Below, in pieces: positions 1-50,663 of a stretch of DNA of 50,663 nucleotides. The position numbers and the translations under genes are program-made. The stretch spans positions 1 through 50,663 of the forward strand of contig CALXQE010000061.1 in NCBI GenBank assembly GCA_944390495.1. The letters run 5' to 3'. The notes beneath the pieces were generated by a model. The model had not been told where the DNA came from and did no database searches. It worked only from the letters and a program-made list of their open reading frames with translations. Position 1 is the first letter of the stretch. Each line of letters starts with the position of its first letter. Source of the stretch: an uncultured Clostridia bacterium. GTDB taxonomy: Bacteria; Bacillota; Clostridia; UBA1381.

Positions 1-210
1 TGATACATCTTTAAATAGTCCGTTTCTGTCAGAATTTGAAAAAGCCTTTGCAAGTTTGTTTTGTGAAAAAGATATTTCGCCTTCGAGCATCTCAAGGGAA
101 GATGTAATATCTTCAAGACTTTTAACACGTTTTTTCATATCCACACACTTTTTTAGCCCCAAATATCCACATGCAATACCTGTAAGCATTGCACCTATTA
201 TATTCACCAC
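1..210 (-). CDS. spoIIIAB: Stage III sporulation protein AB, N-terminal part (runs off the left edge)
   Basis: The first 70 codons are present. They read from a GTG GTG pair that overlaps the spoIIIAA stop codon, then a hydrophobic N-terminal segment (about residues 4-20) followed by a charged stretch that mentions LEDITSSLEMLEGEI, as in SpoIIIAB. In the family, SpoIIIAB is a membrane protein of the SpoIIIA-SpoIIQ channel that links mother cell and forespore during engulfment. Identification rests mainly on its position directly after spoIIIAA, the translational overlap and the membrane-anchor-plus-helix pattern. The start could be either GTG (210 or 207). The C-terminus lies outside the window. 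Confidence 0.85.
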   Translation of the reverse strand, partial: MVNIIGAMLTGIACGYLGLKKCVDMKKRVKSLEDITSSLEMLEGEISFSQNKLAKAFSNSDRNGLFKDVS

Positions 211-1130
211 TGCTCTAAAACCTCCTCAACGGTACCAACACCTTTTCTCCTGCTTAGTGTTATGACAACATCAAAAAACGAAAGCATTCTCTTTAAATCA
301 GGACGTCTTTTGACCATATCAATACTTCGTCCGTGTATAGTGGCTATCACAGCTGCACCGCTGTTTGTTATTTTTTCTATTGCATCAACATCTTCGCTTT
401 TTCCTATTTCATCAGTTACTATTACATCAGGGCTCATAGACCTTAACACCATAAGCATTCCCTCTGCCTTGTCCACTCCCTCCATTACATCTGTCGAAAA
501 ACCCAAATCAAAACTGCTTTTACCCTCATTCATAGCAGCTATCTCACATCTTTCATCAACAACGCTTACATTATATGACTTGTATGAAAGCTGACGTACA
601 ATGTCACGAAGCATTGTTGTTTTTCCTGCTCCGGGAGGTGAAATTATTAGTGTGTTTTTGACCCCATTTTCATCTTCAATTTTGTCTATAATACCGTCAC
701 TGCACCCTTTAACTTCACAGGCAAGTCTGTAATTTAATGCAGAAATATTTTTTATAAATGAAACCTTGTCCTCTTTTATTACACCCATACCTGTAATACC
801 GATTCTATGACCTCCTTCAATCGTTATAAATCCGTTTTTAATTTCTTCCTGCATTGAATACACAGAAGATGATGTTGCTATTTCTATTGCCTCATCTATA
901 TGTTTTCTCGTAACACGTACACCACAGTTTGGCATAACTGTAAGATTGCCCTTTTCATTAACATAGAATCGTCCGTCACCGTATTCTATGCACATTGGTT
1001 TTGACAGCCTTAAATGTATTTCACTTACACCGCTTAAATCAATATTATACATATATCTTCTAAGTCCCTTTGGCATAAAATTTAATATTCCTCTTGATGA
1101 AAGCTGTAATTCATTGTTTACTATGTACAT
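204..1130 (-). CDS. spoIIIAA: Stage III sporulation protein AA, ATPase
   Basis: This 308-residue protein is a secretion-type ATPase of the SpoIIIA complex, which acts in the mother cell to support forespore development after engulfment. The Walker A motif SPPGAGKTT is at about residues 164-172. The Walker B region PDVIVTDE is at about 234-241, followed by ATIHG near 264. The N-terminal half carries the GGHRIGITG segment typical of SpoIIIAA. The length matches the family. An ATG at 1130 follows GGAGGAG with 6-nt spacing. The stop overlaps the spoIIIAB start, so translation is probably coupled. A sigma-E promoter is expected upstream, but I see only a weak CATATACAAA-like match near 1158-1170 and do not call it. 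Confidence 0.95.
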   Translation of the reverse strand: MYIVNNELQLSSRGILNFMPKGLRRYMYNIDLSGVSEIHLRLSKPMCIEYGDGRFYVNEKGNLTVMPNCGVRVTRKHIDEAIEIATSSSVYSMQEEIKNGFITIEGGHRIGITGMGVIKEDKVSFIKNISALNYRLACEVKGCSDGIIDKIEDENGVKNTLIISPPGAGKTTMLRDIVRQLSYKSYNVSVVDERCEIAAMNEGKSSFDLGFSTDVMEGVDKAEGMLMVLRSMSPDVIVTDEIGKSEDVDAIEKITNSGAAVIATIHGRSIDMVKRRPDLKRMLSFFDVVITLSRRKGVGTVEEVLEQW

Positions 1131-1212
1131 CGTTATCTCCTCCGTTCGTTTTGTATATGATATATATTTAATCTAAAACTCTTTTAGAACAAAAGAAAAT
1201 AAATTTATACAC

Positions 1213-1249
1213 AAAAAAGAGGACAAAACTTTAAAAGCTCTGTCCTCTT
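1213..1249 (-). terminator. Rho-independent terminator after the autolysin gene
   Basis: The inverted repeat AAGAGGACA / TGTCCTCTT (1217-1225 and 1241-1249) is followed on the minus strand by a T-run. It lies just after the stop codon of the autolysin gene and before the spoIIIAA promoter region. Confidence 0.85.
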
Positions 1250-1254
1250 AATTT

Positions 1255-3240
1255 CTATTCTTCAATTGAAGGCGGAATCTGACCACTATATACAGGTACA
1301 TCGAATGACAATACCGCCTCATCAAATGATGAGAAGATTTGTTCGATACTTACCGCCTGTTTAACCGCCCAGCCTACATCAGTTGCATATTCATGATATC
1401 CTGGATTTTCAGGATTCCAACGCATTTTATAAAGTGTATTCTGATTTCCTTCGGCATTATTTATATAATTTTCGCTTATCCACTTGGCACCGCCCTTTAT
1501 AGCTTCTTCAACACTATACCAGCCAAGTTCGTATGCCCTCTGCGAGCCGTTGCCTGTCGGGTCGCTGTCGTATGCACCAATACCAAACAGGTTGTATACC
1601 GTTGTTCCGTTCACATCTACACCTCTTGCAAGCTGTGACGTACCGTTTCCTGACTCAAGACATGCATGTGCAACAAGATAAACTTCACTTACATTATATT
1701 CCCTTGCGGCTTCTATAAATACAGCTCCCATTCCCTGCATAACTCCCTTATCGGCAAGATATGCGTTTAAGCTTTCCTCACTTACTCCGTTTGGACTTGA
1801 TAAATCAAGGAACTGATATTTATACGCGTCTGTATAATAATTGTTAGGATTCATATATTCTGCCGTTTCTGCTTCTGTCGCATTTACAGCACCACCCGAA
1901 CGCCATATCTTAGGCGATGGATTCTGCGACATTTGAATATTAACGGCTCTCGGGAATGTTATATCATAGGTTGTATAAGTAACTCCTCCTGTCACTTCAA
2001 GTGCCTCAACAGTTTCATTTAAGTCAAATGGGTCTTTTGAATCTGACGCCACTACTTCAACACTAAACGTTTGCTTTTTTCCATTTACTGATTCAACGGT
2101 AATATTAGCTATACCTTCGCTTATACCTCGTATACGTCCCGTCTGACTTACAAGTGCAACTCCTTCATTATCACTTGACCATTTAAGCGTCTTATTTTTT
2201 GCATTTGACGGAGATACTGTCACCACCGCCGTTACATTATCTCCAACCATAACTTTCATGTCTGCCTCGTTTTTAAGCGTTATAGCCTGAACATCAACAG
2301 ACGGATTAACAACATTTACAAAACACTTACCTACATATTCTCCGTCTTCAGTTGTGGCTGTGACTTCCGTCATACCCACACTTACAGGTGTTACGTGACC
2401 TTCACTGTCCACTCGTGCTACCTTACTGTTTTTGGATTTCCATATTACATTTTTATTTGTAGCATTTTCAGGGAAAATTCTTACACTTAAAAGTCTGCCC
2501 ACGCCGCCGCTGTTAAGAGTGATTGTACTTGTCGGCAAAAATATACCGCTTACCGGTTGACGTACTGCAAGCTTTGCCTCGGACGTCTTACCCTCGCTTT
2601 TTAAAATAGCTGTTATAGTAACATTTCCGGGATTTGCAGCTGTTATAAATCCATTTTCATCTATTGTTGCTATTTCCTCATCTGACGTACTCCATTCAAT
2701 TTCCTGATTTTCAAGATTAATCGGATATACCGTTGCCTTAATTTTTGCATAAGCACGTCCGCCGTTTAAATCTATCGCACCGTCATCCCAGCTTAGCTTT
2801 ACAGCTATATGTGTCTTTTCGCTGTGGTCAAATGTTGAATAATTTTGCAGAACCATTCCAAACTCGGCATCATCATTACCTTCTCTGCTAAATTTAGAAT
2901 CAACTGTATTTATATACGTAACAATAAAAAGTATTAAAAGTACCGCCACTGTAAAACTGCCGATAATTCCAGCCTTTTTTTTATTTGAAAGTATATAATC
3001 ACGAATTTTTTTTATTTTAGGAGGTAATGTAACGTAAACAAATCTTGCAAAGGTTTTGTTTTCGCACATTTTTCTCCAAAAAAATCCAGCAAAACTTTTT
3101 AAACCATGAAAAATTCTTTTAAAGAATTTTTCAATACCTTTAGGTAGTTTAAAATTATTCGGTTTTATTTTTCTGTTTAATTCCATACCGAACTTCATTC
3201 CTTTATATGATATTATCTTTTCATATAATTCTTCATACAA
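1255..3240 (-). CDS. Membrane-anchored glucosaminidase (autolysin) with tandem BIG2 domains
   Basis: Up to 661 residues. Order of parts: a basic cytoplasmic N-terminus of about 90 residues; one transmembrane helix at about 91-110; three bacterial Ig-like (BIG2) repeats at roughly 150-230, 232-312 and 316-397; and a C-terminal GH73-type glucosaminidase domain at about 490-640. That domain carries HACLESGNGTSQLARG with a probable catalytic Glu near 529, plus the NLFGIGAYD segment. Such enzymes cut the N-acetylglucosaminyl bond of peptidoglycan outside the membrane. The 3240 start is a TTG with no Shine-Dalgarno sequence, lying partly inside a hairpin arm. In-frame ATGs at 3198 and 3186 are alternatives, the second preceded by AAAGGA at 12 nt. 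The gene has its own promoter (3280-3308). The maximal reading frame is reported. Confidence 0.85.
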   Translation of the reverse strand: MYEELYEKIISYKGMKFGMELNRKIKPNNFKLPKGIEKFFKRIFHGLKSFAGFFWRKMCENKTFARFVYVTLPPKIKKIRDYILSNKKKAGIIGSFTVAVLLILFIVTYINTVDSKFSREGNDDAEFGMVLQNYSTFDHSEKTHIAVKLSWDDGAIDLNGGRAYAKIKATVYPINLENQEIEWSTSDEEIATIDENGFITAANPGNVTITAILKSEGKTSEAKLAVRQPVSGIFLPTSTITLNSGGVGRLLSVRIFPENATNKNVIWKSKNSKVARVDSEGHVTPVSVGMTEVTATTEDGEYVGKCFVNVVNPSVDVQAITLKNEADMKVMVGDNVTAVVTVSPSNAKNKTLKWSSDNEGVALVSQTGRIRGISEGIANITVESVNGKKQTFSVEVVASDSKDPFDLNETVEALEVTGGVTYTTYDITFPRAVNIQMSQNPSPKIWRSGGAVNATEAETAEYMNPNNYYTDAYKYQFLDLSSPNGVSEESLNAYLADKGVMQGMGAVFIEAAREYNVSEVYLVAHACLESGNGTSQLARGVDVNGTTVYNLFGIGAYDSDPTGNGSQRAYELGWYSVEEAIKGGAKWISENYINNAEGNQNTLYKMRWNPENPGYHEYATDVGWAVKQAVSIEQIFSSFDEAVLSFDVPVYSGQIPPSIEE

Positions 3241-3266
3241 AAAAGCGTTATAAAAAACGCTTTTTT
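3239..3266 (-). promoter_or_regulatory. Perfect 11-bp hairpin between promoter and start of the autolysin gene
   Basis: The arms AAAAAAGCGTT (3239-3249) and AACGCTTTTTT (3256-3266) pair perfectly around a 6-nt loop. On the minus strand the hairpin ends in six U residues, like an intrinsic terminator. It lies downstream of the autolysin promoter and overlaps the longest-ORF TTG start. It could end murT-gatD readthrough, attenuate the autolysin transcript, or cap its 5' end. Confidence 0.65.
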
Positions 3267-3279
3267 ATTATCCTATTCA

Positions 3280-3308
3280 ATTTTAAGTGTACATACTCAA
3301 AATGTCAA
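3280..3308 (-). promoter_or_regulatory. Sigma-A promoter of the autolysin gene
   Basis: On the minus strand, TTGACA (3303-3308) and TAAAAT (3280-3285) are separated by 17 bp, in the gap between gatD and the autolysin gene. The predicted transcription start is near 3273, just before the hairpin. Confidence 0.75.
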
Positions 3309-3336
3309 TAGATATATATGATTATTTATAAATTGT

Positions 3337-4059
3337 TCACTTTTTAAAGCGATTTACTATATATCCGTTTGCTATTTCTTCAAGTTCATCTCCAAGAGGA
3401 GTAAGTCCTTTAAAATCAGTATATTTACGTTTTAAGGCATTTGTAAGTATATAGTCGCATAGTTTTGGATTTTTCGGCAAAAGAGGACCATGCAAATACG
3501 TTGCAACAACATTTTTATAAACAACACCCTCATAGCCTGTTTTTTCATCATTTCCGTATCCATATACCACTTTTCCAAGTGGTTTATGATTTCCTATATA
3601 TGTTCTTCCTCCGTGATTTTCAAACCCAACTATATTACCTTCTATAAAATCAGGTTCAAGTACAATATTTCCTATAAGACGTTTTTTACCCTGTTCAGTA
3701 AAAATATCAAGAATGTCTAATCCTTCAATAGTCTCGTCGTGAAGTTTATAATACTTTCCTAAAAGCTGATAACCACCGCATACAGCTACAAGTGTGCCGT
3801 TGTTTTCAACATACTCTTTAATTTCTTTTCTTTGCTCTAAAAGTTTGTCGCAAACTATTTTCTGTTCCCTGTCAGAGCCTCCGCCTATAAATACTATATC
3901 AGCGTCTGAAAGGTCAAGTTTTCCGTCATCACAGGTGTGCATAATAACCTCTGCGTCTATTCCACGCCATATAAGACGTTTTCTCATACACTCTATATTT
4001 CCTCTGTCACCGTAGAGATTTAAAAGGTCTGGATAAAGATGATATATCTTAATACGCAT
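3337..4059 (-). CDS. gatD: Lipid II isoglutaminyl synthase, glutaminase subunit GatD
   Basis: This 240-residue class I glutamine amidotransferase of the CobB/CobQ type releases ammonia from glutamine. Its partner MurT uses the ammonia to amidate the D-glutamate of lipid II at the cytoplasmic face. The nucleophile is Cys94 in VAVCGGYQLLG and the catalytic His is about residue 190 in ATYLHGPLLP, positions that agree with characterised GatD proteins. It overlaps murT by one base, as expected for subunits of one enzyme made in equal amounts. Confidence 0.95.
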   Translation of the reverse strand: MRIKIYHLYPDLLNLYGDRGNIECMRKRLIWRGIDAEVIMHTCDDGKLDLSDADIVFIGGGSDREQKIVCDKLLEQRKEIKEYVENNGTLVAVCGGYQLLGKYYKLHDETIEGLDILDIFTEQGKKRLIGNIVLEPDFIEGNIVGFENHGGRTYIGNHKPLGKVVYGYGNDEKTGYEGVVYKNVVATYLHGPLLPKNPKLCDYILTNALKRKYTDFKGLTPLGDELEEIANGYIVNRFKK

Positions 4060-5384
4060 TATACTTCACCTCCAAGCTTTTTAAGAACTGCTTCAGTTGA
4101 ATATAATGCCGTATAGTTTACAAGCACATACACAACCTCACTACCTGTTTTAAGACATTCAGTAACAGCCTCCGCCATATCATGTGTCATACGGTCAACA
4201 TTAATATCAGCATATTTAAACCTAAGGCTAATATCGTATACACGTATTCCCGTTGTTGTAAGTGTGTTTAAATTTTCATCTGCAATTTTATCAAAATCAA
4301 CATCCCAAAGCCATGACACATCCCGTCCGTCGTTTGCCTTGTCATTTATAGCAATAATAACATCTTTTTTACGCTTATCTGTATTTACAGTGGCTATTGC
4401 CTGGTTAAATCCTGCCGGATTTTTAGAAAGACTTAATATTACAGGCTTATTGAATTTATATTCCTGCATCCTTCCTATCTGCGGTTTATATCCTGTTAAA
4501 AGCGATGCAAAATCATCTGTATTTTCACCGATAACATTCATCGCACCGTAAACAGCAACAAGGTTATAAATATTATAAAATCCCTTGTAATTAATTTCCA
4601 TTCTTTGACCGTTTATATTAAATTTCATAGGTGAACCAAGTGAAACACCTGTAACATTAAAATCAATATCAGGTCTTTTAAAACCACAGGATGGGCAGTA
4701 GAAATCACCGAGCTGGCTGTAATGGTAATAATTATATTTCTGCTCCTCACCGCATACAGGGCAAAAACGTCCTTCCTTTGTATCGTCAGTCTGAGGAAGA
4801 ACCTTTTCGGAAATACCGTAATAATACGGTGTTACGTTCTTTTCCATTCCAAACTGCACACAAAGAGGATCGTCACCGTTTAGTACAAGCTTTAAATTCG
4901 GTACCTTCGCTATTGCCCTCTTTATTATATCAGATGTAATATCTATTTCACCATATCTGTCAAGCTGGTCACGGAAAAGATTAGTTATCACCATAACCTT
5001 AGGCTTTATATAATCAAATACTATCGGTGTATATGCCTCATCAATTTCAAGACAGGCATAATCCGCTTCTAACTTACCAAATATATTCATCTGCTGAAGT
5101 ACAGTTGTTGCAATACCGCTAAGCATATTAGCACCAAGTTTATTGCATATAACCTTATATCCCTTTGCTTCAAGTGCCGATGCCATAAGATTATTTGTAG
5201 TGGTTTTTCCGTTTGTACCGCAAGTTACTATTATTCCCTTTTTCACACATGTATTAAGAACCTTAACCAAATCGGGACATAGTTTAAGTGCATAATGTCC
5301 GGGTGATGACGAAGACTTCTTGCCAATTAATTTTCCGGCAATTGTAAGTGCTTTTCCAAGCCATACTGCAAGTAACTTTCTCAT
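4059..5384 (-). CDS. murT: Lipid II isoglutaminyl synthase, Mur-ligase subunit MurT
   Basis: This 441-residue Mur-ligase-family protein activates the lipid II D-Glu carboxylate with ATP for amidation. The P-loop is TCGTNGKTTT at about residues 54-63. A CxxC...CxxC zinc ribbon (about Cys208, Cys211, Cys230, Cys233) sits in the middle domain, which is the MurT hallmark absent from classical Mur ligases. The C-terminal DUF1727 region follows. The start ATG is preceded by AAAGGAAA with a somewhat long spacing and by a clear sigma-A promoter. murT and gatD form a two-gene operon. Confidence 0.95.
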   Translation of the reverse strand: MRKLLAVWLGKALTIAGKLIGKKSSSSPGHYALKLCPDLVKVLNTCVKKGIIVTCGTNGKTTTNNLMASALEAKGYKVICNKLGANMLSGIATTVLQQMNIFGKLEADYACLEIDEAYTPIVFDYIKPKVMVITNLFRDQLDRYGEIDITSDIIKRAIAKVPNLKLVLNGDDPLCVQFGMEKNVTPYYYGISEKVLPQTDDTKEGRFCPVCGEEQKYNYYHYSQLGDFYCPSCGFKRPDIDFNVTGVSLGSPMKFNINGQRMEINYKGFYNIYNLVAVYGAMNVIGENTDDFASLLTGYKPQIGRMQEYKFNKPVILSLSKNPAGFNQAIATVNTDKRKKDVIIAINDKANDGRDVSWLWDVDFDKIADENLNTLTTTGIRVYDISLRFKYADINVDRMTHDMAEAVTECLKTGSEVVYVLVNYTALYSTEAVLKKLGGEV

Positions 5385-5420
5385 TTTTAAAAATTTCCTT
5401 TCAATTCTTTATATGATAAA

Positions 5421-5449
5421 ATTATACTACATATTTTCCTGTTTTGCAA
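5421..5449 (-). promoter_or_regulatory. Sigma-A promoter of murT-gatD
   Basis: On the minus strand, TTGCAA (5444-5449) and TATAAT (5421-5426) are separated by 17 bp, about 36 bp before the murT start. Confidence 0.75.
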
Positions 5450-5465
5450 TAATCCTTTAAAAAAC

Positions 5466-5503
5466 AAAAAATCTTCCGAATCATAAGATTTACGGAAGAT
5501 TTT
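5466..5503 (-). terminator. Terminator after the DUF6514-type gene
   Basis: AATCTTCCG and CGGAAGATT arms (about 5470-5478 and 5493-5501) are followed by a T-run on the minus strand, just past the stop at 5509. Confidence 0.85.
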
Positions 5504-5508
5504 AGACA

Positions 5509-5700
5509 CTAAATCATGTCTGATACGACATCATAAAAATGACATGGTGACAGTTCATATTTATTAAACATATCTGCCATATCTTGAGCCTTAGCTCTGT
5601 TACTGGTAATATTTGGTATATATTCTCCCCCACATTTTATACCATATACTACCACTTTTTCTCCATCTAATACCATTTCCTCTTCTTCAACTGTGTACAT
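5509..5700 (-). CDS. Small DUF6514-type protein of unknown function
   Basis: A 63-residue soluble, acidic protein. The pattern of an acidic N-terminal strand, VVVYGIKCGGEYIPNI, a helix with KAQDMADMFNKYELSP, and a terminal HFYDVVSDMI resembles my memory of the DUF6514 family of small Firmicutes proteins; no function is known to me. It is real because AAGGAGGTG stands 4 nt before the ATG and a strong terminator follows. Only about 20 bp separate its start from the tRNA-Lys terminator, so it has no obvious promoter of its own and may depend on readthrough from the tRNA transcript. Confidence 0.75.
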   Translation of the reverse strand: MYTVEEEEMVLDGEKVVVYGIKCGGEYIPNITSNRAKAQDMADMFNKYELSPCHFYDVVSDMI

Positions 5701-5715
5701 ACGACACCTCCTTAA

Positions 5716-5755
5716 AAATAAAAAAACCGTTCAAACAAATTTGTTTAAACGGTTT
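5716..5755 (-). terminator. Terminator of tRNA-Lys
   Basis: Long arms at 5724-5738 and 5741-5755 (AAACCGTT... with one mismatch) end in a run of seven T on the minus strand. It begins two bases after the tRNA CCA end and runs nearly into the Shine-Dalgarno sequence of the next gene. Confidence 0.85.
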
Positions 5756-5756
5756 C

Positions 5757-5832
5757 TGGTACGCCATCGGAGGCTCGAACTCCGGACACCCTGATTAAGA
5801 GTCAGGTGCTCTACCAACTGAGCTAATAGCGC
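5757..5832 (-). tRNA. tRNA-Lys, anticodon CTT
   Basis: A 76-nt cloverleaf on the minus strand. The acceptor arms GCGCTAT / ATGGCGT pair with two G-T wobbles. The D-arm is TAGCTCAGTTGGTAGAGC. The anticodon stem is CCTGA/TCAGG around CTCTTAA, giving anticodon CTT. The T-arm is CGGAG TTCGAGC CTCCG, and CCA is encoded. It decodes AAG. Confidence 0.96.
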
Positions 5833-5873
5833 ATATCCTCTTGTTTTTCGTTGTTCCCTCAACAACGAATATT

Positions 5874-5902
5874 ATATTACCATATATTTTTTCATTTGTC
5901 AA
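5874..5902 (-). promoter_or_regulatory. Promoter of tRNA-Lys
   Basis: Minus strand TTGACA (5897-5902), 17-bp spacer, TAATAT (5874-5879), about 41 bp upstream of the tRNA. Confidence 0.8.
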
Positions 5903-5944
5903 CACTTTTTTTAAATTCTTTTGAATTTTTTTAAAAAAATTTTA

Positions 5945-5973
5945 TTGACAAAAAATGAGCATTGATATATCAT
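5945..5973 (+). promoter_or_regulatory. Promoter of the DUF3006-like/YdcF pair
   Basis: Plus strand TTGACA (5945-5950), 17-bp spacer, TATCAT (5968-5973). It is divergent from the tRNA promoter and 48 bp before the TTG start at 6021. Confidence 0.6.
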
Positions 5974-6020
5974 AGATAATATTATAAAAAATTACTATTA
6001 AAATAAAAGGAGTGATATAT

Positions 6021-6188
6021 TTGGATTATATTGTTTCATCCATTGAAGGTGAATATGCGTATTTAAAACGTACAGATAAAGAATGCGAAGAAGATTTATT
6101 TATAGCCCTTGCTCTTCTTCCTCAGGGAACTGACATAGGTACAAAACTCCACTATGAATTTCCTGAATATACAATAACTGAAAGATGA
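6021..6188 (+). CDS. Small DUF3006-like protein, TTG start
   Basis: A 55-residue ORF starts at TTG, 7 nt after AAAGGAGTG, and its stop overlaps the Shine-Dalgarno sequence of the next gene. The sequence has an N-terminal strand DYIVSSIEGEYAYL, an acidic middle and ALLPQGTDIGTKLHYEF, which resembles small DUF3006 proteins (strand, acidic turn, LP-G-GT). Function is unknown. The promoter, ribosome binding site and tight coupling to the YdcF-family gene support expression. Confidence 0.7.
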   Translation: MDYIVSSIEGEYAYLKRTDKECEEDLFIALALLPQGTDIGTKLHYEFPEYTITER

Positions 6189-6196
6189 GGTAATTT

Positions 6197-6913
6197 ATGA
6201 GATTTATAATTTTTATACTTGGACTTTTATTTTCTGCCATAGGGCTTTATTTAGGATACACTTCCATAATGGGTATCGGTGAAGGCTTTTGTGTGCTAAT
6301 AGGTATTATTTTTATTTTGTGGAGTGTCTTTTACGATTCATTCAAGACAAATAAATTTTTACGATTTGTTAAAGGAATGTTCGTTGCCGGAATCAGTATA
6401 ATAGTAATATATTCTTGCGTTATATGCGTACTTGGAAGTACAGATACAGCAACATATAATGAAGATTACGTTATAGTATTAGGTGCAGGTCTTAACGGCA
6501 GTGAACCATCACCGGCGCTTGAAAGACGTCTTGATAAAACAGTTGAATATATGAACAGAAATCAAAATGCTACTGTAATAGTTTCAGGCGGACAAGGTCC
6601 AAATGAATCAATCAGCGAAGCCCAAGCAATGCAGCTATATCTTATGGACAAAGGTATCGACGATGATAAAATACTTCTTGAAACGGAATCAACAAGTACT
6701 TATGAAAATTTTTCTTATACAAAGGATGCCGTTTCCGATGGCAGCGTAGTATTTATAACCAACAATTTCCATGTACTGCGTTCATCTTTAATGGCACAAT
6801 TAAACGGTATAGATACTGCACACATAGGTGCATCTACACCGCTTACATCGCTTCCAGCATCATGTATTCGTGAATTTTTTGCACAAATAGCAGCTATTCG
6901 TTATTATATTTAG
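6197..6913 (+). CDS. YdcF/SanA/ElyC-family membrane protein (DUF218)
   Basis: A 238-residue protein with two or three N-terminal transmembrane segments (about residues 3-20, 28-45 and 56-76) and a DUF218 domain from about residue 90. The family marker is DYVIVLGAGLNGSEPSPALERRL, later VIVSGGQGPNESISEA and ESTSTYEN. Relatives are implicated in envelope integrity and polyprenyl-linked precursor handling, but the reaction is not established. GAGG lies 6 nt before the ATG. Its 3' end overlaps that of queH on the other strand by 20 bp. Confidence 0.85.
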   Translation: MRFIIFILGLLFSAIGLYLGYTSIMGIGEGFCVLIGIIFILWSVFYDSFKTNKFLRFVKGMFVAGISIIVIYSCVICVLGSTDTATYNEDYVIVLGAGLNGSEPSPALERRLDKTVEYMNRNQNATVIVSGGQGPNESISEAQAMQLYLMDKGIDDDKILLETESTSTYENFSYTKDAVSDGSVVFITNNFHVLRSSLMAQLNGIDTAHIGASTPLTSLPASCIREFFAQIAAIRYYI

Positions 6914-7538
6914 ATTTTTCTCGCTCCTGTGCTTCAAATTTTGAGTATATACAACCGCAGTAATTCTGGCGGTAAAGTCCATATACCTCAGACAAAACGC
7001 AGGAGCGTTTGTATCCGTTTTTCTTTTTAAAATCCGAAAATAAATAATTCACACCATATTTTTCGCCAAGCTCTTTTCCTATTTGATTAAGTACCTGTGC
7101 ATTTTTATGTGGACTTATTGACAATGTTGTTGTGAAATAGTCAAAACCCATTTCCTTTGCCATTAAGGCAGTTTCTTTAAGCCTAAGCCTATAACACTTA
7201 AAACACCGCTCCCCGCCCTCTTTTAGCTTTTCCAGTCCTTTTGCAATTTCAAAAAATCTGTTACTGTCATATTTACCTTCAATAACCTTTATTTTGCTCT
7301 TTAAAGGCATTGTATTCACAAGACGCTCCTGTTCTCTTACACGCTTTATAAACTCTGTTTCAGGAGAAATATTCGGATTATAATAAAATATTGTTATATC
7401 AAAATATTCCGAAAGGTATTCAAGCACGTAACTTGAGCACGGTGCACAGCAGCTATGCAAAAAAAGTGTAGGCCTTATATTATTTTTCTTTATGTTTTCA
7501 ATAGTTTTATCGAGTATTATTTGATAATTTTCTTTCAT
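6894..7538 (-). CDS. queH: Epoxyqueuosine reductase QueH
   Basis: A 214-residue DUF208/QueH protein, which performs the last step of queuosine synthesis in tRNA by reducing epoxyqueuosine. Metal and Fe-S cysteines are clear: HSCCAPC at residues 29-34, RCFKC at 111-115, Cys180 in KRSC, and YCGC at 193-196. The SPHKN segment (142-146) is also typical. It is the non-cobalamin alternative to QueG. It starts inside the end of the PAP2 gene (32-bp overlap) and is probably translated from the same mRNA. Confidence 0.93.
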   Translation of the reverse strand: MKENYQIILDKTIENIKKNNIRPTLFLHSCCAPCSSYVLEYLSEYFDITIFYYNPNISPETEFIKRVREQERLVNTMPLKSKIKVIEGKYDSNRFFEIAKGLEKLKEGGERCFKCYRLRLKETALMAKEMGFDYFTTTLSISPHKNAQVLNQIGKELGEKYGVNYLFSDFKKKNGYKRSCVLSEVYGLYRQNYCGCIYSKFEAQEREKSKYNNE

Positions 7539-8085
7539 TTATTTTCTCCCAAATTTTATTTACAATAAATCTTGATAATACAGTAATCAAAATTCCCAAA
7601 ACTGCACCTGCTATTACATCACTCGGAAAATGTACATACAGATACAGCCTTGAAAATGATATAAGCACCGCAAGTATATATGCACCTATTCCGTAACGCT
7701 TATTATACATAAACACGGCAGCCGCAGAAGAAAATGACGATATTGTATGCCCTGACGGAAAGGAGTATCGTCCCGACGGTATACCTATCAAAAGATTTTG
7801 TGCAGTGAGTAGTGCTCCCTCCGTATTAAACGGACGCTCACGTCCCACAAGTTCTTTTAATATATTAGTAGAAAATATAAATCCTATCAAAAGTGCCGCT
7901 CCAATAATTATTCCGTATTTTCTCGACTTTTTAAAACAAATCATAATTATTGCAATAAGTATCCATACCGCACCGCCACTGCCCATAAATGTTATAACAG
8001 GCATAATAGTATCAAAAAATCCGTTTCGCATATTTTGTATTGCATTTAAAATATAAAAATCTAATGTTGTTATTAATTCAATCAT
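7507..8085 (-). CDS. PAP2-family membrane phosphatase
   Basis: A 192-residue polytopic protein with the three phosphatase motifs: KELVGRERPF (about 77-86), PSGHT (110-114) and SRLYLYVHFPSDV (145-157). Family members dephosphorylate membrane lipids such as undecaprenyl pyrophosphate or phosphatidic acid derivatives at the outer leaflet. Five or six transmembrane helices can be drawn. The substrate cannot be set from sequence; recycling of the undecaprenyl carrier is the most common role. It is the first gene of a two-gene unit with queH. Confidence 0.9.
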   Translation of the reverse strand: MIELITTLDFYILNAIQNMRNGFFDTIMPVITFMGSGGAVWILIAIIMICFKKSRKYGIIIGAALLIGFIFSTNILKELVGRERPFNTEGALLTAQNLLIGIPSGRYSFPSGHTISSFSSAAAVFMYNKRYGIGAYILAVLISFSRLYLYVHFPSDVIAGAVLGILITVLSRFIVNKIWEKINERKLSNNTR

Positions 8086-8107
8086 ATCATCACCGCCCTA
8101 TAAACTG

Positions 8108-8136
8108 ATGATAACATAAAACTTAATCGTTGTAAA
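8108..8136 (-). promoter_or_regulatory. Promoter of the PAP2-queH pair
   Basis: Minus strand TTTACA (8131-8136), 17-bp spacer, TATCAT (8108-8113). Confidence 0.65.
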
Positions 8137-8145
8137 CCTTTTTAA

Positions 8146-8174
8146 TTGACATTTACTGCCTGCCATTTTATAAT
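8146..8174 (+). promoter_or_regulatory. Consensus sigma-A promoter of the aldo/keto reductase
   Basis: TTGACA (8146-8151), exactly 17 bp, TATAAT (8169-8174), a perfect consensus 31 bp before the start codon. Confidence 0.9.
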
Positions 8175-8204
8175 ATAAGTTAATAAATATTAAGGGGTGA
8201 TATT

Positions 8205-9227
8205 ATGGATTATGTAACACTTGGGAAAACAGGAATTAAAGTCTGTAAAAACGGTTTCGGAGCATTACCTATTCAGCGTATAAGCTTTGACAGTGCAAAA
8301 GAAATATTAAATCACGCTTATGAAAACGGAATAAATTTCTATGATACAGCACGTTTTTATACAGACAGCGAAGAAAAAATAGGATACTCCCTATCCCATG
8401 TACGTGATAAAATATACATAGCAACAAAAACAGCGGCACAAAATTATGATGATTTTTGGAAAGACCTAAATATAAGTCTTAATAATTTAAAAACAGATTA
8501 CATTGATATTTACCAATTTCATAACCCATCATTCTGCCCCAAACCAAATGACGGTACAGGGCTTTACGAGGCTATGACAGAGGCAAAAGCACAGGGGAAA
8601 ATACGTTTTATAGGCATTACAAATCACCGTCTTAAAATTGCAGAGGAAGCAATAGAATCACAGCTTTACGACACCTTACAGTTTCCATTTTGCTATCTTG
8701 CAACCGATAAAGATATAAAAATAGTTAATGAATGTAAGAAACACAATATAGGTTTTATTGCAATGAAAGGACTTTCGGGAGGACTTATAACAAATTCTGC
8801 CGCTGCATACGCATTTATGGCACAATATGATAACGTACTTCCTATATGGGGAATACAGCGTATAAACGAGCTTAATGAATTTCTATCATACAACACAAAT
8901 CCACCAAAAATGGAAGGTGAAATAAAGGAAATTATCGATAACGACAAAAAGGTACTTGCAGGAGATTTTTGCCGCGGCTGCGGGTACTGTATGCCCTGTC
9001 CTGTGGGTATTGAAATAAACAACTGTGCAAGAATGTCACTTTTAATAAGACGTTCACCGTCCCAGCTGCAACTAACAGAAGAAGTGCAGAATAAAATGAA
9101 AAAAATCGAGGAGTGTCTGCATTGTAATAAATGTAGCTTGAAGTGTCCTTACGGACTTGATACTCCAAGACTTCTTCAGGACAACTACAAAGATTATATG
9201 GAAATTTTAAATGGTAAAGAGTTTTAA
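8205..9227 (+). CDS. Aldo/keto reductase fused to a two-cluster ferredoxin tail
   Basis: A 340-residue protein. The N-terminal AKR barrel has the catalytic set: Asp in FYDTARFY, Tyr in the same segment, Lys in ATKT and His in YQFHNP. The C-terminal part carries two cysteine groups, CRGCGYCMPCP and CLHCNKCSLKCP, predicted to hold two [4Fe-4S] clusters. Such Fe-S aldo/keto reductases are common in anaerobes, and their electron donors and substrates are mostly unknown. AAGGGGTGA precedes the ATG. It is a single-gene unit with its own consensus promoter and a terminator. Confidence 0.92.
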   Translation: MDYVTLGKTGIKVCKNGFGALPIQRISFDSAKEILNHAYENGINFYDTARFYTDSEEKIGYSLSHVRDKIYIATKTAAQNYDDFWKDLNISLNNLKTDYIDIYQFHNPSFCPKPNDGTGLYEAMTEAKAQGKIRFIGITNHRLKIAEEAIESQLYDTLQFPFCYLATDKDIKIVNECKKHNIGFIAMKGLSGGLITNSAAAYAFMAQYDNVLPIWGIQRINELNEFLSYNTNPPKMEGEIKEIIDNDKKVLAGDFCRGCGYCMPCPVGIEINNCARMSLLIRRSPSQLQLTEEVQNKMKKIEECLHCNKCSLKCPYGLDTPRLLQDNYKDYMEILNGKEF

Positions 9228-9232
9228 ATATA

Positions 9233-9269
9233 AAATACCGCCGAAACAGAAAATGTATCGGCGGTATTT
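9233..9269. terminator. Bidirectional terminator between the reductase and the SLH protein
   Basis: Arms AAATACCGCCGA (9233-9244) and TCGGCGGTATTT (9258-9269) lie between two convergent stop codons. Confidence 0.85.
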
Positions 9270-9272
9270 ATT

Positions 9273-11579
9273 TTAATTTTTCATAAGTTTATATAAAATC
9301 GATGCAGATTCTGCACGTTTAATATTATTATTTGGAAGAATAGTGTTGTCCTCATATCCGTTTATCACACCGATTGAATAAAGTTTTTGCATTCCCTCAA
9401 CTGCCCAATCAGGTATTTGGGCACTGTCTGCAAATGGTAAATTCGGCAAATCATCATTGTCAGGAATAATACGTCCTATAATAGTCATTGCCTCTGCCCT
9501 TGTTATATTGTCGTATGGTGCAAATGTAACGGTTCCGTCATCATTTATCCGTCCCTGTATAATACCTTCACTATATGCTGCCTTTATTATATTTTCAGCC
9601 CACAACGGTATCTCATCTGAATCAGTAAAATCAAGACTTACATCTTCATACTGACTTACATCTACCCCTTGATATTTTACTATCATTGATGCAAATTCTG
9701 CTCTTGTTGTATTATTATCCGGCTTAAACAGAAGTTTTCCATCCTCCTCTATACCGTTTATAATACCTTCTCCTGCCATTTGTGATATAATATCCTTTGC
9801 CCAGTGATTTTCTGTGTCTGCAAATTCAACAGTCACCTTTGGATAATCCGCAATATGAACAGGTATTTCCTTTGTACATCCGCCTACGCTGACTTTTATT
9901 TTACCCTCTTTATTAACAGTATCTGCAAGAGTAAATATACCCTCAGGAGTAATAGTACCTATGTCGCCTTCAACCTCCCAAGTATACAGGCTGTTATTAG
10001 ATAAAAGCTCCGTACCGTTAATATACGAACCTGCCGACAGATTAAGCTGTAATTCCTCATTAGGAGCAGTATAAATTTCTGAAATCTCTTTCCAGTCAGC
10101 TTGGTTAAACACTTTTATTTCCTCAGGAGTTTCATATACATTATACAGCCTTGATGCAACATCACCGCCGCTGCCGCTTACAACTACATTTACATCACCT
10201 GTACCCAAAAGCTGTAAATATCCGCTGTCATCAATGGTACTTGCGGTTTCTGTATCAACACCCATTGTAAGTCCCGACATATCTTCCATTTTGTAATTAG
10301 CTGTATCGTAAACACTTTCCACTTCAACCACGGTACTCATTCCGGAAAGATAATTTGTATTACCGGCATCTTTTAACGTTACTATCCAAGGTACATCTGT
10401 TCTTTCTCTATTATCCTTTAAAAATATAAAATTAGCAACATTTCTTAAATATCCGTCAGAAGGTGAATTTACGGTAGTTGAAAAATCATTTCCGGGGAAA
10501 ACAGCCGAAATTACAGTTGAGCCGCCGCCGTCAAGATTAATAGCATCAACACAGCCAAGCTCTGCCATTCGCTGTGCGAGAGTTTTTAGCTGTGCTCCAT
10601 AGCTGTAACCTTGCTGTCTGCCGTCTATGGTATAAAAAATAATATTACCGTCAGCCTTTATCCCCACAGCAGTTCTCGGTGCCGCACCGGCTTCAAAATT
10701 GCTGTTTACTACACCGCCGCTTATAAGTCTGCCTCCAACAGAACTTACTCCGTTTTGTGCCGTTTTCCACGTGCCGTCATCACCTACGGCTGTATTTGTA
10801 ACAGTGACCGTATCACCTACCGCAAGTCTGCTTAAAAAATCATAACAATTTGCGTCACCGCTTGTATCCATAAGCATTACAATTTTACCCTCAGGAATCT
10901 CTATTTCTCCGTTATATATAAATATATCATCAACTGTCATTGTCATTGATGTATCAATGCTAAGTGTTCCATCAACAAGTGAACAAATTACAAAAATACA
11001 TTCTGAACTTGTCTTTGTGGTTTTACCAAACTTATCTGTAAGCATATAAATAGGATCAAATCCTGGCTGACACCACTTATTAATATACATTACATCAACA
11101 GTTTTTTCACCGTCAGAAACAGTTGTCGCTATGTCAAGCCATTTTATAAAACCTGTACCGTCACTTCTAAATCCGACTGCATCCTGACCTCCGTATTCCT
11201 TTGACACTATTTCACCGTCAATTATGGTGTATCCCATAGGTATTCCTGTTTTAAACGAAAAATAATCGGCATTTATTCCGACAAGAGGTCTTAAACCGTT
11301 ATCTTTCATATACTGTTCTGCTTCCTTTATATCTCTTGTACCCCATATACTGCTGCCATTTATTATAACGGGTACAGCCTCTTCATTTGGCGTATATTCA
11401 ACATAATATTCATTTTGAAGTCCAACACTGTCAGACGTAAACTGTACATTATGGAAGTATGTATCTGCTCCCATATACGTACTCCAACCTCCTGTTACAG
11501 TTCCTAAAACCTCTGCTGAAGCAGTTATATTGGTTATCAAAATTGCGGCAAAAATTACTGCAAATAATTTGTTTTTCAC
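9273..11579 (-). CDS. SLH-anchored phosphodiester glycosidase (NAGPA domain) surface protein
   Basis: A secreted protein of 768 residues. The start is placed at GTG 11579 because GGAGGG stands 7 nt before it; the frame remains open 23 codons further upstream. A signal peptide (KNKLFAVIFAAILITNITASA) is followed by a phosphodiester glycosidase (NAGPA) domain at about residues 80-390, with DAINLDGGGSTVI and the preceding PRTAVGIKADG segment. A BIG2-like region follows, then three SLH repeats over the last 185 residues (each with a TRAE or KRAE motif). In bacteria, SLH domains tether proteins to pyruvylated wall polymers. The substrate of the glycosidase domain is unknown; wall phosphodiester-sugar linkages are plausible. 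Confidence 0.9.
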   Translation of the reverse strand: MKNKLFAVIFAAILITNITASAEVLGTVTGGWSTYMGADTYFHNVQFTSDSVGLQNEYYVEYTPNEEAVPVIINGSSIWGTRDIKEAEQYMKDNGLRPLVGINADYFSFKTGIPMGYTIIDGEIVSKEYGGQDAVGFRSDGTGFIKWLDIATTVSDGEKTVDVMYINKWCQPGFDPIYMLTDKFGKTTKTSSECIFVICSLVDGTLSIDTSMTMTVDDIFIYNGEIEIPEGKIVMLMDTSGDANCYDFLSRLAVGDTVTVTNTAVGDDGTWKTAQNGVSSVGGRLISGGVVNSNFEAGAAPRTAVGIKADGNIIFYTIDGRQQGYSYGAQLKTLAQRMAELGCVDAINLDGGGSTVISAVFPGNDFSTTVNSPSDGYLRNVANFIFLKDNRERTDVPWIVTLKDAGNTNYLSGMSTVVEVESVYDTANYKMEDMSGLTMGVDTETASTIDDSGYLQLLGTGDVNVVVSGSGGDVASRLYNVYETPEEIKVFNQADWKEISEIYTAPNEELQLNLSAGSYINGTELLSNNSLYTWEVEGDIGTITPEGIFTLADTVNKEGKIKVSVGGCTKEIPVHIADYPKVTVEFADTENHWAKDIISQMAGEGIINGIEEDGKLLFKPDNNTTRAEFASMIVKYQGVDVSQYEDVSLDFTDSDEIPLWAENIIKAAYSEGIIQGRINDDGTVTFAPYDNITRAEAMTIIGRIIPDNDDLPNLPFADSAQIPDWAVEGMQKLYSIGVINGYEDNTILPNNNIKRAESASILYKLMKN

Positions 11580-11613
11580 AAAATATCCCTCCAAGCATAT
11601 AACAATCCTTTTT

Positions 11614-11642
11614 AGTATACCACATTTTTTTAAATATGTAAA
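11614..11642 (-). promoter_or_regulatory. Promoter of the SLH phosphodiester glycosidase
   Basis: Minus strand TTTACA (11637-11642), 17-bp spacer, TATACT (11614-11619), giving a leader of about 28 nt before the GTG start. It lies inside the upstream extension of the reading frame, supporting the shorter protein. Confidence 0.75.
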
Positions 11643-11663
11643 ACTCAAATATTGGAACTTACA

Positions 11664-11699
11664 AAAAAATAAACACTAAAAAATTTTAGTGCTTATTTT
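11664..11699 (-). terminator. Terminator after copA
   Basis: Arms AAATAAACACTAAAA and TTTTAGTGCTTATTT (11668-11682, 11684-11698, with one G-T pair) lead into a T-run on the minus strand. Confidence 0.8.
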
Positions 11700-11707
11700 A
11701 TCAATGA

Positions 11708-11911
11708 TTATTTAATGTCTGTAACTTCGTATCCTGCATCTGTAACAGTCTTTATAAGAAGCTCATCTGCCACGTCACCTGTTACTATTGCCTGTCCACC
11801 GTTATCAAGTGTAACTTCCGCACTTACACCTTCAATAGCGTTTAATGCTTCACTAACTCTTCCAGTACAGTGACTACACATCATACCTTTAATTTTAATT
11901 GTTTTTGTCAT
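11708..11911 (-). CDS. Possible separate CopZ-like copper chaperone from an in-frame internal start
   Basis: Within copA, AAAGGAGG stands 8 nt before an ATG at 11911, in frame with copA. Translation from here would give a 67-residue protein with the MxCxxC motif (MMCSHC) and a beta-alpha-beta-beta-alpha-beta layout, the size of free CopZ chaperones. Either copA and copZ fused by loss of the copA stop and the old initiation site is a relic, or the locus makes both a fused ATPase and free CopZ. The sequence alone shows the initiation signal, not its use. Confidence 0.55.
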   Translation of the reverse strand: MTKTIKIKGMMCSHCTGRVSEALNAIEGVSAEVTLDNGGQAIVTGDVADELLIKTVTDAGYEVTDIK

Positions 11912-14188
11912 TTTTATATCCTCCTTTTTATTGTTATCACCTACTACACACCCAGATGCTGCAATATTGTGTTTTGGTTTAAAAAATCTTAATCTTAACG
12001 CATTTGATACTACAAATACTGAACTAAAACTCATTGCCAATGCTCCTATCATAGGATTTAGTTTAAGACCAAATGATAAATATAAAGCACCGGCAGCAAT
12101 CGGAATACCTAAAATATTATAGAAAAATGCCCAGAACAAGTTTTCCTTTATATTTTTTATTACGCTTCTGCTAAGCTCAATAGCTACTGCAACGTCCCTT
12201 AAATCATTTTTCATTAAAACTATATCGGCAGATTCTACTGCTATATCCGTACCTGCTCCTATTGCAATACCAACATCTGCACGAGTCAATGCCGGAGCGT
12301 CATTTATGCCGTCACCTACCATTGCTACTTTATGACCTTCACTTTGCAGACGTCGTATTTCCTGCTCCTTATCTTTTGGTAGAACCTCTGCAATGGTACG
12401 TGTAATCGGTAATTTTTCTTCTATCGCCTTAGCTGTAATTTTATTATCACCTGTCAGCATAACCACGTCTAATCCCATTTGACGCATGTTTTTAATTGCA
12501 GCAAAACTGCTCTCTTTAATAGTGTCAGCCACTGCAATAATACCTATAAACTCATTATCACGAGCAAAATACAACGCTGTTTTGCCCTCTGATGCAAAGA
12601 GTGTATCTTCTTTTACACTGATATTGTTTTCCTGCATCATTTTATAATTTCCGGCAAGTATTTTCATGCCGTCAACTATACCGCTCACTCCCTGTCCCGG
12701 TATCTGCGTAAACTCCGTAACAGGTTTTATTAAATTACTCTTTTCTGTTATTGCCTTTGCGAGTGGATGTTCTGAAAGGGATTCCACCGACGCTGCAAGT
12801 ATGAGTAATTCATTTTTTGAAATACCATTTGGTACAACATCTGTAACTGACGGTTTACCCTCTGTTATAGTTCCAGTTTTATCAAGTACAACTGTATCAA
12901 TATGATGAGTTGTTTCAAGACTCTCGGCTGATTTTGTAAGTATTCCATACTGTGCACCCTTACCTGTACCGACCATTATTGCCGTAGGTGTAGCAAGTCC
13001 CAATGCACAGGGACAGGAAATAACAAGTACTGATATACCCATAGACAAAGCAAAACTTACACCATAGCCTAAAGCAAGCCATATAATTGTTGTAACCACT
13101 GCTATTGCAATAACTACCGGTACAAAAATCCCGCTTACCTTATCTGCAAGTTTTGCAATAGGTGCTTTAGATGATGACGCTTCTTCTACAAGACGTATAA
13201 TTTCAGATAGGGTTGTGTTATCTCCAACCTTTTCAGCTTTAAACTTAAAATATCCCGATTTATTAATAGTTGCTCCTATTACTTTGTCACCTATATTTTT
13301 TTCTACTGTAATACTTTCACCTGTAATTGCAGACTCGTCAACTGCTCCGTTTCCTTCAATAACAATACCGTCTACCGGTATGGTTTGTCCTGCCTTTACA
13401 ACTACTATATCCGAAACAACAACTTCTTCTAACGGTATATTAATCTCCATTCCGTTTCTTATTACTGACGCTGTTTTTGGTGAAAGGTCAATTAATTTTT
13501 CTATTGCCTGTGATGTCTTGCGTTTTGCCCTTGATTCAAGATATTTACCAAGTGTTATAAGTGTAAGTATCATAGCCGACGACTCAAAATATAAATTCAT
13601 CATATATGAGTGTACCAATTCGCTGTCACCATGCCCTAAGCCATATCCTATACAGTATATCGCAATTATACCGTATATAAACGATGCTCCCGAACCTATG
13701 GCTATAAGTGAATCCATATTTGGAGCAAGATGAAAAAGTGTCTTAAATCCCTTTATAAAAAACTTTCGATTTATATATATAATAGGCAGAGTTAAAAGCA
13801 TTTGTGTAAATGCAAATGCAAGTGCATTTTCTATGCCGTTAAACACTTCAAGAAAGGGAAAATTAAACATATGTCCCATTGAAATATACATAAGCGGTAC
13901 AAGAAATATACAAGACCATATAAGACGATGTTTCATATTATCAATTTCATCTGTTTTTTTCTCTGTCTTTTCTTTTTTCCCTGCCACTGACGCACCATAT
14001 CCTCCTGATACAACGGCTTTGATTATATCGTCACTGCTTACCCTGCTTTCATCAAAATCAACAGTCATATTATTTTTTAAAAGATTAACATTTACATCTT
14101 TTATGCCATCTAACTTTCTTACGCTTTTTTCTACATGACTGCTGCACGCACTGCACGTCATACCTGTTACGTCAAATTTTTCAATCAT
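11708..14188 (-). CDS. copA: Copper-exporting P1B-type ATPase CopA with a C-terminal CopZ-like domain
   Basis: 826 residues from the ATG at 14188; GAGGTG lies 6 nt upstream, whereas the longer frame begins at a GTG inside that site. Order: heavy-metal-associated (HMA) domain with MTCSAC (10-15), transmembrane helices, the actuator TGES (about 289-292), the metal-binding CPC in transmembrane helix 6 (392-394), the phosphorylation motif DKTGT (436-440), MVGDGINDAP in the ATP-binding domain, and last transmembrane helices ending near 735. Unusually, a second HMA domain with MCSHC forms the last 67 residues after a hydrophilic linker. The CPC plus MxCxxC set points to Cu(I) export. A single promoter faces hxlR. 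Confidence 0.96.
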   Translation of the reverse strand: MIEKFDVTGMTCSACSSHVEKSVRKLDGIKDVNVNLLKNNMTVDFDESRVSSDDIIKAVVSGGYGASVAGKKEKTEKKTDEIDNMKHRLIWSCIFLVPLMYISMGHMFNFPFLEVFNGIENALAFAFTQMLLTLPIIYINRKFFIKGFKTLFHLAPNMDSLIAIGSGASFIYGIIAIYCIGYGLGHGDSELVHSYMMNLYFESSAMILTLITLGKYLESRAKRKTSQAIEKLIDLSPKTASVIRNGMEINIPLEEVVVSDIVVVKAGQTIPVDGIVIEGNGAVDESAITGESITVEKNIGDKVIGATINKSGYFKFKAEKVGDNTTLSEIIRLVEEASSSKAPIAKLADKVSGIFVPVVIAIAVVTTIIWLALGYGVSFALSMGISVLVISCPCALGLATPTAIMVGTGKGAQYGILTKSAESLETTHHIDTVVLDKTGTITEGKPSVTDVVPNGISKNELLILAASVESLSEHPLAKAITEKSNLIKPVTEFTQIPGQGVSGIVDGMKILAGNYKMMQENNISVKEDTLFASEGKTALYFARDNEFIGIIAVADTIKESSFAAIKNMRQMGLDVVMLTGDNKITAKAIEEKLPITRTIAEVLPKDKEQEIRRLQSEGHKVAMVGDGINDAPALTRADVGIAIGAGTDIAVESADIVLMKNDLRDVAVAIELSRSVIKNIKENLFWAFFYNILGIPIAAGALYLSFGLKLNPMIGALAMSFSSVFVVSNALRLRFFKPKHNIAASGCVVGDNNKKEDIKMTKTIKIKGMMCSHCTGRVSEALNAIEGVSAEVTLDNGGQAIVTGDVADELLIKTVTDAGYEVTDIK

Positions 14189-14233
14189 CTGTTTCACCTC
14201 TTTATGTTGAAATTTTTATTCCATTATGTTATT

Positions 14234-14261
14234 ATTATACCGTAAAATATCATTTTGACAA
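14234..14261 (-). promoter_or_regulatory. Promoter of copA
   Basis: Minus strand TTGTCA (14256-14261), 16-bp spacer, TATAAT (14234-14239). Its -35 box occupies the same bases as the hxlR -35 box on the other strand. Confidence 0.7.
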
Positions 14262-14283
14262 GTATGTACTTTTTAGATATATA
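14255..14283 (+). promoter_or_regulatory. Promoter of hxlR
   Basis: Plus strand TTGACA (14255-14260), 17-bp spacer, TATATA (14278-14283). TATACT at 14280-14285 is an alternative -10 with 19-bp spacing. Confidence 0.65.
14260..14271. promoter_or_regulatory. Palindrome AAGTA-TG-TACTT, candidate HxlR operator
   Basis: A perfect 5+5 inverted repeat with a 2-bp centre touches both overlapping -35 boxes and lies in the hxlR spacer. It resembles the TACT/AGTA half sites I recall for HxlR/YodB-family operators, so a bound regulator could block both promoters. Function is inferred from position and symmetry. Confidence 0.5.
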
Positions 14284-14315
14284 CTACCCTTTTTGATACT
14301 ATGGAGGAAATCAAT

Positions 14316-14660
14316 ATGAATAAATCATATATATGCCCTGTCGAAGCAACCCTTGATTTAGTAGGCGGAAAATATAAACCGCTTATATTATGGCATTTAT
14401 CAGATAAAACTTTACGTTTTAATGAACTTCAAAAAATAATATCATCTGCAACTGCCAAAATGCTTACCCAGCAGCTTCGTGAACTTGAAAAGGACGGTAT
14501 GATTCACCGTGAAGTATATCCTGTTGTACCGCCCAAAGTAGAATATTCCCTTACACCGCTTGGTAAAAGTTTTATCCCTATTCTATCACAAATGTATGAT
14601 TGGGGATTGGAATATTTAAAAAATAAAAATATATGTCCGAATTGTTCAATGGTAGAATAA
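14316..14660 (+). CDS. HxlR-family winged-helix regulator next to copA
   Basis: 114 residues from the ATG at 14316, which follows GGAGG at 8 nt; an earlier in-frame ATG at 14301 overlaps that ribosome binding site. The protein matches HxlR/DUF24 regulators: CPVEATLDLVGGKYKPLILWHL, FNELQKII, QQLRELEKDGMIHR and the wing VEYSLTPLGKSF. Cys7 is the conserved redox-sensing position of family members such as YodB. A C-terminal CPNC pair is an extra feature that could bind metal or form a disulphide. Divergent placement against copA suggests control of copper or thiol-stress export. The ligand is unknown. Confidence 0.9.
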   Translation: MNKSYICPVEATLDLVGGKYKPLILWHLSDKTLRFNELQKIISSATAKMLTQQLRELEKDGMIHREVYPVVPPKVEYSLTPLGKSFIPILSQMYDWGLEYLKNKNICPNCSMVE

Positions 14661-14665
14661 AAAAC

Positions 14666-14710
14666 ACCGCTCTTTTAGTGTTAAAGCAATGTCAACACAA
14701 AAAGAGCGGT
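14666..14710. terminator. Bidirectional terminator between hxlR and desulfoferrodoxin
   Basis: ACCGCTCTTTT (14666-14676) pairs with AAAAGAGCGGT (14700-14710). An inner GTGTT/AACAC arm extends the stem. Confidence 0.85.
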
Positions 14711-14729
14711 AAAACTATACTATAAAAAA

Positions 14730-15104
14730 TCAACCTTTCCAAAGACCGTGAAGGTTACAGTATGCGTATACAGCCTCCACCTCATCTCCGTCACAAATAG
14801 CAAAACAAGCTTTAGGTTCTTCACCAGGATGAAGCTCTTTTCTTTGATTTCCCTGCTTTGTCTGTAATGAAATCCACTCAATATAATGAGCATCTTCCAT
14901 AGGATGTTCAACTGAACCGACAGTTACAAAAACCTTGTTATCTTCTACCTTATATACAGGTATATGTTTTTCAGTTGCAGCCTCAGTAGTCCCCGGTATA
15001 ATTTCTGTCATTTTTGCACCACAGCACATAACCGGTACACCTGCATTTTTCACCATAGCAATAATATTGCCGCAAGTCTTACACACAAAAAACTTCTGTT
15101 CCAT
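14730..15104 (-). CDS. dfx: Desulfoferrodoxin (two-iron superoxide reductase)
   Basis: 124 residues from the ATG at 15104, 8 nt after AGGAGG; an in-frame ATG at 15110 is too close to it. The N-terminal desulforedoxin domain holds one Fe with Cys8, Cys11, Cys27 and Cys28. The catalytic centre has the EKHIP motif (Glu45, Lys46, His47), His67 and His73 and the Cys116/His119 pair in CNLHG. It reduces superoxide to peroxide without making oxygen, a typical defence of strict anaerobes. A PerR-box-like sequence and a palindrome lie upstream. Confidence 0.95.
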   Translation of the reverse strand: MEQKFFVCKTCGNIIAMVKNAGVPVMCCGAKMTEIIPGTTEAATEKHIPVYKVEDNKVFVTVGSVEHPMEDAHYIEWISLQTKQGNQRKELHPGEEPKACFAICDGDEVEAVYAYCNLHGLWKG

Positions 15105-15144
15105 AATCATTTCCTCCTGTTTTAAACTCTTTTATATATTAAAT

Positions 15145-15163
15145 GGTATACAAAATATATACC
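15145..15163. promoter_or_regulatory. Palindrome GGTATA-N7-TATACC upstream of desulfoferrodoxin
   Basis: A perfect 6+6 inverted repeat, about 41 bp before the start codon. It could be an operator or a leader hairpin. I do not recognise the binding factor. Confidence 0.4.
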
Positions 15164-15170
15164 TTTAATT

Positions 15171-15185
15171 CTATAATAATTTTAA
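15171..15185. promoter_or_regulatory. PerR-box-like operator upstream of desulfoferrodoxin
   Basis: CTATAATAATTTTAA matches the TTATAATnATTATAA PerR consensus at 12 of 14 defined positions. It sits in the promoter region of an oxidative-stress gene, and PerR control of such genes is known in clostridia. Direct function is inference. Confidence 0.5.
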
Positions 15186-15230
15186 CACATCAAAATTATA
15201 ATTTCAAGAATTATATCTTTAATGGTAAAG

Positions 15231-15257
15231 AAAAAAGCACTCCTTAGAATGCTTTTT
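15231..15257 (-). terminator. Terminator of the tig-clpP-clpX-lysA operon
   Basis: AAAAAGCATTC and GAGTGCTTTTT arms (one G-T pair) around TAAG, followed by T residues on the minus strand. Confidence 0.8.
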
Positions 15258-15288
15258 CCCCGAACAATATTACGTTCTTTTATTCAGT

Positions 15289-16590
15289 TTAAAGAACATC
15301 GTTCTTTATAAGGTCCTCATAAGATTCACGCTTTACAACTACCTTCGCTTTTCCGTCCGATACTGCTACAATAGCAGGGCGAGGTATTCTGTTATAATTA
15401 CTTGCCATTGAATAATTGTACGCACCTGTGGCAAGTACAGCAAGAGTATCTCCTACATTAATTTTAGGCATCATTGCATCTTTTAGCAAAATATCTCCTG
15501 ATTCACAGCATTTACCGGCAATAGTTACCTTTTCTGTTCTTTGAGCATTTGCATTATTAGCAACTACGGCTTCATATTCTGACTCATACATAATATATCT
15601 TGGATTATCACCCATACCGCCATCTACCGAAACATACTTTCTTACATTCTTTATATCTTTAATACCACCTACGGTATAAAGTGTGATACCAGCCGGTGCA
15701 ACAATGGATCGTCCCGGTTCCATTAAAATAAACGGAAGCTTTACGCCCCTTTCATCAGCAGTTTTCTTGACAACCTCGGAAACATGCTGAATATACTCGT
15801 CATAAGGCACAGGGTCGTCATTTTCAGTATACATTATACCATAACCGCCTCCAAGGTTTACGCAGTCTATTTCAAGACCCAGCTTGTCCTTTAAATCCCC
15901 GGCAAAATTCATCATAATTTCAGCCGCCTTGCAGAATGGCTCTATATCAAATATCTGTGAACCAATATGGCAGTGAAGTCCGTTTACCTTCACATTTTCC
16001 ATTTTCATCGCCTTTTCAATTATTTCAAAGGCTTCGCCGTTTTCAAGTGCAACGCCAAACTTTGAATCTATTTGACCTGTCTGAATAAAGCTGTGAGTAT
16101 GAGCGTCAACACCCGGCTTAATACGGAACATGATATTTTGAACGACACCATATTTTGCGGCTGTTTCGTTAAGCAGTTCAAGTTCATAAATATTGTCGAC
16201 TATGATATTTCCTACCTTGTTTTTAACTGCAAGCTCAATTTCATCAGCAGTTTTATTATTACCGTGAAAATAGACTTTATCCATGGGAAAATCTGCCTTT
16301 ATAGCTGTATATAATTCACCGCCGGAAACAACGTCTACTCCAAGACCTTCTTCTTTTACAATTTTACAAGTATAAAGAGTGCAAAGAGCCTTATTTGCAT
16401 ACAGAACAAGTCCGTTTCCTCCATAATACTTATCCATTGCGTCTTTATATACACGGCAGTTCTTTCGCATTAAGTCTTCGTCAAGCACATAAAGCGGAGT
16501 ACCAAACTCCTTTGCAAGCTCAACAGTATCATTTTTCCCGATTACGAGATGGTTCTTTTCATTCACCGTCAAATTCTCTGATACAAACAT
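15289..16590 (-). CDS. lysA: Diaminopimelate decarboxylase
   Basis: A 433-residue PLP enzyme (fold III, alanine-racemase-like barrel) that converts meso-diaminopimelate to L-lysine. The PLP lysine is in LYANKALC (about residue 67). Other family marks are GVDVVSGGELYTA, HGNNKT, GLHCHIGSQI, VNLGGGYGI, EPGRSIVAPAG and CESGD near the C-terminus. GGAAGGTG stands 9 nt before the ATG. It lies 22 bp after clpX without promoter room, so it is the last gene of the trigger factor/Clp operon. Confidence 0.96.
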   Translation of the reverse strand: MFVSENLTVNEKNHLVIGKNDTVELAKEFGTPLYVLDEDLMRKNCRVYKDAMDKYYGGNGLVLYANKALCTLYTCKIVKEEGLGVDVVSGGELYTAIKADFPMDKVYFHGNNKTADEIELAVKNKVGNIIVDNIYELELLNETAAKYGVVQNIMFRIKPGVDAHTHSFIQTGQIDSKFGVALENGEAFEIIEKAMKMENVKVNGLHCHIGSQIFDIEPFCKAAEIMMNFAGDLKDKLGLEIDCVNLGGGYGIMYTENDDPVPYDEYIQHVSEVVKKTADERGVKLPFILMEPGRSIVAPAGITLYTVGGIKDIKNVRKYVSVDGGMGDNPRYIMYESEYEAVVANNANAQRTEKVTIAGKCCESGDILLKDAMMPKINVGDTLAVLATGAYNYSMASNYNRIPRPAIVAVSDGKAKVVVKRESYEDLIKNDVL

Positions 16591-16612
16591 TCTCTTTCAC
16601 ACCTTCCTTATG

Positions 16613-17884
16613 TTATCCTTGAGTGCCGTCAGCCGGAAGCTGATTTTGCGACGCTTCAAGCTTTTTATCTTCATGTATAATCTTAGGTGGTTTACCATCA
16701 GTTATACATTTTTTATTAATTATAACTGTTCTAATACTTTCATCAGATGGGACTTCAAACATTATATCCGACATCGCTTCTTCTATAATTGATCTAAGTC
16801 CTCTTGCACCTGTATTTCTTTCTATGGCTTTATCAGCTATTGCTTTAATAGCATCATCTTCAAATTCAAGTTTAACTCCGTCAAAAGCAAATAAAGCCTT
16901 ATACTGTTTAATAAGTGCATTTTTAGGTTCTGTAAGTATTGTAATAAGTGTTTTTCTGTCAAGTTTATCCAATCTGGCAAATATAGGTAATCTACCTATA
17001 AATTCCGGTATAAGTCCAAATTTTAACAAATCTTGCGGTATAAGCTTACCTAAAAGCTCATTAATATTTTCTTCCTTACGACTTGTAATTTCAGCACCGA
17101 AACCAAGACCCTGTCTGCCTGTACGGTTACCTATAATTTTCTCTATACCGTCAAAGGCACCACCACATATAAACAATATATTTGTAGTATCAATCTGGAT
17201 AAATTCCTGATGAGGATGTTTTCTGCCACCCTGAGGTGGTACAGACGCAACAGTACCTTCAAGTACCTTTAAAAGTGCCTGTTGAACACCCTCTCCGCTT
17301 ACATCACGTGTAATAGACGGATTTTCAGACTTTCTTGCTATTTTATCTATTTCGTCAATATATATAATTCCTCTTTCAGCGGCTTCTATATCATAATCAG
17401 CAGCCTGAATAAGTTTTAAAAGAATATTCTCAACATCCTCACCAACATAACCAGCTTCAGTAAGTGATGTTGCATCAGCAATGGCAAACGGTACATTCAA
17501 AATCTTAGCAAGGTTTTGAACAAGAAATGTCTTTCCGCTTCCTGTTGGACCAATCATCAATATGTTGCTCTTTTGGAGCTCCACATCGTCTGCCGCATCT
17601 GAATGCTCTATTCTTTTGTAATGATTATATACTGCTACGGACAGAATCTTCTTTGCTTCTTCCTGCCCAACAACATAGTCATCAAGAAAAGCCTTAATTT
17701 CCTTTGGTTTTGGCAGTTCCTCCGTACCGAATCCACTCTTATACTCAAATTCACCGTCAAGTATACTGTTACACATACCTACACATTCATCACAGATATA
17801 CACACCCGGTCCTGACAAAAGCTTATTTACTTCATCCTCCGATTTACCGCAGAATGAACATCTAAGATGCTTCTTTTCATCCAT
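16613..17884 (-). CDS. clpX: ATP-dependent Clp protease unfoldase ClpX
   Basis: A 423-residue AAA+ unfoldase. The N-terminal zinc-binding domain has Cys9, Cys12, Cys31 and Cys34. Walker A GPTGSGKT is at about 112-119, Walker [11 protein letters not shown] follows, and [10 protein letters not shown], the FIGRLP segment and the sensor 2 GARGLRSI are present. It recognises and unfolds substrates and feeds them to ClpP. AAAGGAG lies 8 nt before the ATG. Only 12 bp separate it from clpP. Confidence 0.98.
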
Positions 17885-17896
17885 AGCTGTACTCCT

Positions 17897-18493
17897 TTAT
17901 TTTGCTGCTCTTGTAATAACCTCATCAACAAGACCATATTCCATAGCTTCCTGAGCTGTCATAAAATTATCACGTTCTGTATCTTCACAAAGCTTTTCAT
18001 AAGTCTGACCTGTACGCTGGGCAAGAATCTGATTCATCTTCTTTTTAGTATTAACAAGATGATCCGTATAAATTTTAATATCAGTAGTCTGGCCTGAAAG
18101 ACCACCGCCTGAAATAAGGGGTTGGTGAATCATAATTTCACTGTTTGGAAGTGCAAATCTCTTGCCCTTTGTTCCTGCTGCAAGTAAAAATGCTCCCATA
18201 CTTGCCGCCATACCGATACAAATTGTAGACACATCACATTTGATATACTGCATTGTGTCATAAATAGCCATACCAGCTGTAATTGAGCCGCCCGGACTAT
18301 CTATATAGAATTGAATATCCTTATCAGGATCTTTTGCTTCAAGATAAAGCATCTGTGCAACAACAAGACTTGATGTTGCATTATCTACCTGGTCAGCAAG
18401 AAAGATAATTCTATCCTCAAGCAGTCTTGAATAAATATCGTATGAACGCTCGCCTCTGTTAGTCTGTTCAACAACCATTGGTACTAATGCCAT
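17897..18493 (-). CDS. clpP: ATP-dependent Clp protease proteolytic subunit
   Basis: 198 residues from the ATG at 18493, giving MALVPMV as in typical ClpP. With this start the catalytic residues fall at Ser98 (GMAASMG) and His123 (MIHQPL), the numbering of well-studied homologues. An in-frame ATG nine bases upstream (18502) abuts AAGGGG and is less likely. ClpP forms the tetradecameric serine protease chamber for ClpX. It is transcribed with tig and clpX. Confidence 0.97.
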
Positions 18494-18523
18494 ACTATTC
18501 ATCCCCTTTTATATTTATGAAAA

Positions 18524-19810
18524 TTATTTAACTGATGCATGGTTAACAATCATGTCGATTGTCTTTTGCATTTCAAGTTCTTTTTTGATGTTTTCCATCT
18601 CAACTTCGCTTAAAGCTTCCTTTAGCTTGTCAAGTTCCATATTGTATTTCTTTGACATATCAACAAGGTGAAGTTCAACTTCTTCAGCACCTGCTTCAAT
18701 ACCTTCAGCCTTTTGAATTGCTTCAAGAACAAGTGAACCGCTTATCTGCTTCTTAGCCTGCTCGGCAAACTGAGCTCTGAAAGCTTCCATTGATTGACCT
18801 GTGTACTTTAAGTACATTTCAAGATTCATACCTTGATATGCAAGTCTTTGAGCAAAATCTCTTATGATGTTATCAATCTGAGCCTCAAGCATAGCATCAG
18901 GAATGTCAAACTCTGCGTTTTCAATAGCCTTGTCGATTATTGCATTTTCTGTTTCAACCTTAGCTTTGTTCTGTGCAGCTTCTTCAAGTCTTTTTCTTAC
19001 GTCTGCCTTGAACTCATCCATTGTATCAAATTCACTTACTTCACTTGCAAAATCGTCGTCAAGTTCAGGAAGTTCACGTCTCTTAATTTCTTTAACCTTT
19101 ACTTTAAATACAGCGTCTTTACCTGCAAGGTTTTCAGCGTGATATTCTTCAGGGAATGTAACCTTAACATCCACATCATCATCTGTATTTGCACCTACAA
19201 GCTGATCTTCAAAACCAGGGATAAATGTACCTGAACCGATTTCAAGCTCGTAGTCTTCTCCCTTACCGCCGTCAAATGCAACGTCATCTACAAAACCTTC
19301 AAAGTCAATTACTGCAATATCACCATTTTCAACTGCTCTGTCATCAACAGTTATTAGTCTTGCATTCTTCTTTTGAGTTGCTTCGATGTCCTTCTGAACA
19401 TCTTCATCTGTTACAGTATAGTCAATTTTATCCACTTCTATACCCTTATAATCACCTAAAGTTACTTCAGGCTTTGTTGTAACAAGTGCTGTGAACACTA
19501 CAGGCTGATCCTTTTTGATTTCTTCTACATCTATTTCAGGTCTCGCAACTGATTCAACACCTGATTCTTCCAAAGCTTTCTCATAAGCTGCCGGAAGAAC
19601 TGCATTTATAGCGTCATCATAAAAAATTTCTGCTGAATATAGCTTTTCAATAATTTCTCTCGGTGCCTTACCTTTTCTGTAACCCGGTACGTTGATTTTC
19701 TTTGCATTCTTTTTGTATACATTATTAACTGCCTTGTTGAAATCTTCTGCACTTACCTCAAATGTAAGTTTTACAAGATTTTTTTCGATTTGTTCACTCT
19801 TCACTGCCAT
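18524..19810 (-). CDS. tig: Trigger factor, ribosome-associated chaperone and peptidyl-prolyl isomerase
   Basis: 428 residues from the ATG at 19810 (MAVKSEQIEKN); GGAGG lies 11 nt upstream. The reading frame is open 27 codons further, but that region holds the promoter. The N-terminal ribosome-binding domain has the GYRKGKAP signature near residues 44-51. An FKBP-type isomerase domain covers about 150-235 (IDFEGFVDDVAFDGG, SGTFIPGFEDQL), then the C-terminal helical arms. It is the first gene of the tig-clpP-clpX-lysA operon. Confidence 0.97.
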   Translation of the reverse strand: MAVKSEQIEKNLVKLTFEVSAEDFNKAVNNVYKKNAKKINVPGYRKGKAPREIIEKLYSAEIFYDDAINAVLPAAYEKALEESGVESVARPEIDVEEIKKDQPVVFTALVTTKPEVTLGDYKGIEVDKIDYTVTDEDVQKDIEATQKKNARLITVDDRAVENGDIAVIDFEGFVDDVAFDGGKGEDYELEIGSGTFIPGFEDQLVGANTDDDVDVKVTFPEEYHAENLAGKDAVFKVKVKEIKRRELPELDDDFASEVSEFDTMDEFKADVRKRLEEAAQNKAKVETENAIIDKAIENAEFDIPDAMLEAQIDNIIRDFAQRLAYQGMNLEMYLKYTGQSMEAFRAQFAEQAKKQISGSLVLEAIQKAEGIEAGAEEVELHLVDMSKKYNMELDKLKEALSEVEMENIKKELEMQKTIDMIVNHASVK

Positions 19811-19862
19811 AGTGATAATATCCTCCTTTAACGTCCTTTTTGGACATATTAACATAGCGTAT

Positions 19863-19891
19863 ATTATAACACTATTCTTCCGATATTTCAA
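19863..19891 (-). promoter_or_regulatory. Promoter of tig-clpP-clpX-lysA
   Basis: Minus strand TTGAAA (19886-19891), 17-bp spacer, TATAAT (19863-19868). The leader contains a small GTCC-AAAAA-GGAC hairpin just before the Shine-Dalgarno sequence. Confidence 0.8.
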
Positions 19892-19993
19892 TTCTTTTTT
19901 TAAATTATTTACAACTTTTTCATAATTACTTTATATTTCTATATTATTTTAGTGTATTATTACATGAAATATTATTAAAACATAGGTGAACAA

Positions 19994-20830
19994 TCATTTT
20001 GATGTGTTTACATCTATATTCTTACCGTCGCTTGTCATTATAATATCTCCACACTCATCTGTTCGCAAAATCTTCGTTCCTGAATTCTCAAGTCTGCTTA
20101 TTATACTTTCATCAGGGTGTCCGTAGGAATTATCTTTTCCTACGCTTATTACAGAATACATCGGCATAACTTCACGTAAAAACTGATATGATGTTGATGT
20201 ATCCGAACCGTGATGTCCTACCTTTAATACTGTCGCTTTTAAGTTGCCGCCGTTTTCGATTATATCTCCCTCTTCATCACTCTCAGCATCACCTGTAAAT
20301 AGAAATGATGTTTCTCCGTAATCTATTCTAAGTACGATTGATGTGCTGTTTATATCCTTTCCCTTTTCAATTACGGGTCCTAAAATTTCTATCTGAGCTG
20401 AGCCTAACATAAACTTATCACCGTCATCAGGATGTTCGATTTTTACTCCTCTCTCTTTGGCTTTTTCTACAAAGTTCTGATACACCTTTGTATCAGCTTC
20501 AGTTTCAGGAGCTAAAATATGTCCCGCATCTGCAAAAGATAAAGCTCCTGATAATCCACCAACATGATCTTCATGTGCATGTGTACAAACAACATAATCA
20601 AGATATTCAACATTATTATTTTTAAGTACCGAAACGACAAGACTGCTATCCTCTCTGTTACCGCCGTCAATAAGCATAGTTTCATCATCACATTTTATTA
20701 ATGCACAATCTGCCTGTCCTACATCTATAAATCTAACCTCAAACTGTGAATCCTCCGGTACTTCTCCCGTATATCCGCCACCTGATAATGACATTATCAG
20801 CGACATTATTACACCTAAAAATTCTTTCAT
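19994..20830 (-). CDS. Secreted or membrane-tethered MBL-fold hydrolase (ComEC C-domain type)
   Basis: A 278-residue protein with a short hydrophobic N-terminus (LGVIMSLIMSLSGGG) and a metallo-beta-lactamase fold. Metal motif HAHEDH is at 84-89, then FLFTGDAESDEE and VLKVGHHGSDTSTS. The layout is that of the stand-alone version of the ComEC hydrolase domain, thought to cut nucleic acids or phosphodiesters. No competence channel gene adjoins it. GGAGG stands 5 nt before the ATG. Confidence 0.88.
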   Translation of the reverse strand: MKEFLGVIMSLIMSLSGGGYTGEVPEDSQFEVRFIDVGQADCALIKCDDETMLIDGGNREDSSLVVSVLKNNNVEYLDYVVCTHAHEDHVGGLSGALSFADAGHILAPETEADTKVYQNFVEKAKERGVKIEHPDDGDKFMLGSAQIEILGPVIEKGKDINSTSIVLRIDYGETSFLFTGDAESDEEGDIIENGGNLKATVLKVGHHGSDTSTSYQFLREVMPMYSVISVGKDNSYGHPDESIISRLENSGTKILRTDECGDIIMTSDGKNIDVNTSK

Positions 20831-20876
20831 CTTTTCCTCCCTGTACTCTAAACGCTAATTAATCTCATCTATAACA

Positions 20877-20905
20877 ATTTTATCATAAATACACATTATT
20901 CACAA
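20877..20905 (-). promoter_or_regulatory. Promoter of the MBL-fold gene
   Basis: Minus strand TTGTGA (20900-20905), 17-bp spacer, TAAAAT (20877-20882). Confidence 0.65.
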
Positions 20906-20942
20906 TATTTAATACACTATTTTCCTTATATTTCCAAACATG

Positions 20943-20972
20943 TAAAAAGAGCATACAAAAATATGTATGCCC
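20943..20972 (-). terminator. Terminator after the GNAT gene
   Basis: GCATAC (20951-20956) pairs with GTATGC (20965-20970). Minus-strand T-run follows. Confidence 0.8.
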
Positions 20973-20980
20973 TAATATTC

Positions 20981-21448
20981 TTACAGTACGGTTTCCATCA
21001 TAATAGACATAGGTTTTAAACCCATTTTTTCATAAAACGCCTTTGCACTTTCATTAAATGCCCATACATTAAGCGTTACATTATAACAGCCAATTTCCTT
21101 TGCATAATTTCTAACATACTCATAAAGACTTTTTCCTACATGATTACCTCTTGCTTTTTCATCTACGCAAAGATCATCTATATATAGTGTTTTCATATCC
21201 GTCAGTATATTGTCACCCTCACGCATCTTTAATACACAAAAGGCATATCCCATTATACCTTCATCATTTTCAGCAACAAATATAGGACGCATATCGTCTT
21301 TTATAATATCATTAAGTTCACTGTCTGTATATTTTCGGCAGTTTCCTTTAAATAAATCAGGTCTGCCGTTATGGTGTACGTTTAACACCTGACAAAGTAA
21401 ATCTATTATTTTTTCACTGTCTTTTTCTTCTGCACGTCTTATATTCAT
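20981..21448 (-). CDS. GNAT-family N-acetyltransferase
   Basis: 155 residues with the acetyl-CoA site: IDDLCVDEKARGNHVGKSLYEYV (motif A, with R/Q-x-x-G-x-G variant RGNHVG at about residues 109-114) and NVWAFNESAKAFYEKMGLKP (motif B). The substrate is unknown. AGGAGG is 7 nt before the ATG. The gene begins directly after the mgtE terminator with no room for a separate promoter. Confidence 0.88.
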   Translation of the reverse strand: MNIRRAEEKDSEKIIDLLCQVLNVHHNGRPDLFKGNCRKYTDSELNDIIKDDMRPIFVAENDEGIMGYAFCVLKMREGDNILTDMKTLYIDDLCVDEKARGNHVGKSLYEYVRNYAKEIGCYNVTLNVWAFNESAKAFYEKMGLKPMSIMMETVL

Positions 21449-21464
21449 ATTAATCCTCCTCTAT

Positions 21465-21493
21465 CAAAAATGAGTGCCTTAGCACTCATTTTA
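21465..21493 (-). terminator. Terminator overlapping the mgtE stop codon
   Basis: AAAATGAGTGC (21467-21477) pairs with GCACTCATTTT (21482-21492) around a 4-nt loop. The stem starts within the mgtE TAA, and its T-run leads straight to the GNAT ribosome binding site. Confidence 0.85.
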
Positions 21494-22849
21494 AATATGC
21501 AAAATTGCTACCGCTATATTAAAATAAATTAAAATCGAACAGCTGTCTACCAACGTTGTGATAAGCGGTGTTGCCATAATAGCCGGGTCAAGATGTACTT
21601 TTTTCGCCAGCATTGGCAGCATTGCACCTATAAGTTTTGACACTATAATAGTAAAAACTATTGAAAGAGAAATAGTAGCAGCAAGTAATATATTTTGATC
21701 GTACATCAAATATATCCTAACACCGTTTACGACTGCAAGTATGGCACTTACAAGTATAGAAATACGAAATTCCTTAAATACTACTCTGAAAAAATCAAAG
21801 AAATGAATTTCATTAAGCGCCATTCCTCTTATTATAAGAGTTGAACTTTGTGCACCGCTGTTACCGCCTGTATCCATTATCATAGGCAAAAATGCAAGAA
21901 GTGTCGGTACAGCCTGCAAAGCATTTTCGTATTTTGTAATTATAATCTGCGTTAATGTAGCAGACACCATTAGCACCAAAAGCCAAACAATTCTATGTTT
22001 TGCGTGACCGAATACTCCTGTTTTAAAATACGATTCCTCATTAGGTGTAATAGCCGCCAATTTTTCAACGTCCTCTGTATTCTCTTCCTGAATAACGTCC
22101 ATAGCGTCGTCAAATGTAACTATACCTACAAGTCGTTTTTCCCTGTCAACAACCGGCAAAGAAAGAAAATCGTATTTACCGAACATATGTCCAACTATTT
22201 CTTTATCCTCATGAGTATCTACGCTTATAATATGTGTTTCCATGATATCGGAAATCTTATCGTCTTCATCTGCCATAAACAAATCCTTGACAGTAACAAC
22301 ACCTATAAGTTTCCTATTCTCAGTGACATAACAAGTGTAAATTGTTTCCTTGTTTACACCGACTTTCCGTATCTTTTCAAATGCCTCTGATACCGTCATA
22401 TCCTTGTGCAGGCTGACATACTCAATTGTCATTATACTTCCTGCACTGTCTTTAGGATAGTTTAGAATTTGATTTATGGCCTTTCTCTCAGCCGTGGTTG
22501 AGTTTTTCAAAATCCTTGCAACGACGTTTGCCGGCATTTCCTCTATTACGTCAACTGTATCATCAATAAAAGATTCATCAAGAATTTCACGAAGTTCTTT
22601 ATCGGTAAACATACTGATAAGGTGCTTGTGCATATCACTTTTCATGTGTGCAAACACTTCCGCAGCCAAATCCTTTGGTAATAATCTAAACAGAATAATA
22701 AATTCAGCTCTTTCGTCAAAATCATCACCAAACAATTCTTCAAACAACGCACAAATATCAGCCGGATTTTCTTGACTTAAAATATTCTTTACTTGGGAAA
22801 ATTTCTTTTCCTTTAACATACCGTCTATTTTATTTAACAAACTTTTCAT
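21491..22849 (-). CDS. mgtE: Magnesium transporter MgtE
   Basis: 452 residues in the MgtE order: an N-terminal superhelical domain (about 1-130), two CBS domains (about 135-255) that gate by Mg2+ binding, and a C-terminal membrane domain of five helices. The conserved pore segment is LAFLPMIMDTGGNSGAQSS. It moves Mg2+ into the cell down its gradient. GAGGGG stands 9 nt before the ATG. It follows wecB by 49 bp with no space for an M-box riboswitch. Confidence 0.95.
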   Translation of the reverse strand: MKSLLNKIDGMLKEKKFSQVKNILSQENPADICALFEELFGDDFDERAEFIILFRLLPKDLAAEVFAHMKSDMHKHLISMFTDKELREILDESFIDDTVDVIEEMPANVVARILKNSTTAERKAINQILNYPKDSAGSIMTIEYVSLHKDMTVSEAFEKIRKVGVNKETIYTCYVTENRKLIGVVTVKDLFMADEDDKISDIMETHIISVDTHEDKEIVGHMFGKYDFLSLPVVDREKRLVGIVTFDDAMDVIQEENTEDVEKLAAITPNEESYFKTGVFGHAKHRIVWLLVLMVSATLTQIIITKYENALQAVPTLLAFLPMIMDTGGNSGAQSSTLIIRGMALNEIHFFDFFRVVFKEFRISILVSAILAVVNGVRIYLMYDQNILLAATISLSIVFTIIVSKLIGAMLPMLAKKVHLDPAIMATPLITTLVDSCSILIYFNIAVAILHI

Positions 22850-22898
22850 TAGGGCTTTCCCCTCACTTTACATGGATTTTTCCCATTCTCATGTTCAG

Positions 22899-24053
22899 TT
22901 ATTTAACCGAAAAGTTATCCGGACGCTTGTCACTGTATCCAAAAGCATAAAGTATAGCTTCGACAGTTCTTCTTGATGCTTCACCGTCACCATACGGATT
23001 TGCAGCATGTGCCATTGCGTTATAGGCATTCTCATCATCAAGAAGTTCCTTAGCAAGACGAACTATCTCATCTTTTTCAACACCTGCAATCTTAACCGTA
23101 CCGGCTTCAACCGCCTCAGGTCTTTCAGTTTCCTTTCTTAGAACAAGAACCGGTTTTGCAAGTGCAGGTGCCTCCTCCTGTATACCACCGCTGTCTGTCA
23201 TAACCATAAATGAACGTGCCATTGCGTTATGAAGATCCTCAACATCTAATGGGTCTATAAGATGAACTCTGTCCATATCACCCAAAATACCGAAAGCAGT
23301 TTCACGCACTACCGGATTTAGATGAACTGGATATACAAGTTCAACGTCTTCATATTCGTTTACTATCTGTTTTAATCCATTACATATATTTTCAAGCGGC
23401 TTTCCTAAGTTTTCACGTCTATGAGCCGTAACTATAATTACTCGCTTATTTTCAAAATCTATGCTGTTAAGACACTCATCTTTAAACTTATAATCATCAC
23501 GTACAGTGGTCTTTAGTGCATCTATAACAGTATTACCTGTAATGTATATAATATCGTCTGATACATTTTCTTTAAGCAGATTTTTTCTGTTCTGTTCTGT
23601 CGGTGAGAAATTCAAGTCAGCTATACGACCTGTAAGCTGTCTGTTCATTTCTTCCGGGAACGGAGAATATTTATCGTATGTTCTAAGTCCAGCCTCAACG
23701 TGACCAACTTTAACTTGATTATAAAAAGCTGCCAAAGCTGCAACAAAACTTGTTGACGTATCACCATGTACAAGAACAATATCAGGCTGTTCCTTTTTTA
23801 TAACCTCATCAAGTCCTTCAAGTACTCTTGTTGTTATACCTATAAGACTTTGGCGTGTTTTCATTATATCAAGGTCATAGTCCGGAGTTATTCCAAAAAT
23901 CTCAAGCACCTGATCAAGCATTTGCCTATGCTGAGCTGTAACACACACGATTGACTCAATATTGTCGTACTTTTTCAGCTCAAGAGCAAGGGGTGCCATT
24001 TTGATAGCTTCCGGTCTTGTACCAAAAACTGTCATGACTTTAAGCTTTTTCAC
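22899..24053 (-). CDS. wecB: UDP-N-acetylglucosamine 2-epimerase (non-hydrolysing)
   Basis: 384 residues from the GTG at 24053 (MKKLKVMTVFGTRPEAIKMAPL); the open frame extends back into tagO, but AAAGGA stands 11 nt before this GTG. It interconverts UDP-GlcNAc and UDP-ManNAc, the precursor of ManNAc-containing wall polymers. Key segments are FGTRPEAIKMAP, HGDTSTSFVAALAAF, HVEAGLRTYD, HRRENLG and TDSGGIQEEAP. It comes 19 bp after the tagO/wecA-type gene, a natural pathway neighbour. Confidence 0.95.
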   Translation of the reverse strand: MKKLKVMTVFGTRPEAIKMAPLALELKKYDNIESIVCVTAQHRQMLDQVLEIFGITPDYDLDIMKTRQSLIGITTRVLEGLDEVIKKEQPDIVLVHGDTSTSFVAALAAFYNQVKVGHVEAGLRTYDKYSPFPEEMNRQLTGRIADLNFSPTEQNRKNLLKENVSDDIIYITGNTVIDALKTTVRDDYKFKDECLNSIDFENKRVIIVTAHRRENLGKPLENICNGLKQIVNEYEDVELVYPVHLNPVVRETAFGILGDMDRVHLIDPLDVEDLHNAMARSFMVMTDSGGIQEEAPALAKPVLVLRKETERPEAVEAGTVKIAGVEKDEIVRLAKELLDDENAYNAMAHAANPYGDGEASRRTVEAILYAFGYSDKRPDNFSVK

Positions 24054-24072
24054 TTTATCATCAGTCCTTTCT

Positions 24073-25182
24073 TTATTTATCCACATCTTCTGAATCATTA
24101 TCATCTGTTTTTATTCTGTTGTCAGGATGACTGTGTACATAACTGTTTTTACCTATCATTCCACCTATAAGAAGCAGAATAAGTACACATATCACAAGCA
24201 ATAATGCACGAAGCACACCGCTTTCTGCAAGTAACACAGCAGTTATACCCAAAACACCGCTTATTGCATATAGGATAAACACTGTTTGTTTCTGCGAAAA
24301 TCCCATATCAACAAGTCTGTGATGAAGGTGTCCTCTATCTGCTACCATAGGGCTTTTACCCTGAAGTATTCTTCTTATCATTGCAAATGCCGCATCAAAA
24401 AGAGGCAGACCTAAAATCAAAAGCGGAACAGCAAATGAAATTACTGCGTAACTTTTAAACACACCTTGTATTGATAATGTTGCAAGCATAAATCCCAAAA
24501 ATGTTGAACCTGTATCGCCCATAAATATCTTTGCCGGATTAAAGTTAAACGGTAAAAATCCAAAACATGAACCCATAAGTGCTATGCCTAAAATAGCAAT
24601 TGGGTACTCTCCTACTCTAATTGAAATAAATACAAGCGATACCGACATTATAGCCGAAACACCTGCGGCTAAACCATCAAGTCCGTCAATGAAATTTACA
24701 GCATTTGTTATAAATACTATCCATAAAAGCGTAAGTGCCACCGACAGCCAGCCAGGAAGTACCCAGTATGGGTTATCACTGAAAATATTCGGATTTGTAA
24801 ATACGTCAATCTTTATATCTCCAACAAATATAACTATAAGTGCCGCAATAATTTGAATTACAAATTTCAATTTTGCATTAAGGTCTTTGCAGTCATCTAT
24901 AAATCCCATAACTGCTATTACAGCTGCACCTAAAAGTGTACCTAAAAGCTGCCTTGACGGCTGGGCAAAACAAAGTGTTGCAACAATAAATCCAAATATA
25001 ATCGCCACTCCTCCGATTCTCGGAGTCGGTTTTTTGTGCATACGTCTGGCATCTTTAGGTATATCAATGGCACCTGCACCTATACGAAAAGCAAGCCTTC
25101 TTACAAGCGGTGTAGTTGCAAATGTGAAAACAAATGATACTATAAATGCAAATATCATAAATAAAATCTGTTGAGTTTCCAT
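24073..25182 (-). CDS. tagO: Undecaprenyl-phosphate GlcNAc-1-phosphate transferase (TagO/WecA type)
   Basis: 369 residues from the ATG at 25182, 5 nt after GGAGG, which overlaps the trpS stop; an upstream in-frame TTG at 25194 is unlikely. This polytopic PNPT-family protein has about 10-11 transmembrane helices. Active-site segments are GFIDDCKDLNAKLKF, NAVNFIDGLDGLAAGV, FNFNPAKIFMGDTGS and the cytoplasmic DRGHLHHRL. It starts teichoic acid or related glycan assembly by moving GlcNAc-1-P to undecaprenyl phosphate. With wecB it suggests ManNAc-GlcNAc linkage units. It could be called wecA. Confidence 0.92.
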   Translation of the reverse strand: METQQILFMIFAFIVSFVFTFATTPLVRRLAFRIGAGAIDIPKDARRMHKKPTPRIGGVAIIFGFIVATLCFAQPSRQLLGTLLGAAVIAVMGFIDDCKDLNAKLKFVIQIIAALIVIFVGDIKIDVFTNPNIFSDNPYWVLPGWLSVALTLLWIVFITNAVNFIDGLDGLAAGVSAIMSVSLVFISIRVGEYPIAILGIALMGSCFGFLPFNFNPAKIFMGDTGSTFLGFMLATLSIQGVFKSYAVISFAVPLLILGLPLFDAAFAMIRRILQGKSPMVADRGHLHHRLVDMGFSQKQTVFILYAISGVLGITAVLLAESGVLRALLLVICVLILLLIGGMIGKNSYVHSHPDNRIKTDDNDSEDVDK

Positions 25183-25183
25183 A

Positions 25184-26191
25184 TTATCCTCCAATTACAA
25201 AGCCAACCTTTTTATATACCTTGTTAAGTGTTCTCTGTGAGATTCTGCGTGCATTTTCAGCACCAGTTTTGCATATATCCATAAGATACTGCTTATCTGC
25301 TATAAGCTTGTCATATTCGTTCCTTATAGGACGTATGCACTCAACAACAGCCTCTGCAACATCACCCTTAAAATCACCGTAGCCTTTGCCCTGATAATCC
25401 TTTACTATATCTTCAATTTCTCTTCCCGTAACAGCAGACATAATGCTTAATAGGTTATTAATACCTGCCTTGGTAGGGTCATTTTCTCTATATTCAATAA
25501 TGCCTTCACTATCTGTAACAGCACTTTTAATTTTCTTTGCTATTACATTCATATCATCCATCATAGAAATATAAGCCTTTGGATTTTCATCAGACTTTGA
25601 CATCTTCTTTTCAGGTTCCTGCAAGCTCATAATCTTTGCACCTGATTTTGAAAGCATTCCTTCAGGAATTTTAAATACATCGCCATAAATAGCATTAAAT
25701 CTCTGTGCTACGTCACGGCATATTTCAATGTGCTGCATCTGATCCTTTCCAACCGGCACATAATCGGTTTGATACAAAAGTATATCTGCCGCCATAAGCA
25801 CCGGATATGTAAATAATCCGGCATTTATGTTTTCTGCATGACGTGATGACTTGTCCTTAAACTGCGTCATTCTTTGAAGTTCACCCATATAAGTATAGCA
25901 ATTCAGCACCCAGCCAAGCTCCGCATGATTTGGATTTTGTGACTGAACAAACAAGATTGTTTCCTTAGGGTCAATACCACAGGCAATATAAAGTGCCAAA
26001 ACTTCAAGAGTTCTTCTTCTTACATCAGCCGGTGTTTGACGTACCGTTATTGTATGCAAATCCATCATAGCATATATACAGCGGTAATCTTTTTGTATAT
26101 CCACCCAATTTTTTATAGCACCAAGGTAATTTCCAAGTGTTAAATTTCCGGAGGGCTGAACACCGGAAAATATTATTTTCTTTTCGTCCAT
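25184..26191 (-). CDS. trpS: Tryptophanyl-tRNA synthetase
   Basis: 335 residues, class I. The HIGH-like motif is in PSGNLTLGNYLGAI (about 14-27) and KMSKS is present as KKMSKSDENPKAYI (about 195-209). The VGKDQMQHIE segment is also typical. It charges tRNA-Trp. AAAGGATAG precedes the ATG, and it lies 19 bp after the aminotransferase. I see no T-box leader, so control is probably through the shared gltX promoter. Confidence 0.97.
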   Translation of the reverse strand: MDEKKIIFSGVQPSGNLTLGNYLGAIKNWVDIQKDYRCIYAMMDLHTITVRQTPADVRRRTLEVLALYIACGIDPKETILFVQSQNPNHAELGWVLNCYTYMGELQRMTQFKDKSSRHAENINAGLFTYPVLMAADILLYQTDYVPVGKDQMQHIEICRDVAQRFNAIYGDVFKIPEGMLSKSGAKIMSLQEPEKKMSKSDENPKAYISMMDDMNVIAKKIKSAVTDSEGIIEYRENDPTKAGINNLLSIMSAVTGREIEDIVKDYQGKGYGDFKGDVAEAVVECIRPIRNEYDKLIADKQYLMDICKTGAENARRISQRTLNKVYKKVGFVIGG

Positions 26192-26210
26192 TATAACGCT
26201 ATCCTTTCGA

Positions 26211-27407
26211 TTAAAGATTTTCTGTCAATACTTCACCCAAACGCTTTATACCCTCTTCAATATTTTCAAGAGTTGCTGATGAGTAGTTTAGTCTGAACAT
26301 ATTAGACGGTGCAAAAATATCCGTAGCAAAATTAGAACCCGGTACTATTGCAACCTTCTTTTCTATACATTTATCTACAATAGGAGTAATATCAGTAATT
26401 GTAGGACATTCACACCAAAGGAATATTCCGCCCTCAGGTACTACCCATTTTACCTTACCCGCAGGGAAATATTTTTCCATACTTTCAACCATTTTCGCAC
26501 ATTTTTTACCGTAGAGTTCCCTGTTCTTTTCTATGTACTTATCAATATCATACTTTTTCATGAACTCAACACACATAAGCTGTGTAATCATTGGTGTATG
26601 AACGTCATTTACCTGCTTTAGCATTTCAATTTTTTCAGCAAGTGGTGTAGGTGCAACGATATAACCAAGACGCATACCGGGAGAAAGTATTTTTGAGAAA
26701 GAACCTGCATATATAACTCTTCCCTCTGTATCAAGTGATTTTAAAGTAGGTACGTCTTCACCTGAAAAGCGTAAATCACCGTATGGATTATCTTCTAATA
26801 TAAGTACGTCATATTTTGACGCAAGGAAAAGCATACGTTTTCTCTTTTCAAGTGACATTGTTGTACCGGTAGGATTTTGGAATGTCGGAATTGTATAAAT
26901 CATTTTTATTCCGTCATTATTTTTTAGCGTTTCTTCAAGCTCATCCATATTCATACCGTCTGCTTCAACAGTAACACCCAAAAGCTGTGATTCATAAGTT
27001 CTAAATGCGTTAAGACTTCCTATAAAGCTTGGGCTTTCAACAACTATCTTATCACCCTTATTTAACACTGCCTTAGCAGTAAGGTCAATACCTTGGTTTG
27101 CACCGGTCATTATAAGAATTGTGTCGTTATCACTTACTGAATTAACTTTTTCTGCACGCTGACGGGCACAATCTCTCATTTTAGGATAACCGTCTGTTGT
27201 ACCGTACTGCAATGCAAGAGTAGGATTTGTCATAAGTATTTTTCCTGCGATTTTTGAAAGCTCATCACCGGGGAAAAGTTCAGCTGCAGGATTTCCACCT
27301 GCAAGAGATATAATCTCCGGATCTGCCATACGCTTAAACATTTCACGTATAGCAGAACCTTTCATTGTCTTTACTCTGTCAGCCATAAATTTTGTATATT
27401 CTTTCAT
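26211..27407 (-). CDS. PLP-dependent aminotransferase (class I/II, MocR/2-aminoadipate type)
   Basis: 398 residues with the fold I aminotransferase pattern: SLAGGNPAAELFP, LQYGTTDGYPKMR, ESPSFIGSLNAF, PTFQNPTGTTMS, EDNPYGDLRF and the PLP lysine in SFSKILSPGMRLGYI. This is the DNA-binding-domain-free version of the MocR aminotransferase fold, related to 2-aminoadipate and kynurenine/alpha-ketoglutarate transaminases. The substrate cannot be fixed. It lies within the aminoacyl-tRNA synthetase run. Confidence 0.9.
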   Translation of the reverse strand: MKEYTKFMADRVKTMKGSAIREMFKRMADPEIISLAGGNPAAELFPGDELSKIAGKILMTNPTLALQYGTTDGYPKMRDCARQRAEKVNSVSDNDTILIMTGANQGIDLTAKAVLNKGDKIVVESPSFIGSLNAFRTYESQLLGVTVEADGMNMDELEETLKNNDGIKMIYTIPTFQNPTGTTMSLEKRKRMLFLASKYDVLILEDNPYGDLRFSGEDVPTLKSLDTEGRVIYAGSFSKILSPGMRLGYIVAPTPLAEKIEMLKQVNDVHTPMITQLMCVEFMKKYDIDKYIEKNRELYGKKCAKMVESMEKYFPAGKVKWVVPEGGIFLWCECPTITDITPIVDKCIEKKVAIVPGSNFATDIFAPSNMFRLNYSSATLENIEEGIKRLGEVLTENL

Positions 27408-27428
27408 ATTAAAACTTCTTTCTATATT

Positions 27429-29096
27429 TTATTTATTAATTTTCTTCCAAGAATCTTTAAGTGCAACCGTTCTGTTAAGTACCGGCTTTTCCGGTGTTGA
27501 ATCTTTATCAACACAGAAATAACCAAGTCTTAAGAACTGGAACGTATCACCTGCATTTAAGCTATTTAAATTGCTTTCAAGCTTTGCGTTTTCAAGTACG
27601 ATCATAGATTCTTTGTTAAGATTATCTGTAAAATCATTTACACCTGTTTCATCAGAAGGATTTTCTACATTAAACAGTCTGTCATATAAACGTACAGTTG
27701 CATCTATTGCATGTGCGGCACTTACAAAATGAATTGTACCTTTAACTTTACGCCCGTCAGGAGCGTCGCCACCCTTTGTTTCAGAATCGTATGTGCAGTG
27801 TACTACCGTTACTCTGCCGTTTTCATCCTTTTCACAGCCTGTACATGTTACAAAATACGCACCCTTTAGTCTTACTTCACGCCCTGGAGTAAGTCTAAAA
27901 TACTTTTTAGGTGCATCCTCCATAAAGTCATCCTCTTCAATATATAATTCCTTTGAAAATTCAACTGTTCTTGTTCCCATTTCAGGATTTTCAGGATTTA
28001 CCTCAACTTCTATTTCTTCAACCTGTCCTTCAGGATAGTTATCAATAACAAGTTTAATAGGTCTTAAAACAGCCATAGCTCTCGGTGCTTTTTTATTAAG
28101 ATCTTCTCTTATACAAGCCTCTAAAAGTGCAAAATCAATTACACTGTTAGCTTTAGCGATACCTATTCTGTCACAAAAATCACGTATAGCCTCAGGTGTG
28201 TAACCACGTCTTCTCATACCGCAAAGAGTTGACATTCTTGGGTCATCCCAGCCTGATACAATCTTATCATTTACAAGTCTTAAACAACGTCTTTTACTTG
28301 TAAGTGTATAATTAAGATTCATTCTTGCAAATTCAATCTGTCTTGATGGTTTTTCATATCCAACCTCTCTTAACACCCAATCATAAAGCGGTCTGTGGTC
28401 CTCAAACTCCAATGAACATAGCGAATGTGTTACACCCTCAACAGTATCTGAAATAGGGTGTGCAAAATCATACATTGGATATACTATCCACTTATCACCT
28501 GTTCTGTGATGATGAGCACGGAGTATTCTATAAATAATCGGGTCACGCATATTAAGATTTGGTGATGCCATATCTATTTTTGCACGAAGTACCTTTGCAC
28601 CATCAGGATATTCACCCTTTGTCATTCTCTCAAATAAATCAAGATTTTCTTCAATGGTTCTTTCTCTAAAAGGACTGTTCTTTCCCGGACTTGTAAGCGT
28701 ACCTCTATACTCTCTTATTTCCTCCGGTGACAAGTCATCAACATAGGCTTTGCCCTTTTTAATAAGTTTAATTGCCGCCTCATAAATATCATCAAAATAA
28801 TCTGACGCATAAAGTACCTTGTCCCACTTAAAACCAAGCCACTTTATATCCTCCATTATTGCATCAACGTATTCAGTATCTTCTTTAGTAGGGTTTGTAT
28901 CGTCAAGACGCAAATTACATTTTCCGTTATATTTTTCTGCCATGCCAAAGTCAATGCTTATTGCCTTGGCATGTCCTATATGAAGATAACCGTTCGGTTC
29001 CGGTGGAAAACGAGTTTGAACATGGTCATAAACCTTTTCCTCCAAATCCCTATCTATGGCTTCTTCTATAAAATTCTTGCTTACTATTTCTTCCAT
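27429..29096 (-). CDS. glnS: Glutaminyl-tRNA synthetase
   Basis: 555 residues, class Ib. [18 protein letters not shown] carries HIGH (about 29-46), LDDTNPTKE follows, TSKRR replaces the KMSKS-like loop, and the GlnRS-specific C-terminal beta-barrel anticodon domain is complete (ending VALKDSWKK). Many Firmicutes lack GlnRS and make Gln-tRNA by GatCAB amidation; GlnRS genes in clostridia are commonly read as old transfers. It lies 3 bp before the end of gltX, so the two are co-transcribed. Confidence 0.96.
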
Positions 29097-29099
29097 TAA

Positions 29100-30755
29100 T
29101 TATCCCCTCAACTTTTCTATTGCTTCATCAAATCGTTTCATTACTTCATCTTCACCCAATACTTGAAGTATTTCATAAAGGTCAGGTGTATTTCTTCTTC
29201 CTGTCACCGCTACTCTTATAACGCCTGCCACATCACCGACATGACCTTTATATGCGTCAGGATTTTTCTTATACTCCTTAGGTGCCTTTGCATATCCTAA
29301 ATCAACTGCCATATCACGAACTGTCGGGAACCAGTCCTCTGCCGTGCCGTTTGCATCATATACTTCCTTATACTTTTCAAGTATTTCAATCATATCGTCA
29401 TTTGACAAGTTATCAGCAAAATCAAGATTTCTGTCCCAAAGTTCAGTATAAAAATATGCAACATAGTTTTCAACATCTGACCAAGCAGAAATATCTTTTC
29501 TCGGTTTTGCATTTCCACGTTCTATTGCAAATATAGATTTTGCATACTCCTCATCGTCTGCAAGAAGATTATAAAGCTTTTCGTTGTTTTCCTTTGCCCA
29601 ATCCACAACTAAATCATATACCTCTTCAGCATTAAGTGTACTTATATAATTTTTACTTACATCTGTAAGCTTAACCAAATCAAACAACGCACCTGCTTTG
29701 CTCATCTTTGAAAATGCGAATTTAAAATCTTCAATATCTGCATCCGGGTTTGCAATACGCCAATCTTCATAATTTGAGTTTGCAAGCGTCATTAAGTATT
29801 CCCAAATAGCACCCTTTGGATAACCTACTTCACTGTAATAACTTACTGCGGCCTCCGGATCCTTTCTCTTTGAAAGTTTACGTTTACCGCCGTTTTCCTC
29901 TTTCATTATAGGTGAAATATGTGCATACTTAGGCGGCTTGAATCCACATAAATAGAACAGCTGTAAATGTATCGGTACTGATGAAATCCACTCATCACCT
30001 CTTATAACATGAGTAGTACGCATAAGGTGATCATCTACTGCATGTGCAAAGTGATATGTAGGAGTTCCGTCCTTTTTTAGAAGCACTACGTCTAAAATAT
30101 TTTCAGGCATCTCAATTTCGCCCTTTATAACATCCTTGAATTTTATTCTGTTTTCAGGTTTACCCGGTGACTTTAAACGCACTACATACTCACAGCCGCT
30201 TTCAATTTTTGCTTTCGCTTCCTCAACCGTTATATCACGATACTTTGCATATTTTCCGTATACTCCCGGCAATTCCTTATTTGCTTCCTGCTTTTCTCTT
30301 ATCTCGCTAAGTTCTTCTTCCGTCATAAAGCAAGGATAAGCAAGTCCCTTTTCAACAAGCGACTTAACATAGCACTGATAAATCTCTGTTCTTTTACTCT
30401 GTATATATGGTCCGTATGCCCCCTTTTCCTTTGTTTCTGAAAGCATACCTTCATCTATCTCTATTCCAAAATCACTAAGTCCCTTTACTATAAGACTAAC
30501 GCCATTCTCAACCTCACGTTTTTTATCTGTATCTTCGATTCTAAGATAGAATACGCCGTTAGTTGTTCTTGCGGCTGTTTTTTCCACAAATGCCGCAAAC
30601 AGTCCGCCAAAATGTAAAAATCCTGTGGGACTTGGTGCAAAACGTGTTACAACCGTACCTTCTTCAATCTGACGTTTTGGGTACTTTTCCTCATATTCCT
30701 CCGGCGTTGCCGTTATATGACTGAATAAAAGGTCTGCCATTTGTTTATTGTCCAT
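29100..30755 (-). CDS. gltX: Glutamyl-tRNA synthetase
   Basis: 551 residues, class Ib. VTRFAPSPTGFLHFGGLFAAF holds the HIGH-type motif (HFGG), FYLRIEDTDKKRE follows, and the KMSKS-type loop is KRKLSKRKDPEA. The C-terminal helical anticodon domain is of bacterial type. It charges tRNA-Glu. It is the first gene of the long minus-strand run down to mgtE and has a clear promoter. AAAGGATTTAAGATA precedes the ATG. Confidence 0.96.
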   Translation of the reverse strand: MDNKQMADLLFSHITATPEEYEEKYPKRQIEEGTVVTRFAPSPTGFLHFGGLFAAFVEKTAARTTNGVFYLRIEDTDKKREVENGVSLIVKGLSDFGIEIDEGMLSETKEKGAYGPYIQSKRTEIYQCYVKSLVEKGLAYPCFMTEEELSEIREKQEANKELPGVYGKYAKYRDITVEEAKAKIESGCEYVVRLKSPGKPENRIKFKDVIKGEIEMPENILDVVLLKKDGTPTYHFAHAVDDHLMRTTHVIRGDEWISSVPIHLQLFYLCGFKPPKYAHISPIMKEENGGKRKLSKRKDPEAAVSYYSEVGYPKGAIWEYLMTLANSNYEDWRIANPDADIEDFKFAFSKMSKAGALFDLVKLTDVSKNYISTLNAEEVYDLVVDWAKENNEKLYNLLADDEEYAKSIFAIERGNAKPRKDISAWSDVENYVAYFYTELWDRNLDFADNLSNDDMIEILEKYKEVYDANGTAEDWFPTVRDMAVDLGYAKAPKEYKKNPDAYKGHVGDVAGVIRVAVTGRRNTPDLYEILQVLGEDEVMKRFDEAIEKLRG

Positions 30756-30802
30756 TATCTTAAATCCTTTCCATATATCTCTTATTATACCTATTCTATA
30801 TT

Positions 30803-30831
30803 ATTATACCTAAAAAGTTTTTGAATATCAA
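30803..30831 (-). promoter_or_regulatory. Promoter of gltX and the genes after it
   Basis: Minus strand TTGATA (30826-30831), 17-bp spacer, TATAAT (30803-30808). A second TATAAT further downstream (near 30786) lacks a good -35 box. Confidence 0.8.
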
Positions 30832-31057
30832 TGGTTTTTGGCAATTTTTTTGGTATTAGCCGTAAAATTGTATTTTTTTAATATAAGCGATTACTTCCTG
30901 ATACAATTACCACTCTATTTATCAATATACTTACTACCTATTTATATAATTCTTGTATTATGACATAAATATCAAAATTATACATTAATTGCTCAAAACG
31001 CATAAAAAAACATCGAAATTTTGTACTAACTTTTTATTATATTTTCATCAAAAGATA

Positions 31058-31086
31058 TATACAAACGCATTTTAGTGTGATATAAT
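31058..31086 (+). promoter_or_regulatory. Promoter of the condensation/carrier/ligase cluster
   Basis: TATACA (31058-31063), 17-bp spacer, TATAAT (31081-31086). The predicted leader is about 90 nt long. Confidence 0.6.
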
Positions 31087-31183
31087 AAATATAGACAGAT
31101 TTGCAAAAAGTGTTGGAAATATACTTTGTACTCTGTAAGTAACAATATACACTGCGTAAGGACAAATAAAGGGAGGAAATGAA

Positions 31184-32569
31184 ATGGGTATTAAATATTA
31201 TCCCCTTGCACCGGCACAGTCAACACAGCATCAGCTTGCAACGGAATTCGGTACATCGCAGGTAATAAATATTTGTATTTGTTCTACACTAAAAATGGAG
31301 CTTGACTTCGATTTATTAAGAAAATGTATTAAAGACGAATTTAATAGGTACGAATGTCTTAGAATACGTTTATCAAAGCCTGACAAAAACGGCAATGTCA
31401 AGCAGTACATAGTCGCACGTGACACAAGCGAAATAGACTTTGTGGATTTAAGCGACAAAACAGAAAAGGAAATTGATGATACTCTTAACGAATGGTCATT
31501 TGTTCCGTTCAGCGAACCAAACAAGCCAATGGTGGAATTTAAAATGATAAAGCTTCCTGATGGTTATCAGGGAATTTATCTGCGTATTGACCATAGACTT
31601 GCTGATTCAAGTGCAGTGATAGTTATGGTTAATGACATAATGAGTCTTTACTGCCATTATGCTTACGGTTCAGAATTTCCGGATCCCCTTCCATCATACG
31701 TTGAGGCACTTGAAAAGGATCTTGAAAAGGAAACAAAAACTAAAAAGATTGAACGTGACGGTGCTTTTTGGGACGAAGTGTTATCACTTGGGGAACCTTT
31801 GTATTCAGACGTTACAGGCACTTGGAAACTTGAAGAAGAACGCAAAAAATACAATAATCCAAATCAAAGATATGTACATAGAGAAATTAAGGATACAAGA
31901 GTTGGTTTTGCAGTATTCGACCTTGAACCGGAACCATCTTACAAGCTTTTAGAATATTGCCTTAACAACAATGTTTCAATGACAAATCTTCTTTTGATGG
32001 GACTTCGTACATACCTTTCAAAAGCAAATGACGGTCAAACTGATATTAGTATAAGAAACTTTGTATCACGTCGTTCTACAAGACTTGAAAGGCTCAGCGG
32101 CGGAAGCAGAACCGAGTGGTATCCATGCCGTACAATTATAGAACCTGATACAGAATTTCTTGACGGAATTTACATCATTCAAGATTTACAAAACAAAGTA
32201 TATCGTCATTCTAACTATGACCAGGCACGTCTTGCACAAAAATTCAAGGAAAAATTTAATCAGCCTGACCATACGACATACGAGGGTATGCTTCTTACAT
32301 ATCAGCCACTACCGGTAAGATTCCAAAACCCAAATCTTTCAGGTGTACCATATAAATCAAAGTGGCTAAGTAATGGTACAGCAGTGCAGAAGTTATATTT
32401 AACAGTTATGCATACGCCAAACGGCGGGCTTCAATTTTTCTTTAAGTACCAGGAAGCTGAACTTTCATACACAGACGTACAACGTGTTTACTATTATTTA
32501 ATGAGAATTATTTTTGCCGGTGTAGAACATCCTGATTGGACAGTAGGCGAAATTATAGACAGAGTTTAA
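31184..32569 (+). CDS. Stand-alone condensation-like acyltransferase
   Basis: 461 residues resembling the condensation/acyltransferase superfamily of nonribosomal peptide synthetases and PapA-type enzymes. The N-terminal half begins YYPLAPAQSTQHQLATEF and contains IDHRLADSS at 135-143, aligning with HHxxxD: the catalytic His (137) and Asp (141) remain while the first His is Asp136. I do not see the usual C-terminal DFGWG segment. No signal peptide or membrane helix is present. It probably moves an acyl group from the carrier protein encoded next to an unknown amine or alcohol. GGGAGG is 7 nt before the ATG. First gene of a three-gene operon. Confidence 0.75.
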   Translation: MGIKYYPLAPAQSTQHQLATEFGTSQVINICICSTLKMELDFDLLRKCIKDEFNRYECLRIRLSKPDKNGNVKQYIVARDTSEIDFVDLSDKTEKEIDDTLNEWSFVPFSEPNKPMVEFKMIKLPDGYQGIYLRIDHRLADSSAVIVMVNDIMSLYCHYAYGSEFPDPLPSYVEALEKDLEKETKTKKIERDGAFWDEVLSLGEPLYSDVTGTWKLEEERKKYNNPNQRYVHREIKDTRVGFAVFDLEPEPSYKLLEYCLNNNVSMTNLLLMGLRTYLSKANDGQTDISIRNFVSRRSTRLERLSGGSRTEWYPCRTIIEPDTEFLDGIYIIQDLQNKVYRHSNYDQARLAQKFKEKFNQPDHTTYEGMLLTYQPLPVRFQNPNLSGVPYKSKWLSNGTAVQKLYLTVMHTPNGGLQFFFKYQEAELSYTDVQRVYYYLMRIIFAGVEHPDWTVGEIIDRV

Positions 32570-32588
32570 TTTTAAGGAGGATTTTAAA

Positions 32589-32816
32589 ATGTTTGAAGAA
32601 TTTAGAGAAATGCTTACAGAGTATGTTGACGTACCGGCTGAAGAAATTAAGGAGGATTCAAGATTTATTGAAGATCTTGGTCTTAATTCATTTGAATTTA
32701 TGACACTTCTTGGAAATCTCGAGGACGAATACGACGTAGAAGTAGATGAAAATGAAATTTTAGGCATTAAAACTGTCGGTGAAGCTGTCGCTTATATCGA
32801 AAAACTTTCAAAATAG
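32589..32816 (+). CDS. Discrete acyl/peptidyl carrier protein
   Basis: A 75-residue acidic four-helix protein. The 4'-phosphopantetheine serine is Ser34 in DLGLNSFEFM, and the end EILGIKTVGEAVAYIEKL matches helix 3-4 of carrier proteins. It is not the housekeeping fatty-acid AcpP by context, since it sits between the condensation-like protein and the ligase (19-bp and 12-bp gaps). AAGGAGG stands 7 nt before the ATG. It is expected to carry the acyl group made by the ligase. Confidence 0.92.
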   Translation: MFEEFREMLTEYVDVPAEEIKEDSRFIEDLGLNSFEFMTLLGNLEDEYDVEVDENEILGIKTVGEAVAYIEKLSK

Positions 32817-32828
32817 GGGGATAAAAAA

Positions 32829-34340
32829 ATGGCACTTAATACAATAAGAGATATAATTGTACAAAGTAACGAAAAATTTTCCGATATGGTAGCTTTTAAA
32901 TATTACGAAAAAAAGGATATTTTAGAAAAGACTTATAGTGATGTAAAAAAAGACAGCGAAACTGTCAGCCGTATACTTAATAAGTTTGATCTTTTAGGAA
33001 AACATATAGCTATCATAGGTACAAGCAGCTACCAGTGGATTATTACATATTTCGGTATAGTAAACAGCGGTTCTGTTGCAATACCACTTGACGCTGCACT
33101 TCCTGCAAATGCACTTTACGAACTTTTAAATCGTGCAGACACATCTGCATTATTTTATGATAAATCACAAAAAGCAATAGCAGAAGGAATTAAAGAAAAC
33201 TGTCCCGGTATTTCACATCTTATTTGTCTTCAGGACGATGTTACAATTGACGGTGAATATTCACTTCCTGCTCTTATGGAAGAAAATCAGGGTGAATTTG
33301 AAGCTAATATAGATCCTGATAAAGTATGTACAATTATGTTTACTTCAGGTACAACAGGTAAAAGCAAAGGTGTTATGCTTACAAACAGAAACCTTGCCTC
33401 AAATGTTGAAAACTGTGTTGTTCAGATTGAACCGGGTACCGTTTCAATGACTGTACTCCCTATTCACCACGCATACTGCCTTACATCTGACATTTTAAAA
33501 AGTATGTCAATAGGTTCATGTATATGTATCAACGATTCAATGCTGCATTTTACTAAGAATTTGCAGAAATTTAAACCTACTGTTATATTACTTGTACCCC
33601 TTGTTATAGAAACTATTTATCAGCAGCTTCGCGAAACAAAACCGGGTATACCAAAAGAAATGGTTGCAAAAGCAGCTTTCGGCGGTAACTTAAAGATTAT
33701 ATTCAGCGGCGGTGCATATCTAAATCCGGATCTTATAGGATTCTTTGAAGAATTTGGTATTCAAATACTTCAAGGATACGGTATGACAGAATGTTCACCT
33801 GTTATCAGTAATAACAATCAAATCGACTCAAAAGTTGGTTCTGTCGGCAAGCCATTAGCTAACTGTGAAGTAAAAATTATAGATGAGGAAATATGCGTAA
33901 AGGGTTCAAGCGTTATGCAGGGTTACTACAAAATGCCAGATGAAACAGCCCAAGCACTTGACAGTAACGGTTATCTTCATACAGGTGACCTTGGTTATCT
34001 TGACGAGGACGGTTTCCTATACATAACAGGACGTAAAAAGAATCTTATTATTCTATCAAACGGAGAAAACATATCACCTGAAGAACTTGAAAATATTTTA
34101 GGTAAAAACGATCTTATAAAAGAAGTTCTTGTAAGAGAAAACGGACAAAATATCGAAGCTGAAATATTCCCTGATTTTGATTATGCAAAGCTACACGGTA
34201 TTGATGATATTAACAAATCACTTCAGGATATTATTGATAATTTCAATAAAGATATGCCTCTTTATAAAAGAATCACATCACTTAAAACAAGAGATGTAGA
34301 ATTTGAAAAGAATACAACAAAGAAAATCAAAAGATTTTAA
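32829..34340 (+). CDS. Acyl-AMP ligase / acyl-CoA synthetase-like adenylating enzyme
   Basis: 503 residues of the ANL superfamily: P-loop TSGTTGKSKG (172-181), LPIHHAYCLTSD (210-221), QGYGMTE (315-321), TGD (385-387), GRKKNLIILSNGENISPEELE (401-421) and a C-terminal lysine in TTKKIKR (about Lys499, with Lys in place of the usual Gly before it). The HH segment resembles carboxylic/fatty-acid-activating enzymes rather than amino-acid A domains, so a fatty or other carboxylic acid substrate is inferred. It probably loads the neighbouring carrier protein. GGGGG lies before the ATG, and a terminator closes the operon. Confidence 0.88.
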   Translation: MALNTIRDIIVQSNEKFSDMVAFKYYEKKDILEKTYSDVKKDSETVSRILNKFDLLGKHIAIIGTSSYQWIITYFGIVNSGSVAIPLDAALPANALYELLNRADTSALFYDKSQKAIAEGIKENCPGISHLICLQDDVTIDGEYSLPALMEENQGEFEANIDPDKVCTIMFTSGTTGKSKGVMLTNRNLASNVENCVVQIEPGTVSMTVLPIHHAYCLTSDILKSMSIGSCICINDSMLHFTKNLQKFKPTVILLVPLVIETIYQQLRETKPGIPKEMVAKAAFGGNLKIIFSGGAYLNPDLIGFFEEFGIQILQGYGMTECSPVISNNNQIDSKVGSVGKPLANCEVKIIDEEICVKGSSVMQGYYKMPDETAQALDSNGYLHTGDLGYLDEDGFLYITGRKKNLIILSNGENISPEELENILGKNDLIKEVLVRENGQNIEAEIFPDFDYAKLHGIDDINKSLQDIIDNFNKDMPLYKRITSLKTRDVEFEKNTTKKIKRF

Positions 34341-34350
34341 TTTTCTTTAA

Positions 34351-34380
34351 AATAGGTAAGCTAAGCTTACCTATTTTTTA
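34351..34380 (+). terminator. Terminator of the condensation/carrier/ligase operon
   Basis: AAATAGGTAAGC (34351-34362) pairs with GCTTACCTATTT (34366-34377), followed by T residues. Confidence 0.88.
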
Positions 34381-34427
34381 ATGCTAAAAATATTTACTTA
34401 TAATATACAATAAAAGAAGCTCTTTTC

Positions 34428-34456
34428 TTGATTTTTAAATAATGATATGATATACT
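34428..34456 (+). promoter_or_regulatory. Promoter of the nusB-xseAB-ispA operon
   Basis: TTGATT (34428-34433), 17-bp spacer, TATACT (34451-34456), with the nusB start 46 bp further on. Confidence 0.7.
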
Positions 34457-34502
34457 CATAGTATGGAAAATTATGCGTACAATCGGAAAGGAACTGTCTA
34501 AA

Positions 34503-34916
34503 ATGAAAAAACAAACAAGAAGTCAAGCACGTGATGCGGCATTTACACAGGTTTTTCAGATGAGTTTACATGAGGACGACATGGATGTTATTTTAGATGA
34601 GCTTTTACAGGCACGTCCTGAATGTGAAGCAAATCTTGGATATATCACTGAAATTATTGACGGAGTCAAAACACACAAAGAAGAACTTGAACAGCTCATT
34701 TCTAATCACCTAAAACCGGGTTGGACAATCTCAAGAATTTCAAAGGTTTCACTTAGTATAATGAAACTTGCTATATTTGAAATGAAGTACCTTGACGATG
34801 TTCCGCCAAAGGTTGCAATAAACGAGGCTGTTGAACTTGCCAAGCGTTATGGCGACGATGGTGACCCAACTTTCGTAAACGGGCTTTTAGGAAGTGTATT
34901 TAAGTCATTATCATGA
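34503..34916 (+). CDS. nusB: Transcription antitermination factor NusB
   Basis: 137 residues from the ATG at 34503 (MKKQTRSQARDAAFTQVFQM), 10 nt after AAAGGA; an upstream ATG at 34473 lacks a ribosome binding site. The all-helical NusB fold is marked by the Arg-rich start, the central acidic helix, VPPKVAINEAVELAKRYGDD and FVNGLLGSVF. With S10 it binds boxA for rRNA antitermination. The stop overlaps the next start as ATGA, so the two are translationally coupled. Confidence 0.94.
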   Translation: MKKQTRSQARDAAFTQVFQMSLHEDDMDVILDELLQARPECEANLGYITEIIDGVKTHKEELEQLISNHLKPGWTISRISKVSLSIMKLAIFEMKYLDDVPPKVAINEAVELAKRYGDDGDPTFVNGLLGSVFKSLS

Positions 34917-35845
34917 GTACAATAGGTTTTGATACAAGTAACTACACCACCTCTATTGGCTGGACTGACGGAAAAAACGATATAAATATAAGACAGATAT
35001 TATCTGTAAAGGAAGGTATGCGAGGCATACGTCAAAGCGAGGGAGTTTTTCAGCATACAAAACTTGTACCCTCCCTTTTTCATAAGTTATCACAGGATGT
35101 TGATATTACATCTGTAAAAGCCGTAGGAATAAGCACACGTCCACGAAACATAGAAGGTTCATATATGCCTGTATTTCTCGTGGGTGACGGCTATGGACGT
35201 GTTGTAAGCGATACGCTCGGCGTACCGCTTTATGAATTTTCTCACCAGGACGGTCACGTAATGGCAGGTATATATTCCTGCAATGCCTTTGAGCTGTTGG
35301 ATTGTGATTTTATTTCAGTTCACTTATCAGGCGGTACAACGGAAATACTAAAAAGCCGCTACGAAGGATTTAATTTTACACATAAAATAATAGGCGGTAC
35401 AAAGGATATAAGTGCCGGTCAGCTAATAGACAGAATCGGAGTAAAAATGGGACTTCAGTTTCCTGCCGGAAAAAGTCTCGAACAAATGGCTCTTAAGGCT
35501 CAAAACAGCGTAAAACTCCCCATATCAGTTGACGGCGGATATATGAATTTTTCCGGAAGTGAAACAAAGTCATTTAATCTTTTGCAAAATACAGATAAAA
35601 ATTCACTTGCTTTAGGTATACTCGAAAATGTCCGTGATACACTTACAAAGGCTGTAAACAATGCTATAAATGATACCGGTATACGTAAGGTGCTTTTCGT
35701 CGGCGGTGTAGCGTCAAATACTATTATTAAAGCAGGACTTGAAAACAAATTAAATGCCGATGTTTATTTTTCAAGCAAAGAATATTCTACCGACAACGCT
35801 GTCGGTATTGCATATCTTGCCTATCTGGCAAACAAGGAGGCTTAA
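34913..35845 (+). CDS. TsaD/Kae1-like paralogue (Gcp-type, ASKHA fold)
   Basis: 310 residues, shorter than typical TsaD (about 335). It has the ASKHA nucleotide-binding pattern: IGFDTSNYTTS, the metal-binding HxxxH in FSHQDGHVMAG, HLSGGTTEIL, the VLFVGGVASN segment and TDNAVGIAYLA near the end. TsaD makes the t6A modification of tRNA. This protein differs from the usual family in several loops and lies in a nusB-xseA operon, so it is more likely a paralogue of unknown role than the housekeeping enzyme, which should be elsewhere. It overlaps nusB by 4 bp. Confidence 0.85.
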   Translation: MSTIGFDTSNYTTSIGWTDGKNDINIRQILSVKEGMRGIRQSEGVFQHTKLVPSLFHKLSQDVDITSVKAVGISTRPRNIEGSYMPVFLVGDGYGRVVSDTLGVPLYEFSHQDGHVMAGIYSCNAFELLDCDFISVHLSGGTTEILKSRYEGFNFTHKIIGGTKDISAGQLIDRIGVKMGLQFPAGKSLEQMALKAQNSVKLPISVDGGYMNFSGSETKSFNLLQNTDKNSLALGILENVRDTLTKAVNNAINDTGIRKVLFVGGVASNTIIKAGLENKLNADVYFSSKEYSTDNAVGIAYLAYLANKEA

Positions 35846-35847
35846 TT

Positions 35848-37032
35848 TTGGAACCAAGAATTGCCACAGTTTCACAGATTAATGGTTATGTCAAGAAAAT
35901 ACTTGATAACAATATAATATTAAACAATGTATGGGTAAAGGGTGAAATTTCCAATTTCAAGCACCATTATTCAGGACATCTTTATATAACGCTAAAAGAC
36001 GAAGGCGGAGTATTAAAATCAGTTATGTTCCGCACAAGTGCACAATCCCTTTCCTTTGAGCCTTCAGACGGTATGAAAGTTCTGGCAAGAGGCAGAATAA
36101 GCGTATATGAAGCAGGCGGCTCATATCAGCTGTACATTGAAGAAATGATTCCCGACGGTGTTGGGGAATTATATATTGCCTATGAGCAATTAAAGAAACG
36201 ACTTAATGAAGAAGGTCTTTTCGACAATCGTTATAAAAAAAGTATTCCACCTTTCCCTAAAACAGTCGGTGTTGTTACTGCATCTACCGGTGCTGCTGTA
36301 AGGGATATTATAAACGTAATAACAAGACGCTGTCCTATGACAGAGATAATAATTTATCCTGCTCAAGTACAAGGCAGCGGCGCATCAAAAAGTATAGTAA
36401 AGGCGATAGAATATTTTAATGCATTAGACTGTGTCGATACTCTTATTGTAGGACGTGGCGGCGGAAGTATTGAAGATTTATGGGCATTTAATGAAGAAGA
36501 AACAGCAAGGGCTATTTTTAATTCACATATACCCATTATTTCAGCAGTGGGACACGAAACAGATTTTACAATCGCTGATTTTGTTGCAGATATGCGTGCA
36601 CCTACACCTTCTGCGGCAGCTGAAATTGCCGTACCGTCAATGATTGAATTAGCAAACAGGATTTTAACAAATAAAGAACGAATTTCTCAAAGCATGATAA
36701 AACGCATAGAAAATAATAAACTTATACTAAAGCGTTTTAAGATGAAAACACCTAAAGATAAAATAGATGATTATCGTTTAAAAATAGATTCTTCTGTAAA
36801 GACACTTGAAAGCTGTGTTAAACTAAAATCCGAAACACTTAAACGACAGCTTGCTCAAAATGCAGCAAAACTTGATGCACTAAGCCCCCTTCAAACCCTG
36901 TCACGTGGTTATGCAATCCCCACAACAAGCGAAGGAGCAGTAATACGCAGTGCTTTGGATATGGAAGACGGAATGGAATTTACACTCAGAATGAAAGACG
37001 GAAAAAAAGAATGTATTGTTAAAGGAGAATAA
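35848..37032 (+). CDS. xseA: Exodeoxyribonuclease VII large subunit
   Basis: 394 residues from a TTG at 35848, with AGGAGG 7 nt upstream. The N-terminal OB-fold (VWVKGEISNFKHHYSGHLYITLKD) is followed by the catalytic core with VGVVTASTGAAVRDI, VGRGGGSIEDLWAFN, SAVGHETDFTIADFVADMRAPTPSAAAE, then a coiled-coil C-terminus. With XseB it degrades single-stranded DNA. Only 2 bp separate it from xseB. Confidence 0.97.
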   Translation: MEPRIATVSQINGYVKKILDNNIILNNVWVKGEISNFKHHYSGHLYITLKDEGGVLKSVMFRTSAQSLSFEPSDGMKVLARGRISVYEAGGSYQLYIEEMIPDGVGELYIAYEQLKKRLNEEGLFDNRYKKSIPPFPKTVGVVTASTGAAVRDIINVITRRCPMTEIIIYPAQVQGSGASKSIVKAIEYFNALDCVDTLIVGRGGGSIEDLWAFNEEETARAIFNSHIPIISAVGHETDFTIADFVADMRAPTPSAAAEIAVPSMIELANRILTNKERISQSMIKRIENNKLILKRFKMKTPKDKIDDYRLKIDSSVKTLESCVKLKSETLKRQLAQNAAKLDALSPLQTLSRGYAIPTTSEGAVIRSALDMEDGMEFTLRMKDGKKECIVKGE

Positions 37033-37034
37033 AA

Positions 37035-37259
37035 ATGGCAAAATCATTTGAAGAATCAATAAGTGAACTTGAAGAAATAGTTGCACGTCTCGAAAGCGGA
37101 AACGTCACACTTGACGAATCACTTGAACTTTTTGAAAAGGGTATTAAGCTATCAAAGAACTGTCAAAAAATGCTTGACACAGCAGAAAAAAAGGTATCAA
37201 TCCTTATGACAACAGATGACGGAGAAATTGTTAAAGAGGACTTTATCGGAAAGGAATAG
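37035..37259 (+). CDS. xseB: Exodeoxyribonuclease VII small subunit
   Basis: 74 residues of two helices, with FEESISELEEIVARLESGNVTLDESLELFEKG, the family signature. Multiple copies bind the XseA coiled coil. AAAGGAG stands 8 nt before the ATG. It follows xseA by 2 bp and precedes ispA by 2 bp. Confidence 0.96.
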   Translation: MAKSFEESISELEEIVARLESGNVTLDESLELFEKGIKLSKNCQKMLDTAEKKVSILMTTDDGEIVKEDFIGKE

Positions 37260-37261
37260 AA

Positions 37262-38137
37262 ATGAAAGAACATTTAAAAGAATACATTTCGCTTATAGAT
37301 AAACATCTTGATGAATATATCCCTGAAAAAAATAATCCTCAAAGTATAATTTACAAAGCAATGAGATATAGTCTTTTTGCCGGCGGCAAAAGACTTCGTC
37401 CTGTACTTATGCTAAGCTGCTGTAAAATGTGCGGCGGTGACATAAATGAAGTTATTCCCTTTGCATGTGCATTGGAGATGATTCACACATACTCTTTAAT
37501 ACACGACGATCTTCCTGCTATGGATAACGACGATTTAAGACGCGGCAAGCCTACTAACCATATAAAATTTAACGAAGCTACTGCAATACTTGCCGGTGAT
37601 GCACTGCTTAATAAAGCCTTTGAGGTGGTTTCTTCATATAATGGCCAAAATATAGAGCGTGCTTTAAAAGCTATAAACATGCTTGCTATGTCCTCAGGTA
37701 CAGAAGGTATGATAGGCGGACAAATAGTAGATATGGAAAGCGAAAACAAATCAATAACACTTGATGAACTTGAATATCTACATCTAAATAAGACAGGTGC
37801 AATTATACGTTCTGCTTGTACAATAGGTGCATTAATGGGCGGAGGATGTGAGGAACAAATTGAAGCAGCTGATAACTTTGCGAAAAACCTTGGCATTGCC
37901 TTCCAAATACAGGATGATATACTTGATGTTACAGGAACGGAAGAGGAACTGGGAAAACCTATCGGCTCAGATGCAAATGAACATAAAAACACTTATGTTA
38001 CACTTGTAGGACTTGAAAAGTCAGAGGAACTGTCAAAGAAATATTCAAACAAAGCAAAGGAATCCCTTGAAATTTTCGGAAAAAAAGCAGACTTCTTAAA
38101 ATCACTTACTGATTACCTTATAACAAGACGCAACTAA
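37262..38137 (+). CDS. ispA: Farnesyl/geranyl diphosphate synthase
   Basis: 291 residues, all-helical trans-prenyltransferase. The first Asp-rich motif is HDDLPAMDNDD (Asp82, Asp83 ... Asp88), with RRGKPTNH after it, and the second is FQIQDDILD. GGKRLRP binds pyrophosphate. The aromatic residues before the first motif suggest a C15 product, so farnesyl diphosphate for undecaprenyl synthesis is likely. dxs, often adjacent in other clostridia, is not here; a DUF212 gene follows. Confidence 0.95.
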   Translation: MKEHLKEYISLIDKHLDEYIPEKNNPQSIIYKAMRYSLFAGGKRLRPVLMLSCCKMCGGDINEVIPFACALEMIHTYSLIHDDLPAMDNDDLRRGKPTNHIKFNEATAILAGDALLNKAFEVVSSYNGQNIERALKAINMLAMSSGTEGMIGGQIVDMESENKSITLDELEYLHLNKTGAIIRSACTIGALMGGGCEEQIEAADNFAKNLGIAFQIQDDILDVTGTEEELGKPIGSDANEHKNTYVTLVGLEKSEELSKKYSNKAKESLEIFGKKADFLKSLTDYLITRRN

Positions 38138-38157
38138 AACTTGAAAGGACATGTTTT

Positions 38158-38601
38158 ATGATTTATCTTAAAGACCTCATTTCTAATTCAGTACTTATAA
38201 CTGCCCTGCTTGGCTGGTTTATTGCACAGGCACTGAAGATTATATTCAGCTACGATAAAAAGCTTGATTTTAAGCGTTTTGTAGGTTCAGGAGGAATGCC
38301 AAGCTCACATTCATCATTCGTAACTTCTCTTACACTTGCTGTTGGTTTTGTCAGCGGTTTTGACAGTGTAGAATTTGCCATTTCTGCTGTACTTGCTTTT
38401 GTTGTAATGTATGATGCAGCAGGAGTTCGACGCAGTGCCGGTCAGCAGGCTGCACTTTTAAATAAAATTGCCGACTCAATTCTTCATGCTGATTTTCAGC
38501 GTACAGAAAAAAAACTAAAAGAACTTCTTGGACATACTCCAATAGAAGTTTTTGCCGGAGCAGTTCTCGGAGCTATAATAGCAATAATTCGTCACGCATA
38601 A
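38158..38601 (+). CDS. DUF212 / divergent PAP2-family membrane protein
   Basis: 147 residues, four or five transmembrane segments, with GSGGMPSSHSSFVTSLTLAVG and YDAAGVRRSAGQQAALLN, the DUF212 (YuiD-type) signatures. The PSSHS segment resembles the PAP2 phosphatase motif; the other motifs are altered and activity is not proven. Position after ispA suggests a role with prenyl phosphates, which is inference. Confidence 0.88.
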   Translation: MIYLKDLISNSVLITALLGWFIAQALKIIFSYDKKLDFKRFVGSGGMPSSHSSFVTSLTLAVGFVSGFDSVEFAISAVLAFVVMYDAAGVRRSAGQQAALLNKIADSILHADFQRTEKKLKELLGHTPIEVFAGAVLGAIIAIIRHA

Positions 38602-38635
38602 AAACAGCCGAAACGTAAAAGTTTCGGCTGTTTCT
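38602..38635. terminator. Bidirectional terminator between the DUF212 gene and the SPOCS gene
   Basis: AAACAGCCGAAAC (38602-38614) pairs with GTTTCGGCTGTTT (38621-38633), between convergent stops. Confidence 0.88.
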
Positions 38636-38639
38636 TTAA

Positions 38640-40181
38640 TTATACTCCCGGAATAAACAATCTCTCTCCTATTTCAAGCTTATCATTTTCCGTCATATTG
38701 TTAAATTTCATTATATCATCACAAGGCACTGCATAATGCTTTGCAATTTCCCATAAATTATCACCTTTTTGAACAAAGTAAACCACTATACCCTTTTTAC
38801 TATCTCTGTCACATTCTTCAGTAATAATCTCACTGATAAGATTTATCGTTCTCTTTCTTATGACATTAGCATTTAAAGCTAAAATACATCTTATCTCAAT
38901 TTCACCTGCTACATTTAAGTTATATGATACATGTTTCACTTCAGCTTTTATTTCAGGAATAAGTGATTCATCATCAACACCACATTCAAGCATATAGCTA
39001 AATGGTATATCCTTTTTCATGCTGTAAACAGGGCTTTCTGTATTATCTGTTATATAAAGTATATACGTTTCAATTTTACCCTCTGTCAAAAGCTTGCCTT
39101 TTTGAAGCTGAGCCTTAGTTATATAAGGTCTTGTTATTACGTCATACACACCTGAAATTTCAGGTGCTCCTTGACTCACTTCTGTCATTTCTCTTATTGT
39201 GTTTTGCGATACCGGTCTTGCAACAACTTCATCTATTTCTCTTTCTTCTTTTAGAAGTGTTGTTTTGCTGAAAGGTTCATAACAGTCACTAATCATGTCA
39301 ACCGATACATTTTCTGTTGCCTTTATCTGTACATTTACATTAACATTTATGTCAACAATTCGTTTGTCGCCATCATTATCTTCACCTATTTCATATTCTG
39401 TATCCAAAATACTGTAATCAATATCACAGATTGTATCATCACCGGCATCCTCACACTCTACAACCTCTGTAAATTCCTTTTCTGTTTCCATAGAGCGTAT
39501 ACACTGTTCCCCATCTGTATATAAAATAGTGGAACACACCGTACCATTTAAATAAATTCTTCCCGGAATTGTTTTATATTCCATATCCGAAATTTTTGTA
39601 TCTACCTTTAATATTTCATTTATTGATGTCTGACCGTTTTGTACTTCACAGTTCCCTTTAACTTCAAAACTGCGTTCTATAAGTCCTATGCAATTTTGTA
39701 AATGTACACTGTCCTTACTTACTTGCACGTTATCGTCTTCCGATACGTCAACAGCAATTTCTATTTCATTTTCCTTTACGGCCTCATAATCAATACCTAC
39801 TATAACACCTACCCTAAGTTTTCTGCTGTTTTTCATAGAAAATTCCGCCTTTTCCACATGTGCCGATGTTAGTAGTCTTACATCTTCGCTTAGTTCTCGG
39901 CTGTCCACATTCTGAGTAAAATCAGAAAAAGAACATATACTTTTTATACTTTCAGTTTCACTGTCCGGCAAATACAATATCGTCATATTAACTCTTCCGT
40001 TTATAACCGCCTTACCGTCCACTACGGACTTGTCTGTTATACAAACATCAGAATCAACCTGTAAAATCTTTCTCATATCAGGCTTAACATCAGGAACAAT
40101 TATATTTTCCTCAATAACAGCCTGCATTGTTCCTTTACATATTGTTTGATTTACAGTCACATTTTCCTTAATCAATTCCAT
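38640..40181 (-). CDS. SPOCS-domain (DUF3794) LysM protein, probable spore envelope protein
   Basis: 513 residues from the ATG at 40181, 8 nt after GGAGG; an upstream in-frame ATG at 40196 overlaps that site. Repeated SPOCS domains cover most of the length; EENIIVPDVKPDMRKILQVD is the typical opening and is echoed at about 190-200 and 320-360. The C-terminal LysM domain (IVVYFVQKGDNLWEIAKHY to the end) binds peptidoglycan. Relatives include SafA/SpoVID-linked and coat-associated proteins, so a role in spore cortex or coat assembly is likely. No vegetative promoter lies between the rhaB terminator and the start. Confidence 0.9.
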   Translation of the reverse strand: MELIKENVTVNQTICKGTMQAVIEENIIVPDVKPDMRKILQVDSDVCITDKSVVDGKAVINGRVNMTILYLPDSETESIKSICSFSDFTQNVDSRELSEDVRLLTSAHVEKAEFSMKNSRKLRVGVIVGIDYEAVKENEIEIAVDVSEDDNVQVSKDSVHLQNCIGLIERSFEVKGNCEVQNGQTSINEILKVDTKISDMEYKTIPGRIYLNGTVCSTILYTDGEQCIRSMETEKEFTEVVECEDAGDDTICDIDYSILDTEYEIGEDNDGDKRIVDINVNVNVQIKATENVSVDMISDCYEPFSKTTLLKEEREIDEVVARPVSQNTIREMTEVSQGAPEISGVYDVITRPYITKAQLQKGKLLTEGKIETYILYITDNTESPVYSMKKDIPFSYMLECGVDDESLIPEIKAEVKHVSYNLNVAGEIEIRCILALNANVIRKRTINLISEIITEECDRDSKKGIVVYFVQKGDNLWEIAKHYAVPCDDIMKFNNMTENDKLEIGERLFIPGV

Positions 40182-40196
40182 AATTTTATCCTCCAT

Positions 40197-40230
40197 AAAA
40201 AATTCTCATAGTAAATACTATGAGAATTTT
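40197..40230 (-). terminator. Terminator after rhaB, adjoining the SPOCS ribosome binding site
   Basis: AATTCTCATAG (40201-40211) pairs with CTATGAGAATT (40218-40228). The T-run is followed at once by ATGGAGG of the next gene. Confidence 0.85.
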
Positions 40231-40247
40231 TTCGGATTATTCTTTAA

Positions 40248-41735
40248 TTATGCTTTTTTTATAATTTCTTTCCAGTTTTCGTAAGCCTTATCCCAAGCTT
40301 CACTGTCCTGCGGCTCGTATGTAGCTATATCAAATGAATTTTTTACAACTTTTCGTCCTTCATTTATATTTTGAATTGCACCCATAGCCATAGCCTGTAC
40401 TATAACATTACCAATACTTGTTGCTTCAACCGGTCCTGCACTTACAGTTCTCTTTGTCGCATTTGCAGTAAATTGACAAATCATCTTGTCTTTAATACCG
40501 CCGCCGACAATATTAACAACGTTGTACTTATTACCTGTAACATCTTCCATGCCTTCAACTGTCTGACGGTACTTAAATGCCAAGCTCTCGGCAATACATC
40601 TTACTACCTCGCCCTTTGTCTGGGGTACCTTCTGACCTGTCTTTTCGCAGTATTCTTTTATGCGTTTAGGCATATTTCCAGGTGTCTGGAATGCAGGATA
40701 ATCAGGGTCAATAAGACTTGCAAACGGCTCGGCAGCATTTGCCTGTCTTTCAAGTTCATCAAATGACAACTCTTCTCCTTCTCTTGCCCACTGACGCTTT
40801 GACTCCTGTATAAGCCACAATCCCATAATATTCTTTAAAAATCTTATTGTCTTATTAACGCCGCCTTCATTCGTAAAGTTATGCTCAAGAGCACCTTCAG
40901 TAATGTTTGGTTTGTCAAGTTCAACACCCATTAGTGACCATGTACCTGAAGAAATATATATAAAGTCTTTCTGGTCTACAACCGGTACTGATGCTACTGC
41001 ACTGCCTGTATCATGAGATGCAACTGCTACAACAGGTATTTGTTCTATACCAAGTTCCTCTGCAAGTTCAGGTTTGATTTTTCCTACTATTTCACCCGGG
41101 AATATAACATCTGTAAGTATATCTGTCGGTATACCAAACTTCTTTAAAAGATCGTATGACCATTCATACTTTTCGCTGTTATAGAACTGTGTTGTAGAAG
41201 CATTTGTATACTCTGTTTTTTTAACCCCCGTTAAGAAGAAGTTAAATAAATCAGGCATCATAAGCATTGTTTTTGCATTTTTAAGTGCACTGTCACCTGA
41301 AAGCTTTGCTGCAAGCAACTGATATAGTGTATTAAACCAGTTAAAAGCAATACCTGTTTCCTTGAATATGTCCTCCTTTGAAACAACCTTGAATGCTTCA
41401 TCATACATACCCTCTGTTCTTGTATCACGATAGTGATAAGGATTACCTAAAAGCTTATCATTTTCATCAAGCAAGCCGTAGTCAACAGCCCAAGTGTCAA
41501 TACCTATACAATCAATATCTCTGTCGCCGGAATTAGCACATTTTAATATACCTTGCTTAATTTCAAAGAAAAGTCTTAAAACATCCCAGTGTAAATCGCC
41601 GTTTATATTTACCGGATCATTTGAAAAACGGTGTTTCTCTTCAAGAGTAATTTTTTCACCGTCAAATGTTGCAAGCATAGCTCGACCTGATGACGCACCA
41701 AAGTCAAACGCTAAAAATTTATATGTTTTTCCCAT
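40248..41735 (-). CDS. rhaB: Rhamnulokinase
   Basis: 495 residues of the FGGY kinase family. The opening FLAFDFGASSGRAML, the ASHDTGSAVASVP segment, YISSGTWSLMGVEL and NIVGGGIKD match RhaB, which phosphorylates L-rhamnulose in rhamnose catabolism. AAAGGAGC precedes the ATG. It is a single-gene unit with its own promoter and terminator; rhaA and rhaD are not in the window. Another FGGY sugar kinase is possible but the DFGASSGR start favours rhamnulokinase. Confidence 0.9.
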   Translation of the reverse strand: MGKTYKFLAFDFGASSGRAMLATFDGEKITLEEKHRFSNDPVNINGDLHWDVLRLFFEIKQGILKCANSGDRDIDCIGIDTWAVDYGLLDENDKLLGNPYHYRDTRTEGMYDEAFKVVSKEDIFKETGIAFNWFNTLYQLLAAKLSGDSALKNAKTMLMMPDLFNFFLTGVKKTEYTNASTTQFYNSEKYEWSYDLLKKFGIPTDILTDVIFPGEIVGKIKPELAEELGIEQIPVVAVASHDTGSAVASVPVVDQKDFIYISSGTWSLMGVELDKPNITEGALEHNFTNEGGVNKTIRFLKNIMGLWLIQESKRQWAREGEELSFDELERQANAAEPFASLIDPDYPAFQTPGNMPKRIKEYCEKTGQKVPQTKGEVVRCIAESLAFKYRQTVEGMEDVTGNKYNVVNIVGGGIKDKMICQFTANATKRTVSAGPVEATSIGNVIVQAMAMGAIQNINEGRKVVKNSFDIATYEPQDSEAWDKAYENWKEIIKKA

Positions 41736-41770
41736 AATTTTGCTCCTTTTCTATAATCTTATATATACTT

Positions 41771-41799
41771 ATTATATATCAAAGCAAATATACTGTCAA
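41771..41799 (-). promoter_or_regulatory. Promoter of rhaB
   Basis: Minus strand TTGACA (41794-41799), 17-bp spacer, TATAAT (41771-41776), a perfect consensus. I see no clear cre site. Confidence 0.88.
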
Positions 41800-41845
41800 T
41801 ATCGCATAGCTACTATTTTGTTTAAATAAAAGACTTGAAAAAACA

Positions 41846-41871
41846 TAAAAACCCCTTATAAAGGGGTTTTC
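41846..41871 (-). terminator. Terminator of the two-component/GerMN operon
   Basis: AAAACCCCTT (41848-41857) pairs with AAGGGGTTTT (41861-41870), with T residues on the minus strand. Confidence 0.88.
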
Positions 41872-41873
41872 AT

Positions 41874-42809
41874 TTATTCAATCATACTTTCATCACGTCC
41901 GAACATACTTCCTATATTAATATTACCAAAGTCATCAACTTTTTTACCGTCCATTAAAAACAGTACTCTTCCTATGCTGTTAAGTTCTGTAAGTGAATCA
42001 ACAATTGAATATATCACCATTTTTTCTTTTTCAGCTGAACCACTGTTTTTATCAAGGAAACTTGACTTAAAATTAACAAAACAAATGTTATCTGATGTTT
42101 CCACACTCAAAAGTACAGTATCATCGCTTAATGCAGATGACAAATTTTCATTTTCCGGGCCCTTTATAAGCTCATGTATTATATACTGTGCTATCGGCTG
42201 CTGATCTGTTACTCTTATCGTTCTTGTTTCCTTTACAAGTTTACCTCCGTCCTTTTTGGGGAAATACAAAGTTACTTCACGCATTTCACTTGTATAGGTA
42301 TCAGTGGAAAGATTTATGTCACTATCCTTTAAAAATCCTATTATTGAACCGCTGTTTGTAGCAATATCTTTCCCCTCTATTACAACTTTTACACTTTCTA
42401 TATCACTTATTGTACATAATGACTTTACAACAGCATATACAGACAACACATCCTTTGTGCTGTCACCCGTTAAAAACTCCCTTGAAAAGTTCACCGTGAC
42501 ATTTCCGGTATCTATACCTTCTATGGAAAGCAATTTTGTATTTTTTTCTATTATCTTTACTTTCTTTCCATCAGAAGGGCCTTTCATAAGTTCATCAATT
42601 ACATTTTCTGCAAGGTCATATACATCACGATACTTTATTTCACGATTTTCTGAAACAAGTGCCGTTGATGTTTCATTATAGAAGTATAATGTTGAGTTAT
42701 ATTTACTGCTTACATAATCCTGACGTATAAACAGAATAAGAAGTATTATGGCAATTACTGCTAATACAGCTATTACAGCTGTTGTTATTATTTTTTTCTT
42801 ATTTGTCAT
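41874..42809 (-). CDS. Membrane-anchored protein with two GerMN domains
   Basis: 311 residues: a transmembrane anchor (about 9-28), then two GerMN repeats (about 40-155 and 175-295), each with the LYFYNETS or LYFPKKDG opening and VNFSREF or VNFKSSF core. GerM of Bacillus is needed for sporulation and germination, and GerMN proteins also occur next to envelope two-component systems. Here it follows the sensor kinase by 27 bp, so it is likely an extracytoplasmic accessory of that system. AGAGGATATAGAT precedes the ATG. Confidence 0.88.
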   Translation of the reverse strand: MTNKKKIITTAVIAVLAVIAIILLILFIRQDYVSSKYNSTLYFYNETSTALVSENREIKYRDVYDLAENVIDELMKGPSDGKKVKIIEKNTKLLSIEGIDTGNVTVNFSREFLTGDSTKDVLSVYAVVKSLCTISDIESVKVVIEGKDIATNSGSIIGFLKDSDINLSTDTYTSEMREVTLYFPKKDGGKLVKETRTIRVTDQQPIAQYIIHELIKGPENENLSSALSDDTVLLSVETSDNICFVNFKSSFLDKNSGSAEKEKMVIYSIVDSLTELNSIGRVLFLMDGKKVDDFGNINIGSMFGRDESMIE

Positions 42810-42836
42810 ATCTATATCCTCTCATATAAGTCCGAT

Positions 42837-44312
42837 TTATGCACTTATTTTACATGGCAGTTTAATTGTAAATATACTGCCTATATCCGAAGCATTTGTA
42901 ACTGATATACTTCCTCCGTGCATTGTCACAGCCTCTTTTGTTATAGCCAGTCCCAATCCTGTACCGCCTGTGTCCCTTGATCTTGAATCATCTAACCTGT
43001 AAAAACGCTCAAAAATTCTCTCACGTTCACCCTCAGGTATTCCGGGACCATTATCTTCTATTTGTATAGTTACATACTCACCGTCTGAATCTACATCTAT
43101 ATGCACAAATCCACCTTCCGGCGAATATTTTATTGCATTATCACAAATATTGTATATTGCCTCATACATCTTGTCGTAATCAAGAAGTATTGGTTCAAGA
43201 ATCTTATCATGATAATCAGTATAAATAACTATATCTTTAGAATTACCTATAGGTGTAAGTTTTTTCACAACGTGACTTATAAGATTTCTTATATCCGTTT
43301 CTTCAAGTTTCAGCGAATTACCTCCTGAATCAAGCTTTGTAAGAACAAGTAACCTTTCGACTATTCTTGTAAGTCTGTCAACTTCATCTGACATATCAGA
43401 AAGAAATTCCTTTACCATTTCCGGAGGAGGATTTTCAACAGATACAAGACTGTCGCAAATTAGTTTTATTCCTGCCATCGGTGTTTTTAGTTCATGGGAG
43501 GCATCAGAAACAAATTTACGTCTTTTTTCCTCCAGTAATTCCAGTTCATCACACATATAGTTAAGAGTTTCACCCATCTGTGATATTTCATGATGTCCTT
43601 TAACTCTAACTCTTTTAGAAAAATTACCCTTTGAGATTTCCCGTGCAACGGATGTAAATTCCTCCATAGGCGACGTAATAATATAACTCATACCAAGACT
43701 TAACATTCCTATAAGCACTACTATAAGTGTACTAAATACTATAAGGCTTGTCCTTGTTGATGCAACAGTATCATCTATTGTATTTATAAGTTCAGCCAAA
43801 TACACTCCGCCCTTAATTTCACCGCCTATTTTCACAGGTACTGCCACGCTTATAAGACGCATATCATTTTCACCGGGTTCAATTATTTCCGCCTGTTCGC
43901 CGTCAAGGGCACGTTTTAACACGTCACGCATAAATACCTTACCCATAAGCTGTGATTCCTTGTTTGTATCATACAAAACTGTATACGAAGTATTTGTTAC
44001 AACACCTCTTATGTTTGTACCTGCCAGACTTCTGTCTACCACTTCTCCAAATTTTTCTTCTGTTGCAGGAGAATTTTCAGCTGCCCATACATCAGCAATA
44101 GTTTCAGAAATAATATTTGCTTTAGCAAACATATTGATTGTTTCACTATCGTACAAATTTTCGCTAAGCAAACCAATTACATAAACAGTCATAAGTACAA
44201 GCGTTGTTATAATAATTGCCAAATACGTAGCAATCATTGTAAAACGCATTGAATTTGTAACATTTTTTATTTTACTTTTTAAATCAATCTTTTTTGTAGT
44301 AATAGCCAACAC
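42837..44312 (-). CDS. Sensor histidine kinase (WalK/PhoR type)
   Basis: 491 residues: transmembrane helix 1 (about 25-50), an extracellular sensing region, transmembrane helix 2 (about 185-210), HAMP domain, HisKA with FVSDASHELKTPMAGI (phospho-His), and HATPase_c with NICDNAIKYSPEGG, DNGPGIPEGERERIFERFYR and GGTGLGLAI. It overlaps the response regulator gene by 29 bp. The called GTG start lies inside that gene; a later ATG is possible because I see no strong ribosome binding site. With the regulator it probably controls cell-wall genes. Confidence 0.92.
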   Translation of the reverse strand: MLAITTKKIDLKSKIKNVTNSMRFTMIATYLAIIITTLVLMTVYVIGLLSENLYDSETINMFAKANIISETIADVWAAENSPATEEKFGEVVDRSLAGTNIRGVVTNTSYTVLYDTNKESQLMGKVFMRDVLKRALDGEQAEIIEPGENDMRLISVAVPVKIGGEIKGGVYLAELINTIDDTVASTRTSLIVFSTLIVVLIGMLSLGMSYIITSPMEEFTSVAREISKGNFSKRVRVKGHHEISQMGETLNYMCDELELLEEKRRKFVSDASHELKTPMAGIKLICDSLVSVENPPPEMVKEFLSDMSDEVDRLTRIVERLLVLTKLDSGGNSLKLEETDIRNLISHVVKKLTPIGNSKDIVIYTDYHDKILEPILLDYDKMYEAIYNICDNAIKYSPEGGFVHIDVDSDGEYVTIQIEDNGPGIPEGERERIFERFYRLDDSRSRDTGGTGLGLAITKEAVTMHGGSISVTNASDIGSIFTIKLPCKISA

Positions 44313-44967
44313 CCCATTTAGTCTTTATATACGACGGCTCTGCCGGATTTTTTTCAATTTTTTCTCTAAGACGTCTTATATGCACGTCAACAGTTCTTAC
44401 GTCACCCGGATAATCAAATCCCCATGCTATATCAAGAAGATTTTCTCTTGTGTACACCTTACCTGGATTTCTCATAAATAATTCCAATAAATCAAACTCT
44501 TTACCTGTAAGTTCTATTACTTTGCCATTTATTGTTATACGTCTAAAATTATAGTCAAGTGTAATATCACCTGAAATAATAAGCTTGTCCTTTTCACTCT
44601 TTGGCTCAGGGTTTACTCGTCTTAATATTGCCTTTATTCTTGCCGTCACTTCACGAATATTAAATGGTTTTGTTATATAGTCATCGGCACCGTATTCAAG
44701 TCCTAAAATCTTGTCTATATCTTCACTTTTTGCCGTAACCATAATAATCGGCACTGACGAAAAACCTCTTATTGTACGACACACTGTAAATCCGTCAACC
44801 TTCGGCAACATCAAATCAAGAAGTATAAGATCAATAGTTTCATCATGTGCAAGGCGTATAGCCTCCTCACCGTCAAAGGCTGTTACAACACTGTAACCCT
44901 CCTGTTCAAGGTTAAACTTTATTCCTTTTACTAAAAGTTTCTCATCATCTACTACAAGTATTTTCAT
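44284..44967 (-). CDS. OmpR-family response regulator (WalR/PhoP type)
   Basis: 227 residues: receiver domain with DDE (7-9), phospho-acceptor Asp in LILLDLMLPKVDG, Thr in MVTAKS and Lys in ITKPFN, then a winged-helix DNA-binding domain with ELTGKEFDLLELF and TVDVHIRRLREKIE. Strong similarity in motif order to WalR/PhoP. GGGTGGG lies before the ATG. First gene of the regulator-kinase-GerMN unit; the preceding ComEA-like gene may share its transcript. Confidence 0.94.
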   Translation of the reverse strand: MKILVVDDEKLLVKGIKFNLEQEGYSVVTAFDGEEAIRLAHDETIDLILLDLMLPKVDGFTVCRTIRGFSSVPIIMVTAKSEDIDKILGLEYGADDYITKPFNIREVTARIKAILRRVNPEPKSEKDKLIISGDITLDYNFRRITINGKVIELTGKEFDLLELFMRNPGKVYTRENLLDIAWGFDYPGDVRTVDVHIRRLREKIEKNPAEPSYIKTKWGVGYYYKKD

Positions 44968-45013
44968 CTATCCCACCCTTTCAATATACAATTATATTAA
45001 TAAAAATCTGCGT

Positions 45014-45379
45014 TTATTCAGCACATATAAAATCCTTTATATCTTCAAATTTATTTTCGCCTATTCCGGGAACTTTCATAATCTCCTCTATCGTTACAAA
45101 GGGACCATTTTCCTCTCGATAAGCTATAATCTTTTTAGCCGTAGCCTCCCCTATCCCTTTAAGTATCACAAGCTGCTCAATATCGGCACTATTAATATTT
45201 ATTTTACCTTCTATTTCCGTTTCACTTTCAGACACGTATAATGGTGCATCATCTGTAACAACGGTTTCAACCACAAAGGCGTCCTTTTCAAAATGTTCTA
45301 CTAAAACACCTGCTGCTGATATTGCAAGAAAAAGAATTATACCTATACATATTTTCGCCTTTTTCTTTAAAACTATCAT
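45014..45379 (-). CDS. Short ComEA-like helix-hairpin-helix protein
   Basis: 121 residues: an N-terminal transmembrane helix (about 8-27), a linker, and a ComEA-type double helix-hairpin-helix (ININSADIEQLVILKGIGEATAKKIIAYREENG, then VPGIGENKFEDI). ComEA binds incoming double-stranded DNA on the outer membrane face in competence. The SLBB region of long ComEA is missing, and comEC is not next to it. A role in DNA uptake is likely by family; GAGGTG precedes the ATG. Confidence 0.9.
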   Translation of the reverse strand: MIVLKKKAKICIGIILFLAISAAGVLVEHFEKDAFVVETVVTDDAPLYVSESETEIEGKININSADIEQLVILKGIGEATAKKIIAYREENGPFVTIEEIMKVPGIGENKFEDIKDFICAE

Positions 45380-45468
45380 AACAGCACCTCATTTTTTACA
45401 TATATAATATAGTATATCACAAATATTTCTTTTTTCCATATTTTTTTACAAATTTAAAGAAATTTTTA

Positions 45469-45497
45469 TTGCATTGTAATTATTATTTCGGTATAAT
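45469..45497 (+). promoter_or_regulatory. Promoter of the DacF-type gene
   Basis: TTGCAT (45469-45474), 17-bp spacer, TATAAT (45492-45497). Confidence 0.75.
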
Positions 45498-45548
45498 AGT
45501 ATATTGAGATATATTACGAAAAAATAAGATGGAGGCAATGATATAATA

Positions 45549-47228
45549 ATGAAAAACAAAAGACTAATCTCTTTAATTCTTACGGCTTTTATTTCACTAT
45601 CAACAGCTGTAATTTCCTTTGCACAGCCAACAACCGAACCAACTTCAGAGCCGGACACTTCCACATCAACAGTTACAAGTGTTGACGGAACAACAAGGAC
45701 TGTAAACTCTGACGGTACAGACGCTACGTCTACTCCTGAAGCAACATCTAAAGCCACATCAGCACCGGAAACAGCAGAGCCATCAGATGATACAGATACA
45801 TCAGAAACTTCCGCACCTGAAACACCTGCTGCTACCGAAGAACCGCAAGTACAGCTTGAAAGCGGAATAACAATGGAGGATTCCACCATTACTCCGCCAA
45901 ATGTTCAGTATGCACAAGCGGCACTACTTATGGACATGCCATCAGGACGTGTACTTTACAGCAAAAATCTTGATGATAGAATGTATCCTGCAAGTACAAC
46001 AAAAATTATGACAGGTATTCTTGCACTTGAAATGGGTAATATGAATGATACAGTAACCGCCACCTACGATGCACTTAAATCAATTACTCTTGAGGATTCT
46101 CACATGGGAATACTTATAGGTGAAGAACTGACTATGGATCAGCTTGTAAAAGGTATGCTTGTTTATAGTGCAAATGATGCAGCAAATGTTATAGCAATTC
46201 AGATTGCCGGTTCTATCGAAAACTTTGTAAATTTGATGAACCAAAAAGCACAGGAACTTGGAATGACAGGTACTCATTTTGTAAACCCCTGCGGTGTTCA
46301 CGATGATAACCACTATACAACCGCAAGAGATTTGGCAATACTTGCAAAATATGCAATGAAAAATGAACAGTTCAGAGAAATAGTAAAAATGCCGATTTAC
46401 AAAATACCTGCCACAAACAAATACACCTCTGAGCGTATTCTTGTAAATACAAACCTACTTTTAGGAACATCACGTTCAACATATCATTACTATCCACCTG
46501 CAATAGGTATAAAAACAGGTCATACTTCAAATGCAGGATACTGTCTTGTATCTGCCGCATCATATAACGGTACTGAACTTCTTTCAATCGTATTAAACTG
46601 TAAAGACGCAAACACTCAGGATCAGGCATACTCCTATATAGATACAAAAACATTATTTGAGTTTGGTTTTAATAACTATGTTAATCAGCCAATAGCAAAA
46701 GTCGGCGACATAGTTGCAGATTCAAAGGTATATGAAGCAAAAGATGATATGCGTGTTGCCGCAACGGTTGAGAGCGACATTTCAGCACTTATTCCTAATA
46801 AGGACGGCAGTGCTGATGAGATTCAAACAACAATTGATATGCCTGAGCAGATACCTGCACCTATCACAAAAGGTGATGTTATAGGTACAATCACTTACAC
46901 TTATAAAGGCATACAAGTCGGTTCATCAAATCTAATTGCAACAAATGATGTAGAAAGAAATAATATTTTACATGTATTTCATTTAATATTAAATGTTATA
47001 ACAAGTCCTTTCTTCTTCATACCTGCAATACTTCTTATAATTTTGATTATGATTGCAAGACGCAAGAAGAAAAAACTTGAAAGACAAAAGCGTATCCAAC
47101 AGTTAAAGCGAAACAGACAACACATGGCAAATGATGAGGTCAGCACACGCACACCTGATAGAAACGCTTCAAGAACTGAACGAATCGACAGAGAAACAAA
47201 GGGTTCAAATTCACGTTATCGAAGATAA
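45549..47228 (+). CDS. dacF: D-alanyl-D-alanine carboxypeptidase (S11, DacF/PBP5 type) with a long Thr/Ser/Pro linker
   Basis: 559 residues. A signal peptide (about 1-25) is followed by a Thr/Ser/Pro/Glu-rich linker (about 27-105), then the S11 peptidase domain with SxxK at Ser149-Thr-Thr-Lys152, SxN at Ser207-Ala-Asn209 and KTG at 322-324, then a PBP5-like C-terminal domain. It trims the terminal D-Ala from peptidoglycan stems. Unusual for the family is a true transmembrane helix near 475-495 and a 60-residue basic tail (Arg/Lys-rich), where family members often have an amphipathic anchor. GGAGG lies 13 nt before the ATG. Confidence 0.93.
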   Translation: MKNKRLISLILTAFISLSTAVISFAQPTTEPTSEPDTSTSTVTSVDGTTRTVNSDGTDATSTPEATSKATSAPETAEPSDDTDTSETSAPETPAATEEPQVQLESGITMEDSTITPPNVQYAQAALLMDMPSGRVLYSKNLDDRMYPASTTKIMTGILALEMGNMNDTVTATYDALKSITLEDSHMGILIGEELTMDQLVKGMLVYSANDAANVIAIQIAGSIENFVNLMNQKAQELGMTGTHFVNPCGVHDDNHYTTARDLAILAKYAMKNEQFREIVKMPIYKIPATNKYTSERILVNTNLLLGTSRSTYHYYPPAIGIKTGHTSNAGYCLVSAASYNGTELLSIVLNCKDANTQDQAYSYIDTKTLFEFGFNNYVNQPIAKVGDIVADSKVYEAKDDMRVAATVESDISALIPNKDGSADEIQTTIDMPEQIPAPITKGDVIGTITYTYKGIQVGSSNLIATNDVERNNILHVFHLILNVITSPFFFIPAILLIILIMIARRKKKKLERQKRIQQLKRNRQHMANDEVSTRTPDRNASRTERIDRETKGSNSRYRR

Positions 47229-47242
47229 TAAATCTACAGTAA

Positions 47243-47280
47243 AAAAACAGACAAAATCTTTTGGATTTTGTCTGTTTTTT
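47243..47280. terminator. Bidirectional terminator between dacF and miaA
   Basis: AAACAGACAAAATC (47245-47258) pairs with GATTTTGTCTGTTT (47264-47277) between convergent genes. Confidence 0.88.
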
Positions 47281-47289
47281 TATCGTAGG

Positions 47290-48219
47290 TTAAATTTTCT
47301 TTAAAAACTCATCTATAAGAATTTTAGATTCGCCAAAAGGATTATTACTGCTGACATACTTTACTCTTTTATCACGTCTAAACCATGTAAGCTGTCGTTT
47401 TGCATATCTCCTTGAACTTTGCTTTATAAGTTCAATGGTTTCGTCAAGGCTTCTGACACCGTTAAAGTAGTCTATAACCTCTTTATATCCAATTCCCTTC
47501 ATAGAATTTAATTCCTTTGTATAACCCTTATCCATAAGGGATTTTACTTCTTCTAAAAGCCCCTCTTTAATCATTATATCAACTCGTCTGTTAATCCTGT
47601 CATACAATTCATCTCTGTCCCAGTTAATACATATCATAAGCGGATTATATCGACTTTTAACTTGTTTAGTTTCATATTGATGAACTGATATTGGCTTGCC
47701 TGTGATTTTATAAAATTCAATAGCTCGTATTATTCTTCTTACATTATTGGGATGAAGCTTTTCGGCACTTTCCTTGTCAAACTCACTTAAAATTTCAAGC
47801 AAATATTCACTGCCCTTTTCATCTGCAATGTTTTGAAGTTCTTCTCTTAACTTATAATCAGTATCCATTTCACCAAAGGATACATCATCCACAACAGAAT
47901 TAATATACAGTCCTGTACCTCCTGCCATTACGGGCATCTTACCTCTGCTTGACACATCCTTAATTGTTTTATGTGCAAGTGCTGTATAATCCGCAACGCT
48001 AAAATCCTCATCAACCTCTAAAAAGTCTATAAGATGATGAACTGCCATGGACTGTTCTTCCTTTGTTGGCTTTGCAGAACCTATATCCATATATTTATAA
48101 ATCTGCATACTGTCAGCATTTATTATTTCACCGTCTGTATATTTAGCAATATCTATTGCAAGCCCTGTTTTCCCTGAAGCAGTTGGACCTGCCACTACTA
48201 TAAGAGGTATTTTACACAA
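47290..48219 (-). CDS. miaA: tRNA dimethylallyltransferase
   Basis: 309 residues from a TTG at 48219, 10 nt after AAGGAG inside the mutL end; the open frame reaches 48240, but that TTG lies before the ribosome binding site. The P-loop is VVAGPTASGKTGLAI (about residues 7-21), NADSMQIYKYMDIGSAKPT follows, and the anticodon-loop clamp GGTGLYINSVV is present. It adds dimethylallyl to A37 of tRNAs that read UNN codons. It overlaps the mutL stop by 8 bp. Confidence 0.95.
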   Translation of the reverse strand: MCKIPLIVVAGPTASGKTGLAIDIAKYTDGEIINADSMQIYKYMDIGSAKPTKEEQSMAVHHLIDFLEVDEDFSVADYTALAHKTIKDVSSRGKMPVMAGGTGLYINSVVDDVSFGEMDTDYKLREELQNIADEKGSEYLLEILSEFDKESAEKLHPNNVRRIIRAIEFYKITGKPISVHQYETKQVKSRYNPLMICINWDRDELYDRINRRVDIMIKEGLLEEVKSLMDKGYTKELNSMKGIGYKEVIDYFNGVRSLDETIELIKQSSRRYAKRQLTWFRRDKRVKYVSSNNPFGESKILIDEFLKKI

Positions 48220-50182
48220 TTCTTTTAAACTCCTTTTCAAGCTCTTTTTTACTCATTGTTATTATAATCGGTCTTCCATGTGGACATGTATTTATGTTTT
48301 TAAGGCGAAGTACATTTCTCACAAGTGTTTCCATTTCCAATTTACTCATGCTCATATTCGCCTTTACTGCCGATTTACAAGCTATTGTATAAAGCAGTCT
48401 TTCCTGCTTTTCTGTTATAAGTTCGCCCTTTAATTGCTCACCCTGGGAAAGAAGCTCAAGCATTACAGGCTCTACTTCTCCAAGTTCCATTTCACCAGGT
48501 ACACTTCTGATTATAATTGCATCGTCACCAAATTCTTCACATTCAAATCCTATACCGTAAATTAACTCCCTATTATCATTATACGAAGTCATTTCACTGC
48601 CTGTAAGATTTACTATTACAGGTTCTATAAGCATCTGTGACATTGGTGTTTTTGATTCAAGCTCCTTTTTTAACTCCTCATACTTTAGCCTCTCATGTGC
48701 CGCATGTTGGTCAACAATCATCATTTCTTCACCCTTTTGGGCTATAATAAAAGAGTTAAACACCTGACCTACTATTTCAAAATATTCATCGGCAAAAACT
48801 GTTTCCTCCGGAGCAGGCTCATTTTTCGGCACTTCTTTAGTGTCCCCTGCCTTTTCATAAATTTCAGTTTTTGGAATAATCGGCTCTGTTTTAATTTTAG
48901 GCGACTGAACTTGAACGTGCGTCGGAAATGTTTTTAAATCCGGTTCTTTTTTTACAATAAATTCCGGCTTTTCTATTACGTCATTTTTAGTGTCCCTATT
49001 TTCTGCTTTTATATTTGTTTCTTTAGTGTCCCTGTTTTTTTCAAAAGGATTTACTCTGGGATTATAATTTGCCGTTTCTGGGCGTTTCATCATATTTTTA
49101 GGTAATGATGTCGCCATTTGAGAAAGACTTAGTTGTTCCTTTGCCCTGTCACGAACAAACTCACTTTCACCCCTCTCAATTTTTGGCACATTTGGTATTT
49201 CATATAGAGCATTTTTAACACCGTAATGTACCGCATTATACACTGCCCTTTCATTTGAAAACTTTACTTCAAGTTTTGTTGGATGTACATTTATATCAAT
49301 AAGTGCAGGATTAATCTCAATATTTAAAACAGCCATAGGAAATTTACCAATCATAATTTGATTTTTATAAGCATTTTCCAATGCCGCAATAATCATACTG
49401 CTCGTTATATATCTTTTATTTACAAAAAAGCTCTGATAATTACGCTTAGGTCTTGACAAAGTACCCTTTCCTATTACCCCTGTAACTTTGATACCTTCTA
49501 ATTCATAGTCCACCGGAATTATGCCGTTTGCATATTCCTTACCGTAAACAGTATAGACAGCATTTTTAAGCGAGTTATCACCCGGTGAAAACAGTTTTTC
49601 CTTACCGTCTGTAATTAGCTTAAAAGAAATTTCCGGATGTGCAAATATAAACCTTGACATTATATCAGTTATATATCCTGCCTCGGTTGCGTCCTTTTTT
49701 AAAAATTTCATTCTTGCAGGCGTGTTATAAAAAAGATTTTGAACAGTGATAGTTGTTCCGTCAGGAATACCTGCTTCCTTTGAGGACATAATTTCACCGC
49801 CCGCACAGGTAACGCATACACCGCATTCGTCTTCGTTTCGTTTTGTGTAAAGCTCCACCTGCGAAACCGCACCGATACTTGAAAGTGCCTCACCCCTAAA
49901 GCCTAAGGTATATATAGCATCAAGGTCATCGCTTGTTTGAATTTTGCTTGTGGCATGACGAAGAAAACATATCTTTGCATCCTCTTCTGCCATACCGCTG
50001 CCGTTATCACTTACCCTAATATATATACTTCCGCCTTTTTTAATTTCAACAGTAATTAAATTTGCACCTGCGTCAATACTGTTTTCCACAAGTTCCTTAA
50101 CAACGCTTACAGGTCTTTCAACCACTTCACCTGCCGCTATTTTATTAGAAATTTCCGTATCAAGTACATGAATTTTTCCCAT
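48212..50182 (-). CDS. mutL: DNA mismatch repair protein MutL
   Basis: 656 residues from the ATG at 50182 (MGKIHVLDTEI), 10 nt after AAAGGAG, which overlaps the mutS stop. GHKL ATPase motifs: ELVENSIDAGA, DNGSGM and GFRGEALSSI. The central linker is rich in Lys, Pro and Glu with several KNDV/RDTK-like repeats. The C-terminal domain has QHAAHERL and CPHGRPIIITM, consistent with the endonuclease-type MutL. Its DQHAAHERLKYEE segment is the metal site of the nuclease, matching organisms without MutH. Confidence 0.95.
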   Translation of the reverse strand: MGKIHVLDTEISNKIAAGEVVERPVSVVKELVENSIDAGANLITVEIKKGGSIYIRVSDNGSGMAEEDAKICFLRHATSKIQTSDDLDAIYTLGFRGEALSSIGAVSQVELYTKRNEDECGVCVTCAGGEIMSSKEAGIPDGTTITVQNLFYNTPARMKFLKKDATEAGYITDIMSRFIFAHPEISFKLITDGKEKLFSPGDNSLKNAVYTVYGKEYANGIIPVDYELEGIKVTGVIGKGTLSRPKRNYQSFFVNKRYITSSMIIAALENAYKNQIMIGKFPMAVLNIEINPALIDINVHPTKLEVKFSNERAVYNAVHYGVKNALYEIPNVPKIERGESEFVRDRAKEQLSLSQMATSLPKNMMKRPETANYNPRVNPFEKNRDTKETNIKAENRDTKNDVIEKPEFIVKKEPDLKTFPTHVQVQSPKIKTEPIIPKTEIYEKAGDTKEVPKNEPAPEETVFADEYFEIVGQVFNSFIIAQKGEEMMIVDQHAAHERLKYEELKKELESKTPMSQMLIEPVIVNLTGSEMTSYNDNRELIYGIGFECEEFGDDAIIIRSVPGEMELGEVEPVMLELLSQGEQLKGELITEKQERLLYTIACKSAVKANMSMSKLEMETLVRNVLRLKNINTCPHGRPIIITMSKKELEKEFKRIV

Positions 50183-50186
50183 ATAC

Positions 50187-50663
50187 CTAAATCTCCTTTG
50201 CCTTGTTTGAAAGTTCAAACAGCTTGTTCATTGCTTCAATCGGTGTAAAGGTAGTAACATCTAAATTTTTAAGTTCTTCTTTTATTGCAGCGGCGATGTT
50301 ATCACCAAAACCAATTTGATTACTTTCTTCCTGTACCTTTTCTGTATGTTCTATTTTAATTTCGTCATTTTCTATCTTTTTTAGTATTCTTTTTGCACTG
50401 TTTATTACTTCTTTCGGTACACCTGCCAACGCTGCAACCTCTATACCGTAACTGTCATCTGCTCCGCCTCTGACAATTTTACGCAAGAATGTAATATCAT
50501 CACCGCGTTTTTTTACGGCTATCCTGTAATTTTTCACACCTTCAAGCTCATTTTCAAGGTCTGTAAGCTCGTGATAATGTGTTGCAAAAAGTGTTTTCGC
50601 ACCTATTTTGTGTTTATCATGTATATACTCAACTACTGCCCATGCTATTGACAATCCGTCAAA
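50187..50663 (-). CDS. mutS: DNA mismatch repair protein MutS, C-terminal part (runs off the right edge)
   Basis: 158 residues are present: the end of the ATPase domain (FDGLSIAWAVVEYIHD, ATHYHELTDLE) and the C-terminal helix-turn-helix and dimerisation region (GVPKEVINSAKRIL). In frame with the right edge, so the Walker motifs lie outside. The 3' end overlaps the mutL ribosome binding site, giving a mutS-mutL-miaA operon. Confidence 0.95.
   Translation of the reverse strand, partial: FDGLSIAWAVVEYIHDKHKIGAKTLFATHYHELTDLENELEGVKNYRIAVKKRGDDITFLRKIVRGGADDSYGIEVAALAGVPKEVINSAKRILKKIENDEIKIEHTEKVQEESNQIGFGDNIAAAIKEELKNLDVTTFTPIEAMNKLFELSNKAKEI

Follow-up and report, generated by a model that had tools for sequence, protein, structure and literature searches.

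We identified a compact three-gene operon in a 50,663-nucleotide stretch of DNA from an uncultured Clostridia bacterium (contig CALXQE010000061.1 of assembly GCA_944390495.1; hereafter the window). It encodes a free-standing condensation protein (C), an acyl carrier protein (T), and an acyl-AMP ligase (A); C is a homologue of OaaC, from a fatty-acid-amide (FAA) pathway of Coprococcus eutactus, and we predict with high confidence, on sequence grounds, that the set couples a fatty acid with a free small amine. Its parts and their order are those of a known FAA set, and the bacterium is therefore predicted to make lipid amides resembling signal molecules of animals; FAAs from CTA-type operons are reported to act on animal G-protein-coupled receptors (PMC13142362, PMC13060934). 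An earlier sequence-only reading of this DNA had proposed that an acid is activated, loaded on the carrier, and transferred by the free condensation protein, which is the mechanism reported for the homologous OaaA, OaaACP, and OaaC (PMC13142362) and is probably right. Among the acceptors it offered, an amine is supported by homology, whereas an alcohol or lipid is without support. Its statement that no product was described for this exact set has been overtaken: the set of Coprococcus eutactus makes oleoyl aminovaleric acid (PMC13142362), and the CTA operon has been described (PMC13060934).

The three open reading frames are complete, share a strand, are separated by 19 and 12 bases, and encode proteins with one Pfam domain each (Table 1). 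The earlier reading had placed all three, along with Ser34 of the carrier, correctly, and each protein scores above its Pfam cut-off. Its terminator was likewise borne out, as a hairpin of 13 pairs whose 3' arm runs into six T's (−15 kcal/mol, z −4.36, with 0 of 200 shuffles equally stable); the same hairpin is absent from the list of a separate pattern scan. As for the operon's own promoter, a suitable site does exist, but as a consensus match, and the call is weak because the scan count (25 promoter-like sites vs 17.7 +/- 4.1 in shuffles) rises only weakly above expectation. The operon's neighbours are two diverging aminoacyl-tRNA-synthetase-like genes, named gltX and glnS by eye, and nusB, identified with Pfam. 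No thioesterase, reductase, ketosynthase, or transporter was recognized by eye among the open reading frames listed between positions 27000 and 39000, as the earlier reading had also held.

Table 1. Features of the operon and its putative expression signals (positions in the window)
Feature	Position	Strand	Basis
C, free-standing FAA-type condensation protein, 461 aa	31184-32569	+	PF00668, 12KH/OaaC match, motif, tree
T, acyl carrier protein, 75 aa, predicted phosphopantetheine site Ser34 (LGLNSFEF)	32589-32816	+	PF00550
A, acyl-AMP ligase, fatty-acid type by score, 503 aa	32829-34340	+	PF00501, core motifs located
Promoter-like site TATACA-17-TATAAT, TG before second hexamer	31058-31086	+	Consensus scan only, 10/12
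Intrinsic terminator-like hairpin and T run	34349-34379	+	Fold energy vs shuffles

The identity of C carries most of the argument. What had been called a condensation-like protein scores as a condensation domain and not as an unrelated fold (PF00668, 122.5 bits against a cut-off of 30.6), and its best match among PDB chains—12KH_A, the OaaC of Coprococcus eutactus (PMC13142362)—covers residues 3-459 at an E-value of 1.5e-170, compared with 2.3e-8 for the second-best chain, a gap of some 160 orders of magnitude. In a whole-length alignment C is 53.8% identical to OaaC, and it aligns without gaps to OaaC residues 214-224, the site of an extra helix described for that one protein and not as a family-wide mark (PMC13142362). 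At the HHxxxD position, C does contain the sequence IDHRLADSS singled out earlier, but the motif is of the DHxxxDS type and not HHxxxDG; residues 136-142 (DHRLADS) fit the pattern (D/H)HxxxDS that PMC13142362 reports for condensation domains of the FAA type. DHxxxDS, which is a signature of the FAA condensation group, occurs in every one of the 119 listed relatives once the query's own entry is set aside (best 120 of 2424 matches). Seven of these best 120 of 2424 relatives (P0047, P0060, P0064, P0077, P0082, P0097, and P0119) are named “chromosome condensation protein,” a label apparently transferred in error from the word “condensation.” The comparison with PapA and WS/DGAT models that had been suggested returned no match for C, with Pfam at E-values up to 0.1 reporting PF00668 and one sub-cut-off lectin match only. 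Among NCBIfam models, C weakly matches those for NRPSs, and C, T, and A all fall below the cut-off of every model listed (for the ligase, 25 of 106).

The partner proteins were matched to OaaACP and OaaA by family and position only, the comparison by sequence being made for C. T scores 49.2 bits against PF00550 (cut-off 20.8), matches NCBIfam acyl carrier models below their cut-offs, and is 34% identical to the genome's other carrier. A reaches 231.2 bits against PF00501 (cut-off 29.9); its best NCBIfam match is the long-chain-fatty-acid--CoA ligase model PRK06187 (257 bits, below the cut-off of 476), and the amino-acid adenylation model gives 137.7 bits (below its cut-off of 317.4).

To place C within its family, we computed a quick tree from 79 of 254 aligned rows—the 34 closest, a sample of the rest, and 10 locus rows, with no canonical NRPS C domains—in which, by the program's own warning, long branches meet among distant rows and detail there is not to be trusted. 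A 59-row clade (SH-aLRT 100) holds both window C and OaaC. Window C lies in a clade of 14 rows (support 100) whose members are 74-80.5% identical to it; this clade joins two more rows (93) and then, at a support of 80 only, a 31-row group within which OaaC occupies an 8-row clade (98) that leaves window C outside. Window C is a member of the OaaC-containing group, beside the OaaC clade rather than inside it, and therefore neither oleoyl aminovaleric acid nor OaaC's amine can be assumed for the window. The position outside the OaaC clade, the fork with support 80, and the level of identity to OaaC all count against the FAA reading. Having its own well-supported clade beside OaaC's would also suit a split system within this condensation family that has lost amide formation and serves another product class, such as an ester or an acylated membrane component, but the motif, the length, the extra-helix segment, and the gene order all fit the amide-making type, and we regard such a change of product as improbable. 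For the window's clade, record names go no further than Clostridia, Clostridiales, or Candidatus Roslinia, and one isolate label reads Chicken; a limited literature search found nothing on the operon together with chicken.

We then turn to gene order, which supports the amide-forming reading. Relatives of C at E-values up to 1e-20 are encoded in 29 of 95 genomes of the order, counting that of the window, and the three-gene order that the sequence-only reading proposed to search for is conserved among them: C-T-A on the same strand was found in 27 of 29 genomes, or 26 of 28 without the window's own. All six genomes whose C is of the window type (77-100% identical) have it, as do 21 of the 23 whose C is more distant (30-46% identical, several with motifs other than DHxxxDS); in the two genomes without a C-T-A readout (L012 and L030), the sequence ends at C. 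In one of the 27 (G021, loci L034 / L060), C matches in its last 100 residues only, with T and A following, and the C gene appears truncated at its 5' end. Larger regions were examined for 20 of the 28 other genomes, the family comparison also taking in L003 and L005, the latter apparently the same contig as L043. Neighbour families other than C, T, and A are common to two to five regions at most, and since neighbours differ between lineages, C, T, and A are the unit; the 20 wider regions contain no larger shared cluster to which the operon might belong. Directly upstream of C, three loci have a MarR-type regulator gene (L056:7299-7772, L058:7191-7658, and L057:3342-3884; Pfam checked in L056 and L058), all three C genes being of a distant type with the motif YHLxMDA. 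Two others, from genera g8 and g7, have an alpha/beta hydrolase gene there (L046:7306-8295 and L047:560-1501), which could affect the supply of fatty acid or have the amide as its target.

The window's genome, with completeness given as 97%, has one match to PF00668, two carrier genes, and four AMP-binding matches. C's membership of the Pfam condensation family and its weak NRPS matches might evoke a larger nonribosomal peptide cluster of which these genes are a remnant, its other modules lying elsewhere in the genome, but a single condensation domain and two carrier genes at that completeness, together with a three-gene unit that has different neighbours in relatives, largely refute this very improbable reading. 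DltA and DltC also combine a ligase with a free carrier, but acyl transfer to the cell envelope or to alcohols in the manner of Dlt or of PapA/wax-ester enzymes is scarcely credible, given that no membrane acyltransferase adjoins the operon (by eye, at the locus), that A scores best as a fatty-acid type, and that the Pfam scan of C returned nothing of the kind.

Under the preferred reading of fatty acid-amine joining, A would activate a free fatty acid with ATP, as acyl-AMP, and load it on T. A phosphopantetheinyl transferase would arm Ser34 of T, a candidate being the genome's one ACPS-family transferase gene, a 196-residue open reading frame that we judged by eye, from length and motifs, to be Sfp-like. 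C would take the acyl group off the carrier, its thioester being attacked by a primary amine that diffuses freely, such that, as we propose, the amide would be released with no thioesterase needed. Like its homologue OaaC, C is likely a resting homodimer opened by the loaded carrier. As a first guess, tentative and somewhat more apt to fail than to hold, the amine could be an omega-amino acid such as 5-aminovalerate or GABA. Regarding amine supply, the genome has two matches above cut-off to the Orn/Lys/Arg decarboxylase family PF01276, which would permit the cell to make its own diamines or agmatine. An outside source is more likely for aromatic amines or GABA, because no match to the group II decarboxylase family PF00282 exceeds the cut-off in the genome; there are two sub-cut-off matches, one coinciding with a PF01276 match. 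The PF07355 profile matched nothing in the genome and nothing in the controls either, so its silence carries no information.

For the window's genome, recent acquisition of the operon by transfer is possible but unproved. For transfer, 12 of 15 other genomes of genus g1 have a match, all 12 of distant types (30-46% identical in the matched stretch); window C is instead 77-80% identical to its counterparts in five genomes from genera g9 and g10, and g9 is itself mixed, its eight matches comprising four of the window type and four distant; none of the 11 g1 genomes where both could be read has the operon on the same contig as its best match to gltX or nusB; and gltX is only 68-73% identical to g9/g10. 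Against transfer, glnS is 80-82% identical to g9/g10, above the identity of C, and G+C content is ordinary (33.8-37.4% vs 35.9% for the window). It is because gltX and glnS give opposite answers that transfer is unproved. In the window, gltX and nusB flank the operon (29100-34916). Of the 14 g1 relatives that have both, 13 carry the best matches to these genes on separate contigs and the other has them about 41 kb apart, and the operon therefore appears to sit at a rearrangement boundary, as far as draft genomes can indicate; a clean empty site was not demonstrable among these 14 drafts. One match to C, at 22% identity, was found among 72,556 plasmid records (E-values up to 1e-20), and that collection therefore contains no close plasmid copy.

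This kind of system is already described; what is new is a distinct condensation clade in uncultured Clostridia, a modest addition, as is the occurrence of several distant types of C within g1 and within g9. The window alone provides a confident annotation and no new principle, while several distant condensation types in one genus and one family form a natural series for finding the residues that choose the amine. A more speculative joint reading, which we think unlikely to hold as a whole, is that the 14-row clade represents a separate acceptor type of uncultured gut Clostridia, making an N-acyl amide undescribed from bacteria with an amine taken up or made by the two Orn/Lys/Arg-type decarboxylases, and that the three-gene cassette is exchanged for distant FAA types between close relatives. 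If cassettes were exchanged in this way, each species would change its lipid signal by swapping them.

The CTA operon was reportedly first described by Chang et al. in 2021. The window's operon shares with that of Blautia wexlerae and other Lachnospiraceae the order C-T-A, with T between C and A as in the isolate homologues (PMC13060934). The isolate survey reports the operon in Lachnospiraceae only, at a cut-off of 70% identity for C and A homologues (PMC13060934), compared with which window C is 53.8% identical to OaaC, the sole catalogue reference compared; given that cut-off, the survey result and the names in the window's clade (Candidatus Roslinia, uncultured Clostridia, and Clostridiales, which do not exclude Lachnospiraceae) do not conflict. 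FAA domains have been placed nearest to the starter condensation domains of lipopeptide NRPSs (PMC13142362), which resemble window C in their fatty-acyl donor but lie inside multidomain proteins and use carrier-bound acceptors, a separation made here by description; a modular NRPS is further set apart by the single PF00668 match in the genome and by the single-domain C, T, and A. The closest counterpart is the Oaa pathway, in which OaaA activates the fatty acid, OaaACP carries it, and OaaC joins it to aminovaleric acid, with C-dependent amide formation by the three purified proteins and, in vitro, acceptance of other fatty acids and of GABA as the amine (PMC13142362, a preprint). Window C lies in a separate clade, unlike OaaC, but the two systems are alike in comprising three free-standing proteins and in having condensation proteins that share the DHxxxDS motif, an aligned extra-helix segment, and more than half of their residues.
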